A stretch of 64,000 nt of DNA from positions 1-64,000 of the forward strand of contig JADZFU010000006.1 in the NCBI GenBank assembly GCA_020854265.1. Reading direction: 5' to 3'. Each line of letters begins with the position of its first letter. Positions within the stretch are counted from its first letter, which is position 1. Below the pieces are notes generated by a model. It worked only from the letters and a program-made list of their open reading frames with translations. It was not told the DNA's origin and did no database searches. A program made the translations under genes and the position numbers. Shown here piece after piece: positions 1 through 64,000 of the stretch. Origin of the DNA: Candidatus Uhrbacteria bacterium. Lineage in GTDB: Bacteria; Patescibacteriota; Patescibacteriia; 2-12-FULL-60-25.

Positions 1-2
1 AA

Positions 3-1229
3 AAACTCCATCTTGCTTTGGCGACTGGCGAGAAAAAAGAAACGCTTGCTTTGGATTATGCGCGTCGACATTTGGCAAAAGCGGTTATTCAGCCGGGCGA
101 GCGGCAAACTTCAACGATCAAATCGCGTTTGCAGCTCGCTGGTGCAAAATCGATTCTCATGCGCGGCGAGCTCCATGCCACAGCCTCCTTCTTTAATCGT
201 ACGAAATTCGGACCTGATGCCGTTACCGACCTGCGCAGCGTACGCGATGTGCTTGCTGGTCAGACCGAACCGGAACGCATCTACTTAAATCTTGTTCGTG
301 TAGATGAAGGAATCGACGACTACCTATTTGGCTCAATAGAAGAAGGAAAAAAAATCGAAATCGCGACCGCGCTCATCAACCATCTAGAAGAAGCGGAGGC
401 CGAAATCGCGGGCAAACAGCTAGACCCGCGTCTTGTGAAAAAAGCGCAAGCCGTGCGCGAACGTTTGGCGGATGCCTTCGGCATCTCGCCAGAAGGCACG
501 GATCCCTCGGCAGATCCTTCGGACAAAACCGAAATTCGTATCGATGAACCGACGCTTAACCGTCCGCTCTTGAAGCCCGCACCAAAACCGTCTCCAGCGC
601 CAACGACCGCTCCGACGACCCGCGTATATCAGCGGCTCCAATTGCTGGCATCACCTTCAACTGTTGCCGTTGGCCAACCGGTCAAATTGAGCTTGTATGG
701 CGTCAAAGCCGACGGTCAGGCCGAGGAGATTACATCGCAAGCCGTATTCGTCCTCGCCAACCCCTCATCTGGCTCGCTCACCTCGAGTATTTTCACGCCT
801 TCAATCGAAGGTACGGCAACCATCAGCGCGGCGTATAAAGACGCGCAAGGAACCCGCTCTGCCAGCGCCTCCGTCACGGTAAAAAACCAGCAAATCCAAG
901 GAGTTCAATTAAAGTCGATCGCATTCCAGCTCACGAGCCCGACTACGCTCGCCTGCGGAGGAACAGTCCCATTTAAAATCATGGGTACCTACACGGATGG
1001 AAAAACCAAAGACGTGACTATTCAATCCAAATTCACCGTATCTGATAGCAAGCTCCTCTTTGCCGAGCAGGGTAAAATCTTGACATTCTGTCCGTCTACG
1101 GCCGAGGCAACGGGCACGGTAACGGCCAGCGTTACTGAAAACGGAATCACAAAAACAGCAACGATATCAATTACGGTTCTGCGCGATCCAAACTCCGGAA
1201 GCGGAGGGTACCGTTACCGATACTACTAG
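3..1229 (+). CDS. Partial protein with helical N-terminal region and bacterial Ig-like domains
   Basis: The frame is open to the left edge, so the true start lies outside the window; a TTG at 18 has no start signals. The first 150 or so visible residues are mainly charged helix (for example EEAEAEIAGKQLDPRLVKKA). A Pro/Ala/Thr linker follows near residues 185-200, then two beta-rich repeats of about 95 residues each, with patterns such as SPSTVAVGQPVKLSLYG and GTATISAAYKD, typical of Big_2-like Ig domains of surface proteins. The C-terminus is Gly/Tyr-rich (GYRYRYY). It is probably extracytoplasmic, but the signal peptide, if any, is outside the window. The N-terminal domain is not recognised. 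Confidence 0.7.
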   Translation, partial: KLHLALATGEKKETLALDYARRHLAKAVIQPGERQTSTIKSRLQLAGAKSILMRGELHATASFFNRTKFGPDAVTDLRSVRDVLAGQTEPERIYLNLVRVDEGIDDYLFGSIEEGKKIEIATALINHLEEAEAEIAGKQLDPRLVKKAQAVRERLADAFGISPEGTDPSADPSDKTEIRIDEPTLNRPLLKPAPKPSPAPTTAPTTRVYQRLQLLASPSTVAVGQPVKLSLYGVKADGQAEEITSQAVFVLANPSSGSLTSSIFTPSIEGTATISAAYKDAQGTRSASASVTVKNQQIQGVQLKSIAFQLTSPTTLACGGTVPFKIMGTYTDGKTKDVTIQSKFTVSDSKLLFAEQGKILTFCPSTAEATGTVTASVTENGITKTATISITVLRDPNSGSGGYRYRYY

Positions 1230-1243
1230 TTCAAGAAAAAGAA

Positions 1244-1277
1244 AAACCCCTGCACCAGTCAGTCGGTGCAGGGGTTT
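1244..1277. terminator. Bidirectional intrinsic terminator
   Basis: Perfect 13-bp stem (AAACCCCTGCACC with GGTGCAGGGGTTT) and an 8-nt loop. It lies between two convergent genes, with A-rich and T-rich flanks serving both strands. Confidence 0.85.
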
Positions 1278-1303
1278 CGTAGTTCAAGGAACAGGGGGAG
1301 AGA

Positions 1304-2911
1304 TCAGTCGTCGGCGCGCGGCTCGCACCAGCGGCAGAGGTCGCAGGCGTTGAGGCGGGGGCCGTTCATGTGCTCCCACAGCACCGAGTGGTTCACGCCG
1401 CTGCAGTCCCAGTGGGCGACGGCGCGGCGGTCCTCGGTCAGCGTGACCGTGTTCTCGGTGAGGGAGACGGCGGAGCAGTCTCCGTGGGCCGAGGCCGGGA
1501 TGCAGGTGAAGCCCTCCAAGCCGCCCGTGCGGTCCGTGGAGGCCTCGCTGCCGCCTTCCTCGTCCGACTCGTCCGTCTCGGCGACGGTCTCGTCGGTCTC
1601 GGTGGTGCCGGTGTCGGAGGTGTCCGGGACCGTGGTGCGGTCCGCGGTGGCCGTGCGGTGCGCGCGGCCGTGCTCGTAGCTCTCGCCGATCTTGTAGACC
1701 AAGAGGGCGACCAGCATCGCGAGCACAGCGCCGACCATGTAGGTCAGCGGACGCTTGTACCACGGCGGCGCGAGCTTCTGCTGGAACATGGTCACCTCGC
1801 CGGGCTTCTTGGGGCCGGGCTGGGCGTCCTGCGGGTCGACCCGGAGCTGCTCGCGCTTCTTGGGCTCGGGCGTGCTCTGGGGCGGCGGGGTCGGCGGGTT
1901 CTGGGGGGTCTGCGGTGCGTCCATGGTCTCCTTCTCCTTCGCGGCTCGCTTCTCTTCGCGGGCACGCAGCTCGTTGTCGATGGCGGCCACCATGGCCTGC
2001 TGGACCTTGGCATCGCCCTTGCCATCGTAGGTCGCGTGTCCGATGTCCGTCTTGACCTTCGCGAGCACGTCGTCGCTCTTGTCCTTGACCCAGTGGTCGA
2101 AGGGAGCGATGACCGAGTGGTGCGCGAGCACCTGCCCGATCGACATGGTCACGGTCTGCTGACCCGTCGGCTTGGGAGCGTCGGGGATCGGCGTGAGCGT
2201 CGGGGCCGCGGTGTCGACCGGTCCGCTGTTCGGAGCCGGCGGGATGATCACCTGCGGCGGCACGCTCGGAGCCTTCTTGGGCTCGGCGAGCAATGCCGTG
2301 AGGCGGGCGATCTCCTTCTTGCCATCCTCGGTGTAGAGGGCGGCGCGGTGCAGCTCGAGCTCGATGCCCTTCTTGGCTTCGTCGTCGAGCTTGCCGCTCA
2401 AGATCCGAGCGATGTCCGAGAGCGGCTTGCTCTCGGCGTTCGGGACGCCGTTCGAGGCCGCGAGCTTGACGAGGGTCGTCTTGCGATAGACCTCGTCGTG
2501 CTTCCGCATGAGCTTGGCCGCGCGTTCCGCGGCGTGGCTGCGCTGGGCCTCGCCGAGGAGGGAGTGCTGGGCATCCTCCCGAAGGGAGTCGATCAGCGCT
2601 ACCGCTTCCTCGCGTCCGATGTCGAACGCATTCGCATCGATTTGCAAGAAGGCGTCGGCCTTCTCGAGACGGAACTCGTGCTCGACGATGAAGGCTCGCT
2701 TCTGCTCGGCCATCGGATCGGGCTGGGGGCCCGAGGCGAGGACCTCTTCGACCTCGGCCTTGCTCGGGCCGGGCTGTTCGCGGACGCTGGTCTCGCTCTG
2801 GCTTTCGCCAGCCGAGGTGCCGCTGCCGAAGGCAACGGTCGCCTGCTTCTTGGGGGCTTCGGCGGGCTTCTTGTCGCCACCGGTGCTCCTGAAACGATCC
2901 ATGCGGCTCAT
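1304..2911 (-). CDS. Single-pass membrane protein with long polar N-terminus and Cys-rich C-terminus
   Basis: 535 aa, GC-rich class B gene, no family recognised. The first 380 residues are highly charged and predicted helical with Pro-rich linkers. One transmembrane segment lies at about 390-410 (YMVGAVLAMLVALLVYKIG), preceded by WYKRP, which suggests a cytoplasmic N-terminus. After an acidic Thr/Glu linker, the last 70 residues contain seven Cys (FTCIP, GDCSA, WDCSG, CDLCRWC), possibly disulphide-bonded outside or metal-binding. The start is chosen by an SD (GGAGAG, 3 nt before ATG); the frame extends further upstream but lacks signals. It has its own strong promoter at 3003-3031 and a terminator at 1244-1277. 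It may connect cytoplasm and surface (inference). Confidence 0.75.
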   Translation of the reverse strand: MSRMDRFRSTGGDKKPAEAPKKQATVAFGSGTSAGESQSETSVREQPGPSKAEVEEVLASGPQPDPMAEQKRAFIVEHEFRLEKADAFLQIDANAFDIGREEAVALIDSLREDAQHSLLGEAQRSHAAERAAKLMRKHDEVYRKTTLVKLAASNGVPNAESKPLSDIARILSGKLDDEAKKGIELELHRAALYTEDGKKEIARLTALLAEPKKAPSVPPQVIIPPAPNSGPVDTAAPTLTPIPDAPKPTGQQTVTMSIGQVLAHHSVIAPFDHWVKDKSDDVLAKVKTDIGHATYDGKGDAKVQQAMVAAIDNELRAREEKRAAKEKETMDAPQTPQNPPTPPPQSTPEPKKREQLRVDPQDAQPGPKKPGEVTMFQQKLAPPWYKRPLTYMVGAVLAMLVALLVYKIGESYEHGRAHRTATADRTTVPDTSDTGTTETDETVAETDESDEEGGSEASTDRTGGLEGFTCIPASAHGDCSAVSLTENTVTLTEDRRAVAHWDCSGVNHSVLWEHMNGPRLNACDLCRWCEPRADD

Positions 2912-3002
2912 GTTCTCTCCATTTTTCTAAAGGACGGGAAGAACCGTACCACCATGGCACGGCCCGGCTCCCTGTCCAAAGTCAGTATTCAGGGAACCGC
3001 TT

Positions 3003-3031
3003 AATATACAGGAAAAACGTGAAAATGTCAA
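3003..3031 (-). promoter_or_regulatory. Strong sigma-70-type promoter for the 1304-2911 gene
   Basis: On the minus strand: TTGACA, 17-nt spacer, TATATT. The transcript would start near 2996, leaving a leader of about 85 nt before the SD-containing start. Confidence 0.85.
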
Positions 3032-3092
3032 TAGAAATGGACATGAATAATCGAGTAAATAAAATTGCTCAACCTAGCTATTTTTTTGGTGC

Positions 3093-3121
3093 ATGACAAA
3101 GCCTCGGGACGGCGCTAAGAT
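3093..3121 (+). promoter_or_regulatory. Promoter of gpmI, leaderless arrangement
   Basis: ATGACA, 17-nt spacer, TAAGAT; the ATG of gpmI lies 7 nt after the -10 box, so the mRNA would start at or next to the start codon. This places the gpmI start at 3129 rather than at the upstream ATG (3093), which is part of the -35 box. Confidence 0.7.
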
Positions 3122-3128
3122 ACGCCCT

Positions 3129-4703
3129 ATGTCTCGTCCCAAGCCCGTGGTTCTCGCCATAATAGACGGTTTCGGTATTGCCCCCGCAGCCGAAGGTAAC
3201 GCCGTAGCCGAAGCCTCCATGCCCGTATTCAAACGTTTGGTCGAGTCGTACCCGGCCATGACGGTCCATGCCTCGGGAGGAGCTGTCGGTCTAAGCTGGG
3301 GTGAAATGGGCAACTCCGAAGTCGGCCATCTTACTATTGGTGCCGGCCGCATTTTTTATCAAAGCTTGCCCCGCATCAATATTTCCATTGATACCGGCGA
3401 ATTCTTTTCCAACCCCGCCCTTAAAAAAGCCGTCGAGCAAGTTAAAAAAAACAATTCTAAAATCCACCTGGTCGGCTTGCTTAGCCAAGGCAATGTCCAT
3501 GCGAGCCAAGACCATATCAACGCCCTGTTGGATTTCTGCAAACGCGAGGGGCTATCCCAAGTCGTACTCCATGCCTTTCTCGATGGCCGCGATGCGATCT
3601 ATAACTCGGCTGCCGGCTTTGTAAACGAGATGGAAGCCAAGATGAAAGAGCTCGGCGTAGGCCAAATAGCCACGCTGTCCGGCCGTTATTACGCCATGGA
3701 TCGCGACAATCGCTGGGATCGTATTGAGAAAGCGTACAATGCCATGGTCAAAGGCGAAGGAGAGATGGCTGATTCCGCATCGGCAGCCATTCAGGCTTCA
3801 TATGCAAAAAATATTTTTGATGAACAGTTTGTTCCGACTGTTATCACGAGCGGCGGCCGGCCAATTGCCACGGTAAGCGAAGGCGATGCCGTTATTTTTT
3901 TCAATTTCCGTCCGGACCGTGCGCGCGAAATCACGAAAGCCTTTGTGCTGCCGGCTTTCGACAAATTCCCTCGCACCTATCTCAAGAACTTGATGTTCGT
4001 CACCATGACGGAATATGAAAAAGACCTCCCGGTCGAAATCGCCTTCCCTCCGCAAATCATTGAAACCTGTCTGGCAAAAGTCATTTCCGATGCCGGTATG
4101 CGGCAGCTGCATATTGCCGAGACCGAGAAGTATGCCCATGTGACATTTTTCCTGAATGGCATGCGCGAAGAAGAATTTCCGGGCGAGGATCGCGCCATTA
4201 TTCCGAGTCCGCGCGTCTCGAGTTACGACCAAGTCCCTGAAATGTCCGCATTTCAGATCGCTGACCGCATCGTCAAAGAAATTGCCGCTGGAAATTATGA
4301 TTTTATCGTATTGAACTTTGCCAATCCGGATATGGTCGGTCATACGGGAAACGAGCAGGCAACGATTAAGGCCTGCGAAGCGGTTGATGCGAGTATCGGA
4401 AAAATTCTCGATGCAGTACTCGCTTCCGGCGGGGCCTTGCTCATTACCGCCGACCACGGAAACGCCGAAGAAGTAAAAAATCTGGTAACCAATGGCATGG
4501 ACAAGGAGCATTCGACCAATCCCGTGCCGTTTATCATTGCCATGAAAGAGCTTGAAGGCTTGCGCGCGCCATCCGGAGATGTGGTTGGAGGCGATCTCTC
4601 GCTCAATCCGCCGGTCGGTATGCTGGCGGACGTGGCGCCGACCGTACTCAAATTGCTCGGCATCAAGCCTCCTCCGGATATGACGGGCCAGGCCTTGATA
4701 TGA
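3129..4703 (+). CDS. gpmI: 2,3-bisphosphoglycerate-independent phosphoglycerate mutase
   Basis: 524 aa, usual length for the family. Cytosolic glycolytic enzyme interconverting 3- and 2-phosphoglycerate using two Mn ions. Visible signatures: metal-binding start VLAIIDGFG, catalytic serine in MGNSEVGHLTIGAGR (Ser63), FLDGRD, RYYAMDRDNRWDR, FNFRPDRAREIT, FANPDMVGHTG and the C-terminal metal site ITADHGNAEE and KEHSTNPVPF. First gene of a chain with nth, the PAP2 gene and mltG; its stop overlaps the nth start (ATGA). No SD; the promoter places the 5' end at the start codon. Confidence 0.97.
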   Translation: MSRPKPVVLAIIDGFGIAPAAEGNAVAEASMPVFKRLVESYPAMTVHASGGAVGLSWGEMGNSEVGHLTIGAGRIFYQSLPRINISIDTGEFFSNPALKKAVEQVKKNNSKIHLVGLLSQGNVHASQDHINALLDFCKREGLSQVVLHAFLDGRDAIYNSAAGFVNEMEAKMKELGVGQIATLSGRYYAMDRDNRWDRIEKAYNAMVKGEGEMADSASAAIQASYAKNIFDEQFVPTVITSGGRPIATVSEGDAVIFFNFRPDRAREITKAFVLPAFDKFPRTYLKNLMFVTMTEYEKDLPVEIAFPPQIIETCLAKVISDAGMRQLHIAETEKYAHVTFFLNGMREEEFPGEDRAIIPSPRVSSYDQVPEMSAFQIADRIVKEIAAGNYDFIVLNFANPDMVGHTGNEQATIKACEAVDASIGKILDAVLASGGALLITADHGNAEEVKNLVTNGMDKEHSTNPVPFIIAMKELEGLRAPSGDVVGGDLSLNPPVGMLADVAPTVLKLLGIKPPPDMTGQALI

Positions 4704-5329
4704 GCACCAAGCGGATCCTGAGCATCCTTGCCAAACGCTATCCCGGCACCGGCATGACCGATCTCGGGAATCCTGAGGACACTCTCATCGCCACCTTGCT
4801 TTCTGCACAAACCACAGATGTCCAAGTATTACGCGTGTATCCGGGACTTCGAAAAAAATTTCCAACATTGTCCGATCTCGCCAAAACGGATGTTCGGAAA
4901 ATCGAACAATGCATCAATTCCATCGGCCTGTATCGCAACAAAGCCAAAGCGGTAAAAGCATTGGCCCAAACCTTGCTCAAAGAGTTTGGCGGGAAGGTTC
5001 CGAACACAATGCAAGAATTAGTTTCGCTTCCGGGTGTCGGACGTAAAACTGCCAGCGTCGTCTTGTCCTTTTCATTCAAACAGCCGGCGATAGCCGTTGA
5101 TACCCATGTGTTTCGGATCGCTAAACGGCTTGGATGGGCGAAAGGGAAAAACCCGCAGCGCGTAGAAAAGGAGTTAATGGCCCTGATCCCGAAAAAACAG
5201 TGGTCTGAAATCAATCGGACCATGGTTCCATTCGGCCGGGATGTCTGCAAAGCACCAAAACCGCAATGCTGGCGCTGTCCCGTACGCACTTGGTGTCCAT
5301 ATCCCAAAAAGGTTATCCTACCTCCATGA
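4700..5329 (+). CDS. nth: Endonuclease III (DNA glycosylase/AP lyase)
   Basis: 209 aa. Base excision repair enzyme removing oxidised pyrimidines. The helix-hairpin-helix LPGVGRKTA carries the catalytic lysine (K116) and the conserved aspartate is in AVDTHVFR (D134). The C-terminal iron-sulphur loop has the exact C-x6-C-x2-C-x5-C spacing (CKAPKPQC, WRC, PVRTWC). It overlaps gpmI by 4 nt and the next gene by 4 nt, indicating translational coupling. Confidence 0.97.
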   Translation: MSTKRILSILAKRYPGTGMTDLGNPEDTLIATLLSAQTTDVQVLRVYPGLRKKFPTLSDLAKTDVRKIEQCINSIGLYRNKAKAVKALAQTLLKEFGGKVPNTMQELVSLPGVGRKTASVVLSFSFKQPAIAVDTHVFRIAKRLGWAKGKNPQRVEKELMALIPKKQWSEINRTMVPFGRDVCKAPKPQCWRCPVRTWCPYPKKVILPP

Positions 5330-5880
5330 ACGAAATCCAGCTCGTAAAAAGCCTGCAAGACATGCTTTCCGGCCCGATAGGGCAGGGGTTTTCTATTTTT
5401 GCTGGAAGATACCTGATCTTTGTTTTTGCATTTTTTGTTGCAGTGATCGGTTTCGGAAAAAACCGCAAAGAGCTCCGTAAAACAGCCTATGCCGCCACCT
5501 GGTCGGCGATGCTGGCATTAATTATCACCACCTCGCTCGGAATGCTTATCGATAGGCCGCGTCCGTTTGTCGCAGATCCGTCCATCGTGAGATTGATTCC
5601 GGCTCCGCTTACCGAGCATTCCATGCCGTCAGCCCATACGGCTACTGCATTTGGAGCCGCTACGGCTTTGGCATTCGGACATCCTGTTTTGGGCTTGATT
5701 GCATTTGTGATTGCGGGACTCATCGGGCTTGGACGTGTCGCATCAGGTGTCCATTTTCCGACGGATATTCTCGCCGGCGCCGTTTTGGGATGTCTTGTTG
5801 CTATCGGTGTGCAAATGGTTCGATCCAAGCGCTGGAAGCGTTGGATGGAAATCGCCGATGAGAGCGATCCGGAAGAATAA
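5326..5880 (+). CDS. PAP2-family membrane phosphatase
   Basis: 184 aa with about five hydrophobic helices. It carries the PAP2 motifs DRPRPF, MPSAH and GRVASGVHFPTD (catalytic His pair and Asp). Known members dephosphorylate lipid pyrophosphates; beside mltG, recycling of undecaprenyl pyrophosphate (BcrC-like role) is the likeliest task (inference). The start at 5326 overlaps the nth stop in an ATGA; an upstream in-frame start would overlap nth by 60 nt. Confidence 0.85.
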   Translation: MNEIQLVKSLQDMLSGPIGQGFSIFAGRYLIFVFAFFVAVIGFGKNRKELRKTAYAATWSAMLALIITTSLGMLIDRPRPFVADPSIVRLIPAPLTEHSMPSAHTATAFGAATALAFGHPVLGLIAFVIAGLIGLGRVASGVHFPTDILAGAVLGCLVAIGVQMVRSKRWKRWMEIADESDPEE

Positions 5881-5881
5881 C

Positions 5882-6907
5882 ATGGGAATCATCATTCGAT
5901 TGGCCGCCTTGGCCGTTTTAATCGGTGCCGGTTGGTTCGGATGGGTATTCGTATCCGAAGCCTACCTTTCGGTACCTGCTGGCGAGCTTGTTTCGATAGA
6001 AATTTCATCCGACGACCTCCAGTCTGCCTCTGCCGATCTGCAATCCAAAGGCATTATTCCGTCGGCATTTCGCTACCGAGCCTACAACACATTGTTCAGT
6101 CGAGATTCAAAAATAAAGCCCGGAACCTACTCGCTTCGTCCGGGTACGGCGTACCGCGATCTTGTGCGTGTGCTTGCGCTCGGGCCAGCGCGCCGCGAGG
6201 TCCAGCTCACCATCATCGAGGGTTGGACCGTAGACGAGATAGCCGCCTTATTGGACCAGCAGGAAAAAATAAACGTGAAAACAACAGCCGAGCTTATCGG
6301 CCGCTCGGTCGACAAGCAGCCATTCGCTTCTCGTTTACGCAATGATTTTCCTTTCCTGCAAAATCTGCCGCCCAACCGATCGCTCGAAGGGTATCTTTTT
6401 CCGGATACGTATCGCGTATGGGCGGATCAGTTGCCGGATAGCCTCATCCTGAAGCAGCTTCAGGAATTTTCGGACAAATTCGGCAAGGCGCTGCCAGGCC
6501 CGGCAAGCGAGCCTCTCAAAACGCTGGATGATGTGGTGATCTTGGCCTCTATTGTCGAGGGAGAAGTTCGTAATCCGGATGATATGAAAATCGTAGCCGG
6601 TATTTTCTTGAACCGTCTGCGTATAGGGATGCGTCTCCAAACCGATGCTTCCATCAATTACTACACCGGATCCGGCCGAAGCCGCTCCACCTCGTCCGAT
6701 CTGCAACTGGATACGCCTTACAACTCCTACAAGTACGCCGGACTCCCGCCTTCTCCTGTTGGAAATCCTGGAGGAAATGCTATTCAGGCCGTTTTAGACC
6801 CTGCGCAAACCGACTTTTTCTATTTCTTAACCGATGCCCAAGGCCGTGTGTATTACGCAAAAACACTGGATGAACACGCAGAAAACCGCAGAAAAGCAGG
6901 GTTTTAA
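5882..6907 (+). CDS. mltG: Endolytic murein transglycosylase
   Basis: 341 aa. Inner-membrane enzyme that cleaves nascent glycan strands and limits their length. One N-terminal membrane anchor (LAALAVLIGAGWFGWVFV), a LysM-like region (AGELVSIEISSDDLQSAS), then the YceG/MltG domain with EGYLFPDTY, catalytic ILASIVEGEV and the strongly conserved NRLRIGMRLQTDASINY, followed by YNSYKYAGLPPSPVGNPG. The start at 5882 lies 1 nt after the PAP2 stop. Last gene of the gpmI chain; the next gene has its own promoter. Confidence 0.95.
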   Translation: MGIIIRLAALAVLIGAGWFGWVFVSEAYLSVPAGELVSIEISSDDLQSASADLQSKGIIPSAFRYRAYNTLFSRDSKIKPGTYSLRPGTAYRDLVRVLALGPARREVQLTIIEGWTVDEIAALLDQQEKINVKTTAELIGRSVDKQPFASRLRNDFPFLQNLPPNRSLEGYLFPDTYRVWADQLPDSLILKQLQEFSDKFGKALPGPASEPLKTLDDVVILASIVEGEVRNPDDMKIVAGIFLNRLRIGMRLQTDASINYYTGSGRSRSTSSDLQLDTPYNSYKYAGLPPSPVGNPGGNAIQAVLDPAQTDFFYFLTDAQGRVYYAKTLDEHAENRRKAGF

Positions 6908-6922
6908 TGAATAATTAAGCAG

Positions 6923-6951
6923 TTGACAAAAACACGATTTTCTGCTATCCT
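6923..6951 (+). promoter_or_regulatory. Class B promoter upstream of 7011
   Basis: TTGACA, 17-nt spacer, TATCCT. The spacer ends in TTTTCTGC and closely resembles that of the promoter at 34765. A leader of about 50 nt with a small AGCCC/GGGCT hairpin precedes the gene. Confidence 0.85.
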
Positions 6952-7010
6952 GATACGTTTACTGAGCCCTAATTCGGGGCTTGGTTAACAGACAAAGGAC
7001 GGGTGATTCT

Positions 7011-7610
7011 ATGGCCCCCCGAAGCGAAGAAGAGCCCTCGGGAGTCTTCTTCTCGACCGAACCCGAAGAAGGGGTCGAGGAAGATTTCGAGGTTCCGCCG
7101 AGCCGGCTAGAACGGTACGGCTGGAACCGGGGCATGCTCGATGAGTTGGATCGTTTGATCCGCCGCGCCCTCGAGGCCGAGTTCGAGCGTCTGACCGAAG
7201 ATGCAGAGTCCGCCGAGCGCTTGGCGCTCTCGCTCTACATCGTGGATGAGAAGCAGTTTCTCATCTCGCTCGGAACTCATATCCGATGGCGCAGCACCAT
7301 GCAGCGCATCGAACAGCTGCAAGACGCCGCCGGCGTCCCAGACGAGCTCCGTATCCGGGGCGAACTCGGGGATGTCGCCGACCATCTCGGCAGAGTCCGC
7401 CACGAATGGCTGACCGGCCGCGCCAGACGCCGCATCGAAGAGCGTCGGCGCCTCGCACGCGAGCTCGCCAAGGCGAGCTATCCGCGCGAAGAGCTGTGCG
7501 CCTGCACCGACCCGCGAGCCCACACCGGCTCAAGCAAGGAACGCCTCGTATTCGAGGAGCTCCGTTACCAGGCCCTCACCAAGCCGGCCGCTGTAAAGCG
7601 CGCCGCCTGA
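7011..7610 (+). CDS. Class B hypothetical protein, Arg/Glu-rich, predicted helical
   Basis: 199 aa, GC-rich, no family recognised and no signal or membrane segment, so probably cytosolic. The N-terminal 35 residues are acidic (EEGVEEDFEV). The middle and C-terminal parts look entirely helical with charged stretches such as ARRRIEERRRLARELA. The start is ATG 7011, preceded by AAAGGA at a rather long spacing; an in-frame TTG at 6981 lies in the leader hairpin. It is a single-gene unit between its own promoter and terminator. Function unknown; a coiled-coil or nucleic-acid-binding role is only a guess. Confidence 0.75.
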   Translation: MAPRSEEEPSGVFFSTEPEEGVEEDFEVPPSRLERYGWNRGMLDELDRLIRRALEAEFERLTEDAESAERLALSLYIVDEKQFLISLGTHIRWRSTMQRIEQLQDAAGVPDELRIRGELGDVADHLGRVRHEWLTGRARRRIEERRRLARELAKASYPREELCACTDPRAHTGSSKERLVFEELRYQALTKPAAVKRAA

Positions 7611-7616
7611 ACCCTC

Positions 7617-7653
7617 ACGACCCGTCATTGCCTTTCTGGCAGTGGCGGGTCGT
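7617..7653 (+). terminator. Intrinsic terminator after the 7011 gene
   Basis: CGACCCG pairs with CGGGTCG around an inner GCC/GGC helix, followed by TTTCTATT. The -10 box of the next gene starts just downstream. Confidence 0.75.
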
Positions 7654-7671
7654 TTCTATTACTATCCTTCC

Positions 7672-9807
7672 ATGTCCACCTTTGTGCTGTCTTCGGATCA
7701 GGGAGGTCCGGTCAAAAAAATCGATTACGCCGCCGCGCTCAACCAGGAGCAATTAGCCGTTGTTCTCGGGGGCGACGGGGCTTGTCTCGTATTGGCCGGC
7801 GCCGGATCCGGCAAAACCCGCACCCTGACATACCGTGTTGCCTATTTGATTGAGCATGGAGTAGATCCCGCCTCGATTCTCCTGCTCACCTTTACCAATA
7901 AAGCGTCGCGCGAAATGGTCGAGCGTGTCGAGCATGTACTCGGACCGTCGGCCAAGGGTATTTGGGGAGGCACCTTCCACTCCGTTGGTGCGCGCCTCCT
8001 GCGCATGTTTGCCGAAGAGCTTGAATACAAGAAAAACTTTTCCATTTTGGATGCGGATGATTCCCGCGACCTCATCAAAGCCGTGATGAAGGATCTCAAA
8101 ATCGATCCCAAAGCCCGCCGCTTTCCTGCATCCGGCGTGGTCGGGGACATTATTTCGTTCGCGCGCAATACCCAGCAGAGCATCGAGGATGCACTCGAAA
8201 TAAAGCATCCAAATTTCATGCCGTTCTCCGGCGAAATCGAAGAGATCGCACGCCAGTACACGGTCCGCAAAAAGCAGGCGAATGTCATGGACTTTGACGA
8301 TCTGCTTACCAACTTCGCCATGCTGCTTGAGAGTCCGCATGTCGGAATGCGTATTGCGGAACGGTTCCGATATGTGCTCGTCGACGAGTATCAGGACACG
8401 AATGCCGTACAGGCCCGTATTGTCGCGGCCATATCCCGCGTCCACAAAAACATTATCGCCGTCGGCGATGATGCACAGTCCATCTACGCCTTCCGCGGGG
8501 CGGATGTAAAAAACATCCTCTCGTTTCCGGAGCAGCATCCGAACGCCCGTATTTTCAAACTGCTCACCAACTATCGTTCAACGCCGGAGATACTCGATCT
8601 CGCCAACGAATCGTTATCGCATAATGTCGACCAATTCCAAAAAGAACTGGTCGGACTCCGGGAGAAGGGCGGCAAGCCAAAACTCATTGCCTGCCAATCA
8701 GCCTCGCAAGAGGCAAGATATGTGGCCGAGCAGATTCTCGCCCTCCGAAACGAGGGAACAGCCCTCGCCAATATCGCCGTGCTCTTCCGTTCAAGCGCGC
8801 ATTCGCAGCAGCTCGAATTTGAACTCATGAAACGGGATGTTCCGTACGAGTACCGCGGCGGCCAAAAGTTTTTCGAGCGCGCGCACATCAAAGATATCGT
8901 TTCTTTTCTGCGCATTTACGAAAATCCAAAAGATGAAATCGCATGGCTCCGCTCGCTCGGATTACAAACCGGCATAGGCGCAGCCACCGCAACCGAGGTC
9001 GCGCGCCAAGCGGTCTCGCTTGAGCGTATCGAGGAAGTGACGGATGAAAACGGCATTGTTCCGCCTACGCGAGGTCGCGGCGGCTGGGACGATATGATGA
9101 AGATCCTGAAAACCATGGTTTCAAAAGGCCGCGTTCCGGCCGATCTCATCCGCACCGTCTCCTCATCGACGTATCAGGACTATCTCGAGCGCGAGTATCC
9201 AAATTTTCGCGAGCGCTTGGAAGATTTGGAACAGCTCGCACTCTTTGCGGAAAACTATGAAGATCTTTCAGCCTTTCTCGCCGACATTTCTTTGTACGAT
9301 GACGTGCTGGCCCAGCGCCAAGAAGCCGGCAGGGGAGATAACGAGCGCCTGATCCTCTCGACCATCCATCAGGCCAAGGGTCTGGAGTGGGACTCGGTCT
9401 TCATCATCCATCTTGCAGACAATGCGTTTCCAAATAAACGCGCTTTGGCCGAAGAGGGCGGGCTCGAAGAAGAGCGCCGGCTATTTTACGTGGCTGTTAC
9501 CCGAGCTCGCCGCCAGCTGTTCTTGAGCTACCCGCTCACCATGGGACATGAAACCCTCATGTTCAATCAGCCGTCTACCTTTATCGACGAAGTAAACCCG
9601 CGTCTCTTTGACCGCGTCGAGCTTCGTGAAGCCGGTTTTGGTGCAAAGCGAGTGTCCAAGCCATCGTCAGGCGAATGGTCATGGGACGATGATGGCGAAT
9701 ACGAAGAACCGACGATTCAAATCGCGCCTACCACCGTCTTTAAGAAAACAGAAACAAAAAAACCGCTTAAACCCGGTTCCTTCCTGCGCGATATCGAGGA
9801 TCTCTAG
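7672..9807 (+). CDS. uvrD: UvrD/PcrA-type superfamily 1 DNA helicase
   Basis: 711 aa. ATP-dependent 3'-5' DNA helicase for repair and replication-fork upkeep. Motifs in order: Q-motif LNQEQ, Walker A AGAGSGKT, TFTNKAS, FHSVGARLLR, Walker B VDEYQDTN, GDDAQSIYAFRGAD, LTNYRST, STIHQAKGLEWDSVF and VAVTRARRQLF. The acidic Trp-containing tail (SGEWSWDDDGEYEE) is typical of a partner-binding C-terminus. The start at 7672 is 6 nt after TACTAT, with no SD, so the mRNA is probably leaderless. Rep cannot be excluded by motifs alone. Confidence 0.93.
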   Translation: MSTFVLSSDQGGPVKKIDYAAALNQEQLAVVLGGDGACLVLAGAGSGKTRTLTYRVAYLIEHGVDPASILLLTFTNKASREMVERVEHVLGPSAKGIWGGTFHSVGARLLRMFAEELEYKKNFSILDADDSRDLIKAVMKDLKIDPKARRFPASGVVGDIISFARNTQQSIEDALEIKHPNFMPFSGEIEEIARQYTVRKKQANVMDFDDLLTNFAMLLESPHVGMRIAERFRYVLVDEYQDTNAVQARIVAAISRVHKNIIAVGDDAQSIYAFRGADVKNILSFPEQHPNARIFKLLTNYRSTPEILDLANESLSHNVDQFQKELVGLREKGGKPKLIACQSASQEARYVAEQILALRNEGTALANIAVLFRSSAHSQQLEFELMKRDVPYEYRGGQKFFERAHIKDIVSFLRIYENPKDEIAWLRSLGLQTGIGAATATEVARQAVSLERIEEVTDENGIVPPTRGRGGWDDMMKILKTMVSKGRVPADLIRTVSSSTYQDYLEREYPNFRERLEDLEQLALFAENYEDLSAFLADISLYDDVLAQRQEAGRGDNERLILSTIHQAKGLEWDSVFIIHLADNAFPNKRALAEEGGLEEERRLFYVAVTRARRQLFLSYPLTMGHETLMFNQPSTFIDEVNPRLFDRVELREAGFGAKRVSKPSSGEWSWDDDGEYEEPTIQIAPTTVFKKTETKKPLKPGSFLRDIEDL

Positions 9808-9843
9808 TCTCAATGAAGCTTCTGTTTTATATTGGTAAGAAAT

Positions 9844-10668
9844 ATGAAGAAGCTCTTTGCCGTCATCCTAATGCTTTCCTTGTTAGGGGCTGGATGCATC
9901 GGTGATACAAATGTACCGAACCCCAACCCAGCGACTGGTCGCTTCGATCAATACGATGTCCCGGCTTTAAAGGAGCTCCCATTGGCATATATTACGAACA
10001 TCAGAGGTGTAGCAACATCAATTCCTCCTAAATCCCATACTGCCCCGATCAAGCAGCTCAAAAACGGTGATCCGGTAAATAGAAGCCAGAGTATTGAAGT
10101 ATCTGCAGGGGGCAGTGCAGAAATCGTTATTCCATATTACGGAATAATTTTTCTTGATGGGGGCTCATCTATTGATATCGAAGCACTTTTTGTGTATCAA
10201 GATTGGGACACGAATGAACTGGGACTCAATTTTGACATTCAGCTTTCGTCAGGGAGAATTTGGGTTAACCTCGACCGCACAGCCAGTAATGATGCCGGAA
10301 AAGGAATCGTTCGTATCACCGTTCCGACGGAGCCTTCCTTTCAGCGATTCATTCAGGTCTCAACGAATCGGTCGTCGTTGGGATTAGATTTAACGGAAAA
10401 TAGCCTTAGAATCAGTTCAGTAAAATCAACGCTTATCGCATATCGATATAGGCTCGTTCCCGCGAAGTTCTCTATTGGAAGCGCCACGGAACGTGAGTAC
10501 GAAGGCAGCTCTGTCCGTCTCAAAGCCGGTCAAACAGCTGTCTTTAAAATTCCAGGCACGGAAAACGCTTCCATTTCAGATCTCACGGAGAAAGACTTGG
10601 CAGATCCATTCGTGAAAAAGGCGTCAGGGGATATCGCTTGGGAAGAAGTGGATTCGGCCACACCCTAA
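9844..10668 (+). CDS. FecR-like domain lipoprotein
   Basis: 274 aa. Lipoprotein signal peptide with lipobox LLGAGC (Cys18), so it should be anchored to the outer face of the membrane. The rest is beta-rich, with a FecR-like pattern: a sequence like NRSQSIEVSAGGSAEIVI, then SSGRIWVNLD and VRLKAGQTAVFKIPG. Such domains sense or scaffold at the envelope; no sigma-factor partner is next to it. TATATT lies upstream at about 10 nt and there is no SD. The TTG at 9832 is rejected because it spoils the signal peptide. Confidence 0.7.
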   Translation: MKKLFAVILMLSLLGAGCIGDTNVPNPNPATGRFDQYDVPALKELPLAYITNIRGVATSIPPKSHTAPIKQLKNGDPVNRSQSIEVSAGGSAEIVIPYYGIIFLDGGSSIDIEALFVYQDWDTNELGLNFDIQLSSGRIWVNLDRTASNDAGKGIVRITVPTEPSFQRFIQVSTNRSSLGLDLTENSLRISSVKSTLIAYRYRLVPAKFSIGSATEREYEGSSVRLKAGQTAVFKIPGTENASISDLTEKDLADPFVKKASGDIAWEEVDSATP

Positions 10669-10699
10669 ACCCGGAAGTCGCTTGCAACATCGAGGATCT

Positions 10700-11005
10700 T
10701 TAATACACCATGATCCAATGTTTGCGGAACGCCTCCCAATCAGAAGGCGGGATATCGCGTACAAATTCAGCCGCTTCCGGAGAAATGTTGAGATATGAGG
10801 CAAAAGAAATCTCATTCGTTTTCGAAAAGATGAACAGATCATCTCCGAAATCATGATCATTACCGGAGAGGCTATTCATCCCATCGGGCTTTTGTATTGC
10901 TTCCAAAATACGTCTGAATCGGTCGCGCAATTCGCGCTTCTGCATCTCGACCTTCTCCGTATCCGTTATTCCGCGATATGGAGATCCCTCGAATGGGTTT
11001 TTCAT
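10700..11005 (-). CDS. Small hypothetical protein
   Basis: 101 aa, unrecognised. Charged helical N-terminal half (EKVEMQKRELRDRFRRILEA), no signal or membrane segment; it ends FRKHWIMVY. TATAAT lies 12 nt upstream of the ATG on the minus strand, and the gene is divergent from the MetK-like gene at 11050 with only 44 nt between starts, so the two may share a control region. Reality is supported by this promoter and by protein-like composition. Confidence 0.6.
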   Translation of the reverse strand: MKNPFEGSPYRGITDTEKVEMQKRELRDRFRRILEAIQKPDGMNSLSGNDHDFGDDLFIFSKTNEISFASYLNISPEAAEFVRDIPPSDWEAFRKHWIMVY

Positions 11006-11049
11006 AAACTTGCCTTCATTATACCTGCCGGATAAGGTCTTTTCGAATT

Positions 11050-12036
11050 ATGGCTTGGGCGCATGTGGAAGGGCCGGGCGCCGCGGACACGGCCTGCGAC
11101 CTGGTCGCGGCAGCAATAGCCGAAGAGTACTTACGGCGCGATGGCGCGTCTCTGCTAAACATCCGTGTTTCCGGCGGCCACGGCGTTTTGTTTGTTGCCG
11201 GAGAGATCAAATCCCAAGCTGATTTTGACGTGGCCGCCGTTGTTCGGCGCACCCTTGGGCGCATTGATCCCGCATTGACCGCTGAGCCATTCATCTCCAT
11301 CGAGCAAATGGGAGAGTCGGCGGTATTTGCCGGCAGCCGCCCACTCACCGTCCACGGCTATGCAACATCCGAATCAGACTCCTTAAATCCCAAAGCGCTC
11401 GATCTTGCCCAGCGCGCCGCCCAAGCGCTTGAGCATCGCCGCTTGAACGATTCAGACTGGTTCTGGCTTCCGGCGGACTACGGGGTAGGCATCCGTTTCG
11501 AAAAGAACCGTTCGCTTGTCCATATCCGTCTCGGATCAGCCTCGGTTGCAGGTGCTGATGAGATGCGTATTCGCTTGAACGACACGATCGGCAATATTGT
11601 TCCGAATCTCGATTTGCGATTGAGCGTCGGTTCAGACGCCAAAGGCTCCAGCCTCATGTCCAATATCGGATCATCCGGACGTACCTTGTCCGTCATGCGC
11701 ACAAGCGCCAAGCTCCCGATCTCACCCGACGGAGTAGGTAGGCAAATCGCACATCCCGCCAATCTGGGTGCATGGTATGCGCGCGCCGCTGCCCGCCAGC
11801 TAGTCCGCGCCGGTCTCGGCAAAGCCGTCATGGTTGAGGTCGACTGGATGTCCTTTGATGCCAAGCCGCAGCCGCCGCGTGCCCGAAATGAAAAAGGGGA
11901 GGACCTTTCGTCTAAACTGGACGCCTCGCGTTTCGATCTCGCATCACCGCCCGCCGGCTGGAACGAAGCTCGTCTTCTATCATCATTTGTTCGTGCGCCG
12001 TTTGACACGCTCGCCGTCCTTCCATGGGAAAGCTGA
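11050..12036 (+). CDS. Divergent S-adenosylmethionine synthetase homologue lacking catalytic motifs
   Basis: 328 aa against about 380-400 for MetK. Similarity is seen along the chain: VSGGHGVLFVAGEI matches the MetK VLVGGEI strand, GYATSESDSLNPKALDLAQR (103-122) matches GYATNETD and the following helix, and YARAAARQLVRAGL (about 242-255) matches AAYAARYVAKNIVAAGL. The GHPDK motif is replaced by EGPGAADTA (7-15), so the catalytic His and Lys are missing, and the GGGAFSGKDPTKVDRS loop is replaced by an unrelated sequence ending HPANLGAW. It may be inactive, use other chemistry, or be a regulatory relative. TAAGGT lies 11 nt upstream; no SD. Confidence 0.65.
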   Translation: MAWAHVEGPGAADTACDLVAAAIAEEYLRRDGASLLNIRVSGGHGVLFVAGEIKSQADFDVAAVVRRTLGRIDPALTAEPFISIEQMGESAVFAGSRPLTVHGYATSESDSLNPKALDLAQRAAQALEHRRLNDSDWFWLPADYGVGIRFEKNRSLVHIRLGSASVAGADEMRIRLNDTIGNIVPNLDLRLSVGSDAKGSSLMSNIGSSGRTLSVMRTSAKLPISPDGVGRQIAHPANLGAWYARAAARQLVRAGLGKAVMVEVDWMSFDAKPQPPRARNEKGEDLSSKLDASRFDLASPPAGWNEARLLSSFVRAPFDTLAVLPWES

Positions 12037-12057
12037 TGTGCTATTATCCGACACGTT

Positions 12058-12783
12058 ATGAAAAACAAATCTTTTCTCGCGGGTGCATGCGCCCTCGCGC
12101 TTCTCGGAGCTGGTTGCAGCCAGCCGCAAACTCAGCAGCAAGGTATGGACGGCCAAACCGTTGCCGACCAATACGGCTATAGCCAGGGCCAGCAGCCTGT
12201 AAAAACCACTCCGCCGGCTCCAGAGCCCGCACCCGAACCAGCTCCTACTCCAACCCCATCACCTAGTACCAACAACCCATCATCTATGAATGAACTCGCT
12301 TTCCCGGGCGTGCTCCCGGAGTCCGAAACCAATGTCAAAGTCCGTATCAAAACCAATCTTGGCGACATTGTCGTCCAGCTTGATCCCAAAGCCGGACCGA
12401 ATGCTGCATCCAACTTTGTGTATCTCGTAAAAAAGGGTTTCTACAATGGCACCATTTTCCATCGCGTCATTGACGGCTTCATGATCCAAGGCGGAGATCC
12501 GACCGGTACTGGTATGGGCGGCCCGGGCTACAAATTCGCCGATGACAAGGTCACCGGTTCATACGCCAAGGGGACGCTCGCCATGGCGAATGCAGGTCCA
12601 AACACAAATGGCTCGCAGTTTTTCATCATGGTGGCCGATGTTCCGCTGCCGCCTGCCTATTCGATCTTCGGCAAAGTCATTTCCGGTCAGGATGTGGCGG
12701 ATAAGATCTCGCTTGTCGAACGCAATCCAAACGACAAACCGCTCTCGGAGGTAAAGATGCTTGAGGTCAGTATTGAGAAATAA
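12058..12783 (+). CDS. Lipoprotein cyclophilin-type peptidyl-prolyl isomerase
   Basis: 241 aa. Lipobox LLGAGC (Cys20), a long Pro/Ala/Gln-rich linker (residues 25-80) and a complete small cyclophilin domain (about 90-241) with FHRVIDGFMIQGGDPTGTG, MANAGPNTNGSQFFI and YSIFGKVISGQDV. It should help fold proteins outside the cytoplasmic membrane. The domain contains the catalytic Arg in FHRV and the Gln/Phe pair of QFFI. TATTAT ends 10 nt before the ATG and there is no SD, pointing to a leaderless mRNA. Confidence 0.93.
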   Translation: MKNKSFLAGACALALLGAGCSQPQTQQQGMDGQTVADQYGYSQGQQPVKTTPPAPEPAPEPAPTPTPSPSTNNPSSMNELAFPGVLPESETNVKVRIKTNLGDIVVQLDPKAGPNAASNFVYLVKKGFYNGTIFHRVIDGFMIQGGDPTGTGMGGPGYKFADDKVTGSYAKGTLAMANAGPNTNGSQFFIMVADVPLPPAYSIFGKVISGQDVADKISLVERNPNDKPLSEVKMLEVSIEK

Positions 12784-12822
12784 AACATTGATCACATCAA
12801 TGGTTCGATGTATGATCGCCGC

Positions 12823-13623
12823 ATGAACAAACGTGCGGCGATTTTAATTTCTGCAGCGGTTTTGGTGCTGATAGGTAGTGCTGCCGCGGCATATGTCATG
12901 CGCGGAAGCGTGCGTGAGCTAGCCTATGAAATATCCCAGCCCGCCTTGCCCAAGCCGGTCGAGTTTGTGCCGCCCGTCCCAGCCGCTTCAGCTACTACTC
13001 CCGAAACCAAGCCAGCCGTAAAAACCGAAACACCCAAACCCGCGAGCGAACTGCCGGCGGAAATCAATTTGTCGGTCCCATTCCTTCTGCAAGCTCCAAA
13101 ACAAAATTGGGTACAGCCTTTCGAGGATGCATGCGAAGAAGCATCGCTCATTATGGTGGATGCGTATTACGACGGACGCAAAACCAATTTCACGCCTGAC
13201 GAAGGCGTCGAGGCTATTTTGGATGTCGTCTCCTACGAAGATGAAACGTACGGCTACAACAAAGACACAACCTCGGAGGATGTCATGAATACCGCCAAAA
13301 ACTTTTATGGCCGCAAAAATGTCTCGATCGAGCCAGCCACCGAAGCAAATATCAAAGCGGCACTCGCAAAGGGGTATCCGGTTATCGTTCCCGCACACGG
13401 AAAATCTTTGCTCAATCCAAACTTCCGCAATGGAGGTCCGGAGTATCACATGCTTGTCATCAAAGGGTATTTAAAAGATGGACGCTGGATCACCAATGAT
13501 CCGGGAACCCGCATGGGACACGACTACATCTATCCAAAACAGCGCCTGCTCGACGCCATCCATGATTTCAACGAGGAAGACATGAAGCTCGGAGCCAAAA
13601 TCATGATCGTGATCAAGCCATAA
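12823..13623 (+). CDS. Membrane-anchored C39-like cysteine peptidase
   Basis: 266 aa. N-terminal anchor (AAILISAAVLVLIGSAAAAYVM), Pro/Thr/Lys linker, then a C39_2-like papain-fold domain: Cys in FEDACEEAS, His in EYHMLVIKGY and Asp in ITNDPGTRMGHDY form the expected triad order. Probably processes or trims surface proteins (inference). The start at 12823 is 6 nt after TATGAT; an ATG at 12808 overlaps this box and is not used here. Confidence 0.8.
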   Translation: MNKRAAILISAAVLVLIGSAAAAYVMRGSVRELAYEISQPALPKPVEFVPPVPAASATTPETKPAVKTETPKPASELPAEINLSVPFLLQAPKQNWVQPFEDACEEASLIMVDAYYDGRKTNFTPDEGVEAILDVVSYEDETYGYNKDTTSEDVMNTAKNFYGRKNVSIEPATEANIKAALAKGYPVIVPAHGKSLLNPNFRNGGPEYHMLVIKGYLKDGRWITNDPGTRMGHDYIYPKQRLLDAIHDFNEEDMKLGAKIMIVIKP

Positions 13624-13629
13624 CCCGAT

Positions 13630-14721
13630 ATGCCAAAAGCCAAAACCACAAAACAGCCAGACAATAGCCCATTTGACCGCTCCGGAGCCGGGATCCGTGC
13701 CGCCCTGTTGTTTACCGTCGTGGCATTTTTAACGATCGCCCTCGTAGTGGTCTGGAAACAGCTTCCAAAAGAGGGAGAATCAAAACCCAAGCCGCCCATT
13801 GTTTCCAATCAAGAAAAGCTCGATTGCAAAGCCAAAGGCGGACGCTGGGTCGAATGCGCCAGCCCATGCGCACCGGGGGAGATCTGTGCCCAAGTCTGCG
13901 TTGCAAAATGCCTGATGCCGGAGGTCGCAACCTCGACCCCGCTGCAAGTCGAAGTTCCCGAGCCAGAACCGGCCACCCCGGTTCGCGAGCGCCCTGAAGG
14001 CATGTCATGCGATGACCGCAACTTCATCTGCGTAGATCCGGTCTTCGCCGAAAGCACGCTCACCAGTCCGTTTATCGTCCAAGGCACGGGCATTGCTTTT
14101 GAAAACACCATCAATTGGAGGCTATTGGACGGAAACGGCGTTGAACTTGAAAAAGGATTTGTGACCGCGGACGCTCCCGATGCGGGCCAGCCAGGCAATT
14201 TCGAGATCCGCGCCTTCCTTTTGACCGTCCCTAAAACAGCCACGGGCACGCTCGAAGTACTCGAGTACTCGGCAAAAGACGGTTCGCCGATTCATGTCGT
14301 ACGCATTCCGGTCCGTTTACCACAAACAAGCATGACGGTGAAATATTTCTCTGGTCAGTACGTCGATGGAGCTGCCTTGGATCTGGATTGTTCCAATGTC
14401 TTCGAGCAGACTGCAACCGTAGTTCGTTCATCATTGCCGGTTGAGACGACGCTCCGGTACTTGCTGGCACCGAAGCTATGGGAACAGGAGGGTATACGAG
14501 TAACCCATATCCCTCGTGACACGAGACTTGTTTCCCTCAAGGTCTCTGGCGGTACGGCGACAGCAGTTTTGAGTCCTGAACTCCAAAATTACGGAGGCGG
14601 ATCATGTAATGTCGAGGCGATCCGCTCCCAAATCGAAACAACTCTGAAACAATTTTCTTCCGTAAATTCTGTGGTGATCATCGAACAGGGGAAGACGGCA
14701 CAAGAAACACTCCAGCCATAA
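13630..14721 (+). CDS. Membrane protein with Gmad2 and GerMN domains
   Basis: 363 aa. A membrane segment near residues 25-45 (ALLFTVVAFLTIALVVVW) is followed by a small Cys-rich region with six Cys (KGGRWVECASPCAPGEIC and following). Then comes a Gmad2 Ig-like domain (about 125-235; GTGIAFENTINWRL, LEVLEYSAKDGSPIH) and a GerMN domain (about 240-355; KYFSG, TLRYLLAPKLW, SQIETTLKQFSSVNSVVI). These domains in spore-formers and CPR are thought to bind or organise the envelope. It is followed 3 nt later by a lipoprotein with a second Gmad2 domain. Confidence 0.8.
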   Translation: MPKAKTTKQPDNSPFDRSGAGIRAALLFTVVAFLTIALVVVWKQLPKEGESKPKPPIVSNQEKLDCKAKGGRWVECASPCAPGEICAQVCVAKCLMPEVATSTPLQVEVPEPEPATPVRERPEGMSCDDRNFICVDPVFAESTLTSPFIVQGTGIAFENTINWRLLDGNGVELEKGFVTADAPDAGQPGNFEIRAFLLTVPKTATGTLEVLEYSAKDGSPIHVVRIPVRLPQTSMTVKYFSGQYVDGAALDLDCSNVFEQTATVVRSSLPVETTLRYLLAPKLWEQEGIRVTHIPRDTRLVSLKVSGGTATAVLSPELQNYGGGSCNVEAIRSQIETTLKQFSSVNSVVIIEQGKTAQETLQP

Positions 14722-14724
14722 TCT

Positions 14725-15237
14725 ATGAAAAAAATCTTGTCGGCAGTTTTTGCGCTTGCATTGTTCGGCGCCGGATGTACCCCAGATCAGGTTCCGGTCG
14801 TGCAAGCCCCGACAACGGCCCCGGTCGAAAAACCGCCCGCCGTACCGCTCCCGACTCCTATCGGCGTCGAAGAAGGGATGTATCCAGAAGACCCAAACCC
14901 GCTACGTCCGCGCCCGGCAGGCACGGTCTGTGATCTCAAAAACTTCATCTGCATGGAAGCTTCGCTCGTTGGGGCAAAACTCGGAGCGCAAGTCCGTGCG
15001 AAAGGTACGGGCGTCGCATTTGAAAACACCATCAACTGGATGATCGAGGATAAAAATGGCAAAGAATTGGCAAAAGGTTTCGTAACGGCCGAATCTCCTG
15101 ATATCGGTCAGCCAGGACCGTTTGAAATCGTGCATACGCTCCAAAATCCGCCTGCGGAAGGCTTTCTGAATGTCTTCGAGTATTCGGCTAATGACGGTTC
15201 GATCCAGCATCTCGTCAAAATCCCCGTGAAGTTCTAG
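14725..15237 (+). CDS. Gmad2-domain lipoprotein
   Basis: 170 aa. Lipobox LFGAGC (Cys18), Pro-rich linker and one Gmad2 domain. From the motif NFIC onward it closely parallels the preceding gene: FENTINW, KGFVTAESPDIGQPGPFEI and FEYSANDGSIQHLVKIPV against FENTINW, KGFVTADAPDAGQPGNFEI and LEYSAKDGSPIHVVRIPV. The pair arose by tandem duplication, with GerMN lost here or gained there. No SD; 3-nt spacing implies one operon. Confidence 0.82.
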   Translation: MKKILSAVFALALFGAGCTPDQVPVVQAPTTAPVEKPPAVPLPTPIGVEEGMYPEDPNPLRPRPAGTVCDLKNFICMEASLVGAKLGAQVRAKGTGVAFENTINWMIEDKNGKELAKGFVTAESPDIGQPGPFEIVHTLQNPPAEGFLNVFEYSANDGSIQHLVKIPVKF

Positions 15238-15248
15238 TCTAGAACTAT

Positions 15249-15686
15249 ATGTCATCGGTACTGCTGATTGGAGCCTTTGCCGGAGCCTGTGCCGGCGCCG
15301 TAATGACATTCTTTTCGCATATCGCTCCGATGTTCGGCGCCGGAAATTTCATCAAAGACCTTGATCGCCCGCAAATTCTCGGCCGCGATCTCTCGCGACG
15401 CGAGGCCCATCTCCTCGGGATCTTGGTCCACCTGTGTCTCTCGGCTATCTTTGGACTTGGATACGGCATTCTCGTGCAATTTGGCTGGACGAGCGGTTTC
15501 TACGCGATCCCGCTTTTCCTGTATGCGGTCCTCATCACCCTTATCACCGGGCTTTTGGTAATGCCGTGGGAGGGTCATGGTCTTTTCGGCCGCAAACATG
15601 ATCCGTGGTTCATGATTGATGCCTTGCTTACAAATATCGGCTGGGCTGTTTTGGTGTATTTGATTGCCCATTTATGGAGCGCGTGA
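15249..15686 (+). CDS. Small polytopic membrane protein
   Basis: 145 aa with about four hydrophobic segments: residues 1-25, 55-80, 85-105 and 122-143. The polar loop NFIKDLDRPQILGRDLSR lies between the first two and GRKHDPWFM between the last two. Family not recognised. It overlaps the next gene (CapA-like) by 13 nt, suggesting co-translation and a shared envelope task. Confidence 0.65.
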   Translation: MSSVLLIGAFAGACAGAVMTFFSHIAPMFGAGNFIKDLDRPQILGRDLSRREAHLLGILVHLCLSAIFGLGYGILVQFGWTSGFYAIPLFLYAVLITLITGLLVMPWEGHGLFGRKHDPWFMIDALLTNIGWAVLVYLIAHLWSA

Positions 15687-16762
15687 GTCCCGCACGGATC
15701 GCCGTCTCGACTCTGATCGGCACCGGACTCGGGCTTATTTTTATTTCCGTGCTTTGGCTATACGCGCCCCAGCCCATTGCTTCGCGCATGGTTGAGATCA
15801 AGCACATCCCACTACTTGATGGCGATCCATATCCGCTTTCTGGCCGTGGATTTGAGATCGAGGATGAAGCAATCCGTATCCGATTTGTGGGCGATATCAT
15901 GCTCGATCGCACGGTTGCTTCACGCACACGACAATCCGGAAATCCATCGTATCCGTTTTTAAAGCTCCCGACGGACTGGCTCGCCACGCCGGATTATTCG
16001 GTCGTGAATCTCGAAGGACCGGTCACGGACCGCCGACGCTCTCCCGAAAAATCCATCGACTTCATGTTTGATCCTTCGTGGCTCCCTCGACTCAAAGAGC
16101 TCGGCATCGATGCCGTATCTCAAGCCAATAACCATGCGCTCGACCAGGGGACAGCCGGATATGAAGACTCAATAAGCCGATTGCGCGCTTCCGGATTCAC
16201 GACATTCGGCCATCAAGTGCTGGATGATTCTGTCGCACTCGCAACAACGACTATCCGCGGATTGCGTGTCGCGTTTTTCGGATACAACACCACGGACAAC
16301 CCGCTTGACCGGGCATCCGCCTCATCTGTTCTCGCCGAGGCTCGAAGCTCATCCGATTTGGTCATCGCATTTCTTCATTGGGGCAGTGAGTACCGCTCAA
16401 AACCGGATGCTTCGTCCGTAGATACGGCACACTGGCTTATTGATCATGGGGTGGACGTCGTGATCGGCGGACATCCGCACTGGACGCAAGGCCTTTCCGT
16501 CTACAAAGGAAAACCGATTGCTTGGTCATTAGGTAATTTTATCTTCGACCAAGACTGGTCCTTGGAAACAAGACAAGGAATGTCGGTTGACCTGCTGATC
16601 CAAGGGGATAATCTCTCCTTTGAACTGCACCCGCTTTCTATCGTGGAGAGCCAACCAGCCGTGCTTACCGGTATCCAAAAAACCCAGCGTCTCGAATATG
16701 TGTCTGAAATATCCGACCCCGAGCTGGCAGGACAAGTAAAAGAGGGGATGATAAGGTTTTAA
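15674..16762 (+). CDS. CapA-like (PGA_cap) metallophosphatase-fold protein
   Basis: 362 aa with an N-terminal membrane segment (STLIGTGLGLIFISVLWLYA). The catalytic-type domain follows: FVGDIMLDR, NLEGPVTDRR, SQANNHALDQG, FLHWGSEY, IGGHPHWTQG and SLGNFIFDQ. The family includes the poly-gamma-glutamate capsule protein CapA; the actual substrate here is unknown, since no capB/capC partner is present. The start overlaps the upstream membrane-protein gene. Confidence 0.87.
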   Translation: MERVSPARIAVSTLIGTGLGLIFISVLWLYAPQPIASRMVEIKHIPLLDGDPYPLSGRGFEIEDEAIRIRFVGDIMLDRTVASRTRQSGNPSYPFLKLPTDWLATPDYSVVNLEGPVTDRRRSPEKSIDFMFDPSWLPRLKELGIDAVSQANNHALDQGTAGYEDSISRLRASGFTTFGHQVLDDSVALATTTIRGLRVAFFGYNTTDNPLDRASASSVLAEARSSSDLVIAFLHWGSEYRSKPDASSVDTAHWLIDHGVDVVIGGHPHWTQGLSVYKGKPIAWSLGNFIFDQDWSLETRQGMSVDLLIQGDNLSFELHPLSIVESQPAVLTGIQKTQRLEYVSEISDPELAGQVKEGMIRF

Positions 16763-16764
16763 AT

Positions 16765-17847
16765 ATGTCCGAGCGTATTCCGAAAGAAAGTCCAAAATCT
16801 CCCGATAAACCGGAAAAACGCCAGCAAATGGTCAAGTTATATCATCTTGATCAGCAGACGCATGCTATATTGAAAAAATACCCGGCACATTTTTTAGCTA
16901 AAGGCGGTGAGCATTTCGTTTACGAAATTGGCTCCAAAGAGACAGGGGACTTGCGCGATGTTGTTGTAAAGGGAAGCGCACAGATGGCTCAAGTAATGAC
17001 AAGAGAACTTGAAGATAAAGGCGTCGAAAAGCCTTCCGACTTGCCTTTTGAACGCCAAGAGATTTTCAAGCGATATTTGCATGAGGACGAGCAGAAATAC
17101 CTTGCCTTGCGCAAGACATTTGGCGCCGATCATGTAATGCCCCAGCGAAGGTACATTATGAATGTACCCATTAACGAAGATATTGCCGAAGAAATCTTCG
17201 GTGAAGAATCAGATAAGGAGGATTGCTGGACATTGGTTACTCTCCAAAAACGTGCCAAAGAACTCAGCGAATCGAAATTTGCGATTCTGGACATGGGTAC
17301 CGAGTATGTTGAACGATCGCCTGTCGGTCCTAGCGAGTATGCAAGAGGTAAAGCGGAGTCTTCCTTGGACAGGCGTTCGTCGATTCTCCTAATGCAGGCA
17401 ATGAAAGATCCGCAGCTGCGTGAGCAGGTGGAGGATTTTGTTAAAAAAGCCGTGACGTACACGGAAAACGAACATGAAATTCTCGATCTGATCGGTAGCA
17501 GGAATGTCTACTTTTATAAGAAGGAACAAGATGACGGCACGAGTCGATGGAGCTATCGTATTTTGGATGGTTTTTACGCCAAGCCCAGAATAAAAATCTT
17601 AGATAAGGCAAAAGCGGCAATCGGGTATTTTGAGGAGCATGGGGAATTGAAAAACAAAAGCGAAGCGAATGTGCTCATGAACGCTCTTGCGTATGCGCGT
17701 AGTATCAACGCGATGGCGAAGTCATTAGGCTTGAAAGAGCGGGTCGATATTCTTGATGATGTAAAAGAAGAAACTATTGAGAAGTTGCTTAATGAAATCC
17801 GAAAAAAGACAGACTATGTCGATCCAAATATGACCCAGAAGGCTTAA
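16765..17847 (+). CDS. Hypothetical protein with a possible kinase-like N-lobe
   Basis: 360 aa, soluble, no recognised family. Near residues 44-70 the sequence AKGGEHFVYEIGSKE followed by DVVVKGSA resembles a Gly-rich loop and VAIK lysine of protein-kinase-like folds. A distant VYFYKKEQDD, SYRILDGFY could be later strands, but no HRD or DFG motif is obvious. The C-terminal 90 residues are helical. It lies 6 nt before xseA in the same direction. A kinase-fold assignment is inference; it could be a pseudokinase or unrelated. Confidence 0.6.
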   Translation: MSERIPKESPKSPDKPEKRQQMVKLYHLDQQTHAILKKYPAHFLAKGGEHFVYEIGSKETGDLRDVVVKGSAQMAQVMTRELEDKGVEKPSDLPFERQEIFKRYLHEDEQKYLALRKTFGADHVMPQRRYIMNVPINEDIAEEIFGEESDKEDCWTLVTLQKRAKELSESKFAILDMGTEYVERSPVGPSEYARGKAESSLDRRSSILLMQAMKDPQLREQVEDFVKKAVTYTENEHEILDLIGSRNVYFYKKEQDDGTSRWSYRILDGFYAKPRIKILDKAKAAIGYFEEHGELKNKSEANVLMNALAYARSINAMAKSLGLKERVDILDDVKEETIEKLLNEIRKKTDYVDPNMTQKA

Positions 17848-17853
17848 ACAAGT

Positions 17854-18969
17854 ATGCAGATTCTCTCCGTCTCCCAGTTTGTCGCTTACTTGAACGAAAC
17901 CTTCAAGGCGATTTGGGATTCAAATGAAGTCGCCATTGAAGGAGAGGTGAGCAATTACCGTGTTTCACAGGGGCAATGGGTCAATTTCGACATCAAGGAT
18001 GAAGAGTCTCTCGTTTCTTGTTTTATGGTGCTCGGAAAATTGCGTCTGCCAATTGAAGACGGTATGCGCGTCCGTCTCTTTGGTTATCCGCGCGTCTATC
18101 CTAAATATGGCAAGTTTTCATTCAACGTAGACCGCGTGGAATTGGTTGGCGAAGGCGCAATCAAAAAAGCATTAGCCGCCTTACGCGCCAAGCTTCAAGC
18201 GGAGGGTCTTTTTGATCCGTCACGCAAACGCACGCTTCCTCGTTTTCCGAAGCGTATCGCCCTCATCGCTTCGCGCGAGAGTGCCGCATATGGCGATTTC
18301 ATCCGCATCGTGAACGAGCGCTGGTCCGGACTCGAGATCGATCTCTATCACGCTATTGTCCAAGGCGATAAAGCACCCGATTCGGTCATGAGCGGAATCG
18401 AGCGAGCTCACAAGAACGGTCCTTACGACACCATTGTCATCACGCGCGGCGGGGGATCGTTCGACGAGCTCATGGCATTCAACGACGAGCGTCTTGTCCG
18501 CGCAATTTTCGCCTCAAAAATCCCGACCATGGTCGCTATCGGTCATGAACGCGATCTGAGCCTCGCAGAAGAAGCTGCCGACATCCGTGCCTCCACGCCA
18601 ACCGACTGTGCCCGACGTCTAGTTCCGGACAAACGCGATGTCTTATTCGAAATTGCCTCGCTCGAGCAGGGGATAGTTGCCGCTATACTCTCGCAGATCG
18701 AGGAAGGCCGCCGTCTGATTGAACTCGCGACTACCGGCGCCGAACATTGGATAGAAAACTTCCGTACGCGCGTTGCGTCTTTGCTGCGTCTGGTCGCTTC
18801 CTTTGATCCCAAAGCCGTTTTGAAACGCGGTTTCGCCATCATAACAACCGAAGACGGTTCAATCGTCAGTTCGGTAAAATCAGCCAAAGCTGGCATGCCG
18901 GTCAGCATACAATTGCGCGATGGAGCCATAGGTGCCAGAATTGAAGGTAGACAAGCCAAATTAATCTAA
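17854..18969 (+). CDS. xseA: Exodeoxyribonuclease VII large subunit
   Basis: 371 aa, shorter than the usual 400-450. N-terminal OB-fold (VAIEGEVSNYRVSQGQWVNF) and catalytic domain with LIASRESAAYGDF, ITRGGGSFDELMAFNDE, IGHERD and RASTPTDCARR. The shortened part is the helical coiled-coil region. It pairs with xseB 2 nt downstream and digests single-stranded DNA in repair. No SD. Confidence 0.95.
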   Translation: MQILSVSQFVAYLNETFKAIWDSNEVAIEGEVSNYRVSQGQWVNFDIKDEESLVSCFMVLGKLRLPIEDGMRVRLFGYPRVYPKYGKFSFNVDRVELVGEGAIKKALAALRAKLQAEGLFDPSRKRTLPRFPKRIALIASRESAAYGDFIRIVNERWSGLEIDLYHAIVQGDKAPDSVMSGIERAHKNGPYDTIVITRGGGSFDELMAFNDERLVRAIFASKIPTMVAIGHERDLSLAEEAADIRASTPTDCARRLVPDKRDVLFEIASLEQGIVAAILSQIEEGRRLIELATTGAEHWIENFRTRVASLLRLVASFDPKAVLKRGFAIITTEDGSIVSSVKSAKAGMPVSIQLRDGAIGARIEGRQAKLI

Positions 18970-18971
18970 CT

Positions 18972-19172
18972 ATGGCTAAAAAGAAAGGAGATATCGACTT
19001 CGCAAAATCTTTTACCGAGCTTGAACAGATCGCCGCTTGGTTTGAAGAAGGTGAGCCGGATCTTGAGCAGGGACTCAAGCGCTACGAGCGCGCCTCCGAA
19101 CTCGCGGCCGGCCTAAAAGCCAAACTTGATGAAGCCGAAAATCGCATCAAAGAGATTAAAGATAAATCCTAA
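18972..19172 (+). CDS. xseB: Exodeoxyribonuclease VII small subunit
   Basis: 66 aa. Typical XseB pattern: FTELEQIAAWFEEGEPDLEQGLKRYERA, then a helix ending EAENRIKEIKDKS. It binds the coiled-coil of the large subunit and sits directly after xseA. Confidence 0.93.
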   Translation: MAKKKGDIDFAKSFTELEQIAAWFEEGEPDLEQGLKRYERASELAAGLKAKLDEAENRIKEIKDKS

Positions 19173-19181
19173 CCAAATACT

Positions 19182-19529
19182 ATGATTTTATTTCTCGTCC
19201 GTCTCGTCTTGAATGCATTGGCCCTCATGCTCGTCGCGTACCTCATCCCTGGAATCGGTTTGTCTGGTTTTGGAACAGCGGTTATCGCTGCACTCGTCAT
19301 CGGTTTGGTGAATGCGCTCGTCCGCCCGCTTGTCGAACTCCTCTCGCTTCCGGTCACTATCCTGACTCTCGGTCTGTTTTCACTCGTTATCAATGCAGCC
19401 ATGTTTGGTTTGGCAGCTTGGTTTGTTCCGGGATTCACCATAGTCGGATTCGGTCCCGCCTTTTGGGGCGCCCTGCTTTATACTGTCTTCGCATGGCTTG
19501 TCAGTTCCTTTGTTGGAGGTAAGGAATAG
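19182..19529 (+). CDS. Phage-holin-4-like (PF04020-type) small membrane protein
   Basis: 115 aa, four hydrophobic segments, with hallmark features NALVRPLVELLSLPVTILTL and GFGPAFWGALLYTVFAWLVS. This widespread bacterial family is named after holins but is mostly chromosomal with an unknown role. No phage genes are nearby, so it is not evidence of a prophage. Confidence 0.82.
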   Translation: MILFLVRLVLNALALMLVAYLIPGIGLSGFGTAVIAALVIGLVNALVRPLVELLSLPVTILTLGLFSLVINAAMFGLAAWFVPGFTIVGFGPAFWGALLYTVFAWLVSSFVGGKE

Positions 19530-19535
19530 GCTGTC

Positions 19536-19564
19536 TTGACATAAAAATAGGGCTCGGCTAAGGT
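19536..19564 (+). promoter_or_regulatory. Promoter of the rplJ-rplL operon
   Basis: TTGACA, 17-nt spacer, TAAGGT. The transcript should begin near 19571, giving a leader of about 140 nt before rplJ. Confidence 0.85.
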
Positions 19565-19570
19565 TCAGCC

Positions 19571-19709
19571 CAACGAACGCCGAGTCCTGAGAAAGTGAGG
19601 GCCGCAAGGCTTGATTCCCGCAAGGGACCTCACCGAGGATCGAGCTCCATTTTTGGAGAACGACCGCAGGATTCCGATTCTGCGGTCGTTATTTATCTCC
19701 TTTTAACCT
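19571..19709 (+). ncRNA. Ribosomal protein L10 leader with attenuator hairpin
   Basis: Long structured 5' region before rplJ. In other bacteria L10(L12)4 binds such a leader to repress its own operon. The sequence contains a GC-rich multi-helix part (19580-19645) and an 11-bp hairpin at 19659-19690 (AACGACCGCAG with CTGCGGTCGTT) followed by a T-rich stretch, which resembles an intrinsic terminator acting as an attenuator. Assignment is by position and architecture; a covariance-model search for the L10 leader would settle it. Confidence 0.7.
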
Positions 19710-20339
19710 ATGCCAAAGACTCGTGCGCAAAAATCCGCCGAGATCGCCGACCTTGCCGCAGCCATGAAGACTGCCAAGGCCGCCGCGTTCGCGGATTACC
19801 AGGGCATGTCGGTGCAAAACATCACCACCCTGCGTAAAAAGATGCACGCCGAAGGAGTGGACTATATCGTCGCAAAGAAGACGCTCATGGCGATTGCCGC
19901 CAAGGAAGCCGGATTCGATGTCGACTTCAAGTCCATGCCAGGCATGCTCAGTGTCGCCCTTGCCAAGCAAGATGAAATGGCTCCGGCCAAACTCATCGGC
20001 GACGCAGGCAAGGATCAGCCAATCAAGCTGGTCGGCGGCATCTTTGAGGGCAAGGTTGTGGATCAGGCTTACATCGTTCAGTTGTCCAAACTGCCGAGCA
20101 AGAGCCAGCTCCTCACCCAGCTTCTCTACGTATTCAATGGTCCGGTCGGTGCCTTTGCCCGCCTTCTCAACGCATACCGCGAACAGAAGGAAGCCGGCGC
20201 TCCGCCCGCTCCCGCTCCGGCGCCTGTCGCCGAAGCTCCGAAAGCCGAAGAATCCGCTCCTGCGGCCGAACCGGCTCCGACTCCCGAGGCTCCCGCCGCC
20301 GATGCTCCCGCTCAAGCGGAAACCCCCGCAGCTAGCTAA
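19710..20339 (+). CDS. rplJ: 50S ribosomal protein L10
   Basis: 209 aa. The N-terminal 170 residues are standard L10 (FADYQGMSVQNITTLRKKM, VAKKTLMAIA, NGPVGAFARLLNAYREQK). The last 40 residues are a Pro/Ala/Glu-rich tail not present in most L10 proteins. It anchors L7/L12 to the ribosomal stalk. No clear SD precedes the ATG. Confidence 0.96.
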   Translation: MPKTRAQKSAEIADLAAAMKTAKAAAFADYQGMSVQNITTLRKKMHAEGVDYIVAKKTLMAIAAKEAGFDVDFKSMPGMLSVALAKQDEMAPAKLIGDAGKDQPIKLVGGIFEGKVVDQAYIVQLSKLPSKSQLLTQLLYVFNGPVGAFARLLNAYREQKEAGAPPAPAPAPVAEAPKAEESAPAAEPAPTPEAPAADAPAQAETPAAS

Positions 20340-20372
20340 ATCTCGTTATTCGTTACTCATTACTCGAATATT

Positions 20373-20768
20373 ATGTCCGAAATGAAACAGGTCGAGATCC
20401 CGGCGAAGTTCCAGGGACTCGTCGAATCCATTGAAAAGTTGTCCGTGATCGAGCTCGCCGAGCTCGTCAAACTTCTCGAAGAGAAGTTCGGCGTCTCCGC
20501 TGCCGCTCCGGTCATGATGGCAGGCGCCGGTGCCGGTGCTGCCGCAGCCGAAGAAAAGTCCTCGTTCAATATCGAGCTTAGCGACGCTGGCTCGAACAAG
20601 ATCGCGGTCATCAAGGTTGTCCGTGAAATCACGGGACTTGGTTTGAAAGAAGCCAAGGACATGGTCGACGCCGCTCCGAAAGTCATCAAGGAGAATGCGC
20701 CGAAAGCCGAAGCCGACGACATCAAAAAGAAGATCGAAGAAGCTGGTGGCAAGGTCACCCTCAAATAA
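20373..20768 (+). CDS. rplL: 50S ribosomal protein L7/L12
   Basis: 131 aa. N-terminal dimerisation helices, an Ala/Gly hinge ([16 protein letters not shown]) and the C-terminal domain with [20 protein letters not shown], which binds translation factors. It follows rplJ after 33 nt. rpoB/rpoC, often next in other bacteria, are absent; a terminator follows instead. Confidence 0.97.
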
Positions 20769-20777
20769 GCTCTTCAT

Positions 20778-20808
20778 TCAAAAACTCCCCATACCGGGGA
20801 GTTTTTGT
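20778..20808 (+). terminator. Terminator of the rplJ-rplL operon
   Basis: AAAAACTCCCC pairs with CGGGGAGTTTTT around ATAC. The -10-like TATGGT of the next gene follows at once. Confidence 0.88.
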
Positions 20809-20822
20809 TATGGTGGGACCAT

Positions 20823-21248
20823 ATGATCCCCACCAATCCTCCGGCCCAGACGTACGCTCCCTCCGGACAGCCGCCGCGCGATGCCAAAACCAATACCATC
20901 ATTGTCCTCGCGGTTGGCCTCATGCTTGTTCTCGGTCTGGCGCTCCCACTATTCATTTTCTTCTATCCCGAATACCAGCGCGAACAGCTGATCAAAACCG
21001 GCTTGCCGGCCCAAGCCGAGATTCTCACCATCGAGCCCACGGGTAATACCTATAATGACCAGCCCCAAGCCCGTATTCTCCTGCTCGTGACTCCGGAAAC
21101 AGGGGAGTCATTCGAAGCCGAAACGACCATGATCATCAATCCGATTTACGCGCCTCAATTCCAGCCCGGCAAGCGTGTCAAAGTCCGTTACGATGCGAAC
21201 GATAAAACGAATGTCGCCATCGAAGAAACCGAAAGCGGCCAGCGCTAA
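20823..21248 (+). CDS. Small single-pass membrane protein, DUF3592-like
   Basis: 141 aa. Pro-rich N-terminus, one membrane segment (IIVLAVGLMLVLGLALPLFIFF, about 25-46), then a short beta domain LPAQAEILTIEPTG, FQPGKRVKVRYDAND that resembles DUF3592 proteins. The ATG at 20823 follows TATGGT by 8 nt without SD, a leaderless arrangement; an earlier GTG/TTG-type start would overlap the terminator. Confidence 0.65.
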   Translation: MIPTNPPAQTYAPSGQPPRDAKTNTIIVLAVGLMLVLGLALPLFIFFYPEYQREQLIKTGLPAQAEILTIEPTGNTYNDQPQARILLLVTPETGESFEAETTMIINPIYAPQFQPGKRVKVRYDANDKTNVAIEETESGQR

Positions 21249-21251
21249 TCA

Positions 21252-21281
21252 AAAAAACACTCCCGATCGGGAGTGTTTTTT
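21252..21281. terminator. Bidirectional terminator
   Basis: Perfect 30-nt palindrome: AAAAAACACTCCCGA and its complement. It serves the convergent genes on both sides. Confidence 0.92.
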
Positions 21282-21282
21282 G

Positions 21283-22059
21283 TTATCTCGTCACCCGCAA
21301 ACTTTGGATGATACTGACTGCTTCGGCGTCGCTTAACTGACCCGCTTTGGAAACGATCCTGTACCAATAAGTTCGTCCGATCGCATCCCATACCTGATTT
21401 GTAAAATTTGTGTTCTGCTCTGTCTGGCTATAACTCAAAACGGTTAATCCATTCACATTTCTTTGGCGAACTTGGGTTCCGGACAATGAACGTAGAAGCG
21501 AGGTGGTTGAAGTGGGTGGGTAAATTGTCAGGCTCGAATCACGGAACCAGCACCCGCTATCATAAGTACCAACTTTTCCAAACAGGAAGCTATTTGTTTC
21601 AAAACCGTTCACTTCGGATGGAAATGCTCCATACCCGTCAGTTCCCCAAGCGAAATTGTATGGCAAAGAAGCGGTCACGCCTGTTTTTTCGTCACGAAAT
21701 TGGAACGTTTGATCTGCAGGGAGGTCGAGGAGAGCAGCCTCTGATCCGCACAATCCATGCGCATTATCTACCGTAATAAACAATCTGCCTTCAGGTTTCA
21801 TTTCTTGCATGGCCTCGGCCTGTTTCTCTAACATATCCGCTTGTTTCTCGAGGCTATCGGCAATGACGGCCATGGCATCGGTTTCCATCACAAGATCCGA
21901 TGAAGGTTTTTGATATTTTGCAAAAGATGCGTTGATGACAATCATCACGCACAATACGAGCGTCCAAAACAGCAGCCAATGTCGAAGTTGAACGGCTTTC
22001 GGGCCGGCAGGCATTGTTGCGGATTTTGTTTTTGAGGTTTTACGAGGTGCGCTTTTCAT
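21283..22059 (-). CDS. Membrane-anchored hypothetical protein with short coiled coil
   Basis: 258 aa, unrecognised. After a basic N-terminus (KSAPRKTSKTKS) comes one membrane helix (LLFWTLVLCVMIVINASF), a heptad-like stretch DSLEKQADMLEKQAEAMQEM, and a C-terminal beta-rich domain of about 150 residues, likely outside the cell (FRDEKTGVTASLPYNFAWG). The start at 22059 is chosen because TATAAT lies 22 nt upstream on the minus strand; the frame extends further through the terminator of the neighbouring gene. Codons are somewhat more AT-rich than neighbours. Confidence 0.65.
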   Translation of the reverse strand: MKSAPRKTSKTKSATMPAGPKAVQLRHWLLFWTLVLCVMIVINASFAKYQKPSSDLVMETDAMAVIADSLEKQADMLEKQAEAMQEMKPEGRLFITVDNAHGLCGSEAALLDLPADQTFQFRDEKTGVTASLPYNFAWGTDGYGAFPSEVNGFETNSFLFGKVGTYDSGCWFRDSSLTIYPPTSTTSLLRSLSGTQVRQRNVNGLTVLSYSQTEQNTNFTNQVWDAIGRTYWYRIVSKAGQLSDAEAVSIIQSLRVTR

Positions 22060-22081
22060 ATTTATTTGAAAGATCTTCTTG

Positions 22082-22087
22082 ATTATA
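22082..22087 (-). promoter_or_regulatory. -10 box (TATAAT) for the 21283-22059 gene
   Basis: Perfect TATAAT on the minus strand just after the terminator of the upstream gene. The expected start site gives a leader of about 15 nt. No convincing -35 box is seen. Confidence 0.6.
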
Positions 22088-22092
22088 ACATA

Positions 22093-22114
22093 AAAACGCC
22101 CCGCAGGGCGTTTT
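22093..22114 (-). terminator. Terminator of the 22116-24179 gene
   Basis: AAAACGCCC with GGGCGTTTT around a 4-nt loop, 2 nt after the stop codon. Confidence 0.85.
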
Positions 22115-22115
22115 A

Positions 22116-24179
22116 TTATGGTAATTCTGTTTGCCAAACTTTATTCGAGTCGATCACGTATAGTTTTTTGCTTACCGGATCAGCCGTGACATTTGTCGGT
22201 TTTTGCCAGCTTGGTGATTTGAGCTGCGCCACGAGCCTGCCATCCTTGCGGTAGACAAGCACGCGTTTTCCCTCCGGATCCGCGAGGATGATACGATCCG
22301 TGGTTTCTGCGACCGTCCAGATCGCTGAGAGCGATGTCACCGGGGGATCAGCCGGACTCAAGGTCCACGACTGCTCGGTTCCGGAGAGATACTGTTTGAC
22401 GACGCCATTTCTCCAACCGACATATACAGTCGAATCAATCGCCAGACCTACGGAATCAGTAAGTGGTGTGGTGTTTTGCTTGAGATAGGCCGTCTCCTGC
22501 GTAATACCTCCGCCGCCTGGTTCATAACGCCACACCATGTTTCCGGCCGGATCCAAAACATAGAAGCGGCGGCCATACACAACCAGCGATTGGCTCGAGG
22601 TCGCGCGGCCATTCCATGACATGGCACCAAATGAACCGTTATTAAACGAGAGGAGGGTTCGATTATTGGTCAATAAATACAATGCGCTTGCACCCGCGCT
22701 TGATGAAATGACCGGTGCTGTGCCGCTCGGCAGCGGATAGCGTTTTGTTTCTTTGGTCGTGATATCCGTCTCAAGGAGGCTTCCGCCTGCATTATCGACG
22801 GAATAAATCTTGTTTTTATAGACGGCCGGTGCATCCAGGGACCCGTCAGCAGCTCCCAAGGAGGCGGCAGCCATCTCAATCGGGTTGATGGTAACCTCGC
22901 GCTTGATTTGGACCAGCAGGGCATTCAATTCGTTGCGTAAATTCTCTTTGGTCTTTTTGCGGTCCTCGGTTTTTTCATCCAAACCATCCAACATGACCGT
23001 GGCCTCATTCACCAAGCGGCGTACGGTGTCTTCATTTCCGAATTGTAAATTGCCTTCGGCACGATTTTTGCGGTCAGCCGCTTGGTCAAACACGGTATTC
23101 CACAAAACCTGTTCTTTTTTGAATGCCTCATTACGGCTCCACCAGATGCCGCCAGCCGACATAAGTACGAGCACCGTGGCCACAGCCGCGATAATTCGTT
23201 TGCGGGCTGGTGTAAATACGCTGCCATGGCCAGCATTCATGCCGCGCATGCTGGAGAGCGAGACAGGGTCTTTTGGAGAGCGTTTCGGAAGCTTGGAGCG
23301 CAGGCTGGACACCCATTCTTTTCCGGTTTCAAGCAGGGGTTTTTTGGCGGCAGGCCTCGGGGCAATGGACGGGGAAAGGATTTCTTCCGTATCGCGTTCA
23401 TTGCCGCGCAGCTGCTCGATGGAATTTGTGCTTTTGTTTATAGGCACGACCTCTGGCTTCGGTTCAATCGGAATAACGCGTGCGGCAGCCGGAACTTCAG
23501 ACGCCACCAAGGCGGCAAAATCATCCGGCGTACCCAATCGTTGGAGGTCTTGGCTGATTTCCATTGCAGCCGTAACCGGTGTCATGTGTTTCAAGCGATT
23601 CACGATATCAAGCTCGCCGCGCAAACGTTCAAAATTATTTGTGCCTGCAAAGAGGACATCGCCCGGTTTGATATCGCCGCACAGCAGCGAGGAGAATGCT
23701 TTTTTTGGATCGACTTGCGCCGGCATATCCAGCGATCCGAAAAGATCGAAGCCCTTGAAGCTCCCGTCATTTTGTTTTTGCAAGAAGATGCTCGAGAGCC
23801 GTCCAATGCCCGAGACGCAGACCAGTCCTTCTGAAAATTCTAGGATGAAAAGATTTACCCGGTTCCACGCAATCGGAGTCGGTTCGCGCTCGACGAATCC
23901 CGCAACCGCTTCATTCAGACGCTCGATAAGTTTTTCAAACCGCGCCATAGCGTCGCCCTCCATTCCGGCCATCAGGCGACGGGTATGCTCGGCAGCCTCA
24001 TTTACCGTATCAAGGAGTTGTTCATACACGTACAAAGGTGACGCGATATCAGAAATAAGGACCAGAGTAGGCTGGCGTTTGCCGGACGGGTCCCCATCGT
24101 GCCGGAACAGCCCTACGATCCGTTCTTCGGACGTGGACTGGCTCGCCTCGATTTCGGCGATACGAATCGCGTATTCCAT
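22116..24179 (-). CDS. PP2C-like domain, transmembrane segment and beta-propeller protein
   Basis: 687 aa. The N-terminal 220 residues resemble a PP2C/SpoIIE phosphatase fold (LVLISDIASPL, CVSGIGRLSSIFL, CGDIKPGDVLFAGTNNFERL), but the metal-binding Asp-Gly pairs are not evident, so it may be inactive. A Pro/Lys linker, one membrane segment at about 330-350 (IIAAVATVLVLMSAGGIWW) and a charged helix follow. The last 250 residues form repeated strands ending in short turns (DAPAVYKNKIYSVDN, YVGWRNGVVKQYLSG), a predicted beta-propeller outside the cell. A signal-transducing or scaffold role is inference. No strong promoter is recognised in the 122-nt gap before the divergent gene. Confidence 0.7.
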   Translation of the reverse strand: MEYAIRIAEIEASQSTSEERIVGLFRHDGDPSGKRQPTLVLISDIASPLYVYEQLLDTVNEAAEHTRRLMAGMEGDAMARFEKLIERLNEAVAGFVEREPTPIAWNRVNLFILEFSEGLVCVSGIGRLSSIFLQKQNDGSFKGFDLFGSLDMPAQVDPKKAFSSLLCGDIKPGDVLFAGTNNFERLRGELDIVNRLKHMTPVTAAMEISQDLQRLGTPDDFAALVASEVPAAARVIPIEPKPEVVPINKSTNSIEQLRGNERDTEEILSPSIAPRPAAKKPLLETGKEWVSSLRSKLPKRSPKDPVSLSSMRGMNAGHGSVFTPARKRIIAAVATVLVLMSAGGIWWSRNEAFKKEQVLWNTVFDQAADRKNRAEGNLQFGNEDTVRRLVNEATVMLDGLDEKTEDRKKTKENLRNELNALLVQIKREVTINPIEMAAASLGAADGSLDAPAVYKNKIYSVDNAGGSLLETDITTKETKRYPLPSGTAPVISSSAGASALYLLTNNRTLLSFNNGSFGAMSWNGRATSSQSLVVYGRRFYVLDPAGNMVWRYEPGGGGITQETAYLKQNTTPLTDSVGLAIDSTVYVGWRNGVVKQYLSGTEQSWTLSPADPPVTSLSAIWTVAETTDRIILADPEGKRVLVYRKDGRLVAQLKSPSWQKPTNVTADPVSKKLYVIDSNKVWQTELP

Positions 24180-24254
24180 AGCATTGGCGCCGTGTTTCTA
24201 ACCGAGAATACGTCGGCTGGCCCATGCCGTAAAGGTGCTCTCCAGAATTATTGC

Positions 24255-24269
24255 CTCCTTGTCAAGGAG
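24255..24269. repeat. Perfect inverted repeat in a divergent intergenic region
   Basis: CTCCTTG-T-CAAGGAG. It lies between the divergent genes starting at 24179 and 24302, the second of which is a winged-helix protein, so an autoregulatory operator is possible. It also contains TTGACA on the minus strand, without a matching -10 box. Confidence 0.45.
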
Positions 24270-24301
24270 CGTCATTTGGGGCAAGCTTTGTGCTAACGGT
24301 T

Positions 24302-24901
24302 ATGCTTGAACACCTCTTTGGTTCGCGGACCCGCGTGAAACTTCTGGGTCTTTTTCTCCGCCACTCGAACGAGCCGCTTTTTGTGCGCGAAATTACGCGC
24401 CGCATCAATACCCAAATCAATGCCGTGCGGCGCGAATTATCCAATCTCATGAAGCTCGGTTTCATTATCGAAGTAGAAGAGGAGCCGGCAACAAAGGGAG
24501 CGCGCAAAACAGCCGGCCTCAAAAAGAAATATTACAAAGTAAACCCGTCCTTCAAATTGTACGAGGAAATATCAGCGCTCATCACGCGCTCGCAAGTATT
24601 ATTGGAAGGTCGTCTTGATTCTGAAATTCTCCGTATCGGCGATATTCGTTACCTGGCATTCCTCGGAGCTTTTCTCAACAAGTCCAAAGCTCCTGTAGAC
24701 CTGTTCATCATCGGTACCGTCGATGCGGCTGCTCTCAAAAAATTGGTCGCCGAAAGCGAAAAGTCTCTCGGTTTTGAAATCAACTTTTCCGTCATGTCTC
24801 CGGAGGAGTACCGCTACCGCAAGGATATGACCGATAAATTCTTGTACGCCATTCTCGAATCCAATAAAAACGTAGTCATCGACCGCTTGAGCGAAATCTA
24901 G
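24302..24901 (+). CDS. Winged-helix protein with nucleotidyltransferase-like C-terminus
   Basis: 199 aa. Residues 1-95 form a winged helix (LFGSRTRVKLLGLFLRHS, FVREITRRINTQINAVRREL, NLMKLGFI). The C-terminal half (RYLAFLGAFL, VDLFIIGTVDAAALKKLV) resembles the minimal nucleotidyltransferase fold fused to such helices in archaea and CPR, but the GS-x-D catalytic signature reads GTVDAA, so activity is doubtful. Likely a transcription regulator. A short basic insert (ATKGARKTAGLKKK) may contact DNA. The next gene (tsaB) follows after 4 nt. Confidence 0.72.
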   Translation: MLEHLFGSRTRVKLLGLFLRHSNEPLFVREITRRINTQINAVRRELSNLMKLGFIIEVEEEPATKGARKTAGLKKKYYKVNPSFKLYEEISALITRSQVLLEGRLDSEILRIGDIRYLAFLGAFLNKSKAPVDLFIIGTVDAAALKKLVAESEKSLGFEINFSVMSPEEYRYRKDMTDKFLYAILESNKNVVIDRLSEI

Positions 24902-24905
24902 CAGT

Positions 24906-25304
24906 ATGCCGAAACCATCGGCTTGGCTCTTTCTTGATACGCATGCCCCTGGGCAGTCGCGTTTCGCGTTTTTTGAAGAAGGAAAGCCAATCAAGCAGGT
25001 GCAAATCGAGGGCCGCGCCTCGGCTCTCCTGCCGCGCCTGGCAAAATCCCTTAAACCCAATCTCGCCGGAGTCTGTGTTGTTGCCGGCCCGGGTTCTTTT
25101 TCATCGGTACGGGCAGGCGTATTGCAGGCAAACCTCATTGCACGCCTGCTCAAACTTCCCTTAGTCGGCGTTACGGTCGACGAGGCGCTTGATTTGGATG
25201 CATTGCATGCCGAGCTCCGCGATACGCGGCTTAAGCTCTCCGTGCCGTATGTCGCCCCGATCTACGATAAAGAGCCGAATATCACCGTTCCCAAACCAGC
25301 ATGA
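24906..25304 (+). CDS. tsaB: Short TsaB-like tRNA threonylcarbamoyladenosine biosynthesis protein
   Basis: 132 aa, while bacterial TsaB is about 220-230. It keeps the ASKHA-fold N-terminal lobe: LFLDTHAP, VVAGPGSFSSVRAGVLQANL (matching the GPGSFTGLRIG signature) and LPLVGVTVDEAL. The tail APIYDKEPNITVPKP matches the end of full-length TsaB, so the second lobe appears to be deleted internally. TsaB partners TsaD in making t6A on tRNAs reading ANN codons. Confidence 0.8.
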   Translation: MPKPSAWLFLDTHAPGQSRFAFFEEGKPIKQVQIEGRASALLPRLAKSLKPNLAGVCVVAGPGSFSSVRAGVLQANLIARLLKLPLVGVTVDEALDLDALHAELRDTRLKLSVPYVAPIYDKEPNITVPKPA

Positions 25305-26791
25305 CACGCCGCGCCAAACGCTTCCTTGAAATTCTGCCCGGAGCTTTGCTCTGGTCAACCTTGATTTTGTCGATTGTCCTTTCTGTCGTGAAGCCTCTTT
25401 GGGTCGTCTATTTCGTCATCATTTTCGACCTGTACTGGCTTTTGCGCATTCTCTATTTCATACCGTTTCTGCTTACCTCCTGGTGGCGCTTCCGGCGCGC
25501 ACTCAAAACCAACTGGCAGGCCAAGGCGCGGAGTCTGGAAAATTACGACCGTATCCGCCACATCATTTTCCTGCCGACATATAAAGAGGAGTTGGCCGTG
25601 GTAAAAGAAACGCTCCGATCTTTATCGGAGGCTTCCTATCCATCCAGCCGCATGGCAATCGTAATTGCCGGAGAAGGGCGCGACGAGGACAATTTCAAAC
25701 GCATTCTCGCCCAAGTTGAGCCTGAGTACGCCTCTAAATTCGCCTCGTTCCACGCGACCATCCATCCGGCTGGTCTCCCTGACGAAATCCCCGGGAAAGG
25801 TTCGAATCTCAATTGGGCAGCCAACCAGGTGATTCCAAAAATTATTGCCTCTGGTTTTGATCCGGATTGGACCATTGTTTCCTCCTTCGATATCGACACC
25901 ATAGTCCACCCTCAGTATTTTTCGTGTTTGACCGAGCGCTATCTCTCCGTTCCAGAACCGACGCGATCTTCATACCAGCCAGTTGCGCTCTACAACAATA
26001 ACTTGTGGGAGTCGCCGGCACCGGTACGCGTGGCAATGTTCGGTACCACGTTTTGGCTGATGACCGAGCTCGCTCGTCCGGAAGGAATGATGACATTCTC
26101 TTCGCATTCCATGTCTTTGCGCATGTTGGTGGATGTCGGATACTGGCAAAAAGATATCGTGTCCGAGGATTCGCGCATCTTTTTGCAAGGATTGGTCCGC
26201 TATCACGGAGAGTATCGCGTGACGCCTATCCACCTTCCAGTCTCGATGGACACCGTCAGCACCGGACATTACGGCAAAGCGCTTGTCGCGCTCTATAAGC
26301 AGCTTCGTCGTTGGGCTTGGGGTGTAGAAAATTTCCCGTACATGATCGAAAAGTTTGTAGAAGATAAGCAAATGCCTTTACGGGTCAAAATCGGCTGGAC
26401 ATTCAAACAGCTAGAGGGGATGTACACGTGGGCAACGGCACCTCTCCTCATCACTATTCTTGGATACCTGCCGTTTTGGGTTGCGCCGGAACAGCTCCGG
26501 AGTTACGCCATATTCCAAAATACGCCGTTTACATTGCAATGGCTGATGCGTCTCGCCATGATCGGTCTATTCGTCTCAGCGGGACTCGCGTTGACCTTGT
26601 TACCGCCGCGTCCGCGCCACTACTCCCGTCCGTACGCGTTTGCCATCATGAGCTTGCAATGGCTTCTCTTGCCGGTCACCTTTGTCCTGTTCGGTGCCTT
26701 GCCAGCCATCGACGCCCAAACGCGCTTGATGCTCGGCAAATATCTCGGCTTCAATGTCTCGCCAAAGCGCAAAGCCGAAGAGAAAAAATAA
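25301..26791 (+). CDS. Membrane glycosyltransferase family 2, cellulose-synthase-like
   Basis: 496 aa. Two N-terminal membrane helices, a GT2 domain with LPTYKEE, DxD in SSFDIDT, acceptor-site VSEDSR and the Q-x2-RW motif (QLRRWAWG), then three to four C-terminal helices. This layout matches processive or synthase-type GT2 enzymes. The donor and product are unknown. It overlaps tsaB by 4 nt and is followed by two further GT2 genes and a DUF4012 gene, a likely surface-polysaccharide block. Confidence 0.88.
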   Translation: MTRRAKRFLEILPGALLWSTLILSIVLSVVKPLWVVYFVIIFDLYWLLRILYFIPFLLTSWWRFRRALKTNWQAKARSLENYDRIRHIIFLPTYKEELAVVKETLRSLSEASYPSSRMAIVIAGEGRDEDNFKRILAQVEPEYASKFASFHATIHPAGLPDEIPGKGSNLNWAANQVIPKIIASGFDPDWTIVSSFDIDTIVHPQYFSCLTERYLSVPEPTRSSYQPVALYNNNLWESPAPVRVAMFGTTFWLMTELARPEGMMTFSSHSMSLRMLVDVGYWQKDIVSEDSRIFLQGLVRYHGEYRVTPIHLPVSMDTVSTGHYGKALVALYKQLRRWAWGVENFPYMIEKFVEDKQMPLRVKIGWTFKQLEGMYTWATAPLLITILGYLPFWVAPEQLRSYAIFQNTPFTLQWLMRLAMIGLFVSAGLALTLLPPRPRHYSRPYAFAIMSLQWLLLPVTFVLFGALPAIDAQTRLMLGKYLGFNVSPKRKAEEKK

Positions 26792-26792
26792 C

Positions 26793-27587
26793 ATGCAGCC
26801 TGCCAAACCTATTGCCGTCCTCGTTGTGACGGACGATCTGCAGTCCCGCTGGCCACGCTTGCGGGAGAGCTTGTCATCCCAAACAAGTGCGGATTTCCAA
26901 ACTGTCGTTGTCGACAATGCCTCAAACGGGTCTGATGGTGAGGATGCTCCGGATATCGTCGTCTTGCGCAATATCCGCCGCCAGCCGCTTCATATCTGTC
27001 TCAACCGCGGTTGGTCATTGATCAAGAACCGCTGGGAAGGCCAGCCTTTAGCCGAACGGTTTGTATTTTGCGTATCAGCCGACATGCTGCTCGCACCAAA
27101 TCTTTTTGAGGTGCTTTCAGGAGCAATGTCGGCCGATCCGACTCTCGTCATGGCCGGTGCGGACATGTATCCGTCGCGTTTTGAGCTTGCCGGTGGAGAA
27201 ACGCCCGAGCTCATGCAGGGAGAAACCCATCTCGGATCCGGATGGGTATTGCGTACGGCCCGCGGACCCTTTCCGGCCCCGGCTGCACCAAAAAAATACT
27301 TTGCTCCATTCCCTCAGGCGGTCATGATACGGGCATCCTCGCTTGCGGGACTTGGAGCAGATCCGTTCGCCGCGCTTGATCCTCGTTTGGTCTGGCTCGA
27401 CGCCATGTGGCGCATCCGTTCCAATGGAGGCCGTTCCGAACCAGTCGAAGGCGCATCCGTCTGGCTCCAGCCAGGGGCCAGTCTTGCCAAACCGGGATTT
27501 TTCCTGTATCTCCGCTGGGTGTGGAGCCGCCGTCTGCGTCTGCCTTCCCGTGTGACGCCAGAACAGCGCAGCTCCTGGTTTGTATGA
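26793..27587 (+). CDS. GT2-like glycosyltransferase with altered DxD region
   Basis: 264 aa. The GT-A fold start is visible (IAVLVVTDDLQSRWPRLRESL, FQTVVVDNASNGSDG), but the expected DxD site reads FVFCVSADMLL, so metal binding is uncertain. The C-terminus is basic (FLYLRWVWSRRLRLPSR). The start at 26793 lies 1 nt after the previous stop, and its own stop overlaps the next start (ATGA). It may have a partner role. Confidence 0.75.
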   Translation: MQPAKPIAVLVVTDDLQSRWPRLRESLSSQTSADFQTVVVDNASNGSDGEDAPDIVVLRNIRRQPLHICLNRGWSLIKNRWEGQPLAERFVFCVSADMLLAPNLFEVLSGAMSADPTLVMAGADMYPSRFELAGGETPELMQGETHLGSGWVLRTARGPFPAPAAPKKYFAPFPQAVMIRASSLAGLGADPFAALDPRLVWLDAMWRIRSNGGRSEPVEGASVWLQPGASLAKPGFFLYLRWVWSRRLRLPSRVTPEQRSSWFV

Positions 27588-28417
27588 ACCAACCGCGCAT
27601 CAGCTTTATTACAGTCGGCTACAAACACCTGCATTTGGTCCGTCATCTCCTGTCTGGAGTAGAGCGGGCCGAGCTGGGTTTGCCTTTTGAATATATATTT
27701 GTCGACAATGCGTCCGGCGACGGCACGAGCGCCATGGTGCGCGAACGTTTCCCCTGGGTGAAGGTTTTGGATGCAGAGGCCAATCGCGGGTACGGAGCCG
27801 GCAATAACTTGGCGCTCCAGCATGTCCGTGGAGAGTATGTGTTGCTTTGCAACCCGGACGTCCTCGTTTTTCCAAAAGAGATCGAAGCTTGGATTGAGTG
27901 GATGGACAGCCGGCCCGACATTGCTATTTCCGGTCCGCGCGTACTCAATCCGGACGGCTCGGATCAGGAATCTTGCTACCGTTTTCCGAGTATTTGGACG
28001 CCCTTGCTGCGCCGTACCATTCTCGGAGCTTTGCCGTTTCTCCGTTCAAGCGTCGAACGCCATGTCATGAAAGAGATGGACCGCACATGCGAACAAGATG
28101 TTGATTGGGTGCTCGGGGCAGCCATGCTCATCCGAAAAAGCGCGCTCGAAAAAATCGGCCATTTCGACGAAAACTTTTTCATGTATTACGAAGAGGCCGA
28201 CATTTGCCGCCGGGCATGGGAGTCGGGGTTTCGCGTCACTTACTTTCCAGAATCGCGGTTCATCCACTATCACGAGCGAGGCAGCCGGATCCGTTATCCA
28301 TGGGAAATCGTCACCAATAAACTGACGCGCATCCATATCCAAAGCGCCATAAAATACTTCTTCAAGTATTTCGGAAAACCCCATCCGCGCGCAAACGCCA
28401 AATCCGCGCTACAATAG
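27584..28417 (+). CDS. GT2 glycosyltransferase, rhamnosyltransferase-like
   Basis: 277 aa. ISFITVGYKHL, YIFVDNASGDGT, NRGYGAGNNLAL, LLCNPDVLVFP, the acceptor motif GAAMLIRKSAL and FFMYYEEADICRRAW are typical of the WbbL-type rhamnosyl/galactofuranosyl transferases. The start at 27584 overlaps the previous stop. A much longer upstream extension of the same frame lies inside the preceding gene and is rejected. Confidence 0.9.
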   Translation: MNQPRISFITVGYKHLHLVRHLLSGVERAELGLPFEYIFVDNASGDGTSAMVRERFPWVKVLDAEANRGYGAGNNLALQHVRGEYVLLCNPDVLVFPKEIEAWIEWMDSRPDIAISGPRVLNPDGSDQESCYRFPSIWTPLLRRTILGALPFLRSSVERHVMKEMDRTCEQDVDWVLGAAMLIRKSALEKIGHFDENFFMYYEEADICRRAWESGFRVTYFPESRFIHYHERGSRIRYPWEIVTNKLTRIHIQSAIKYFFKYFGKPHPRANAKSALQ

Positions 28418-28422
28418 GGGAC

Positions 28423-30417
28423 ATGTCAGGCCAAGTGCCAAATTTACTAACCCCGGAGGAGCATCATGCCGAACATTTCCTCCCGCCTCACTCCGAGCCC
28501 CCTCAGCCCGTGCGGGTTTTTCCGTGGAAAAAGGTCTACCTCGCCATCGGCATCTTCATAGCGATTTCGTTGGTTATTTTGGTCTCGCCATTGGTATTCG
28601 GACTCTCTCGTGCCGGAGCGTCCGCAATATCGCTGCGAGGCAGCCTGAAAACAGCCGAGCTCAAGGCTTTGGATCGTGATTTTTCCGCTGCTGCCGACGC
28701 CCTCGGCCGTGCCGAAGAAGATTTGTCCGGTGTACGGGCAGGACTCCAATCATTGGGGGCATGGCGCAGCGCTCCATGGATAGGCTCGCGCATCAGCGCG
28801 CTTGAACAAGCCGAACAGGCGGGCTCTTCGGCTCTTTCCGGTTTTCGCGAGCTTGTATCGGTAGCCGCTTCGGTCCAGGAGGCACTAGACTCGGCCGCCG
28901 CCTTATCGGGTGTTGCTGTCGATCCAAACCGGTCGTACCGCGACCTTTCAACGCAAGAGAAACGTGCGGCGATCCAGCGTTTATACGAAGCGCTTCCGCA
29001 GCTGCGTTTGGGCCGCGAAAAAATAGCCATCGCCGCACAGGCTTGGGCACGCGTTCCTCAAAATGAATTGCTCGGACCAATCCGTAGCGCCATCGCGCCG
29101 CTCGCCAACCGTTTACCCGAACTCGACACTTCCCTTGGCCAAGCGCTTGATCTGCTCGAATGGGCCGTGCCTTTGGCCGGGTATCCCGAACCAAAAAACT
29201 ATCTTGTCATACTCCAAAATGCCGATGAGCTTCGGGCCACCGGCGGGTTTATCGGTAATGTCGGCATGCTCAAAATCGATGCGGGGGATATCGCCTCCGT
29301 AGAATTCGAGGACGTGTATACCGTTGATAATCCGGTTGCCTCCACTTGGCGCGATGTTCCGCCCGATCCAATCCGCCAGTATCTTGGCGTTCCTGCATGG
29401 TATTTGCGCGATAGCAATTGGAATCCGGATTTCCCGTCTACCGCTTCCCGTCTGGCCGACGTCTATATCCGCGAAATGAAACTGGGAAGAAATATCGACG
29501 TAACAATTGACGGTGTCATCGCGCTTCAGCCCGAGTTCTTCCGCCAGCTTTTGATTCTCACCGGCCCTCTGTATGTCGAAGACAAAGAATTCAACGCCCA
29601 AAATTTTTTTGATGTTCTCCAGTACGACGTAAATATCGGATTCGGTCTCGAAGGGATTCCCATTCCCCAGCGCAAAGAAATCGTGCAAAAACTTGGAGAC
29701 GTTTTGATCAATAAACTCTTCGATATCCCGGCAGATCGCTGGCCGACCTTGCTCAATATCGTTACGACATCGCTCCGACGCTCGGATATCCTGATCTCCG
29801 TACGCGAGAAGTCGACTCAGGACATCCTTGATCGTCGCGGATGGAATGGCCGCACCATCGGAACCGAGGACGATTATCTTTGGGTCATCGATTCGAATCT
29901 CGGAGCACTAAAAACCGACGGAGTAATGGACAAAGAAGTCATCTATTCGGTAGACGCGACCGATCCAGCCAACCCCGTAGCCACCGTCCGCCTCCGCTAT
30001 AAAAATAATACCCAGCGTATTGATTGGCGATACACGCGCTATCAATCGTATACCCGTATCTACGTACCAGAGGGGAGTGAGCTTATCTCGAGCCAAGGTG
30101 CGGCAAGACCCGATGTGTACCGCGAGCTAGGAAAAACCGTCTTTGCGGCCTATTGGGTCATTCAGCCGGGCCGTACGGGCGAGCTGGTATTCCGCTACCG
30201 TCTTCCATCTTCCGTTGCCGCCCGTATCCAGTCGGGCCCGTATCGATTTACGGCCCAAAAACAGCCTGGAGCACGCCGAAAATTGACGCTCGATCTCTCA
30301 TTCGGTAAGAACGTAGTACGAGCCGTTCCGGGAGAAGACGAAAACGAGTTCGGAGATGCGAAATACCGCTACTCCGACCAATGGCTGGAGACCGAGACCT
30401 TTGAAATCAACTTTTGA
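28423..30417 (+). CDS. DUF4012 membrane protein
   Basis: 664 aa. Polar N-terminus, one membrane helix at about 38-62 (VYLAIGIFIAISLVILVSPLV), a helical region to about 250, then the DUF4012 domain: NYLVILQNADELRATGGFIG, DVTIDGVIALQPEFFRQLL and WNGRTIGTEDDYLWVIDSNLGA. The family is frequent in CPR, Chloroflexi and Actinobacteria beside polysaccharide genes; its biochemical role is unknown. TACAAT ends 7 nt before the ATG, so the mRNA is probably leaderless. Confidence 0.87.
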   Translation: MSGQVPNLLTPEEHHAEHFLPPHSEPPQPVRVFPWKKVYLAIGIFIAISLVILVSPLVFGLSRAGASAISLRGSLKTAELKALDRDFSAAADALGRAEEDLSGVRAGLQSLGAWRSAPWIGSRISALEQAEQAGSSALSGFRELVSVAASVQEALDSAAALSGVAVDPNRSYRDLSTQEKRAAIQRLYEALPQLRLGREKIAIAAQAWARVPQNELLGPIRSAIAPLANRLPELDTSLGQALDLLEWAVPLAGYPEPKNYLVILQNADELRATGGFIGNVGMLKIDAGDIASVEFEDVYTVDNPVASTWRDVPPDPIRQYLGVPAWYLRDSNWNPDFPSTASRLADVYIREMKLGRNIDVTIDGVIALQPEFFRQLLILTGPLYVEDKEFNAQNFFDVLQYDVNIGFGLEGIPIPQRKEIVQKLGDVLINKLFDIPADRWPTLLNIVTTSLRRSDILISVREKSTQDILDRRGWNGRTIGTEDDYLWVIDSNLGALKTDGVMDKEVIYSVDATDPANPVATVRLRYKNNTQRIDWRYTRYQSYTRIYVPEGSELISSQGAARPDVYRELGKTVFAAYWVIQPGRTGELVFRYRLPSSVAARIQSGPYRFTAQKQPGARRKLTLDLSFGKNVVRAVPGEDENEFGDAKYRYSDQWLETETFEINF

Positions 30418-30426
30418 TCATTCGTA

Positions 30427-30449
30427 CAGGCGACCCGTTGGGTCGCCTC
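30427..30449 (+). terminator. Probable terminator after the DUF4012 gene
   Basis: AGGCGACCC with GGGTCGCCT around GTT. The T-run is weak. TACATT, the likely mreB -10 box, follows directly. Confidence 0.6.
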
Positions 30450-30461
30450 TACATTTAAATT

Positions 30462-31466
30462 ATGTTCGGACGCAAAATCGGTATCGATCTTGGCACAACC
30501 ACGGTGCTCGTCTACATCCCCAAGAAGGGGATCATTATTAACGAACCGTCGGTTGTGGCCATTTCAATTGCCGACAAAAAAGTATTGGCCGTCGGTAAAG
30601 AAGCCAAGGACATGATCGGCCGCACGCCGGACACTATTGTTGCCAAGCGCCCGCTCAAGGATGGTGTCATCGCGGATTATCGTACGACCGAAGCCATGCT
30701 TCGCTATTTTATTAATAAGGCGCTCGGCGGTGTACGCCTCTTCCGTCCCGAAGTCATGGTTGCAGTTCCGGGCGGGATTACTTCCACCGAGCGCCGCGCC
30801 GTGATCGACGCTACCATCAGTGCCGGAGCACGTGCCGCCTACATCATCAAAGAACCGGTCGTAGCCGCAATCGGCGCCGATATTCCCATCGGCTCGGCCT
30901 CCGGTCACATGATCATCGATATTGGCGGCGGCACCTCCGAAATCGCCGTTATTTCCCTCGGTGGCATTGTCGCATCTTCGTCTGTTCGGATTGGCGGCAA
31001 TAAGCTCGACTCTGCAATTCAGGAGCATGTCCGCCGAAAACACGGTCTGGCCGTGGGCGAGCGTACGGCCGAAGAAATTAAAATCAAAATTGGTTCGGCT
31101 CTTTATTTGGAAGACAAACTCGAACTTGAGGTCAAAGGCCGCGACATGATTTCCGGCTTGCCGCGCATCGTAAACGTCACTTCCGACGATGTGACCGACG
31201 CAATCCAGCACGAGCTTCAAGGCATTGTTGATGCAATCAAAGAAGTGTTGCGCGCCACGCCGCCAGAATTATCTGCTGATGTCATGCAAAAAGGCATGGT
31301 CTTGTCCGGGGGTTCATCTCAGCTGCGCAATCTCGACCGTTTGTTTTCGGAAGCGACGGGCGTTCCGGCTTTTGTCGCCGACAATCCTCAGCAATGCGTG
31401 GCCAAAGGAACCGGCATCGCACTGGAAAATCTCGAGCTCTACAAACGAAGCGTATTTTCTTCATAA
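30462..31466 (+). CDS. mreB: Rod-shape actin homologue MreB
   Basis: 334 aa. ASKHA-fold filament protein organising the cell-wall machinery at the membrane. Phosphate-1 GIDLGTTTVLVYI, AVPGGITSTERRAV, IIDIGGGTSEIAVISLGGI (phosphate-2), HGLAVGERTAEEIKIKIG and SGGSSQLRNLDRL are all present. Six nt separate TACATT from the ATG and there is no SD. mreC/mreD do not follow; a terminator does. Confidence 0.96.
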   Translation: MFGRKIGIDLGTTTVLVYIPKKGIIINEPSVVAISIADKKVLAVGKEAKDMIGRTPDTIVAKRPLKDGVIADYRTTEAMLRYFINKALGGVRLFRPEVMVAVPGGITSTERRAVIDATISAGARAAYIIKEPVVAAIGADIPIGSASGHMIIDIGGGTSEIAVISLGGIVASSSVRIGGNKLDSAIQEHVRRKHGLAVGERTAEEIKIKIGSALYLEDKLELEVKGRDMISGLPRIVNVTSDDVTDAIQHELQGIVDAIKEVLRATPPELSADVMQKGMVLSGGSSQLRNLDRLFSEATGVPAFVADNPQQCVAKGTGIALENLELYKRSVFSS

Positions 31467-31473
31467 AAATAAC

Positions 31474-31497
31474 CCCCTCCTGAGGACAGGAGGGGGG
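31474..31497. terminator. Bidirectional terminator after mreB
   Basis: CCCCCTCCTG with CAGGAGGGGG around AGGA, between the convergent mreB and the class B gene at 31511. Confidence 0.8.
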
Positions 31498-31510
31498 AAA
31501 GGGGAGCTGC

Positions 31511-31981
31511 TCACGCTGCCGCAATGGTTTTTGGCAGCGGGGCTTGCGCGATGATGAGGGAGTACAGGCGCTCTCCGGCATGGCAGTTGGAGACGAAGCC
31601 GTGCTTGGACTTGCTCATGAAGAATGGTGTCGCTCGCCGTCCGCGGTTCAGGATGTTCAGTCCGCGGACCAGCGCCTGCTGGCCGCTCCTGTTCAGAAGG
31701 TAGATCTGATAGGCATGCGCGCCAAGCTCGCCGTCGAACAAGGATTTGGCGAGCTCGTGGCTCTCGCGGTCGGTGTCGAACGCATCCATGAACTCGACCA
31801 GTGCGACCGGATACATTCCGGCGACTTGCGAGAGCGGACGGCTCTCGACCAGTATCGGCGAACCGCTGGCCGTAAGAATGCGCTCGATCATGAGCCGCAT
31901 GGCGCCGTCTCGCTGACCGGAAAAGATCGTCTGGGTCGGAAGCTGGGAGAAATACATCCCGAGCGCCGTTTCAAGGTCCAT
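31511..31981 (-). CDS. Class B hypothetical protein
   Basis: 156 aa, GC-rich, unrecognised. It appears to be a compact alpha/beta cytosolic protein (MIERILTASGSPILVESRPL, GAHAYQIYLLNRSGQQALVRGL). ATG 31981 is chosen because GGAGG lies 4 nt upstream on the minus strand; the frame continues 12 codons further with no signal. A possible promoter is TTGACA at 32020-32025 with a weak -10. It is divergent from the GT4 gene at 32048 and the two promoter regions overlap. Confidence 0.7.
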   Translation of the reverse strand: MDLETALGMYFSQLPTQTIFSGQRDGAMRLMIERILTASGSPILVESRPLSQVAGMYPVALVEFMDAFDTDRESHELAKSLFDGELGAHAYQIYLLNRSGQQALVRGLNILNRGRRATPFFMSKSKHGFVSNCHAGERLYSLIIAQAPLPKTIAAA

Positions 31982-32047
31982 AGCTCCTCCGTCGATACAG
32001 CGAACTCGTTTTTTCACGCTTTGTCAATCAATGCTATCCTTATTGCC

Positions 32048-33172
32048 ATGCTCATCGGTATTGAAGCCTCCCGCGCAAACCGTCTCCAAAAAACCGGAGT
32101 CGAGTGGTATGCCTATCATGTTATCCAGCAGATGAAGGCTGATCCCGAGGCTGCGAAACACTCATGGCTGCTCTACGGCAATGAGCCGCTTTCCATGGGA
32201 TTGGAAAAAGGCCCGAATAATTGGCATGAGCGTTCGCTCTTTTGGCCGCCCAAGTATCTTTGGACCCAGCTCCGTCTTTCTTGGGAAATGGTTCGCCGTC
32301 CTCCCGAAGTATTATTTGTTCCCGCTCATGTCCTTCCGCGTTTTGCTCCAAAACGCTCCGTCGTCACGGTCCACGATGTCGGATTCCACCGTTTTCCCGA
32401 GCTTTATACGCCCGCACAAAAGAGCTATCACGAATGGTCCACCAAAGACATCGTGAAACGTGGGGCGCGCATCATTACCGTCAGCGAATTTTGCAAACGC
32501 GAAATCATGGAGTGCTATGGCGCTTCCTCGGAGCAGGTTTTTGTAACCCATCTCGGGGTCGAGCATGACCGCTATCAGCCGCAGTCGCCCGAAAAGATCC
32601 AAGCCGTACTCGAGCAATACCGCATCCCGACTCCCTACATACTTTTTGTCGGACGTTTGGATGAAAAGAAAAACATCCTGACTCTGATCGAGGCGTTTCG
32701 CCGTTTCAAAGAGGCGCGCGGACAAGGGGATCCTCTTCATTTGGTACTGGCGGGCCGCCCTGCCAATGGTGCCGATCGGATCATGCAGGCAGTAGCTGCA
32801 TCCGGTCATGCCGATCAAATTAGCGTACTTGGATACATTTCCGAAACGCACAAACCCATGCTCATGTCCGGCGCTCTCGCGTATATCCAGCCTTCTTTTT
32901 ATGAAGGCTTTGGTCTGCCTCCGCTAGAAGCCATGGCATGCGGCTGTCCGGTTATTTCATCGAATACAACCTCATTGCCCGAGGTATTGGGAGAGAGAAC
33001 GGCGCTCTATTTCGATCCAAAAGACCCTGAATCGCTCGAATCCTGCATTACGCGCGTGGTGGATGAAGAGCCGCTCCGTAACGAGCTCCGAAACCGGGGG
33101 TTGGCGTGGGCTCCGCAGTTCTCATGGCCTAAAACAGCCCGCCAAACCATAGAAGCCTTGGTCTCGTGGTAA
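32048..33172 (+). CDS. GT4-family glycosyltransferase
   Basis: 374 aa. GT-B fold: N-terminal domain with VTVHDVGFHRFPELY and ITVSEFCKREIM, C-terminal nucleotide-sugar domain with ILFVGRLDEKKNILTLIEAF, VLGYISETHKPMLMSGA and the EX7E element SFYEGFGLPPLEAMACGCPVI. It resembles mannosyltransferases of the wbaZ type. TATCCT lies 7 nt upstream and there is no SD; a longer frame to 31544 is antisense to the class B gene and is rejected. Confidence 0.9.
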   Translation: MLIGIEASRANRLQKTGVEWYAYHVIQQMKADPEAAKHSWLLYGNEPLSMGLEKGPNNWHERSLFWPPKYLWTQLRLSWEMVRRPPEVLFVPAHVLPRFAPKRSVVTVHDVGFHRFPELYTPAQKSYHEWSTKDIVKRGARIITVSEFCKREIMECYGASSEQVFVTHLGVEHDRYQPQSPEKIQAVLEQYRIPTPYILFVGRLDEKKNILTLIEAFRRFKEARGQGDPLHLVLAGRPANGADRIMQAVAASGHADQISVLGYISETHKPMLMSGALAYIQPSFYEGFGLPPLEAMACGCPVISSNTTSLPEVLGERTALYFDPKDPESLESCITRVVDEEPLRNELRNRGLAWAPQFSWPKTARQTIEALVSW

Positions 33173-33191
33173 GATACGGACAAGAAAACAT

Positions 33192-33974
33192 ATGATGGAA
33201 GATATAAAGCAGTCTTTGGTCGAGCTTGGATTGGCGCCAAAAGAAATCGAAGTATATCTTTCGATGCTCGAACTTGGCCCATCCAGCGTACAGGACATCG
33301 CCAAGAAAGCCGGAGTAAACCGTTCCACAACCTATGTCATGATCGAAGGCCTCAAAAAGCATGGCCTTGTTTCCACCTACGAAAAAGGCAAAAAAGTTTT
33401 TTTCGTAGCCGAAAATCCGGATCGCTTGGTACAAGTCGTGAACGAGCAGATCGGTCTCCTGTCAGCCAAACGCGAACGCGTATCCGCCGTCTTACCGCGC
33501 TTACTCGCCATCTTCAATGCCTCGGATGAAAAACCAAAAGTCCGCTTCTTCGAAGGCGATGAAACCATAGACATGATCCGGATGGATGTCGCAGCCTTCC
33601 GTTCCCCGGTCTGGAATTTCTTTGCGGTTGATGAAAATCTAAAAAAGGTCGCATCGATAAATGAAGAAAAACGCATCGAACTTTCTTCAAGAAACCCGGA
33701 GTCTCGTGTGTTGATGGCAGTAAAGCCAGGCGTAGTTCCGCAGTACATGGACAGATCGAATAAAGAGATACGCGCCATCAATTATGAGGATTTCCCATTC
33801 AGCGGAGAGATCACAATTGTCGCCGACCGGGTATATATCGTAAATGTCCAGGCCAGATCTATTGGCTTCATCGTCGAGAACAGGGAGATAGCCGATTTGT
33901 TCCGCGCCATTTATCAAGCAGCTTGGAATGGTGCAAAACCATGGACGCCTCCTGAAGGTTGGAAACGCCCGTGA
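33192..33974 (+). CDS. TrmB-type winged-helix regulator
   Basis: 260 aa. Winged helix at 1-75 (LVELGLAPKEIEVYLSMLEL, VQDIAKKAGVNRSTTYVMIEGL, KHGLVST), a coiled linker, and a C-terminal domain of about 150 residues (KVRFFEGDETIDMIRMDV, SGEITIVADRVYIVN) as in TrmB-like regulators, where it may bind a sugar. It sits after a glycosyltransferase gene. TAAGAT overlaps the upstream stop. ATG 33192 or 33195 are both possible starts. Confidence 0.82.
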   Translation: MMEDIKQSLVELGLAPKEIEVYLSMLELGPSSVQDIAKKAGVNRSTTYVMIEGLKKHGLVSTYEKGKKVFFVAENPDRLVQVVNEQIGLLSAKRERVSAVLPRLLAIFNASDEKPKVRFFEGDETIDMIRMDVAAFRSPVWNFFAVDENLKKVASINEEKRIELSSRNPESRVLMAVKPGVVPQYMDRSNKEIRAINYEDFPFSGEITIVADRVYIVNVQARSIGFIVENREIADLFRAIYQAAWNGAKPWTPPEGWKRP

Positions 33975-33992
33975 TCTTCCATGAAAAGAAAG

Positions 33993-34019
33993 AAGCCCTC
34001 CGAGAGTATCGGAGGGCTT
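33993..34019. terminator. Bidirectional terminator
   Basis: AAGCCCTCCGA with TCGGAGGGCTT around GAGTA. It ends the TrmB-like gene on plus and the short-peptide unit on minus. Confidence 0.85.
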
Positions 34020-34049
34020 TACTTTCAGTGGGCAGAAGGGGCGAGGTCG

Positions 34050-34187
34050 CTACTCACCAGACGAGCAATTCGTGGCGGGCCGGAGGAACCAGCGCCGGGT
34101 GGAACGCATCTGGCTGCCGAGGGGCTTGCGGTGATCGCAGCCGCCGCCGGAAGCGTGGAGGGAAAAACTGGCATGATGAAGGTACAT
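34050..34187 (-). CDS. Short peptide gene 2 (45 aa, RRWFLRP motif)
   Basis: ATG 34187 follows AGGAG at 6 nt. The C-terminal 23 residues align without gaps to those of the peptide encoded at 34522-34596: LGSQ, four variable residues, RRWFLRP, two variable, NC, two variable, G, one residue, TAG stop. Fourteen of 23 positions are identical, and 10 of those 14 use different synonymous codons, which argues for selection on the peptide. The N-terminal 22 residues (MYLHHASFSLHASGGG and CDHRKP) have no counterpart. No family recognised; the peptide is cationic with one Trp and two Cys. The transcript would run from the promoter at 34362 to the terminator at 33993. Confidence 0.75.
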   Translation of the reverse strand: MYLHHASFSLHASGGGCDHRKPLGSQMRSTRRWFLRPATNCSSGE

Positions 34188-34355
34188 CGATCGCTCCTGC
34201 CCGGGAGTGACCGTCTCGCCCCTATTGCCCGGGTGGCAATGGTGAACGTCGACGCGGATAGCGCCAGCCGTTCAATCACCAGTGATTGATTGTGCTGACG
34301 CGTCGCCCGACATGGGGCGGACGTGTCCGGCAGATGTCTGGCATCGAATGCCGAA
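34188..34355 (-). ncRNA. Long structured 5' leader of short peptide gene 2
   Basis: About 168 nt between predicted start site and ATG. It contains potential hairpins: a 7-bp stem CAATCAC/GTGATTG (34273-34288) and a TTGCC/GGCAA stem around 34236. A length greater than that of the gene suggests cis-regulation by RNA. An 84-codon frame with GTG at 34279 also runs through it, but it is low-complexity and has no SD. Confidence 0.4.
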
Positions 34356-34361
34356 CGAGCT

Positions 34362-34390
34362 ACCTAACCAGAAAATAACCTTTTCGTCAA
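34362..34390 (-). promoter_or_regulatory. Promoter of short peptide gene 2
   Basis: Minus strand TTGACG, 17-nt spacer, TTAGGT. The same -10 (TTAGGT) with a similar TTTTCnTG spacer end occurs in the promoter of the lipoprotein at 36460. Confidence 0.75.
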
Positions 34391-34402
34391 GGGGTAAAAG
34401 AT

Positions 34403-34435
34403 AACCCCCGACCCCGCTATGCGGGATCGGGGGTT
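34403..34435 (-). terminator. Terminator of short peptide gene 1 unit
   Basis: AACCCCCGA, C, CCCGC and their complement around TAT: a 14-bp stem with one bulge. T-rich DNA follows on the minus strand. Confidence 0.85.
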
Positions 34436-34521
34436 CGGCAGCGCGCAGATGCGCTGTAGGAGTCTGAAATGCTCTGCCGTAGCAGAGGATACAAGCCCTT
34501 TGAGAGGGGCATGTCGCGGCT

Positions 34522-34596
34522 CTACAAGCCGTCCTGGCAGTTCGCTACGGGACGAAGAAACCACCGCCTCGAGCGAACAGTTTGCGATCCGAGCAT
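34522..34596 (-). CDS. Short peptide gene 1 (24 aa, RRWFLRP motif)
   Basis: ATG 34596 follows AAGGAG at 8 nt on the minus strand. The 24-aa product begins MLGSQ, contains RRWFLRP and ends NCQDGL then TAG. It is homologous to the C-terminal half of the 45-aa peptide at 34050-34187. It has its own promoter (34665-34692) and terminator (34403-34435), so it forms a separate transcript of about 250 nt with about 85 nt of GC-rich, hairpin-prone RNA after the stop. Function unknown: a secreted cationic peptide, a toxin-like peptide, or a dual-function RNA are all possible. Confidence 0.7.
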   Translation of the reverse strand: MLGSQTVRSRRWFLRPVANCQDGL

Positions 34597-34632
34597 GACG
34601 ATCTCTCCTTGCGGAAAGAAGCGCGCGGGTTT

Positions 34633-34650
34633 CATCAGGCTGGCCTGATG
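34633..34650. repeat. Hairpin in the leader of short peptide gene 1
   Basis: CATCAGG-CTGG-CCTGATG, a perfect 7-bp inverted repeat just downstream of the expected start site. Confidence 0.5.
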
Positions 34651-34664
34651 GCAGCTGCATAACT

Positions 34665-34692
34665 ATGCTAACTCAAGCACAATTTTCGTCAA
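34665..34692 (-). promoter_or_regulatory. Promoter of short peptide gene 1
   Basis: Minus strand TTGACG, 16-nt spacer, TAGCAT. It is divergent from the plus-strand promoter at 34765. Confidence 0.55.
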
Positions 34693-34764
34693 TCATGTAA
34701 AACAAGGCTTTGCTAAGCTTTTATTTTTTGGCTAATTTTAAACGAATAATAATGTTTCACGAGC

Positions 34765-34793
34765 TTGACAAAATCGCAATTTTTTGCTATACT
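34765..34793 (+). promoter_or_regulatory. Class B promoter for the lipoprotein at 34857
   Basis: TTGACA, 17-nt spacer ending TTTTTTGC, TATACT. It is nearly identical in layout to the promoter at 6923. Confidence 0.9.
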
Positions 34794-34856
34794 TAACTGT
34801 TTCGATGATGGATATTCGTGTCCATTGTCGATTCGACTTTCGAAAAAAGGAGTTCC

Positions 34857-36191
34857 ATGAACAGCAAGCTCGTGTTCGGTTTCGTCTGCCTCTGCCTCAC
34901 GGCCATCGGCTGCGGTTTCGACCGCTCGCCGCTCGGCCCCGACGACATGCCCGGCAGCGATGCCGGCATGCCTCCGGATAGTCCTCCGCCCGACAGCGGG
35001 ATGGAGGAGCGTCCGGATCCGTCGTCCACCGGGTGTATGCCCGGTTCGCTCCGCGACGAGGCATGCGCCAACCCCGCTCGTCCCTGCGAGCGCGGCGAGT
35101 ACTACGCCTGTCTCGAGAACGGAACCTGGACGTGCGTCGTGAGCGATCGCTCGCACTGCTCCGTCCCGGATCCCGAGCCCGCCTGCGACGACACCCAGCG
35201 CTTCTGGCGCGACGGCGACGGCGACGGCTACGGCAACCCAGACGACTACATCGTCCGCTCCGAGTGCGAGTCGCCGCCATCCGGCTACATGAACGCCATC
35301 AGCGGCCGCGAGGACTGCCAGGATCACGACCCATCGGCTCATCCCGGCGGCGTCGAGATCTGCGGCAATGACAGCGACGAGGACTGCAACGGCATCTACG
35401 ATGCTTGCCCCTCGACGCCGCCGGCCTGCGCATCCGATGCGCGCGTCGTGTCGCCCACGGCCTGCGTCATCCCCGCGACGGCAACGTCGTGCGTGATGAC
35501 CGGTCTGTACGTCTGCAATCCCGACGGACGGGTCGTCTGCCGCGGTGATATCCGTGTTTCCAGCACGGAGATCTGCGGTGACGGACTCGACCAGGACTGC
35601 AGCGGCTCCGACATCGCCTGCACGTCGACGTGCACGCCCCGCAGCGAAATCTGCGGCAATGGCGTGGACGAAGACTGCAACGGCGTGGCCGAAGCCTGCG
35701 TTCCGGCCTGCGTTCCGTCGGCCGAGATCTGCGACAATGGCCGCGACGAGGACTGCAACGGTTCGGATCTGGCTTGCCCGCCTCCTGGCGGTACGAGCAC
35801 GGTCCGTGTCGTGGTCGAGTTCCGCGTGGTCAACACGCCGACCGACTACGGCACCGTCTCGGCCCATCGCCTCCGAGGCGACGATCTCTCCGAGATCGTC
35901 TGCCGTAACACCGGCACAGTGGAGCCGCTGTCGCTCAGCGATGGCTGGCGCCGCTGTGTCATCGAGGTGACCGGCTCCTTGCTCTTCGTGGGCAAGTTCG
36001 AGTCGACGCGCATCTCGGCGGGGGACATCCTCCACACCACATCCGACTGGGGACGCTCCTCCTGCTACGGCCTCGATGGCGTACAGTGGCGCGTCTACCG
36101 CGAGGATACCGGCATCTCGCTCCTATCGAGCTCCGTGCCCGAGATGGTGCGCGGTTCCGCTGGCGGCTGCCGCCATCGTATCGCTCTCTAG
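34857..36191 (+). CDS. Lipoprotein with MopE-type metal-binding repeats (four)
   Basis: 444 aa, class B. Lipobox LTAIGC (Cys19), then a linker with SDAG and Pro. The middle has Asp-rich FWRDGDGDGYGNPDD (thrombospondin-3-like calcium loop) and four copies of the EICGN-x3-DEDCNG motif (EICGNDSDEDCNG, EICGDGLDQDCSG, EICGNGVDEDCNG, EICDNGRDEDCNG), as in MopE-type proteins that bind copper or calcium. The C-terminal 130 residues are beta-rich with two Cys pairs and are unrecognised. The start is set by AAGGAG 5 nt upstream; the earlier ATG at 34818 is in the leader. Repeats and DAG linkers are common in Myxococcota lipoproteins. Confidence 0.85.
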   Translation: MNSKLVFGFVCLCLTAIGCGFDRSPLGPDDMPGSDAGMPPDSPPPDSGMEERPDPSSTGCMPGSLRDEACANPARPCERGEYYACLENGTWTCVVSDRSHCSVPDPEPACDDTQRFWRDGDGDGYGNPDDYIVRSECESPPSGYMNAISGREDCQDHDPSAHPGGVEICGNDSDEDCNGIYDACPSTPPACASDARVVSPTACVIPATATSCVMTGLYVCNPDGRVVCRGDIRVSSTEICGDGLDQDCSGSDIACTSTCTPRSEICGNGVDEDCNGVAEACVPACVPSAEICDNGRDEDCNGSDLACPPPGGTSTVRVVVEFRVVNTPTDYGTVSAHRLRGDDLSEIVCRNTGTVEPLSLSDGWRRCVIEVTGSLLFVGKFESTRISAGDILHTTSDWGRSSCYGLDGVQWRVYREDTGISLLSSSVPEMVRGSAGGCRHRIAL

Positions 36192-36198
36192 TACCTTC

Positions 36199-36259
36199 GC
36201 CCGGCAGAAACGCCGGGCATAATCTGACTGAGACCCCTCCGAGTTACATCGGAGGGGTC
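36199..36259 (+). terminator. Two consecutive hairpins, the second a terminator
   Basis: GCCCGGC/GCCGGGC (36199-36218) is followed by GACCCCTCCGA/TCGGAGGGGTC (36232-36259) and TTGT. The second is the likely terminator. Confidence 0.75.
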
Positions 36260-36283
36260 TTGTCGTATACGGCCATTTTTGGC

Positions 36284-36312
36284 TTGACATTTTGTTATTT
36301 TCCTGATTAGGT
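36284..36312 (+). promoter_or_regulatory. Class B promoter for the lipoprotein at 36460
   Basis: TTGACA, 17-nt spacer, TTAGGT. A leader of about 140 nt follows with several GC-rich inverted repeats (for example CCGGG/CCCGG near 36366-36390); no start codon with SD is seen in it before 36460. Confidence 0.7.
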
Positions 36313-36459
36313 ACTCTCTTCCCTGCGTCTTGGGAGAACCAAGGCTCAGTGAAGCGGAATTTCTCCGGGAGAAGTACCCGGCTTCCGTCGGTTCTTTCAT
36401 ACACCAACCGGCTTGCCATGAGCCGTAATCAATCATGGTTGTTTCGAAAGGAGATCGGG

Positions 36460-38922
<2,463 letters not shown>

Positions 38923-38951
38923 CCTGATCCCTGACCGCTTCTCGCGGTCTC

Positions 38952-38981
38952 GAGCCCTCCGGCTTCCAAGTCGGAGGGCTC
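38952..38981 (+). terminator. Terminator of the large lipoprotein gene
   Basis: GAGCCCTCCG with CGGAGGGCTC, 10-nt loop, followed by TTTCTATT. Confidence 0.88.
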
Positions 38982-38991
38982 TTTCTATTCC

Positions 38992-39020
38992 TTGACGGTT
39001 TTATTTCATTATGATGAGGT
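38992..39020 (+). promoter_or_regulatory. Probable promoter for the lipoprotein at 39054
   Basis: TTGACG, 17-nt spacer, TGAGGT (weak -10). An alternative is TATGAT at 39010-39015 with a spacer too short to be used with this -35. Confidence 0.5.
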
Positions 39021-39053
39021 CGTGCCGGCTCGTTAGACACGAAAGGAGGCGCC

Positions 39054-39860
39054 ATGATGCGCGCCGGCACCCTGTTTCTCCTGTTCCTCAGTTTGAACGC
39101 CTGCGCGCCTCTGGTTGGCACCGAGTGCACCACGGGCGTCCGTCGCCCGTGTGCGGCAACGGCAGGACGCACCGGAACGCAGATCTGCGCTTCCGGCATC
39201 TGGCAAGCCTGCGTCGAGGCTCCGGTCACCGACAGCGGTCCGGTCTCGACCGATTCCGGCGGCTTGTCCGGCACGGATTCCGGCTCATCGGTTTCTGCCG
39301 ACGCTGGATCCTTCTACGTCTGGCCCGACGCCGGGAGTTCGGTGATGTCGGATGCCGGAACCTCGCTCGCCGACAGCGGCTGCATGGTTCCGGCTTCCTG
39401 TCCGGATCCGACCCCCGAAGCGGCCCAGCGCCGCCTCTGCGAGGATCTCCGTCATCCAGCCGAGACCGGCAGGCTCGTCATCCGCTACGACAATGCCTGT
39501 CTCGATCGGGTCTTCGACCACTGCGCATCCGGCTGGTCCTTGGTCGGATGGGATAGTTCGATCCCGTCCTGCGGTTCGCCGTCGGATCCGGGATCTGGCG
39601 TACTCGTCCTCGACCGTCTCCATCGCCGCGGCGGCTACTACCAGCTGTCGCTCATCTGCATCTCCGGCGCCACGCCACCCGGCTGGCCCGCCACTCTGCA
39701 CAACACGGCGCTCAATGCCGGATGTCTGACCTCGGCGCGTTTCGAGGATGGAATCGAGCTCGCCGACAACGAGGCGCGGTTCTGTCCGGGATACGCACAC
39801 GAAGGACGGCTCCTCGCGACGGTTCCGGCCCAGCCCGGCGCCATCGCCAACTGCCCCTGA
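39054..39860 (+). CDS. Lipoprotein sharing the novel C-terminal domain
   Basis: 268 aa, class B. Lipobox LSLNAC (Cys17). A short Cys-rich segment (GTECTTGVRRPCAATAGRTG) and a Ser/Asp/Ala/Gly linker (DSGSSVSADAG, SVMSDAGTSLADSG) precede a C-terminal domain of about 140 residues. This domain shares PE-x2-QR-x-LC, YD-x-ACL, C-ASGW, PSDPG, LDRLHR-x-GG-Y and ADxE-x-R-x-CP with the large lipoprotein upstream. Metal-binding repeats are absent. AAAGGAGG lies 4 nt before ATG 39054. The pair probably arose by duplication and repeat loss or gain. Confidence 0.8.
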   Translation: MMRAGTLFLLFLSLNACAPLVGTECTTGVRRPCAATAGRTGTQICASGIWQACVEAPVTDSGPVSTDSGGLSGTDSGSSVSADAGSFYVWPDAGSSVMSDAGTSLADSGCMVPASCPDPTPEAAQRRLCEDLRHPAETGRLVIRYDNACLDRVFDHCASGWSLVGWDSSIPSCGSPSDPGSGVLVLDRLHRRGGYYQLSLICISGATPPGWPATLHNTALNAGCLTSARFEDGIELADNEARFCPGYAHEGRLLATVPAQPGAIANCP

Positions 39861-39864
39861 ACGC

Positions 39865-39893
39865 AACACCCCGACTCACGGAGTCGGGGTGTT
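39865..39893. terminator. Bidirectional terminator
   Basis: AACACCCCGACTC with GAGTCGGGGTGTT around ACG, followed by TTCTATT. It serves the lipoprotein gene and the convergent methyltransferase. Confidence 0.9.
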
Positions 39894-39895
39894 TT

Positions 39896-40570
39896 CTATT
39901 TCTTGTTTTTATTTTTTCTACGTTTGAGCGTGGAGGAAACTTTCCGAAGCATCCCTGCAATAGCCGGCGATGCCGAGGCTCCTCTCCAGACTTTTCGTTT
40001 GAGCATGGCGTTTTTCATGCGGCGAATATCCTCGGTGCGCCCCATGTAGGCTATGACGCTCGTCGTGTCTTGGATGAAATAGCATGGCGCAATGGCTGCA
40101 AAATCCGACTTGTCCCATTCTGCATGATGCGTTTCATGGATATTCCCGAATACTTCTCCTTGGTCGCCGATATCTTTTGGAACGGAAACGAGCACGCCCC
40201 GTCCTTTGCGCAAAAGTTGTCGAAGCAGTTTTTGTCCTTCTTCTTTTTCAAAATGCTCCAGTACGTCGATAATCATGACCAAGTCGTAACGGTCTTTCAG
40301 TTTCGGGACGACTTCGAGGGCATTGCCGATGTAGATATGGTCGTAAATATAGTCATGCACCGGAGTGAGGTACTTTTTATAAACCTCGATACCATCGATG
40401 CGGCGGGTAAAGTTTTTATAGTCTTCTCGGCCATCCCAAAGCTCAAGGTATTCGCGTGCCAAGAAGCCATATTTGCCAAAACCGACACCGATATCAAGCA
40501 GGGAGGTTGGATTTACGGCAATGATGACGTCCAAAAGCTTCGGAATCTGGTAATGCTGTGATGTGGGCAT
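39896..40570 (-). CDS. Class I SAM-dependent methyltransferase
   Basis: 224 aa. Motif I LLDIGVGFGKYGFLA, post-I region IDGIEVY, motif IV YDLVMIIDVLEHF and LVSVPKD. The C-terminal tail is basic (STLKRRKNKNKK). It is divergent from the O-antigen-ligase gene, so a role in modifying the surface glycan is plausible (inference). It is class A in composition. Confidence 0.85.
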   Translation of the reverse strand: MPTSQHYQIPKLLDVIIAVNPTSLLDIGVGFGKYGFLAREYLELWDGREDYKNFTRRIDGIEVYKKYLTPVHDYIYDHIYIGNALEVVPKLKDRYDLVMIIDVLEHFEKEEGQKLLRQLLRKGRGVLVSVPKDIGDQGEVFGNIHETHHAEWDKSDFAAIAPCYFIQDTTSVIAYMGRTEDIRRMKNAMLKRKVWRGASASPAIAGMLRKVSSTLKRRKNKNKK

Positions 40571-40621
40571 GACGATATTCTATCACGAATAGGAACAAAG
40601 TTGTGGTATCCTGTGCGGTAA

Positions 40622-42079
40622 ATGACGGCAGAGTCCCTTCCCATCAAACCGTGGCCGCGTATTGCATGGGGCGTCTCCATTCTGGCGGTTCTCGCTGCTT
40701 ATGCAACGGCTACGGGCACGCCTTTGGCAGGCGCATTTGTTGTAATTGGATTGGGAGCGGCAATTATCGCATGGCGTTTTCCGTACACGGTTTTTAATAT
40801 CTGGCTCTCGACCTGTCTTCTGCTCGGTATCCAAATTGCCGTTTCTACCGGACAAATCCGCATCGGTGAACGCGTCTTCATCGGATATCTCGAGCTCACG
40901 CTTGGAGAGTTCGTCGGCATCGCTTTGCTTATCGCATGGGCACTCCGCATCCTTGTCTTGTGGCGCGGCCGCCGCGACCGTAACTGGAAGCCGGACCTGC
41001 CTCTCATCCTCGGTTTTGGTTTGATGTTTGCTGCCCAGCTCGCATCGCTCGCATCCCCGGTTGAGCCGCCGGCAGGGGAGGTAATCAAACACGCGTTTCG
41101 ATATGTCGCATTTACATATCTCACCTGTATCGCTTTGGTTGTAAATTTTATCCGTTCCCGAAAACGTTTGCGCATGGCCTTGGTCGTGCTCACCGCATTC
41201 GGAATGATCTTTGCTCTCGATGGGCTGCGTTCCGTCATCCGTTTCGACGGCGGACTCTCGTTTAACCGTGCCGTGCCTTTGCCGATTCTTGAAACCATTC
41301 CGCTCGGAGGCAATCAGCATGCATTGGCTGAGGTAATGCTGATTGGCATATGTGCGGCGCTCGCCTTCGGAGCGCTTTCAAAATTCTCCGACCAAAAACT
41401 CCTCGCTTCATTCTCGGCTGCATGTATGGCGGTTATCGCCGTGCTGACCTTCTCGCGTACAGCGTGGATTGCCCTTGCAGTCATGGCCGGAATCCTCTCG
41501 CTCACGGTCTGGAAAGACTGGCTGCTCGCGCGCAAACAATGGTTGGCAATTGCGGCATTATTTTTCATTCCGTTCGCCGCGGCCATGGGCGTCTATACTC
41601 TTTCCAGCACGGCGCAAGGCTCTATCGATTCGCGCTCCATGCTCACGTCAATCGCATTCGATGCATTCGCCACCAGCCCCGTATTCGGAATCGGCGCCGG
41701 CACCTTCTACGACCGCGTCTCCCGTACCTACGCATTCGTCGTGGAGTTTGGTCCGGCCTTTGATGCGCATGGCTTTCTACAAAAAACCTTGGCAGAAACC
41801 GGGCTCATCGGTCTATTTGCATTACTGGTTACCGTGGCCATGATTGCACGCGAAATGTGGAAGGTATGGACTGGATTGTCCCGCGGACGCATTGAGCGGG
41901 AGGCGTATGCGTATCTCGCGGTCGGCGTAATCGGATCATTCATCTACCAATTATTCAGTACGAGCTACTGGACTCCGCGCTTATGGCTGCCGGTTGGTAT
42001 CATGCTGGCTGCCGGACGTATTTTCCTCGAAAAAGAATCCGAGCGCGATCCTGATTTTCTACGTAAGACCAATGGCTAA
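40622..42079 (+). CDS. O-antigen ligase-like (Wzy_C) membrane protein
   Basis: 485 aa with about eleven hydrophobic helices. The family pattern is visible in the large periplasmic-type loop: SPVFGIGAGTFYDR, with HGFLQKTLAETGLIGL following. Members ligate or polymerise sugar chains on a lipid carrier. TATCCT ends 9-10 nt before the ATG and there is no SD. It overlaps the next GT4 gene by 8 nt. Confidence 0.85.
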   Translation: MTAESLPIKPWPRIAWGVSILAVLAAYATATGTPLAGAFVVIGLGAAIIAWRFPYTVFNIWLSTCLLLGIQIAVSTGQIRIGERVFIGYLELTLGEFVGIALLIAWALRILVLWRGRRDRNWKPDLPLILGFGLMFAAQLASLASPVEPPAGEVIKHAFRYVAFTYLTCIALVVNFIRSRKRLRMALVVLTAFGMIFALDGLRSVIRFDGGLSFNRAVPLPILETIPLGGNQHALAEVMLIGICAALAFGALSKFSDQKLLASFSAACMAVIAVLTFSRTAWIALAVMAGILSLTVWKDWLLARKQWLAIAALFFIPFAAAMGVYTLSSTAQGSIDSRSMLTSIAFDAFATSPVFGIGAGTFYDRVSRTYAFVVEFGPAFDAHGFLQKTLAETGLIGLFALLVTVAMIAREMWKVWTGLSRGRIEREAYAYLAVGVIGSFIYQLFSTSYWTPRLWLPVGIMLAAGRIFLEKESERDPDFLRKTNG

Positions 42080-43145
42080 ACCGTTTTTGATGCAGGTAAT
42101 TTGGTCGCTTGAACGCGGTGGCGCCGAGCGCATGGTTTTAGATGTTTCAACTCGTTTAAAAGAAGATTTTCACGTCGAAGTAATGGCGCTCGGCCGAGGC
42201 CGCGCCATGATCTCCGACTTTCGCGAAGCGGGCATTCCTTTGCACATCGCTCCCGAATCAACGCCAGGCTTCGGACGCAAGGTTTTATTTGAGTTCATCT
42301 CCAAAATTGTCGCCAAGCGCAAGCCGGATATCTGGCACACGCATTTGGGCGGGGATATCTGGGGCGGACATGCCGCGCGCCGACTCAATCTTCGTCCGTG
42401 GTTTATTACGGCGCATTCGCATGAACCCGGACTAAACTTTATTACACGCATTGCCCGCTGGCGCTCCTATCGCACCGCCGATCATGTCGTATGTATTTCC
42501 GAATCAGTCCGTAAAGCAATTGCCGGTCAGTACGGCGTCCGCGCGGACCGCATGTCTATCATTCCGGTAGGGATTGATCCGGCACGTTTTCCGCCGCGTG
42601 ATGCGCATTTGGCTGGCGACCGGCCTCGGCTTGTATCGGTCGGCCGTCTTTCTCCGGAAAAAGGTCATGCCATGTTGTTTGAGGCGCTCGCCATGCTTCG
42701 TCGTCCATGGGAATTGGTGTTGGTCGGCGATGGTCCCGAGCGTACTGCCCTCCACCGCCGCGCCGAGATGCTTGGAATTTTGCCGCGTATCCGTTTTGTC
42801 GGATCTGTTGCCGACCCGTCCCCATTTTTACGGGATGCCGACCTCTTTGTCTTCCCGTCCAAACACGAAGGGCAGGGGATTGCGCTCCTGGAAGCGGCCG
42901 CCGCGCGTCTCCCGGCCTTGGTTAGCGACCTGCCGATTTTCCATGAAGCATTCAACGACGAATCTCTCGTATTCGCACCGCCGGAGAACGCGCAGGCCTG
43001 GGCCGCGTCCATCGAGGACTGCCTCTCCAACTACCAGCTCCTGCTTCCAAAAGCCGAGCGTGCCCGCCGCATCGTATTGGAAAAATTCACTATCGATAAA
43101 ACCGCCGAGGCTTACGCGGATCTCTATAAAACGTGGTTGAAATAG
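42072..43145 (+). CDS. GT4-family glycosyltransferase
   Basis: 357 aa. GT-B enzyme with VIWSLERGGAERMVLD at the N-terminus, ITAHSHEPG, CISESVRKAI, the donor domain LVSVGRLSPEKGHAMLFEAL, LVGDGPERTAL and PSKHEGQGIALLEAAAARLP (E-x7-E). The start at 42072 overlaps the upstream gene by 8 nt; the in-frame extension upstream lies inside that gene. Confidence 0.9.
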   Translation: MAKPFLMQVIWSLERGGAERMVLDVSTRLKEDFHVEVMALGRGRAMISDFREAGIPLHIAPESTPGFGRKVLFEFISKIVAKRKPDIWHTHLGGDIWGGHAARRLNLRPWFITAHSHEPGLNFITRIARWRSYRTADHVVCISESVRKAIAGQYGVRADRMSIIPVGIDPARFPPRDAHLAGDRPRLVSVGRLSPEKGHAMLFEALAMLRRPWELVLVGDGPERTALHRRAEMLGILPRIRFVGSVADPSPFLRDADLFVFPSKHEGQGIALLEAAAARLPALVSDLPIFHEAFNDESLVFAPPENAQAWAASIEDCLSNYQLLLPKAERARRIVLEKFTIDKTAEAYADLYKTWLK

Positions 43146-43167
43146 GGAAAGTGGTACAATACGGCAA

Positions 43168-44391
43168 ATGCGCATTCTGCACGTGAACAAGTTTTTTGAC
43201 CTGCACGGAGGTGCGGAGGTTTATATGCAGCAGTTAATCCGGGCGCAGAGGCAAGCTGGTCATGATGTACACGCCTTTTCAACACGCAGCGTTAAAAATC
43301 TTCCATCCGGTGATGAAAAATATTTCATCACGCGCTACCACCTCGACCGTTCTGACGGAATTTTTACGGATCTTCAAAAGGCGGTGAACTTTTTATGGAA
43401 TATCGAAGCGAAAAAATCCTTTTCGCGCATGCTCGACGAGATAAGGCCCGACGTGGTCCATCTCCATAATTTGTATCATCACATTTCCACATCCATCCTT
43501 CCCGAAATCCGCAAACGGAACATTCCATGCGTGCAGACATTGCACGACTACAAGCTCGCCGCGCCAAATTACGACATGTTCGACCACGGCGCGCCTTGCG
43601 AGCGCTCCAAAGGCGGTCGGTATTACAACGTTATCTTGCATCGCTGTCTTTCGCCCAAGCTTTCGGCGAATGTATTGGCTGCTGTCGAAATGTATTTCAC
43701 CAAGGCAACGCAAACGTACGAAAGAACCGTCTCGGTATTTTTATGTCCTTCTCGCTTCATGAAAGAAAAGATGGAGGATTGGGGAGAGCCGCCAGGAAAA
43801 TTGCGTTATGTGCCAAACCCGGTCGATTTGCCTGCCGCGCCCGCGGTACGCGGTGGCGGCTATATCCTGTCTGTCGGACGCCTCTCGGCCATTAAAGGAT
43901 TGCAATCGTTCTTGGAGGCTGCGATCAAGGTTCCCGAGCTGCCAGTCAAGATCGCAGGTCGCGGCCCCGAAGAAGCTTCATTAAAACGCATGGTCGAGCA
44001 AAGCGGCGCGACGCATATCGAATTCCTTGGTTTTGTCGCGCCGGATGAGGTTCGCAAACTCCGTCATCGTGCCGAGGCAATTATTCTTCCGACCATAAGT
44101 TATGAAAACGCGAGCCTCACCTTGCTCGAAGGCATGGCCGAGGGATTGCCCTGCCTTGCGACGCGTATCGGCGGCAATCCGGAGCTTGTAGAGGATGGTG
44201 TAAATGGATTCCTGGTAAATCCCAACGATAGCGATGACTGGCTGCGCACCCTCCGCCGCTTCCTCGCCACCACGCCCGAAGTCCGTACGCAGATGGGCCA
44301 AAAGGGCCGCGAAAAAGTCCAAAAGAAACATTTGTGGCATGACCATTTGAAACAGATAGAGCGCGCGTATCACGACGCCGGTGTACGTTGA
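43168..44391 (+). CDS. GT4-family glycosyltransferase
   Basis: 407 aa. ILHVNKFFDLHGGAEVYMQQ, HLHNLYHHISTSI, CVQTLHDYKLAAPNYDMF, ILSVGRLSAIKGLQSFLEA, IAGRGPEEASLKRM and PTISYENASLTLLEGMAEGLP. TACAAT ends 7 nt before the ATG (leaderless type). Its stop codon TGA is part of the TTGACA of the following promoter. Confidence 0.9.
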   Translation: MRILHVNKFFDLHGGAEVYMQQLIRAQRQAGHDVHAFSTRSVKNLPSGDEKYFITRYHLDRSDGIFTDLQKAVNFLWNIEAKKSFSRMLDEIRPDVVHLHNLYHHISTSILPEIRKRNIPCVQTLHDYKLAAPNYDMFDHGAPCERSKGGRYYNVILHRCLSPKLSANVLAAVEMYFTKATQTYERTVSVFLCPSRFMKEKMEDWGEPPGKLRYVPNPVDLPAAPAVRGGGYILSVGRLSAIKGLQSFLEAAIKVPELPVKIAGRGPEEASLKRMVEQSGATHIEFLGFVAPDEVRKLRHRAEAIILPTISYENASLTLLEGMAEGLPCLATRIGGNPELVEDGVNGFLVNPNDSDDWLRTLRRFLATTPEVRTQMGQKGREKVQKKHLWHDHLKQIERAYHDAGVR

Positions 44392-44415
44392 CAAATGGTG
44401 TAATTCATGTAATAA
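44388..44415 (+). promoter_or_regulatory. Class B promoter overlapping the upstream stop codon
   Basis: TTGACA (containing the TGA stop of the glycosyltransferase), 16-nt spacer, TAATAA. Confidence 0.7.
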
Positions 44416-44442
44416 AATACGAAGTACATTGAAGGAGGATTC

Positions 44443-45126
44443 ATGGGTGATGGAGTATTGAACCCGCTCGAAAAGCCGGAGGCGCTCGAGCTCATCCGCA
44501 ATTTCGTTCCGACCATCCGGCGCTTCGAAGCCGCGGTCAGCATCCTGTTCGATCCGGAACGCATGCGGAGCCTGCTCGAACGCAGCGGTATCAGGGCTCG
44601 TGAGGATCTAGAGCCGTGCGACGAGCTCGAGAACATGCGCGGTGTTGTGTTGAGCGGCGAGCATGGATCGCTGGAGTTCTGTCTCAGCGATCCGCTCCTC
44701 TTCCTGGATCCGAAGACCGCTTCAGAGGTCTGGGAGGAGGGACTCGACATCCCCTTGGCAGAAGGCCCAAGGATTGAGCTGACAAGCGAGCTTTTCGATG
44801 GCGGCTTTCTCGTTGGGATCCTCTACGATCTTCGTCGCAACAAGTGGAAGCTCATCGCCGAGTATTCGGGTCGCGATCTCGCACACGAACACGATGCGAA
44901 GCTGCCCGATGAGGTAAATGCCTCATATGCAAAAAAAGCCGAGCGCCTGAACGAACAGTTCAAGCGTCTCGAGATCCCGCCGGACGCCCTTCGGCCGAGA
45001 GGGCAGTTCTTCCAGGATGGGTGTTTGGAGTACGAAGCGGCGATCGACGAGTCCCGCGTGCGGACGCTCATCCCGATCTTCTACGACATCTGCGACGCCT
45101 ACTTCGACTTCGACCTCGACGAATGA
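44443..45126 (+). CDS. Class B hypothetical protein
   Basis: 227 aa, cytosolic, acidic, unrecognised. A helical N-terminal part (LIRNFVPTIRRFEAAVSILF) is followed by a strand pair GFLVGILYDLRRNKWKLIAE that resembles segments of the proteins at 57756 and 61391 (aromatic, turn, W-x-hydrophobic). The end is acidic (CDAYFDFDLDE). AAGGAGG lies 4 nt before the ATG. It has its own promoter and terminator. Confidence 0.72.
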   Translation: MGDGVLNPLEKPEALELIRNFVPTIRRFEAAVSILFDPERMRSLLERSGIRAREDLEPCDELENMRGVVLSGEHGSLEFCLSDPLLFLDPKTASEVWEEGLDIPLAEGPRIELTSELFDGGFLVGILYDLRRNKWKLIAEYSGRDLAHEHDAKLPDEVNASYAKKAERLNEQFKRLEIPPDALRPRGQFFQDGCLEYEAAIDESRVRTLIPIFYDICDAYFDFDLDE

Positions 45127-45132
45127 AGCCCG

Positions 45133-45167
45133 ACCCCGTCCCTCCTCTCTGGAGTGGACGGGGTTTT
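45133..45167 (+). terminator. Terminator of the 44443 gene
   Basis: ACCCCGTCC with GGACGGGGT, followed by TTTTCGT. Confidence 0.8.
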
Positions 45168-45171
45168 CGTA

Positions 45172-45200
45172 TTGACCTTTTGTTATTTTTCCGCTATGCT
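45172..45200 (+). promoter_or_regulatory. Promoter of the GH-like/FG-GAP gene
   Basis: TTGACC, 17-nt spacer, TATGCT; the ATG is 11 nt after the -10 box and there is no SD. The spacer (TTTTGTTATTTTTCC) is very close to that of the promoter at 36284. Confidence 0.8.
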
Positions 45201-45211
45201 ACGCTGTTCAT

Positions 45212-47221
45212 ATGCAGCGCCGCATCGCGACGTATTTGCTAGTAGTAGCTGTCATTACGGCCGTTTTTCCGTCTCCTGCGTTTGCGATTGGCAACAATCA
45301 GGCTCCCAAGCTCATCAATCTCTTTTTTGGATACGAAATCAAACCCGATGATCCGGCCAAGCTCGCAAAATGGGACATTGTGATTCTCGACATGGATGCT
45401 GCATTTAATTTTCCTGACCGCGTCCGCGAGATCAAGCGTCTCAATCCGAATATCAAGCTTCTTGCGTATGTGAGCTCGAGCGAAATAAACCAGCTCCGCT
45501 TCAATCAGGACCAGCGCTCTCCCGGCCGCAAGCTCGCTAGCCGCATTCAAGAAGGTTGGTACATGAAAAAAGCCGGTGGTGCCCGCGCCTCATGGTGGCC
45601 TGGGACATGGATGTTAAACGCCACCGATCTAGGCCCTGCTATTAATGGCCAGCGTTGGAATACTTTTCTCGGCCCGTTCATCCGCGATGAGGTCATGACC
45701 AGCGGTCCATTTGACGGCGTATTCCTCGATAGCGCCTACGCCGAGGTTACCAATACCTACGGCAAAGATCTGGATCCGGATCTCAATGGATCTGCGAATG
45801 ACGCCAAAGCGACGGATGCAGCGTGGAAATCCGGCATGTCCAAACTCATCTCCAATGTTCGTAGCGCACTCGGTCCGGATAAATTGGTCATGAATAACTC
45901 CACGGCGGCATATGCCGACAAAGTGAATGGCGTTCTGTACGAAAATTTTCCCCGTTTTGGATGGGCTTGGCCATTTTCCGAACTGCGTTCAACGCTCACC
46001 AAGAATGCATCTCCTAAAATCTCCGCCATCAATACCAATACGGAAAATCAGGAGCGCTTCAACGACTATCGGCTGATGCGTTACGGTTTATCGAGCGCGC
46101 TTGTCGCCGACGCATACTTCTCTTTTGATGCAGGCGATGCCAAGCATCACCGCACGTGGTGGTACGACGAGTATGACGCGCCTCTCGGCAATGTCCGCGC
46201 GCCGGCCAAACTGGTAAAGGGCGGCACGGGCGCTGTCCCGGCAGTTTGGTCGCGCGAGTATGAACGCGGAATCGCAATTGTGAATGCGACAAATAAAGCG
46301 GAAGTCGTAACTCTGTCAGGCGAGTATGAGCGTTTGCGCGGCACCCAAGATCCAGGGACAAATAATGGAGTTATTCTGAACAAGATCACGGTCCCGGCCC
46401 AAGACGGTGTGATTTTGATACGCCGATCTTCATCCGAAGCGATCAAATCAGGTTCAACCTTGAACGGATCTTTCGTCCAAGTCTTCCGTCCGGACGGGTC
46501 GCGTCCTCGGAACGGTTTTTTTGCATCCCGTGACGACATTCCCGGCGGTGCGCGTTTCCTTGTCGAGGATGTGGACCGTGACGGCGCAGACGATCTTGTA
46601 TTTTCGAATGCGGGCGAAGTCGTAATCCGAAAAAGCGTAGGCGGCGAAGTGCGTTTTCGGCCATTTGGCACGCGCTACCGTGGCGGAATCGAGCTGGCGG
46701 CCGGACAGACCAACCGTGATACCCCGTATGAATTGGTATTGGCACCGTCTGGCGGCTGGGAGCCGCGTATTGTCGTGGCCAATCTCGCAGGCAAAACGCT
46801 ATTTTCATGGCTTGCATATAGCAAAAGCTTTACCGGTGGCGTTACGGTCTCTATCGGGGACCTTGATGGGGACGGACTTCGTGAAATTATTACCGGTGCC
46901 GGTCGCGGCGGCGGTCCGCATGTCCGCTCCTTCAAAACGGATGGAAAATTATGGCGTGGCGGATTCTTTGCATTCGATGCTTCTGAACGTGGAGGAGTAT
47001 ATGTATCGGTCGGCGACATAGACGGCGATGGACGTGACGAGCTTGTTACCGGTTCCGGAATCGGAGCCGTGCCGCGTATTCGGGTGTATGATGCCGATAA
47101 TCGCCGCACGATTGAGTTTTCCCTTGGTTCGGGAGCGTCTACTATCGGCGTGAAACCGTCATTATCCGACATCGACGGCGACGGGAAAAAAGAAATCCTT
47201 GTCCCTGGCGAAGCTTTCTAA
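45212..47221 (+). CDS. Secreted glycoside-hydrolase-like barrel with FG-GAP repeats
   Basis: 669 aa. Signal peptide (LLVVAVITAVFPSPAFA, cleavage after AFA). Residues 30-390 resemble a TIM-barrel of the GHL15-type putative glycoside hydrolases: WDIVILDMDAAF, LLAYVSSSEIN, DGVFLDSAYAEV, LVMNNSTAAYAD. Residues 430-669 are FG-GAP/VCBS-type repeats with calcium loops DVDRDGADD, DLDGDGLRE, DIDGDGRDE and DIDGDGKKE forming part of a propeller. An extracellular polysaccharide target is likely, but catalytic acids cannot be assigned from this sequence alone. Confidence 0.8.
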   Translation: MQRRIATYLLVVAVITAVFPSPAFAIGNNQAPKLINLFFGYEIKPDDPAKLAKWDIVILDMDAAFNFPDRVREIKRLNPNIKLLAYVSSSEINQLRFNQDQRSPGRKLASRIQEGWYMKKAGGARASWWPGTWMLNATDLGPAINGQRWNTFLGPFIRDEVMTSGPFDGVFLDSAYAEVTNTYGKDLDPDLNGSANDAKATDAAWKSGMSKLISNVRSALGPDKLVMNNSTAAYADKVNGVLYENFPRFGWAWPFSELRSTLTKNASPKISAINTNTENQERFNDYRLMRYGLSSALVADAYFSFDAGDAKHHRTWWYDEYDAPLGNVRAPAKLVKGGTGAVPAVWSREYERGIAIVNATNKAEVVTLSGEYERLRGTQDPGTNNGVILNKITVPAQDGVILIRRSSSEAIKSGSTLNGSFVQVFRPDGSRPRNGFFASRDDIPGGARFLVEDVDRDGADDLVFSNAGEVVIRKSVGGEVRFRPFGTRYRGGIELAAGQTNRDTPYELVLAPSGGWEPRIVVANLAGKTLFSWLAYSKSFTGGVTVSIGDLDGDGLREIITGAGRGGGPHVRSFKTDGKLWRGGFFAFDASERGGVYVSVGDIDGDGRDELVTGSGIGAVPRIRVYDADNRRTIEFSLGSGASTIGVKPSLSDIDGDGKKEILVPGEAF

Positions 47222-47222
47222 T

Positions 47223-48764
47223 ATGAAACGCATCATCCAACGTCTTCGGAATACCGGACTTGCAACCCATGGCGCCACCGTGGCGTTTACTCCTGCCCGA
47301 GCCGTAACGTCGCATCTGCGCCGCCGCTACCGCAAGCATTATGTTCCGCGTTTCCGATTTCCGCGCATTGTTTTTGCGCTTGATCTAACCATTTTCCTCT
47401 GCGCAATCTTTTTGATCGCACTTCAAGTCGCTCTCTTCGTTTCGCTTCCTCCTCGTCCGGCTCCGCTCGGTCTCACGTTTACGTCCGGACCGGTGATTTC
47501 TGCGTCACCGGTTACTCTGGTTGCAACCGTCTCCTCACGTGACGGCCGTGTGCGAGAAAATTTGACTCTGGAGTGGCAGCTTCCGGAAAGCACGGAGATC
47601 CTCAACGCCGATCCGGTTATCGCCAAGGATAATTCGGTCTATCTCGGCCGTCTTGAACCGGGTCAAACCGTAGAGTCTCGCTTGATTGTCCGTTTATATG
47701 CTCCGATCGGCGACGCAAATATCGGATTCCGTGTACATGATATCGACGGGTATCTCACGGGAGATGCACAGCGCCGCATCGAGTCATCCGCGATCAAACT
47801 CGAGCCGCTTTTTCCTGGTTCGCCGGCCTTGCGTGACGGCAAAATCCCGTACCGTGTCCAAAACGCTTCGGATCAAAGCATAGATGGCGTGACCATGCTG
47901 AATGCCGAACCGGCCAACCTCGAAACGCTTTACCCGAATCAAGACAAAATTGTCTTTGTTTCGCCCGGTTCGCGAGTCTCGGCTCTTGTACGAGCTGTTC
48001 CATTGGTTGAGGCCCAAGCGCAAAGCGCACCAGTTACGTCTTCGGCCTCCCTTCGTCTGCTTGAATCGGCCGGAAGTCGGGCTCGGTTCAATATTCAGTC
48101 CGAAGAAAGCGGAATAGTTCGCGTCTATCATCCTGGAATCGCTCATCCGCATGTAAAATCCTTCTCGGTTCCTGTTGGAGAGACCGTGGTGAATATCAAT
48201 TTGGACCGGGCCACTTTGCCCGGCGAAGCATGGTATGCGGTTTTCGAAGGCGCCGGTGGCCAGACGAATATTGAATTGTCAAAAATCTCCACTTCATTCG
48301 AAGTGTCTGCATCGGCCAGATATTATGCATCTACCGGAGATCAAATCGGTATCGGTCCGATCCCGCCTCGTGTCGGTGAAGAGACAAAATACTGGGTTCA
48401 GTTAAAGATCGCTCCCACGCAGTCCGACATAGCCGATATCAAAGTGATGGCGACACTGGGAAATGGAGTTGCACCCACTGGTCGCAGTGCCTTGCCGTCA
48501 GGCGGCGGCATCTCGCAATCAAGTGACCAGCTTGTCTGGAGCATCCCGTATCTTGCATCATCCGAAAATGGAGCGGAGGCTCGCTTCGAAGTTTCTATCA
48601 CGCCCTCATCTTCTGACCGCGGCAAGTCCATGCTGCTTATTGCAAACATCGATGCAATGGGTACCGAAGTCCAAAGCGGAAACAATCTAAACGCCGCTTC
48701 GGGTTACGTTGACACCTTCTTGTTTGGTGATGAAAAAGCGGCAGGACGAGGGATAGTTGAGTAA
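47223..48764 (+). CDS. Membrane-anchored protein with Ig-like domains
   Basis: 513 aa. Basic N-terminus (HLRRRYRKHYVPRFRFPRI), one membrane helix (LDLTIFLCAIFLIALQVALFV, about 52-72), then a long extracytoplasmic part of repeated beta domains (LTFTSGPVISASPVTLVATV, LEPGQTVESRLIVRLYAP, RVGEETKYWVQLKIAP). The last unit resembles DUF11-like repeats. It starts 1 nt after the preceding exoprotein, so the two are probably co-expressed surface proteins. Confidence 0.75.
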   Translation: MKRIIQRLRNTGLATHGATVAFTPARAVTSHLRRRYRKHYVPRFRFPRIVFALDLTIFLCAIFLIALQVALFVSLPPRPAPLGLTFTSGPVISASPVTLVATVSSRDGRVRENLTLEWQLPESTEILNADPVIAKDNSVYLGRLEPGQTVESRLIVRLYAPIGDANIGFRVHDIDGYLTGDAQRRIESSAIKLEPLFPGSPALRDGKIPYRVQNASDQSIDGVTMLNAEPANLETLYPNQDKIVFVSPGSRVSALVRAVPLVEAQAQSAPVTSSASLRLLESAGSRARFNIQSEESGIVRVYHPGIAHPHVKSFSVPVGETVVNINLDRATLPGEAWYAVFEGAGGQTNIELSKISTSFEVSASARYYASTGDQIGIGPIPPRVGEETKYWVQLKIAPTQSDIADIKVMATLGNGVAPTGRSALPSGGGISQSSDQLVWSIPYLASSENGAEARFEVSITPSSSDRGKSMLLIANIDAMGTEVQSGNNLNAASGYVDTFLFGDEKAAGRGIVE

Positions 48765-48796
48765 ACATTCTTTAATTTAGTTAAGAATGTTATAAT
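48764..48796 (+). promoter_or_regulatory. Inverted repeat abutting a -10 box
   Basis: AACATTCTT, 10-nt loop, AAGAATGTT, ending in the first base of TATAAT (48791-48796). It could be an operator for the protease gene at 48810 or a weak terminator of the preceding gene. Confidence 0.5.
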
Positions 48797-48809
48797 CAAA
48801 AAAATATAT

Positions 48810-50405
48810 ATGAAGCAAGCACTTGCGATGATAGTCTTTGCAACTGCTTTGATTGGATTTTATGTAGCTGAAGCCACAGTTTCTCAAGATCAGATACAGT
48901 CAGTAATAAAGATTTACGATGTAATTTTCGATGGAGAGACAATAGTAAGCATTGGCCAAGGGTCTGGAACGATCATTGATCCAAGAGGTTATATTTTAAC
49001 AAATTACCATGTTGTTGATGATACGATTGAAAATGGCGGTACATTAATTTCTTGCCTTACCTTCAATTCACGCGATAATCCTGTCTGTGGAGCAGTTATC
49101 ACAGATGTTGTGCTTCATAATAAAAATATAGACTTGGCACTGTTAAAGATTGTACAGGTACGTGATGCAAATTCGAATTGGATATATTTTGAAGATTGGG
49201 TCCGTATGTACAATGTCAGATTCCCATACGTTCCTATTAACAAAAATCTTCAAACAAATGAAGGAATAGAGTTAGGATCGGAAATACAAATTCTTGGTTT
49301 TCCCGCTGCCGGAGGAGAAAGTATAACCTTTACAAAAGGTACGGTCAGTGGCTTTGAAACATTTGGTCTAGAAGTTGGGAGCTTTCCATTTTTGATAAAG
49401 ACTGATGCAAAAATAAACAGTGGTAATTCAGGAGGTGCTGCGTTTGATTCGAATAATAACTTTATAGGCGTACCCACAGCAGTTGCAGGAGGGCAAGGGA
49501 ATATCGGTTATATAATTTCAATGCCAATCGTTAACCTATTTTTGCAAGACATACCGGACGTAGGTGTAAATTCTGGTTCTTTAACTTGTCCCGACATGGT
49601 AAATGGTTATAGATCAGATGATGGTAAATGTTATTGTAATACTGGTTATATATTCAATGATGAACAGGGTCGATGTTTATTGGCGCCAGGTAGTATTACT
49701 ACAGAGGCTCCTGTTCAATGTACAAACGGGATAGTTGATTCCAAAGGCTTCTGTCATTGTAATGTGGGTTATTCATGGTCAAGTGATATAAAAGATTGTG
49801 TGAAGCTTGTTACACCACCAGTAACGCTCGTTGAGTGTCCTGAAGATAAAAAGCTTTACTCAGGAGTGTGTGTGAGCATGGACGAGTATTGCTCATATAC
49901 TTCTGGTAGCGGCACTACTTGGAATAAGACGCTTCAAAACTGTGAACGAATCGAACAGTCCATCGAGAACAGTAAAACATTGTCTTGCAAGGCGATACCA
50001 TCAGAAACTGAAATAAGAGCGCCTAAAAATCTTGAAGGATACATCTTGCTGCAAGTGGAGTCGCGCGGTGAGGCTTGGTACATCCATCCTAAATACGGTC
50101 AGCGATTCTATCTGAAAGACGGTTCAGAAGCATATCAGATGATGAGAACGTTCGGAGTTGGGATATCAGAAAAAGATTTTGTACTAGCTCTAGACGGAAA
50201 CAAACGAATTTTAAGTTTGTTACGAGGGATGATTGTACTTAGAGTGCAATCACGAGGTGAAGCTTACTACGTTCACCCAAAAGATCTGACTCTCCATTAT
50301 CTAGCAAACGGTGAGGAAGCTTATAAATTGATGCGTTTATACAGTTTAGGAATTTCGAATCAAAATTTAGAAAAGATACCAAAATCAGATTTCATTTGTA
50401 GATAA
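48810..50405 (+). CDS. AT-rich trypsin-like serine protease with EGF-like and C-terminal repeats
   Basis: 531 aa. A signal peptide is followed by an S1C-like protease domain: catalytic His67 (TNYHVV), Asp108 (IDLALLK) and Ser207 (GNSGGAAF). Next come two Cys-rich EGF-like segments (CYCNTGYIFNDEQGRC, CHCNVGYSWSSDIKDC), and two C-terminal repeats at about 410-452 and 472-515 (ESRGEAWYIHPKYGQRFYL and QSRGEAYYVHPKDLTLHYL, both ending GIS) of a type common in CPR surface proteins. The gene is far more AT-rich than its neighbours, suggesting recent transfer. TATAAT lies 13 nt before the ATG. Confidence 0.87.
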   Translation: MKQALAMIVFATALIGFYVAEATVSQDQIQSVIKIYDVIFDGETIVSIGQGSGTIIDPRGYILTNYHVVDDTIENGGTLISCLTFNSRDNPVCGAVITDVVLHNKNIDLALLKIVQVRDANSNWIYFEDWVRMYNVRFPYVPINKNLQTNEGIELGSEIQILGFPAAGGESITFTKGTVSGFETFGLEVGSFPFLIKTDAKINSGNSGGAAFDSNNNFIGVPTAVAGGQGNIGYIISMPIVNLFLQDIPDVGVNSGSLTCPDMVNGYRSDDGKCYCNTGYIFNDEQGRCLLAPGSITTEAPVQCTNGIVDSKGFCHCNVGYSWSSDIKDCVKLVTPPVTLVECPEDKKLYSGVCVSMDEYCSYTSGSGTTWNKTLQNCERIEQSIENSKTLSCKAIPSETEIRAPKNLEGYILLQVESRGEAWYIHPKYGQRFYLKDGSEAYQMMRTFGVGISEKDFVLALDGNKRILSLLRGMIVLRVQSRGEAYYVHPKDLTLHYLANGEEAYKLMRLYSLGISNQNLEKIPKSDFICR

Positions 50406-50409
50406 GGTT

Positions 50410-51423
50410 TTAAACAATCAGCATCGCATCTCCAAACGAGTAGAAGCGGTAACTATGGTCGATCGCGTATTTATAAGCATCCATCACATGCTCTCGTCCC
50501 GCAAAGGATGAAACGAGTACGATTAACGTCGATTTCGGGAGATGAAAATTCGTGATAAGTCCGTCTGCAATTTTGAATTCGTATCCTGGCGTGATGAAAA
50601 GTTTTGTGAATCCCGACTCGATGCCGGATTCAAGCGCGCGCATGGCCGTTGTACCGACAACAATCACCCTGCGTCCTTCTGCTTTTGCACGTTTGATTGC
50701 CTCGCGCGTGTCTTGCGGAACATCCGCCCACTCCTCGTGCATGATATGTTCTTCGAGCGTCGTGCCTTTCATCGGACGGAAAGTTCCGATGCCGACATGC
50801 AGAGTGACGAACGCAGTTTCCACGCCTTTCGTTTTCAATGTGTTAAGGAGCTCGGGAGTAAAATGAAAACCTGCCGTGGGTGCCGCGACTGATCCGACAT
50901 TTCTGGCATAGACGGTTTGGTAGGCGCTGGTATTTTCTTCATTCGGTTCCACATAGGGAGGTACGGGCACTTCGCCATATGCATCAGCTAAATCAAAAAC
51001 CTTTCCGGCATGCATACCAAAATCCAAATCAATGGTCCCGTCATCACGTTTGCCAATCACGCGGGCTTTTGTGCCATCCGCAAACATGACGCGGCTGCGC
51101 GAGTGGAGTTTTTTCCCCGGCTTGGCCATGGCAATCCACATATCGCCATCCGGTCTGATCAGAAAAATCTCCACCTCTAAACCTTTATCGCGAGAATTTG
51201 CTCCGACAACCTCTGCCTTCAGGCGGGCTTTGAAAACCTTCGAATCGTTAAAAACCAGTAAATCTCCGGCACGCAAAAGTTCAGGCAAATCGCCGACGCG
51301 TCTGTCTTGAAGGGCTCCGGTCTGGCGGTTCATAACCAAGAGCTTGGCCGCCTCCCGTGGCTCCATGGGTTTCTGGGCAATACGATCCGGAGGGAGGGGA
51401 TAGTCAAACAATGAGGTTTCCAT
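50410..51423 (-). CDS. queA: tRNA S-adenosylmethionine ribosyltransferase-isomerase
   Basis: 337 aa. It transfers and isomerises the ribose of SAM to make epoxyqueuosine in the wobble position of GUN tRNAs. Signature segments: FDYPLPPDRIAQKP, DLLVFNDSKVFKARL, VPPYVEPNEENTSAYQTVYA, AAPTAGFHFT and HVGIGTFRPMK. It is convergent with the protease gene, with only 4 nt between stops. Its substrate SAM would need a functional MetK elsewhere, since the local MetK-like protein lacks catalytic residues. Confidence 0.96.
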   Translation of the reverse strand: METSLFDYPLPPDRIAQKPMEPREAAKLLVMNRQTGALQDRRVGDLPELLRAGDLLVFNDSKVFKARLKAEVVGANSRDKGLEVEIFLIRPDGDMWIAMAKPGKKLHSRSRVMFADGTKARVIGKRDDGTIDLDFGMHAGKVFDLADAYGEVPVPPYVEPNEENTSAYQTVYARNVGSVAAPTAGFHFTPELLNTLKTKGVETAFVTLHVGIGTFRPMKGTTLEEHIMHEEWADVPQDTREAIKRAKAEGRRVIVVGTTAMRALESGIESGFTKLFITPGYEFKIADGLITNFHLPKSTLIVLVSSFAGREHVMDAYKYAIDHSYRFYSFGDAMLIV

Positions 51424-51451
51424 GGCCGGAGCGTAGCTCGGACAGTAAATC

Positions 51452-51495
51452 TTGACAAAAAACCGGTAAATTCATACTATTCATACCAGTATGAA
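51452..51495 (+). promoter_or_regulatory. Promoter with probable autoregulatory operator of the exporter operon
   Basis: TTGACA (51452), 17-nt spacer, TACTAT (51475-51480), ATG 10 nt downstream. The 8-bp inverted repeat TTCATACT/AGTATGAA (51471-51495) overlaps the -10 box and the start codon, and ATTCATAC is also repeated directly 9 nt apart. Likely bound by the AbrB-like protein encoded next. Confidence 0.7.
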
Positions 51496-51721
51496 ACCTA
51501 GCTTCAATCCGGATGATCACCTTCTCGGTTCAACCGTTATGGGCGAACGAGGGCAAGTCGTAATACCAAAGGAGTTTCGTGATAAAATGAACCTTGAACC
51601 CGGCAGCCGATTAGTCGTTATGCAGCACGGTGATGGCCCGGTCTGTCTCGTGAAAGCAGATGAAATGAAAGACTTCGTGAAAGCCATGTACGAGAAAGTT
51701 AATTCTGTATTGGAAAAATAA
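51491..51721 (+). CDS. AbrB/SpoVT-type DNA-binding protein
   Basis: 76 aa. The swapped-hairpin domain is clear: GERGQVVIPKEFRDKMNLEPGSRL. A short helical tail follows (DFVKAMYEKVNSVLEK). It heads the exporter operon, separated by 9 nt from the next gene, and its start overlaps the repeats described above, so it probably controls the operon and itself. No SD. Confidence 0.88.
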   Translation: MKPSFNPDDHLLGSTVMGERGQVVIPKEFRDKMNLEPGSRLVVMQHGDGPVCLVKADEMKDFVKAMYEKVNSVLEK

Positions 51722-51730
51722 GGATGGATT

Positions 51731-53602
51731 ATGTCTGACAATATGCAAGAACAGGTAGCAATGCCAAAAAAATCCCGTTTCGGATTCCTGAAAAACAAAT
51801 GGTTCTGGATCATCACCGTGATCGTTCTTGGTGGTCTGTGGTTTGCGTTTGGCCGCGGAGGCAATGAGGGCCCATTTTATGAAACGCGCAAAGTTGAGCG
51901 GGGGAATGTGGTTCAAACCGTCGAGGTTACAGGCGAAATCAAGCCTGATGCCCGCTTGAACCTTGCATTTAAAAGCACGGCTCCGTTTGAACGCGTCTAC
52001 AAAAAAGTCGGCGCAATCGTAAAACGCGGAGAAATCATCGCCGAGCTTGAGGTCCGCGACCTTCGCTTCAATGCCGAGCGTGCCCGCGCTGCTTTGGCAA
52101 TTGCTCAGGCAAATTTGGACGCCCGTTTGGCCGGAGAAACCAAAGAAACCATTGCAATCGCTCAAGCCCAGGTAGACCAAGCCACGGCCGATCTGGAGGC
52201 AACGCGCCAAAATGTCCAAAACGAGCTGCGTATTGCCGAGCTGGCTCTTAAAAAAGCCCAATCAGATTTTGAGACGAGCGGCGCAACCTCGGAACAAACC
52301 GTTGCCGCAGCCTATGCCAACCTCCGCTCGGCGCTCCAAGGGGCGATTGGTCCTATGCGCTCCGGTTTGATCGACGGCGATGCCGAAATCGGAGTCGATA
52401 ATACCTCGGCCAACGATTTGTACGAAGGCGTTTTGGGTATTTACGCCCGCGATTCGCTTGAGCGTGCAAAGCAGGCATATCCAATTGCCAAGAATGCGGT
52501 AAACGCAGCGGATGTCTCGGTACGCAGCCTCTCTTCGACTACTCCAAATTCGAATGTACTCGCAATTGGCGAGCAGGTTCAGGATGCGCTCCGCAAAACC
52601 CAGCTGTATCTCGACGAAGTCCAAAAAGTTCTGGCCGGAACTATCAGCAATGTCAATTTGAGCGAGACATCGCTCTCGTCCAAAAAAGCGTCGATTGATG
52701 CCGACCGCTCATCCGTGAGTTCCAACCTCTCCAGCGTTACCAATTACATCGAAACCGCCCGCTCGAGCACGATTTCGCAAGGCGGCTCCAAAGAAACGCT
52801 GCAAATTGCTTTGGACACGGCCACAGCAAATTACGAAATTGCCAAATCCAACTTGGTCACCAAGGTAAAAGCCGCAGAAACCAACCTCGCCATCCAACAG
52901 GCGACGCTCGACCTGCGTCAGGCTCCTCCCCGTTCGGTGGATGTTGCCGGCCTCCGCGCTCAAGTACTCGATGCCCAGACCGCATACCAGCAGGCACAGG
53001 AGCGTCTGGCCGACATCCAGATCATTGCTCCGGTTGATGGCGTGATTACCGACATCATCCCGAATATTGGCGAACAGGTAACGGCCAATGTTACGGCAGT
53101 GAAAATGGTTTCAACGGAGGGATACTCCATCGAAGCCCTTGTTCCGGAAGCGGATATCGCCAAAGTCGATGCTGATCAGGATGTCGAGATCACTCTGGAT
53201 GCGTTTGGCGACGACGTAAAATTCACGGGAAAGGTCATTTCAGAAAATCCTGACCAAACCAAGGTATCCGACGCGATCTACTACCGTACCTATGTATCGA
53301 TCGACCCTGCCGGCCGCGATATCAAGCCGGGTATGACGGCAAACCTCACCGTAAAAACCGGAAACCGTGAAAACACTCTCGTAATCCCGACCCGCTCAAT
53401 CCGCGAGCGCGATGGCCAGCGCTATGTCCGCACCATTCGGAACGGAAATGTACAAGACACCGACATTGAGCTTGGACTGCGCGGCGACGAAGGTCGTGCA
53501 GAAGTAATCAAGGGCTTGAATGAAGGGGAGATTGTCGTGATCAGCGAAGTGTCCGCAGACGAGTTTTCCAAGCTCGATGAAGCGTCGAAGGTCGGAAACT
53601 AA
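51731..53602 (+). CDS. HlyD/MacA-type membrane fusion protein
   Basis: 623 aa, longer than usual because of an extended coiled-coil hairpin. One membrane helix (FWIITVIVLGGLWFAFG), a barrel-sandwich half (VVQTVEVTGEIKP, GAIVKRGEIIAELEV), about 300 residues of heptad-rich helix (TKETIAIAQAQVDQATADLE), the second sandwich half (IIAPVDGVITDIIPNIGEQV) and the beta-barrel. It links the ABC transporter encoded downstream to the exterior. Confidence 0.92.
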   Translation: MSDNMQEQVAMPKKSRFGFLKNKWFWIITVIVLGGLWFAFGRGGNEGPFYETRKVERGNVVQTVEVTGEIKPDARLNLAFKSTAPFERVYKKVGAIVKRGEIIAELEVRDLRFNAERARAALAIAQANLDARLAGETKETIAIAQAQVDQATADLEATRQNVQNELRIAELALKKAQSDFETSGATSEQTVAAAYANLRSALQGAIGPMRSGLIDGDAEIGVDNTSANDLYEGVLGIYARDSLERAKQAYPIAKNAVNAADVSVRSLSSTTPNSNVLAIGEQVQDALRKTQLYLDEVQKVLAGTISNVNLSETSLSSKKASIDADRSSVSSNLSSVTNYIETARSSTISQGGSKETLQIALDTATANYEIAKSNLVTKVKAAETNLAIQQATLDLRQAPPRSVDVAGLRAQVLDAQTAYQQAQERLADIQIIAPVDGVITDIIPNIGEQVTANVTAVKMVSTEGYSIEALVPEADIAKVDADQDVEITLDAFGDDVKFTGKVISENPDQTKVSDAIYYRTYVSIDPAGRDIKPGMTANLTVKTGNRENTLVIPTRSIRERDGQRYVRTIRNGNVQDTDIELGLRGDEGRAEVIKGLNEGEIVVISEVSADEFSKLDEASKVGN

Positions 53603-53604
53603 CT

Positions 53605-54342
53605 ATGGCAACCAAACCGGCTGTCATCCGTGTTGAAGGCTTGAAAAAAGCCTACTTCAACGACGGCATACCGACCCATGTACTGCACGGGATCAATTTC
53701 GAAATTCCGAAGGGGGAGTTTGTCGCGATCATGGGTCCTTCCGGTTCGGGAAAATCAACCCTCATGCAGATTCTGGGTTTTCTCGACACGCTGACCGGCG
53801 GAAAATATCTTTTTGAAGGACGAGACGTATCAAAAATGACGGATGACGAGCTGGCCGCGATGCGCGGCGAGAAAGTAGGATTTATTTTCCAGTCATTTAA
53901 CCTGCTCCCAAAGACATCGGTCATAGAAAACGTAAAACTTCCGCTCCTGTACTCCGACGTCCCGCTCCGCGAGCGCGATAAGCTGGCTATGGAGGCAATC
54001 GACATCGTCGGTCTGCGCCACCGAGTGAATAACTTGTCCAACCAGCTTTCTGGAGGGGAGCGCCAGCGCGTTGCAATTGCCCGTGCGTTGGTACGCAAAC
54101 CGTCGGTCATTTTCGCCGACGAACCTACCGGCAACCTCGATTCTAAAAACGGTCAGGCCGTTATGGACACCTTGCTCGAACTAAATCTCAAGAAAGGCCA
54201 CACCATTATTCTCGTCACTCATGAGACCGACACCGCGGCATATGCCGAACGCATCATCACCTTGCGTGACGGTCTGCTCGTTGGTGACCGCAATACCGAC
54301 GGAGAACGCCACAAACTCGGCGAGCGCGAGCTGAAAAAGTAA
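53605..54342 (+). CDS. MacB/LolD-type ABC transporter ATPase
   Basis: 245 aa. Walker A GPSGSGKST, Q-loop IFQSFNLLPK, signature LSGGERQRVAIARAL, Walker B VIFADEPTGNLDS and H-switch VTHE are all intact. It belongs to the type VII ABC (mechanotransmission) group and works with the two permeases downstream. Confidence 0.95.
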   Translation: MATKPAVIRVEGLKKAYFNDGIPTHVLHGINFEIPKGEFVAIMGPSGSGKSTLMQILGFLDTLTGGKYLFEGRDVSKMTDDELAAMRGEKVGFIFQSFNLLPKTSVIENVKLPLLYSDVPLRERDKLAMEAIDIVGLRHRVNNLSNQLSGGERQRVAIARALVRKPSVIFADEPTGNLDSKNGQAVMDTLLELNLKKGHTIILVTHETDTAAYAERIITLRDGLLVGDRNTDGERHKLGERELKK

Positions 54343-54346
54343 AACC

Positions 54347-55564
54347 ATGCATATCCGCGACCTGGTTAAATCGGCATTCGACAGCCTCGGGCGCACCAAA
54401 GGGCGCACGGCGCTGACCATGCTCGGCATCATTATCGGAATTACCTCGGTGATTCTGGTTTTATCGATCGCGGAGGCAGCTGAACGCTATATCGTAAGCA
54501 CGGTAAATTCGTTCGGTTCGGGCCTGATCATTGTCGCCAATGGACCTCCGAGCTCCGGCAGTTTCACCAATGCGTTTGCGGAGGAGGTGCTTACATACGA
54601 AGACCTCAAAGCAATCAAGCAAAAGTCTTGGATTGATCTGGCGATTGCGAGCGTCGAACAAAATGACAAGATTATTGCCAATGGCATCGAGCGCGAGGGC
54701 AAGGTAACTGCCACCATGCCGGATGAAATCAAATTTTATGACATAAAACCTGCCGAAGGCCTCTTCCTGACCATGGATGATGTGGATTCGCGCGCGCGTG
54801 TAACCGTGCTTGGCGACGAAATAGCGCGCGAACTCTTTGGGGATGAGAGTGCGGTCGGCAAAACCGTCCGCATCAACCGTCAAAACTTCCGTGTCGTCGG
54901 CGTGATGGAGGAAGTTGGTACGCGCGGGTTCGATAATGTGGACCGGAACATCTATATTCCGGTCACTGCCGGTCTCGATCTCTATAGCCGTAAGTATGTA
55001 CAAGCCTTGGTAATCCGGACAAACCTCGTTTCCATAACGGATGGCATGCGCCGCATCCAAGATGTCTTACGCGACCGTCACAATATCGATCTCGGAGAAG
55101 AAGATGACTTCAACGTGCTTTCGCAGGAAGAGCTCGTGAAAACCGCGACCCAAATCACGGATATTCTCGGGATTTTGCTTACGGCTATTGCGGCGATTTC
55201 GCTTTTGGTAGGCGGTATCGGCATCATGAATATCATGTATGTCTCGGTGACCGAGCGTACGCGTGAAATCGGCCTGCGCAAATCCCTCGGCGCCCGCAGC
55301 CGCGATGTTCTCGCGCAATTTTTGTTCGAGGCGATTGTACTGACCGGCGCTGGCGGTGCGATCGGCATTATCCTCGGCATAGGTTTTTCTTGGATTGCCA
55401 TCATCGCGATATCAAGCGTGCAGTCCGGTTGGTCATTTGCCGTTTCCGGCATGGGTGTTGCGCTAGGGTTTTTTGTCTCAACGACCATCGGCGTCATCTT
55501 TGGATTCGCGCCTGCACGCAAAGCTTCTCTCTTAAATCCGATTGAGGCATTGCGCAAAGAATAG
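54347..55564 (+). CDS. MacB-type ABC permease 1
   Basis: 405 aa. Four membrane helices (1 N-terminal, 3 C-terminal) enclosing a MacB periplasmic core domain. Characteristic start LTMLGIIIGITSVILVLSIAE, transmembrane hallmark GGIGIMNIMYVSVTERTREIGLRKSLGA and the ending PARKASLLNPIEALR. Probably pairs with permease 2. Confidence 0.93.
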   Translation: MHIRDLVKSAFDSLGRTKGRTALTMLGIIIGITSVILVLSIAEAAERYIVSTVNSFGSGLIIVANGPPSSGSFTNAFAEEVLTYEDLKAIKQKSWIDLAIASVEQNDKIIANGIEREGKVTATMPDEIKFYDIKPAEGLFLTMDDVDSRARVTVLGDEIARELFGDESAVGKTVRINRQNFRVVGVMEEVGTRGFDNVDRNIYIPVTAGLDLYSRKYVQALVIRTNLVSITDGMRRIQDVLRDRHNIDLGEEDDFNVLSQEELVKTATQITDILGILLTAIAAISLLVGGIGIMNIMYVSVTERTREIGLRKSLGARSRDVLAQFLFEAIVLTGAGGAIGIILGIGFSWIAIIAISSVQSGWSFAVSGMGVALGFFVSTTIGVIFGFAPARKASLLNPIEALRKE

Positions 55565-55565
55565 T

Positions 55566-56798
55566 ATGAAAATCCGCGATCTTGTCGTCATCTCTCTGAA
55601 AAGTCTGTTACGCAACAAAGCACGGGCTATCTTGACCATGCTTGGGATCGTCATCGGAATCGGTTCGGTGATTCTCATGTTATCGGTCGGTAAGGCCGCC
55701 GAGAACTTCCTACTGTCTCAAGTAGCTTCGTTCGGCCCCGATGTCGTCATTATTTCTAATGGATCAGGCAGCGGGAGCGGCGGCGGACCAAATCCGCTCC
55801 AAAAACAGACGCTCACATACAAGGATTATCAGGAGATCAAGCGACAATCTTGGGTCGAGTCCGCGCTCGGAACATTGGTAAGCACGGCTGTAGCAAGTTA
55901 CGGTCCGGAAAATATGAATGTCTCGGTTTGGGGGTCAACGCCTGGAGAAATCGAGATTTATCCCGCAACCGTTGCCGACGGACGCTTTTTGCTTGATGAC
56001 GATATTGATGGACGCGCAAAAGTCGCCGTGATCGGGGCCAATGTCGCACGCGAGCTCTTCGGTGACGACTCCGCCGTCGGCAAGATTATCAAAATCCGCC
56101 GTGTGAATTACCGCGTGATCGGAGTCATGGAAAAAGCAGGAACGCGTTTTTTCACAAAACTGGATGACTTGATCTATATTCCGCTGACCTCGGCCATGGA
56201 TTTGTATAACAAGGATCGTCTCAACTTTTTGAGCCTCAAACCGCGCGACATTTCCCCGAATGAGGCCAAAGAGGAGGTGCGGTTCCTGCTTCGCGATACG
56301 CACAAACTGGATAATCCGAACGGGGATCTCTCCAAAGATGATTTCCGCGTGGGGACGCAGGAGGATGCCCAGCAAAACGCCGGTACCATCGGTCAAGTGT
56401 TGTCGATTCTGCTTGGCTCCATCGCCGCCATCTCGCTTATCGTTGGCGGAATAGGGATCATGAACATCATGTACGTCACGGTGACCGAACGCACATCGGA
56501 AATCGGTTTGCGCAAAGCATTGGGAGCAAAGCGGGGTGACGTGCTCGGCCAATTCCTTGCCGAGGCGATTGCTGTAACGACGGTCGGCGGCGTTATCGGT
56601 ATCGTTTTCGGTATCTTTTTATCATGGCTGACCATCCAAATCCTCAATCAGTTCCAGCCCGGTTGGACCTTCATGCTTTCATTCGATTCCATTGTATTGG
56701 CATTCGGCGTCTCTGCGGTCATTGGCATCGTTTTTGGATTTAATCCTGCCAGACGCGCCTCAAAACTGTCGCCGATCGAAGCATTACGGTACGAATAA
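55566..56798 (+). CDS. MacB-type ABC permease 2
   Basis: 410 aa, a paralogue of the preceding permease with the same layout: ILTMLGIVIGIGSVILMLSV, GIGIMNIMYVTVTERTSEIG and PARRASKLSPIEALRYE. Its start lies 1 nt after the upstream stop. A Gly/Ser-rich insert (SGSGSGGG) lies near residue 70. One ATPase with two permeases suggests a heterodimeric channel. Confidence 0.93.
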   Translation: MKIRDLVVISLKSLLRNKARAILTMLGIVIGIGSVILMLSVGKAAENFLLSQVASFGPDVVIISNGSGSGSGGGPNPLQKQTLTYKDYQEIKRQSWVESALGTLVSTAVASYGPENMNVSVWGSTPGEIEIYPATVADGRFLLDDDIDGRAKVAVIGANVARELFGDDSAVGKIIKIRRVNYRVIGVMEKAGTRFFTKLDDLIYIPLTSAMDLYNKDRLNFLSLKPRDISPNEAKEEVRFLLRDTHKLDNPNGDLSKDDFRVGTQEDAQQNAGTIGQVLSILLGSIAAISLIVGGIGIMNIMYVTVTERTSEIGLRKALGAKRGDVLGQFLAEAIAVTTVGGVIGIVFGIFLSWLTIQILNQFQPGWTFMLSFDSIVLAFGVSAVIGIVFGFNPARRASKLSPIEALRYE

Positions 56799-56805
56799 TC
56801 GGCGG

Positions 56806-56834
56806 TTGACAGGAAAACAATATTTTGATATAAG
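56806..56834 (+). promoter_or_regulatory. Class B promoter for the 56854 gene
   Basis: TTGACA, 17-nt spacer ending ATATTTTGA, TATAAG. The same ATATTTTGA end is found in the promoter at 57700. Confidence 0.88.
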
Positions 56835-56853
56835 TTTTTGGCGGAGGTTGATT

Positions 56854-57159
56854 TTGTCTGCTCACGATCGCGAAACGCTCTCGGATCTCATCCTCGAAGC
56901 CAAGCTCAATACCTCGCCTGCAGGTATCGTCGGAATGGCCGTCACGGGCCGCGTGCATCACGAGGGCTTCGGGTGTCTCATAGAGTCATGCCACACGGAA
57001 AAGGGGAGACTCATTCTCGGACTCTCCATCAAGAAGCTGAATGGCCGCCGAGTCGAGTATCTCGATTTCGAGCCCAAGACCAAGGTCTGGCTTCTGCATT
57101 TCCAGAAGCCGCCGTCCATGACCGTGAGTGAGCTCCAGTTCTTCCACCGCTCCTGCTGA
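56854..57159 (+). CDS. Small class B protein
   Basis: 101 aa. The start is TTG 56854, chosen because GGAGG lies 6 nt upstream and the promoter start site is near 56841; no ATG is available at the right distance. It appears to be a compact beta-rich protein (LILGLSIKKLNGRRVEYLDF, KVWLLHF) with two Cys in GFGCLIESCH. Unrecognised. It has its own terminator. Confidence 0.65.
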   Translation: MSAHDRETLSDLILEAKLNTSPAGIVGMAVTGRVHHEGFGCLIESCHTEKGRLILGLSIKKLNGRRVEYLDFEPKTKVWLLHFQKPPSMTVSELQFFHRSC

Positions 57160-57164
57160 ACATG

Positions 57165-57190
57165 CCCGCCTCTCTCAAAGAGGCGGGTTT
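57165..57190 (+). terminator. Terminator of the 56854 gene
   Basis: CCCGCCTCT with AGAGGCGGG around CTCAA, followed by TTTTG. The TATCAT box of the next gene begins 4 nt later. Confidence 0.85.
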
Positions 57191-57205
57191 TGCTATCATG
57201 ACGCC

Positions 57206-57703
57206 ATGTCGATATTCGGCCTCCTCGTCACGCTCGCCATCCTCTGGTTTTTTGCAAGATATTTTGGAGGAATTGGCATCGGTGCACCGTGGCTTCCGGT
57301 CCGAAGACGTGATATCGCGGATGCATTCGCGTTGGCGCAGCCTGGCTCCGACGATACCGTTATTGATTTAGGTTCGGGCGATGGCCGTCTGCTCCTTGAA
57401 TCAGCAAAAAAGGGAGCTGCCGTAATCGGCTATGAATTAAATCCTATCCTTGTCTGGATCTCTCGTATTCGACTTAAATCATTTGCTTCAAGATCCGTTA
57501 TTCACCGACAAAACCTTTTGGATGCCGACCTCTCCAAAGCAACTATCATCTATATTTTCGGCATCGGTCCGCTCATGCCCAAGCTGTCCAAAAAAATCCA
57601 AAAAGAATGTCGAGCGGGAGTAAAAATCATCTCATTCGCATTTGAATTGCCCGGAATGCAGCCTGTCCAAACCAAAGGAGTAGTCCATCTCTATATCCGT
57701 TGA
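57206..57703 (+). CDS. Membrane-anchored class I methyltransferase-like protein
   Basis: 165 aa. An N-terminal hydrophobic helix (IFGLLVTLAILWFFARYF) is followed by a Rossmann-like domain: motif I VIDLGSGDGRLLL, AVIGYELNPILVWIS, TIIYIFGIGPLMPKL. Class A gene: TATCAT ends 6 nt before the ATG and there is no SD. Its stop TGA is part of the following -35 box. The family of short membrane-linked methyltransferases includes enzymes acting on lysine residues, but the substrate here is unknown. Confidence 0.8.
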   Translation: MSIFGLLVTLAILWFFARYFGGIGIGAPWLPVRRRDIADAFALAQPGSDDTVIDLGSGDGRLLLESAKKGAAVIGYELNPILVWISRIRLKSFASRSVIHRQNLLDADLSKATIIYIFGIGPLMPKLSKKIQKECRAGVKIISFAFELPGMQPVQTKGVVHLYIR

Positions 57704-57728
57704 CGTATTGCAAATATTTTGATACATA
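57700..57728 (+). promoter_or_regulatory. Class B promoter overlapping the upstream stop codon
   Basis: TTGACG (containing the TGA stop of the methyltransferase gene), 17-nt spacer ending ATATTTTGA, TACATA. Confidence 0.8.
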
Positions 57729-57755
57729 TCACGCGGCTCATTACATGAGGTTTTC

Positions 57756-58346
57756 ATGCACCGGACAATCGAATCCCTTCCACGGGCCTACTATGTCTGC
57801 GTAACCTCGGACAAACTCGCGGTCATGAACGGCCTCAAGCCGGTTCCGAAACGGTCTGCCCCGACCCACTGGGGGTACATGGACGAATTCGTCCCGCGCA
57901 AAAAGAACGCGTCGCCGCACATCATCCAGTTCCAGCGCGACGTCTTTCTTCGGCCGACATCCGATATCGAAATGGAGTACGTTCTCGGATTCAAGCAGGA
58001 ATTCGATATCGATCACGAAGAGGTGTATGTCGCATTCCGCGCAACATATATCGTCGAGTCGGGCTCCGAAGCGGAGGAGTTCAACACCGAACGCTTTCCG
58101 GTCACGGTTTTCTACGAGGCCGTCCGGGACCGCTGGAGGATCTCGGCCGGACTGACCGAATACCGTTCAGAAAAGCGGATTCGCCGTCCGCAAGCCTGGA
58201 AGGAGCTGATGGATGAATTTGGCTTTCGCAAAGCCAGGGGGACAATGCGCCCGATCAAAAACGCCGAAGGTATGCCGTACGTCCTCTCTCTCATGCGGCT
58301 GGTCGCGCAGCATGCGGGAAATTCCGGACGCATGAGGCTGGAGTAG
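57756..58346 (+). CDS. Class B hypothetical protein
   Basis: 196 aa, first of a three-gene unit (57756-59318). Unrecognised; no signal peptide. Beta-rich middle (EVYVAFRATYIVESG, PVTVFYEAVRDRWRISAGL) and a basic helical C-terminus (EKRIRRPQAWKELMDEFGFR). GAGG lies 5 nt before the ATG. The sequence FYEAVRDRWRI resembles the W-containing strand pair in the neighbouring class B proteins. Confidence 0.7.
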   Translation: MHRTIESLPRAYYVCVTSDKLAVMNGLKPVPKRSAPTHWGYMDEFVPRKKNASPHIIQFQRDVFLRPTSDIEMEYVLGFKQEFDIDHEEVYVAFRATYIVESGSEAEEFNTERFPVTVFYEAVRDRWRISAGLTEYRSEKRIRRPQAWKELMDEFGFRKARGTMRPIKNAEGMPYVLSLMRLVAQHAGNSGRMRLE

Positions 58347-58348
58347 CC

Positions 58349-58813
58349 ATGGACGACTTGGTAGAAAACGACATCCTCTTGTGCTTCCGCCACGTGCCGC
58401 ACCGTGGCATATCGCGGATGGCGAACACGCTACAGGCCATCGGTGTCTCCATCAACCGGCGCAAATGGGCCTACATTCCATCCGACCATTACCCGCGCGT
58501 CGAGATGTCGGGACGGTCCGGTACCAAGTTTTCGCTTGGCGTCTCGCGCCAGCCGCTCGTTGGTTACATCTCGTGGGCATCCGTCCAGCGAGTGGATGAA
58601 GCAAACGAGTCGAGCGCGATCCTGCGCACCGCCTACCGGGAAACCGACCGTATATGGTCGATCGAGTACGTGCCGCGCATCGTCGCGGATCCGGCTTTCG
58701 ATCAAGCCGTAGCCGAGCTTTTCCCTGCGGGTATCCGCGAGCTCCGCTTCGACAAGGAAGATCTGGTTAACGCTCACATGCAGCGTTTCGTGGATTTGTT
58801 CGATTCCGAGTAG
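58349..58813 (+). CDS. Class B hypothetical protein
   Basis: 154 aa, 2 nt after the preceding gene. Unrecognised. N-terminal half rich in aromatic and basic residues (RRKWAYIPSDHYPRVEM); the middle has TAYRETDRIWSIEYVP, again a strand pair around a Trp; a helical end follows (DLVNAHMQRFVDLF). GGAG is 5 nt upstream of the ATG. Confidence 0.68.
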   Translation: MDDLVENDILLCFRHVPHRGISRMANTLQAIGVSINRRKWAYIPSDHYPRVEMSGRSGTKFSLGVSRQPLVGYISWASVQRVDEANESSAILRTAYRETDRIWSIEYVPRIVADPAFDQAVAELFPAGIRELRFDKEDLVNAHMQRFVDLFDSE

Positions 58814-58832
58814 CAAGCAATAAGGAGGGACC

Positions 58833-59318
58833 ATGACTGCGTTCGACATCCGCCACCCGCAAACCATCAAGATGCTCGAGCTCTTCGAGAAGATGGACTT
58901 GTTCACCAAGATCGTGCTCGATTCCGGTCTGCCGGTCCGTCACGACACCGACATCAGCGATCCGGTCATCACCTCGGTCAGCTCCGAGGACGATCATCCG
59001 GTGGTGCTCGAGTGGAGCTACAATTCGGACTGCATTTCGATGAACCTCTACTTCAACAGCGAGCAGGACGCGAGCCTCATCGGGGGCATCGTCTACCTGG
59101 CATGGGACGTGGCGAACCAGTGGCATCTCTACTGGGAAACCTCGGACGATGGCTGCGAGATCGGTTCCGAGGCCAAGTCCTTCGTCGCCGAGCTCGGCAT
59201 CCCCGACGAGCGCATCATCCGAAAGATCGCTCCGACCGAGGTCGAGGGTTACGCCCGGCGGTACATCGCCATGTACAAGCGGATGATGAGCCGGCACGTC
59301 GAGAAGCCCGTGCGCTGA
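58833..59318 (+). CDS. Class B protein, paralogue of the 59450 product
   Basis: 161 aa, acidic, cytosolic, unrecognised. AAGGAGG lies 4 nt before ATG. It aligns with the 59450 product over about 120 residues: VLEWSYNSD against RLEWHHDPG, HLYWETSDD against FLYWDLADA, EAKSFVAELGI against EARAFMKELAI and RYIAMYKRMM against QFINRYKSIL. The conserved Trp, Glu and Tyr positions suggest a binding fold, with no catalytic signature visible. Last gene of its unit, followed by a strong terminator. Confidence 0.72.
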   Translation: MTAFDIRHPQTIKMLELFEKMDLFTKIVLDSGLPVRHDTDISDPVITSVSSEDDHPVVLEWSYNSDCISMNLYFNSEQDASLIGGIVYLAWDVANQWHLYWETSDDGCEIGSEAKSFVAELGIPDERIIRKIAPTEVEGYARRYIAMYKRMMSRHVEKPVR

Positions 59319-59324
59319 ACTGTT

Positions 59325-59365
59325 ACCGGTCCGTTTCGCCAAGGCGAATCGGACCGGTTTTTTTA
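59325..59365 (+). terminator. Terminator after the 58833 gene
   Basis: ACCGGTCCG, TTT, CGCC and their complement, followed by seven T. Confidence 0.9.
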
Positions 59366-59375
59366 TAGCGAATGA

Positions 59376-59404
59376 TTGACATAAGCCCTATATTTCGTTA
59401 TGTT
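59376..59404 (+). promoter_or_regulatory. Class B promoter for the 59450 gene
   Basis: TTGACA, 17-nt spacer, TATGTT; leader of about 40 nt. Confidence 0.85.
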
Positions 59405-59449
59405 CAGCCCGCTCCGCACGAGCGGAATGCACCTTGAATCGAGGCGGTC

Positions 59450-59905
59450 ATGAATGAATTCGAGACGTATGCCAAGGCCTTCGAGACGCAGGTCAGGGAA
59501 TCCGGTCTCGCCTTCGAGCGCGATCCCGACACCCGGCATTTCACGCTGCAACGCGTGCCGTTCCAGCTCGATGACCCGTGCCGCCTGGAGTGGCATCACG
59601 ATCCCGGCGAGTTCATGGTGGACCTGTCATTCTGGCATCACCAGAATCCGACCTTCTGTCTGAGCCGTGTCCAGCTCGCGAGCCAGCCCGCCGACCACGT
59701 TTTCCTCTACTGGGATCTCGCGGACGCGACGATCGAACAGATGATCCCGCGCGAAGCTCGCGCATTCATGAAAGAGCTCGCCATCCGCGAGCCTCGCACG
59801 CGCTATCCTGTCCATCCGCAAGGATGCAGTCTCCTCTTGCGCCAGTTCATCAACCGATACAAGTCGATTCTCGCATCCGCTGCCCACCAAGGAGTCGTCC
59901 GATGA
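59450..59905 (+). CDS. Class B protein, paralogue of the 58833 product
   Basis: 151 aa. See the 58833 entry for the shared pattern. Its N-terminus is shorter and helical (NEFETYAKAFETQVRESGL). GAGG is 5 nt upstream of the ATG. Its stop overlaps the next start (ATGA), so it is translationally coupled to the 59902 gene. Confidence 0.72.
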   Translation: MNEFETYAKAFETQVRESGLAFERDPDTRHFTLQRVPFQLDDPCRLEWHHDPGEFMVDLSFWHHQNPTFCLSRVQLASQPADHVFLYWDLADATIEQMIPREARAFMKELAIREPRTRYPVHPQGCSLLLRQFINRYKSILASAAHQGVVR

Positions 59906-60342
59906 AGGATTTGGAAAAAAAGATCCGTCGGCGCATCGAGCGCGCCGAGGCTCTGTCCGACAAGCCTGGCTTGTTTCGGAAGCTGGCCAAGGAGCTGCCG
60001 ATGGGGGATGCAGCCATCCGCTCCGTTCTCTTCAAGGCCAAGCGCGGATCCATCTACTGGGAGCTCGTCTTCGACAAGACGGGTGCAGTCATGGAGAGAG
60101 CACTCCTGTTCTCCTTCGACGACAACGGAATCGTCGGGATCCGTCAGTTGCGCGGCGGAGACAAGACCGATTTCCGTATCGAGAGCGATCTGAACTCGCC
60201 GGGCCGCAAGTTCGGCAAGTTCCTGCACAAGTTCGGCCTCAGCCGGCGCGTTCCGAAGTCCGTCACCAGCGTGATCGACGGGGACGTGAACAAGGCACGC
60301 GAGCGTCTGATCGTACGGTTCGTCGAGATGAACGAGTCTTGA
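59902..60342 (+). CDS. Class B basic hypothetical protein
   Basis: 146 aa, strongly basic (KDLEKKIRRRIERAEAL, KFGKFLHKFGLSRRVPKS). Beta-strand middle (SIYWELVFDKTGAVMERALL). Unrecognised; its basicity suggests nucleic-acid contact, which is only inference. AAGGAG lies 7 nt before the ATG. Its TGA stop lies within the TTGACG of the next promoter. Confidence 0.7.
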   Translation: MKDLEKKIRRRIERAEALSDKPGLFRKLAKELPMGDAAIRSVLFKAKRGSIYWELVFDKTGAVMERALLFSFDDNGIVGIRQLRGGDKTDFRIESDLNSPGRKFGKFLHKFGLSRRVPKSVTSVIDGDVNKARERLIVRFVEMNES

Positions 60343-60367
60343 CGGAATCGGAAAAATCCGATATCCT
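60339..60367 (+). promoter_or_regulatory. Class B promoter overlapping the upstream stop codon
   Basis: TTGACG, 17-nt spacer, TATCCT. The spacer and -10 hold an inverted repeat ATCGGA/TCCGAT around AAAA (a possible operator). Confidence 0.75.
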
Positions 60368-60402
60368 GCATGAACCTCTTTTCACAGAAAGGTCGCTCCG
60401 AA

Positions 60403-60606
60403 ATGGCACGTAGACCCCTGCCCGGATCCCGCGTCAGCCACTCCGACATCGACGATCTCGAGGCCGCCCACGGCGTCGAGATCCCGTTCCGCCGCTCGAC
60501 TCCGCCCCCGCCCGCTCCGGCGAATGCCGGCAAGTCCATCGACCAGATCGCGAGCGAGGTCGACACCAACGAGAAGTACCGTCAGCCCTCGCGAAGCGGG
60601 TTCTGA
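60403..60606 (+). CDS. Small Pro-rich class B protein
   Basis: 67 aa: basic start (ARRPLPGSR), acidic helix (SDIDDLEAAHGVEIPF), Pro/Ala stretch (STPPPPAPANAGKS) and polar end. Probably largely unstructured. AAAGG is about 10 nt upstream. It is followed 1 nt later by a second Pro-rich small protein. Confidence 0.55.
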   Translation: MARRPLPGSRVSHSDIDDLEAAHGVEIPFRRSTPPPPAPANAGKSIDQIASEVDTNEKYRQPSRSGF

Positions 60607-60607
60607 C

Positions 60608-60889
60608 ATGGCCGACTCCAAGCCCGCCCCGCCCCAAGAAGAGGTCGAGCGGGTCTCGGATCCGCCGCCCATGCCCGGCCGAAGCCTCTACCCAGCTTCG
60701 CCGAGCGGCGAGTTTCTCGCCACGCGCACGCCAAGCGACTCGCCCCGCATCCCGCCCTACGGGATGTGCCAGCTTCCGGAAATCGGAGGCGTGGATCCTC
60801 CTCCGGAGCCTTCGCCGAGCGAGCCGCCCGATGATGTGATGGTCAGGCCCAGCCTGATCGGGGAGCTCATGCGTCAAGCCAAGAAGTAG
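60608..60889 (+). CDS. Pro-rich class B protein
   Basis: 93 aa, very Pro/Ser-rich (PPPMPGRSLYPASPSG, PPPEPSPSEPPDD), predicted disordered, with a short helical end (LIGELMRQAKK). Unrecognised; SD weak. Its existence is supported by position in the operon and the following terminator. Confidence 0.5.
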   Translation: MADSKPAPPQEEVERVSDPPPMPGRSLYPASPSGEFLATRTPSDSPRIPPYGMCQLPEIGGVDPPPEPSPSEPPDDVMVRPSLIGELMRQAKK

Positions 60890-60894
60890 TTCTT

Positions 60895-60930
60895 CCCGGT
60901 CCGACAGCCCTTGTCGGACCGGGTTTCTTT
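60895..60930 (+). terminator. Terminator of the 60403-60889 unit
   Basis: CCCGGTCCGACA with TGTCGGACCGGG, followed by TTTCTTTTT. Confidence 0.92.
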
Positions 60931-60939
60931 TTGTATGAA
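60911..60939 (+). promoter_or_regulatory. Possible promoter inside the terminator for the NUDIX gene
   Basis: TTGTCG, 17-nt spacer, TATGAA; the -35 box lies in the 3' arm of the terminator. The start site would be 1-3 nt before the ATG. Confidence 0.45.
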
Positions 60940-60947
60940 GGATGCGC

Positions 60948-61391
60948 ATGAAACGCGTGTTCACGGTTTCCGCTTTTCTCATCAGCAATGATGAATCGGA
61001 GCCGCGCGTCTTGCTCCGGCTTCATCCCAAGCTCGGCCGCTGGATTCAGCCTGGCGGCCACATCGAGCCTGATCAGGATCCGATCACGGCTTTGATCGCC
61101 GAGTTCAAAGAAGAGGTCGGTATCGACCTTTCGTCATGCTTCATATTGCCGCTGGAGCGGGATCGCGTTCAGGTCCTGCCGCTGCCTGCGCATATGACAT
61201 CCATCCGTATGCCGGCTGGTAAGCCGAATCCCGGGGACCCCGAACATTTCATGATCGACATGGCATATGTCATCCATGCGCCGCATCAAAGCGTGCGGCA
61301 AGGGGTATCCGCCCAATGGTTCCGCAAGGATCAACTCGCGGATTATCCTATGCCGGAAGATGTCCGTACCTTCCTGAACGGAGCCATGTAA
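60948..61391 (+). CDS. NUDIX hydrolase-like protein
   Basis: 147 aa. The NUDIX box is recognisable, GGHIEPDQDP followed by AEFKEEVGI, but the first conserved Glu is replaced (D/Q) and the Arg of REUXEE is Ala, so activity may be altered. The EE pair that binds the metal remains. VLLRLHPKLGRWIQPGG gives the typical start. GAAGGA lies 5 nt before the ATG. It overlaps the next gene by one base (TAATG). Confidence 0.82.
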   Translation: MKRVFTVSAFLISNDESEPRVLLRLHPKLGRWIQPGGHIEPDQDPITALIAEFKEEVGIDLSSCFILPLERDRVQVLPLPAHMTSIRMPAGKPNPGDPEHFMIDMAYVIHAPHQSVRQGVSAQWFRKDQLADYPMPEDVRTFLNGAM

Positions 61392-62056
61392 TGCTCCCGC
61401 TCGAGCAGTACCAACTCGACATTCTGCTCGAAGAAAAAGCCGGTATGCTCGAATGCATGCTCGGTCCATTTATCAAGAACGACGGCGACTCCGGTGCCTA
61501 TGACACCGACACCGGCCGCGCCATGGGCGTGAATGCCGGTCATCCGGAATGGTATAGCGTAAGCACCTTGCTGACCGTGAATACCAAAAAACATATCGTG
61601 AAAATCCGGTATTCCGTATCGGACGATACGGAAGCTTGGATCGATCCGGGGGATTGGGATGATGGCGAGATAATCACGCCTGAGGACTACGAGGAAATCT
61701 GCAAAACAGACATCCTCTATTTCCAGGCCAATAATCCCGATCAGCTCCGCTTGCCCTTTCCGCCTACTCAATCGGCTCTACGGTTCCCGCATCCATTGGA
61801 TGAGCCGATCCCGCCTATACCCATGGCGATCGATTATCCCACCGAGTACTTCCACATCATCATTCGCTACTCGGCAGTCACGAACTCCTGGTCCATCAAA
61901 TGGGAAGGGAGTCTCAGGATAGATTTGGCCCAGGAAAGGAAGCTCCTTGTCCCGCTTGGTCTTCTCAATAGCGGCGACAAAATCGAAGAAGACTTCGCCC
62001 TCAATTACGTCCGTGATTTTCTAAAAATCATCGAACGCGAACGCTTTCGTCCCTGA
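61391..62056 (+). CDS. Class B/intermediate hypothetical protein
   Basis: 221 aa, translationally coupled to the NUDIX gene (TAATG). Unrecognised. Predicted beta-rich with several aromatic strands: HIVKIRYSVSDDTEAWID, FHIIIRYSAVTNSWSIKWEG; Pro-rich loop PLDEPIPPIPMAIDYP; helical end DFLKIIERERF. IRYSAVTNSWSI resembles the strand pairs in the 44443 and 57756 proteins. Its GC content is lower than that of the others in the cluster. Confidence 0.68.
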   Translation: MLPLEQYQLDILLEEKAGMLECMLGPFIKNDGDSGAYDTDTGRAMGVNAGHPEWYSVSTLLTVNTKKHIVKIRYSVSDDTEAWIDPGDWDDGEIITPEDYEEICKTDILYFQANNPDQLRLPFPPTQSALRFPHPLDEPIPPIPMAIDYPTEYFHIIIRYSAVTNSWSIKWEGSLRIDLAQERKLLVPLGLLNSGDKIEEDFALNYVRDFLKIIERERFRP

Positions 62057-62080
62057 AACCCCGCGAGAATACGCGGGGTT
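62057..62080 (+). terminator. Terminator before hrcA
   Basis: AACCCCGCG with CGCGGGGTT around AGAATA, followed by TTTCG. Confidence 0.85.
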
Positions 62081-62089
62081 TTTCGTTTC

Positions 62090-62124
62090 TTGACGCATTA
62101 GCACTCTCTGTTTTAGACTGCCAA
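62090..62124 (+). promoter_or_regulatory. hrcA promoter with CIRCE-like operator
   Basis: TTGACG (62090), 17-nt spacer, TTAGAC. Overlapping it is TTAGCACTC-N9-GACTGCCAA (62098-62124), which matches the CIRCE consensus in 16 of 18 arm positions with the exact 9-nt spacing. CIRCE is the known HrcA-binding site. The hrcA ATG lies 3 nt after it. Confidence 0.85.
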
Positions 62125-62126
62125 TT

Positions 62127-62804
62127 ATGGATTTAACTCCCGAACAGCTCCTGCGGCTTGTTCTGCAGGAATATATCGAGACCGCGGCACCGGTCGGCTC
62201 CCAATACTTGGTCGAGCGCTACACTCTGGGCATTAGTCCCGCTACGGTCCGCAACTGGTTCGCCGAGCTCGATGAGCTTGGCCTGCTCGAGCAGCCGCAT
62301 ACCTCGGGCGGACGCATCCCGACCGAAGCCGCCTTCAAGCAGTATGTAGAGCAGGGGCTTGTGCCAAAGCCGGCCGGCAAGCGTTCGCGCGAACGGTTGG
62401 TCGCCGCCGCCCGCTACTCGCACGATGAACGTCTCAAATCTATTGCCCGCGAATTATCCGAGCTGACCGGTCTCACGGCAATCGTCGCCTACGAAGGCAC
62501 CGACACGTATTACACGGGACTTTCCAAACTCTTGGCCCAGCCGGAGTTCCGCGATTGGCAGAGTGTCGTCCATCTCACCAAGCTGCTCGACCAGCTCGAC
62601 CAAACTCTTGCCGGTCTCCGCCGCATCCGGTTCGACGAACCGCTCGTCCTGCTCGGAAAAGACTGCCCCTTCGGTCCCGACTGCTCGCTTCTCGTTGCGA
62701 GAGGCCCGCATGGCGAACTCATCGGCCTACTCGGACCGATCCGCATGGAATACCAAGAAGCCATGTCCCATCTTATTTCCGCTCTTGATGCCTTGAACTC
62801 ATAA
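62127..62804 (+). CDS. hrcA: Heat-shock repressor HrcA (short form)
   Basis: 225 aa, against about 340 in most bacteria. Winged helix with the family signature EYIETAAPVGSQYLVERYTLGISPATVRN (split here: PVGSQ, SPATVRNWFAEL, LEQPHTSGGRIPTEAAFKQY) and a reduced GAF-like part (DEPLVLLGKDCPFG, GELIGLLGPIRMEY). The insert domain seems absent. It represses its own operon through CIRCE. There is no SD and the ATG is next to the predicted start site, so it is probably leaderless. Confidence 0.93.
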   Translation: MDLTPEQLLRLVLQEYIETAAPVGSQYLVERYTLGISPATVRNWFAELDELGLLEQPHTSGGRIPTEAAFKQYVEQGLVPKPAGKRSRERLVAAARYSHDERLKSIARELSELTGLTAIVAYEGTDTYYTGLSKLLAQPEFRDWQSVVHLTKLLDQLDQTLAGLRRIRFDEPLVLLGKDCPFGPDCSLLVARGPHGELIGLLGPIRMEYQEAMSHLISALDALNS

Positions 62805-62807
62805 TCT

Positions 62808-64000
<1,193 letters not shown>

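Follow-up and report, generated by a model that had tools for sequence, protein, structure and literature searches.

Regulators of the TrmB family are best known for sugar sensing, and RopB, the partner of the leaderless communication peptides (LCPs), belongs to the Rgg family. TrmBL2 is described, in an excerpt of PMC4158304 that also supplies the accession PF11495, as being without the extra sugar-binding part of TrmB. The LCP/RopB pair is a precedent for a free peptide that works with a regulator (excerpt of PMC10518010). In the arrest peptide SecM, the motif FXXXXWIXXXXGIRAGP places its Trp 11 residues before the A-site Pro166 (PMC7897499, in part), and in TnaC, Trp12 and the P-site Pro24 are 12 residues apart (PMC8429421, in part).

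We analyzed a window of 64,000 nucleotides from Candidatus Uhrbacteria bacterium (contig JADZFU010000006.1, positions 1 to 64,000), in which an earlier note had described two minus-strand micro-ORFs. Both are present as claimed (Table 1), with SD-like AAGGAG and AGGAG sequences and with TAG as the stop codon of each, and the alignment gave the same identity between the copies, 14 of the last 23 residues; by codon reading, 10 of these 14 are encoded by different synonymous codons. Among 1,090,026 pairs of C-terminal 23-mers from the 1477 stop-terminated open segments of the window, two pairs have at least 14 identities: the micro-ORF copies (14) and the pair 55564/56798 on the (+) strand (16), which by eye resembles two related permease-type proteins. 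The motif regular expression matched twice in the window versus once in 19.2 Mb of block-shuffled window copies. The likeness of the two copies is not due to chance, and the proposed tandem duplication is supported. LGSQ, which had been counted as conserved, is not part of the conserved segment of the family; it is common to the window copies and missing from the other aligned members.

Table 1. Positions of the micro-ORFs, their signals and their neighbors in the window
Feature	Position	Strand	Basis
Micro-ORF 1, 24 aa, MLGSQTVRSRRWFLRPVANCQDGL	34522..34596	-	ORF reading and pairwise comparison
Conserved C-terminal motif of copy 1, RRWFLRPVANCQDG	34528..34569	-	Alignment, selection analysis
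Promoter-like site of copy 1 (TTGACG, 16 nt, TAGCAT; 9 of 12)	34665..34692	-	Promoter scan
Intrinsic-terminator-like site after copy 1	34403..34435	-	Scan
Micro-ORF 2, 45 aa, C-terminal end RRWFLRPATNCSSGE	34050..34187	-	ORF reading and pairwise comparison
Conserved C-terminal motif of copy 2, RRWFLRPATNCSSG	34056..34097	-	Alignment, selection analysis
TTGACGAAAA decamer upstream of copy 2, same as at copy 1	34381..34390	-	Sequence reading
Intrinsic-terminator-like site after copy 2	33993..34019	-	Scan
TrmB-family regulator, 260 aa, TrmBL2-like (HTH and PLD-like domain), convergent with both micro-ORFs	33192..33974	+	Pfam, model, structure and sequence search
Genes with MopE metal-binding motif adjoining the micro-ORFs	34818-36191, 36349-38922	+	Motif

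The suggestion that each copy has its own promoter and terminator holds for the terminator-like sites of both copies and the promoter-like site of copy 1, whereas a promoter for copy 2 is only partly supported, no promoter at its TTGACGAAAA decamer having passed the scan. No structured RNA in the window matched Rfam at the gathering score. Both adjoining genes carry MopE motifs, as expected from the proposed setting beside metal-binding lipoproteins, but this link was rejected because the neighbor that recurs elsewhere (in families f1, f9 and f40, by eye, with neighbors unclustered) is a convergent TrmB-family regulator. MopE-type genes were not noticed in the f9 neighbor lists, which were inspected by eye. 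In some f1 stretches (L075, L077, L079, and L092), lipoprotein-like starts were seen by eye close to the module.

The functional part of the family is its C-terminal 13–14 residues, R-x-W-x-[L/I]-R-P-V-A-[H/N/R]-C-x-x-G, while the N-terminal part differs in length and sequence between members. The check for homologues in related genomes that the note had proposed, run by pairwise and profile search, yielded 23 genomes with the motif. By motif reading, homologues occur in 15 of 41 genomes of the window's own family, f1 (G000, G001, G002, G004, G010, G011, G014, G015, G016, G022, G027, G031, G057, G060, and G061), in 7 of 9 of f9 and in 1 of 10 of f40, so that at least three families of Patescibacteria have the motif. 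With the copy-2 peptide as the first query and E allowed up to 10, matches came from 22 of 57 genomes, the window's own among them; many were due to chance, and the rows read as real were built into a 12-row profile. This profile matched 28 of 41 f1 genomes at E ≤ 1 (15 counted after motif reading) and 136 of 285 genomes in a class sample at the same threshold, mostly weakly, which added f9 and f40. A 24-row profile matched 7 of 9 f9 genomes, 2 of 10 f40 genomes (G215 alone accepted) and, at E ≤ 0.001, 8 of 379 genomes in a phylum sample, including G441 and G363 (f133) as well as G339 (f101); 2 of 16 genomes in the class of G441 have a profile match. E-values per genome were as low as 4e-14, with the profile's own rows matching by construction. 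Profile matches in G017, G034, G089, G110, G150, and G265 were left uncounted.

Departures from the consensus include RS (G001) and RR (G060 and G061) in place of RP, and tandem copies occur in G060 and G061 in addition to the window (G000). Weaker candidate copies lie beyond TrmB in G025, G028, G032, and G035, and the other genomes inspected at that place have none; the candidates in G025 (WMWPPQANC) and G028 (WELQPVRHC) are divergent and lack the motif Arg. Second copies reading FGLRP[IV]AHCP were seen in L081 (5957-6007; G031) and L083 (5992-6087; G015), downstream of a stretch that by eye resembles a tRNA 3′ end, where ARAGORN found no tRNA; L083 also contains a gene resembling ParA and, below the cut-off, a weak match to SMODS. 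In the G363 copy (L103, ~790-875, minus strand), YMLRPVT occurs two times, and the second x of C-x-x-G is a TGA codon. The g15 forms (L085, L086, L092, and L082), of 74–75 aa with a hydrophobic N-terminus, were likened to precursors or monitoring arrest peptides, and the G057 form is 121 aa long, its ORF overlapping the end of trmB. By eye, a hydrophobic N-terminus is present in the g15 forms of G016, G057, G060, and G061 and absent from most other members, and no export signal common to the whole family was seen. Two matches, in MAGs of Novosphingobium (L112) and Bacteroidales (L114), were rejected as chance, since they do not end in C-x-x-G and longer ORFs overlap them on the opposite strand.

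As the earlier note had argued from the codons, selection acts on the peptide and not on a nucleic-acid repeat. Among 26 Patescibacteria sequences gathered by pairwise search and profiles, pN/pS is 0.33 in the motif (pS 0.83, pN 0.27) versus 0.87 in the eight codons upstream and 1.28–1.44 in the other two forward frames and the antisense. The phage set described below (78 distinct sequences) gave 0.26 in the motif versus 0.76 upstream and 1.41–1.81 in the other frames and antisense; since it was gathered by residue patterns, some of its residues are fixed by choice, with third positions free. Within the motif, all six codons are used for Arg and Leu and all four for Pro, Val, Ala, and Gly, and synonymous sites are near saturation while the residues stay.

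The family is not confined to Patescibacteria, as a residue-pattern search of IMG/VR revealed the same motif on at least ~130 uncultured viral contigs. The patterns gave 10, 57, 2, at least 120, and 15 stretches, and 128 occurrences were read in the main round, with further ones in a second round, before drops. Seven viral rows (L116, L119-L121, L139, L165, and L168) were dropped as chance, and L117 (the contig of L125), L118 (the contig of L124), and L126 (another contig with the L122 sequence) were left out of the counts. We kept 132 phage loci among the matches listed, many of them closely related; three doubtful ones (L160, L166, and L179) are included in the hairpin and neighbor counts and excluded from the selection analysis. 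The shortest phage ORFs are 16 aa long (L135 and L170). The position of the stop differs among 94 phage sequences: it comes two codons after the Gly in 42 and 11 codons after it in 19, none occurs within 12 codons in 30, and 3 have it elsewhere. Searches of phage records by blastn gave nothing convincing, and tblastn with two phage micropeptides gave nine records, all with E of 0.9 or more; in the three inspected (H1, H47, and H48), the match is either antisense to an annotated gene or in a different frame from it. One peptide searched against plasmids had no match.

In the main phage set, 82 of 92 distinct sequences have a hairpin, GCGG[GCT]-N5-[ACG]CCGC, that starts at nucleotide 15 when numbering begins with the first base of the Gly codon. 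Stem pairing holds in 445 of 470 cells of the 94 sequences versus 201, 209, 248, and 289 when the stem is slid by one or two. The 11-nt spacers before the hairpin come in 60 different versions among the 94 sequences, a few of which are without it. The stem itself is nearly invariant, with clean compensatory closing pairs in L141 and L198 alone and a different stem at the same place in L162. Whether or not a stop codon comes first, the hairpin is present: the stop precedes it in 42 of 94 sequences, as the second codon, and in most others lies further on or is missing, so that the spacing tracks the motif and not the stop. The fixed spacing could also be explained by the short distance and few indels, and the hairpin could be a processing or stability element. 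The GCGGG-N5-CCCGC form was seen in L123, L131, L181, and ~80 other distinct IMG/VR sequences, in many cases preceding a T4-type prohead protease-like gene. Genes downstream in phages are often alike, and we call the main set T4-like because the downstream gene of L123 matches the head maturation protease phrog_207 and prohead proteases of phages that we take to be T4-like. No common hairpin was seen at that place after the 26 Patescibacteria copies, and at the Rfam gathering score, 12 loci yielded two tRNAs, both in L087, and nothing else.

The mechanism that we consider best, with a probability of roughly 40%, is that the peptide acts as a nascent chain inside the ribosome tunnel, in the manner of SecM and TnaC. 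The motif segment would act while still inside the ribosome, with its Trp near the tunnel constriction, 11–12 residues from the peptidyl-transferase center as in SecM and TnaC, and its Cys-x-x-Gly end would slow or halt the ribosome, so that the micro-ORF could serve as sensor or brake. For the main phage set, a ribosome paused in this way would have the conserved hairpin at its mRNA entry edge. In the window organism, the output might lie on the micro-ORF's own short transcript and terminator, facing trmB, which is the weakest step. We prefer this mechanism because selection acts on the peptide near its C-terminus and the motif alone is conserved, with an 11-residue distance between Trp and Gly like those in SecM and TnaC; because the two phage ORFs of 16 aa mean that a whole peptide would fit into the exit tunnel; because the phage tails vary (94 sequences), so that the motif matters more than the end of the peptide; because the hairpin lies at ribosome distance; and because the ribosome is a partner common to phages and Patescibacteria. 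A same-strand gene follows the micro-ORF in many phage loci, but most of the genes seen next to it in L137, L310, L312, L313, and L314 lie on the opposite strand.

Several observations count against nascent-chain action. Unlike classical leader peptides, the window micro-ORFs have their own terminator-like sites, and no same-strand gene follows them before the convergent trmB; a cis leader of a downstream gene was rejected for Patescibacteria because TrmB is convergent in 18 of 18 loci that contain it and in the window. The missing common hairpin in Patescibacteria and the candidates beyond TrmB without the motif Arg also speak against it. Tentatively, a single device of ~14 residues may act on the ribosome or another universal target with different partners in each lineage; in Patescibacteria, the partner may, on the same tentative footing, be a TrmBL2-like regulator, and in phages, a DUF1360-like membrane protein together with the positioned hairpin.

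The linkage to a convergent TrmB and to a variably oriented DUF1360-like gene fits a trans-acting peptide better than a nascent chain. The main alternative, which we rate somewhat less probable than nascent-chain action but which the convergent, separately transcribed genes of Patescibacteria suit better, is that a free peptide is released and binds the adjoining TrmBL2-like regulator or is a main output of that regulator; in phages, the same kind of peptide would have another partner, the DUF1360-like membrane protein. In its favor, a convergent TrmB-like gene is present in 19 of 23 genomes (f1, 11/15; f9, 7/7; f40, 1/1). Among 25 stretches taken, 24 contain the motif (L096 does not), and a TrmB homologue is found in 18 of these, the window being the nineteenth case. 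Micropeptide-trmB gaps range from −75 to 718 nt, with one of 2054 nt (G001), so that 18 genomes have the pair within 720 nt; this linkage is kept although the outer neighbors of the pair differ between genomes. Against it, TrmB is absent from the 12-kb stretch in 4 of the 23 genomes (G004, G015, G027, and G031), where the best TrmB homologue lies about 48–62 kb off or on another contig, and none was noticed within 2.3–3 kb of the f133 and f101 copies.

The type of regulator also favors a free peptide. The window TrmB matches the PF01978 HTH (E 7e-14; 51.9 bits, cut-off 25.6), and its AlphaFold model (alignment of 13 rows, pLDDT 87.8, pTM 0.55) finds TrmBL2 and TrmB as its best PDB matches, followed by PLD-family nucleases. 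Sequence search concurs, while whole-chain superposition is poor (TM 0.39). PF11495 is absent from its domain matches, and by this model, the regulator appears to be without the C-terminal sugar-binding part of classical TrmB and to resemble TrmBL2. The diverged tandem copies in G000, G060, and G061 and the separate transcription units, indicated by the window's terminator-like sites and by promoters in f9, point the same way. All seven f9 loci (L087, L089, L090, L091, L093, L094, and L095) have a TATAAT box in the region upstream of the micro-ORF, 134–264 nt ahead of the codon for Trp (or Tyr), with GTTCTTT next to it in five loci and a CCTTT variant in two. Inverted repeats such as AGAACAATTGTTCT occur near the promoter in three f9 loci, and judging from sequence, the TATAAT and GTTCTTT/CCTTT region with its inverted repeats is a possible candidate operator of the linked TrmB.

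On the phage side, 114 of 132 loci (not independent cases) have a CxxCxGFW-type ORF no further than 1.5 kb away versus an expectation of 39.0 from random placement along the same stretches, which again favors a free peptide with a partner. The DUF1360-like ORF lies upstream, downstream or on the opposite strand relative to the micropeptide. Three neighbor proteins of this type that we examined all match phrog_781; one of them passes the PF07098 cut-off in Pfam, one falls below it, and the third weakly matches another family. No DUF1360-like ORF is listed for 17 of the 132 loci, several of them near a stretch end, and none was noticed within ~1.6 kb at L135, L180, L316, and L319. Small DUF1360-like membrane genes adjoin the micropeptide in L137, L310-L315, L317, L115, L162, and L170, and in Gordonia and Microbacterium phage records, a DUF1360-like gene was seen near terminase or portal genes. 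Counting against a free peptide, DUF1360 was found in none of the 41 f1 genomes, the C-terminal tails vary, and an export signal is not common to the family.

Less likely still is some other trans-acting micropeptide, which could, for example, inhibit a universal target or regulate the membrane protein of the phages; in Patescibacteria, TrmB would then be its repressor. The small, basic, Trp-containing peptides, the separate transcription units in the window, the varying orientation of the phage partner gene, and the inverted repeats near three f9 promoters would suit such a role, but the layout matches no known system that we recognized. Silent library scans of single members neither help nor harm a trans-acting reading. 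That the ORFs arose by chance or belong to a DNA or RNA repeat, with no function as peptides, is highly improbable: in one phage set, the hairpin does reveal selection on RNA next to the ORF, but residues are kept while synonymous sites are near saturation, profile E-values are low, and this reading was rejected on pN/pS, the shuffled-motif count, and the 23-mer pair count.

The claim of an undescribed micropeptide family is upheld by a motif conserved in relatives and by the lack of any description in the Pfam, PHROGs, and literature searched. Window copy 2 and one phage peptide had no Pfam match, another phage peptide fell below the cut-off (E 0.11), and one phage peptide searched had no match in PHROGs. 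Literature searches, with preprints and most subscription papers outside their scope, gave one unrelated match to the motif strings and nothing on the family under TrmB, small or arrest peptides, DUF1360, and micropeptides. The family is thus apparently undescribed and occurs in related bacteria and many uncultured phages, and this conservation hints at a fundamental role, possibly exerted on the ribosome. Genes of 16–45 codons are easily overlooked by annotation. The clear motif with its recurrent regulator neighbor offers an entry to gene control in Patescibacteria, and the phage side an entry to a peptide-plus-hairpin element. If the peptide stalls ribosomes, it does so with a motif that differs from those of SecM, MifM, and VemP and could serve as a probe of the ribosomes of Patescibacteria; were it to bind TrmB, a family known mainly for sensing sugars would gain a peptide ligand.

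Compared with described systems, the window regulator shares the PF01978 HTH and the PLD-like domain with the TrmBL2 subtype at a length of 260 aa and differs in being bacterial and having its gene linked to a micropeptide. DUF1360 and phrog_781 are families of no assigned function, and the six records matched by the DUF1360-like queries contain no micropeptide in ~6 kb (the L323 match lies opposite annotated genes). As with the leaderless communication peptides and RopB, a very short ORF lies near the gene for a transcription regulator, but here the regulator is convergent and of the TrmB family, and it was not noticed beside phage copies. Three g15 forms of 74–75 aa, in which the hydrophobic N-terminus lies ~57 residues before the end of the motif, resemble secretion-monitoring arrest peptides in this N-terminus and distance. 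The family motif is unlike those of SecM, MifM, and VemP as given in the excerpt of PMC7897499, and unlike SecM and TnaC, the Patescibacteria loci with adjacent TrmB have no same-strand target gene. The family is like SecM and TnaC in its short conserved C-terminal segment, in the Trp 11–12 residues from the end of that segment, in the variable N-terminus and, for the main phage set, in the hairpin just downstream.

What the first reader, a model, noticed from the sequence alone, without database searches (positions are those of the whole stretch)
34857..39860. Trio of MopE-repeat and DAG-linker lipoproteins in a small genome
Seen: three consecutive single-gene units encode lipoproteins; two carry 4 and 8 CGNGxDEDCNG-type motifs, and all three have Asp-Ala-Gly type linkers. 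Known: such repeats bind copper or calcium in MopE-like proteins and are abundant in Myxococcota. Inference: transfer from a Myxococcota-like donor or host, giving a metal-binding surface layer.
Basis: partly seen in the sequence, partly recalled or inferred. Interest (0 to 1): 0.68.

Follow-up and report, generated by a model that had tools for sequence, protein, structure and literature searches.

The report
Conserved locus for stalked surface lipoproteins
A tiny-genome bacterium keeps, at one fixed place beside its sugar-coat genes, genes for cysteine-rich lipid-anchored surface proteins with repeated metal-binding loops like those of myxobacteria; the place is old and shared by the whole bacterial family, so the three genes are not a recent import but probably a family-specific set of stalk-and-tip surface proteins.

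Summary
Three lipobox proteins (444, 820 and 268 aa) carry 4, 8 and 0 MopE-type (PF11617) motifs. DAG linkers are clear in P2 and P3 and weak in P1. The repeat unit does resemble Myxococcota most closely outside its own group.

A recent transfer does not hold. P2 has syntenic orthologues, with four repeat units and the same C-terminal domain, in two sister species and in another genus. The gap between the TrmB-like gene and the Wzy_C (O-antigen-ligase-family) gene holds such Cys-rich secreted proteins in 14 of 15 family genomes where it could be read (10 genera). Ten of these have MopE motifs; others use TSP3 repeats or Gly/Ser/Asp-rich linkers.

The P2/P3 C-terminal domain was found only in five to six genera of this family. 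It was absent from the two Myxococcota genomes with the closest units, and it has no Pfam or PDB relative. GC3 is very high, but equally so in the repeats and in the family-specific domain, and also in unrelated orphan genes, so it is not a donor fingerprint.

Best reading: lipid-anchored, disulfide-rich, probably Ca2+-stabilised stalks presenting lineage-specific beta-domain tips, likely for contact or recognition. Surface exposure, metal and function are inferred.

The parts
34857..36191 (+). P1: 444-aa Cys-rich (35 Cys) predicted lipoprotein; 4 PF11617 motifs (one complete, with a DGDGDG loop) and a private C-terminal domain
   Evidence: C-terminal part has no orthologue in G001/G002, only weak matches in three family genomes
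36460..38922 (+). P2: 820-aa predicted lipoprotein (69 Cys, no Lys, pI 4.05); four ~120-aa units with eight DxDx[DNS]G/MopE loops, DAG linker, C-terminal domain
   Evidence: syntenic orthologues in G001, G002, G011
36904..38361 (+). P2 repeat region: four units starting at residues 149, 271, 397 and 517; loops at 198, 258, 321, 384, 445, 504, 566, 626
38485..38919 (+). P2 C-terminal domain, family-specific; predicted mostly beta (pLDDT 76.6, pTM 0.73)
39054..39860 (+). P3: 268-aa predicted lipoprotein, D(A/S)G-rich linker, no MopE motif; C-terminal domain paralogous to that of P2 (44% identity)
39414..39857 (+). P3 copy of the C-terminal domain
34765..34793 (+). sigma-70-like promoter TTGACA-17-TATACT (TG before second hexamer) upstream of P1
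   Evidence: 11 of 12 matches; consensus match only
38952..38981 (+). intrinsic-terminator-like hairpin between P2 and P3
39865..39893 (+). intrinsic-terminator-like hairpin after P3
33192..33974 (+). upstream anchor of the conserved locus: TrmB-like HTH regulator
   Evidence: PF01978 E 7e-14; matches in 27 of 30 family genomes
40622..42079 (+). downstream anchor: Wzy_C (O-antigen-ligase-family) membrane protein, followed by GT4 glycosyltransferases
   Evidence: PF04932 E 1.2e-15; 24 of 30 family genomes
39896..40570 (-). small gene between P3 and the Wzy_C gene, probably a methyltransferase-like protein (weak Rsm22 match below cut-off)

Best explanation
The three genes are this species' contents of an old, family-conserved chromosomal slot between a TrmB-like regulator and a surface-polysaccharide cluster. 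The slot encodes lipid-anchored stalk-and-tip surface proteins. Each protein is exported by Sec and lipidated at a lipobox Cys. A disulfide-rich stalk of MopE-type DxDx[DN]G loops, probably Ca2+-stabilised, or a flexible DAG/GS linker lifts a small lineage-specific C-terminal beta-domain away from the membrane. The tip probably binds a partner: host or neighbour cell, polymer or surface. Shown by sequence: genes, lipoboxes, motifs, synteny, interchangeable stalk types, and the family-specific tip domain. Inferred: surface exposure, Ca2+ binding, and adhesive or recognition function. The repeat module shares ancestry with that of Myxococcota and was exchanged between phyla, or multiplied in both, before the split of at least two genera of this family.
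For: Lipoboxes and motif counts far above shuffles. P2 orthologues at the same place in G001, G002 (same genus) and G011 (other genus), 41-48% identical to P2 end to end. Units pair by position across species: u1 99, u3 98, u2 96 SH-aLRT; holding the 16 P2 units together is not rejected, p-AU 0.956. The slot holds Cys-rich secreted proteins, mostly GC3-elevated, in 14 of 15 family genomes where it could be read. Stalk type varies at the same site: MopE, TSP_3 at E 2.6e-55, Gly/Ser/Asp-rich. TSP3 repeats are established Ca2+ binders (general knowledge), which favours Ca2+. The tip domain is restricted to the family, occurs in several copies per genome (G004 six), and once is displayed by a TM anchor without repeats. 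CaCl2 stabilises MopE* (PMC3423442).
Against: No tip ligand, no significant structural match (Foldseek best E 0.14 in PDB; 0.045 in BFVD) and no usable full-length model (pLDDT 36). Surface location and metal are untested. P1's lipobox is atypical. The slot is empty in G018 and not found intact in genus g7, so it is not essential. Orthology of the anchor genes in the more distant genera rests on 33-40% identity plus neighbouring genes.
Confidence: 0.55

Rival explanations
1. Recent horizontal acquisition of the trio from a Myxococcota-like donor or host.
For: Repeat units closest to Myxococcota outside the family; GC3 0.77-0.90 against 0.55-0.59; intergenic GC at background; codon choice unlike ribosomal/EF genes, e.g. 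GAG 1.0 and CCC 0.42 in P2.
Against: Syntenic P2 orthologues in two genera; family-specific tip domain absent from the two Myxococcota genomes with the nearest units; GC3 equal in N-terminus, repeats and tip (0.92/0.89/0.90; same flat pattern in three orthologues); the same GC3 excess in family slot genes without MopE and in unrelated genes such as 1307-2911.
Confidence: 0.08
2. Recurrent import: the slot is an old landing site whose contents are repeatedly replaced or converted by high-GC modules from Myxococcota-like neighbours, so both the fixed position and the constantly high GC3 are true.
For: Slot GC3 lies in a narrow band (0.58-0.86, mostly 0.71-0.86) while host GC3 spans 0.33-0.81 (slope 0.33); contents differ between genera; other Patescibacteria units are scattered among Myxococcota ones in the tree.
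Against: P2 itself is inherited position by position in its relatives; the family-only tip domain has the same GC3 as the repeats; slot and host GC3 correlate (rho 0.60, p 0.024).
Confidence: 0.2
3. A structural metal-binding coat (S-layer-like or passive cation/metal buffer) without a specific ligand.
For: Very acidic, Cys-rich proteins with many metal-type loops; several such loci per genome.
Against: A lineage-specific C-terminal domain also occurs in proteins with no metal motif (P3; G011:C53; G004's 157-aa lipoprotein), so the tip rather than the metal repeat looks like the selected part.
Confidence: 0.12
4. Copper capture as in Methylococcus MopE.
For: PF11617 is named after MopE; an Asp-rich stretch of MopE* is needed for weak Cu(II) binding (PMC3423442).
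Against: MopE's strong Cu(I) site is His132/His203/kynurenine-130, outside the motif; P2 has 4 His in 820 residues; no copper genes were seen in the neighbourhood.
Confidence: 0.05

Closest known systems
Pfam PF11617 Cu-binding_MopE repeat proteins (Methylococcus MopE; many Myxococcota proteins)
   Same: D[DNE][DN]C[DNS]G loops, 4 in P1 and 8 in P2; the ~120-aa unit is shared with Myxococcota
   Different: P2 has mostly half-motifs; lipid-anchored; carries a C-terminal domain found only in this family; MopE's His/kynurenine copper site is outside the motif
Thrombospondin type 3 (TSP_3, PF02412) calcium-binding stalks
   Same: DxDxDG loops; a TSP_3 protein occupies the same slot in G041
   Different: P1-P3 themselves have no TSP_3 match
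Myxococcota lipoproteins with DAG/GS linkers
   Same: lipobox, low-complexity Asp-Ala-Gly linker, Cys repeats (linker likeness from general knowledge)
   Different: tip domain absent from the two best-matching Myxococcota genomes; conserved locus inside a small-genome family

Membership tests
PF11617 Cu-binding_MopE | profile match above curated cut-off | tested here: met
   P1 60.1 bits, P2 90.8 bits, cut-off 27; P3 no match
PF11617 Cu-binding_MopE | complete 30-position motif | tested here: met
   P1 positions 1-29 at residues 153-182; P2 only positions ~13-30
Methylococcus MopE-type copper protein | His132/His203/kynurenine-130 Cu(I) site | tested here: inconclusive
   site described in PMC3423442; P2 has 4 His; no useful PDB sequence match to P1 or P2, so the residues could not be aligned
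Calcium-binding DxDxDG stalk | repeated D-x-[DN]-x-[DNS]-G loops | tested here: met
   5 in P1 and 8 in P2, shuffle means 0.13 and 0.25
Calcium-binding DxDxDG stalk | measured metal binding | not testable with these tools
   needs recombinant protein
TSP_3 | PF02412 match | tested here: not met
   no match in P1-P3 at E<=1
Bacterial lipoprotein | signal peptide with lipobox Cys | tested here: met
   VSAC (P2), LNAC (P3); AIGC in P1 is atypical; pattern match only, no signal-peptide predictor was available
Recent transfer from Myxococcota | absence from close relatives at the same locus | tested here: not met
   P2 orthologues in G001, G002, G011

The most novel reading that the evidence does not exclude
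A family of small-genome, probably episymbiotic, bacteria keeps a dedicated, position-fixed locus whose only job is to host fast-changing stalk-and-tip recognition proteins. Stalks (MopE, TSP3, Gly/Asp-rich) and tips are swapped by lineage, perhaps matched to the host cell and partly built from modules taken from myxobacterial hosts or neighbours.
Probability: 0.25. Interest if true: 0.8.

Novelty: new variant of a known kind. Interest (0 to 1): 0.52.

Why it matters
How ultrasmall bacteria recognise and hold their hosts is largely unknown. [quoted passage not shown] A fixed locus that predicts, genome by genome, a lineage-specific surface tip gives a short list of candidate recognition proteins. 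It also shows that high GC3 and myxobacteria-like repeats should not by themselves be read as recent transfer in these genomes.

Tried and rejected
Recent transfer: rejected for P2 by synteny and the family-specific tip. GC3 as a donor fingerprint: rejected because it is equal in shared and private domains and is also seen in unrelated genes. High-expression codon optimisation: rejected because P2 uses GAG and CCC against ribosomal/EF usage. Regional mutation bias: rejected because intergenic GC is at background. Full-length AlphaFold model of P2: unusable, pLDDT 36. Tip-domain fold searches: no significant match in PDB or BFVD, only weak Ig/FN3-like hits. PDB sequence searches gave nothing useful. 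Paper searches found nothing on MopE repeats in Patescibacteria. In one search three trimmed reading frames were wrong; corrected. The repeat tree has only 119 columns and 55 of 100 branches are open, so donor direction was not claimed.

Full report
OBSERVATION. Three + strand genes lie between a TrmB-like regulator (33192-33974) and a Wzy_C membrane protein (40622-42079): P1 34857-36191, P2 36460-38922, P3 39054-39860. Pfam gives only PF11617 for P1 (4 stretches, E 2.4e-16) and P2 (8 stretches, E 5.8e-26), and nothing for P3. Loop counts are far above shuffled sequences. Lipobox-like sites end in a Cys early in each protein, atypical in P1. The Asp-Ala/Ser-Gly linker is strong in P3, present in P2, and not above chance in P1. 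One promoter-like site precedes P1; terminators follow P2 and P3.

NOT A RECENT IMPORT. The window lies in a 1.0 Mb genome. P2 orthologues sit at the same place in two congeners (G001, G002) and in another genus (G011), each with four ~120-aa repeat units, a DAG-type linker and the same C-terminal domain; identity to P2 is 41-48% along the whole length. In a tree of 106 repeat units, units of G001 and G002 pair by position (SH-aLRT 99, 96, 98 and 88 for u1-u4), with G011 u1 joining u1. Holding the 16 P2 units as one clade is not rejected (p-AU 0.956). The tree is poorly resolved and gives no donor direction.

THE SLOT. Anchors were mapped in 30 family genomes and the stretches fetched. In 15 genomes the space downstream of the TrmB-like gene could be read up to the Wzy_C gene, or in G001, in which that gene was not found, up to the next glycosyltransferase gene. 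Fourteen, from 10 genera, hold one to three Cys-rich predicted secreted proteins; G018 has an empty 0.7-kb gap. In genus g7 the anchors lie on separate contigs and no such protein was seen. Ten of the 14 have MopE motifs in the slot. G041 has a TSP_3 stalk (E 2.6e-55) beside a MopE one. G014, G003, G022 and G006 have Gly/Ser/Asp-rich linkers. In some genomes the slot gene is on the opposite strand. P1 and P3 have no counterpart in the slots of the congeners. P3's C-terminal domain is a paralogue of P2's (44%), so it probably arose by duplication and rearrangement (inference).

THE TIP DOMAIN. The P2/P3 C-terminal domain (profile A1) was found in 4 of 144 genomes searched, the window's own included. 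A divergent profile (A4, from G004 and another locus of this genome) matches it (hhalign E 2e-9) and finds it in five family genera and no other genome among 192 of the class. It recovers the P2 copy independently at E 2e-8. The domain was absent from the two Myxococcota genomes that hold the nearest repeat units. The predicted fold is mostly beta (pLDDT 76.6, pTM 0.73), with no significant match in PDB or BFVD. One copy in G011 is displayed on a predicted transmembrane anchor without any repeat.

KINSHIP OF THE REPEAT. The named genome scan returned almost only Myxococcota/'Deltaproteobacteria' among the 80 best loci, with two Patescibacteria. The best units outside the family are 122.7 and 117.3 bits in Myxococcota against 85.6 in other Patescibacteria. 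PF11617 occurs in 24 of 38 close relatives but in 37 of 380 genomes across the phylum.

GC3. P1-P3 have GC3 of 0.84, 0.90 and 0.77 against about 0.55-0.59, while intergenic DNA is at background. Across 14 family slots the excess is positive in 13 (Wilcoxon p 0.00024) and slot GC3 correlates with host GC3 (rho 0.60, p 0.024). Among MopE genes of the wider group 25 of 27 were above the median of their neighbours. Within P2 and its orthologues GC3 is the same in N-terminus, repeats and family-specific tip. Unrelated genes such as 1307-2911 (GC3 0.92), which had no relative in the 28 genomes searched apart from its own, share it. It is therefore not a signature of imported MopE repeats. Its cause remains unexplained.

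FUNCTION. Best reading: lipid-anchored stalk-and-tip surface proteins with metal-, most likely Ca2+-, stabilised stalks. Reasons: DxDx[DN]G loops, interchangeability with TSP3 repeats at the same site, and stabilisation of MopE* by CaCl2 (PMC3423442). The copper site of MopE lies elsewhere in that protein. Binding by the tip is inference. The neighbourhood (Wzy_C, GT4 glycosyltransferases) suggests a cell-surface polysaccharide context.

Noticed in passing
window 1307-2911 (-): 535-aa gene with GC3 0.92, a likely TM segment near a Cys-containing tail, no MopE motif, and no relative found in related genomes.
   Followed up: partly
window 48810-50405 (+): Trypsin/HtrA-like protease, apparently secreted, with the opposite bias (GC 0.386, GC3 0.30) in a 53-54% GC genome.
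   Followed up: partly
window 58833-59315 (+): 161-aa ORF with GC3 0.89.
   Followed up: no
L009:5656-6855 (G000 contig C3, ~161 kb): Second MopE lipoprotein locus upstream of what looks like the ribosome recycling factor gene, syntenic in G002 (L032); next to a high-GC3 secreted protein at L009:3904-5433.
   Followed up: partly
L010:5801-6694 (G000 contig C3, ~27 kb): Third MopE lipoprotein, upstream of a RecA-like gene, whose end is a divergent copy of the P2 tip domain.
   Followed up: partly
L041/L131 (G011:C53:16309-16722): Tip domain displayed on an N-terminal transmembrane anchor without repeats or lipobox.
   Followed up: partly
L140 (G037:C2:304000-323000): Same-class genome with a 1798-aa MopE protein (20 motifs) in a 69% GC stretch, GC3 0.93.
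   Followed up: no
L146 (G085:C22): Three neighbouring MopE lipoproteins with GC3 0.85-0.93 beside genes of GC3 0.55: a second, independent trio.
   Followed up: no
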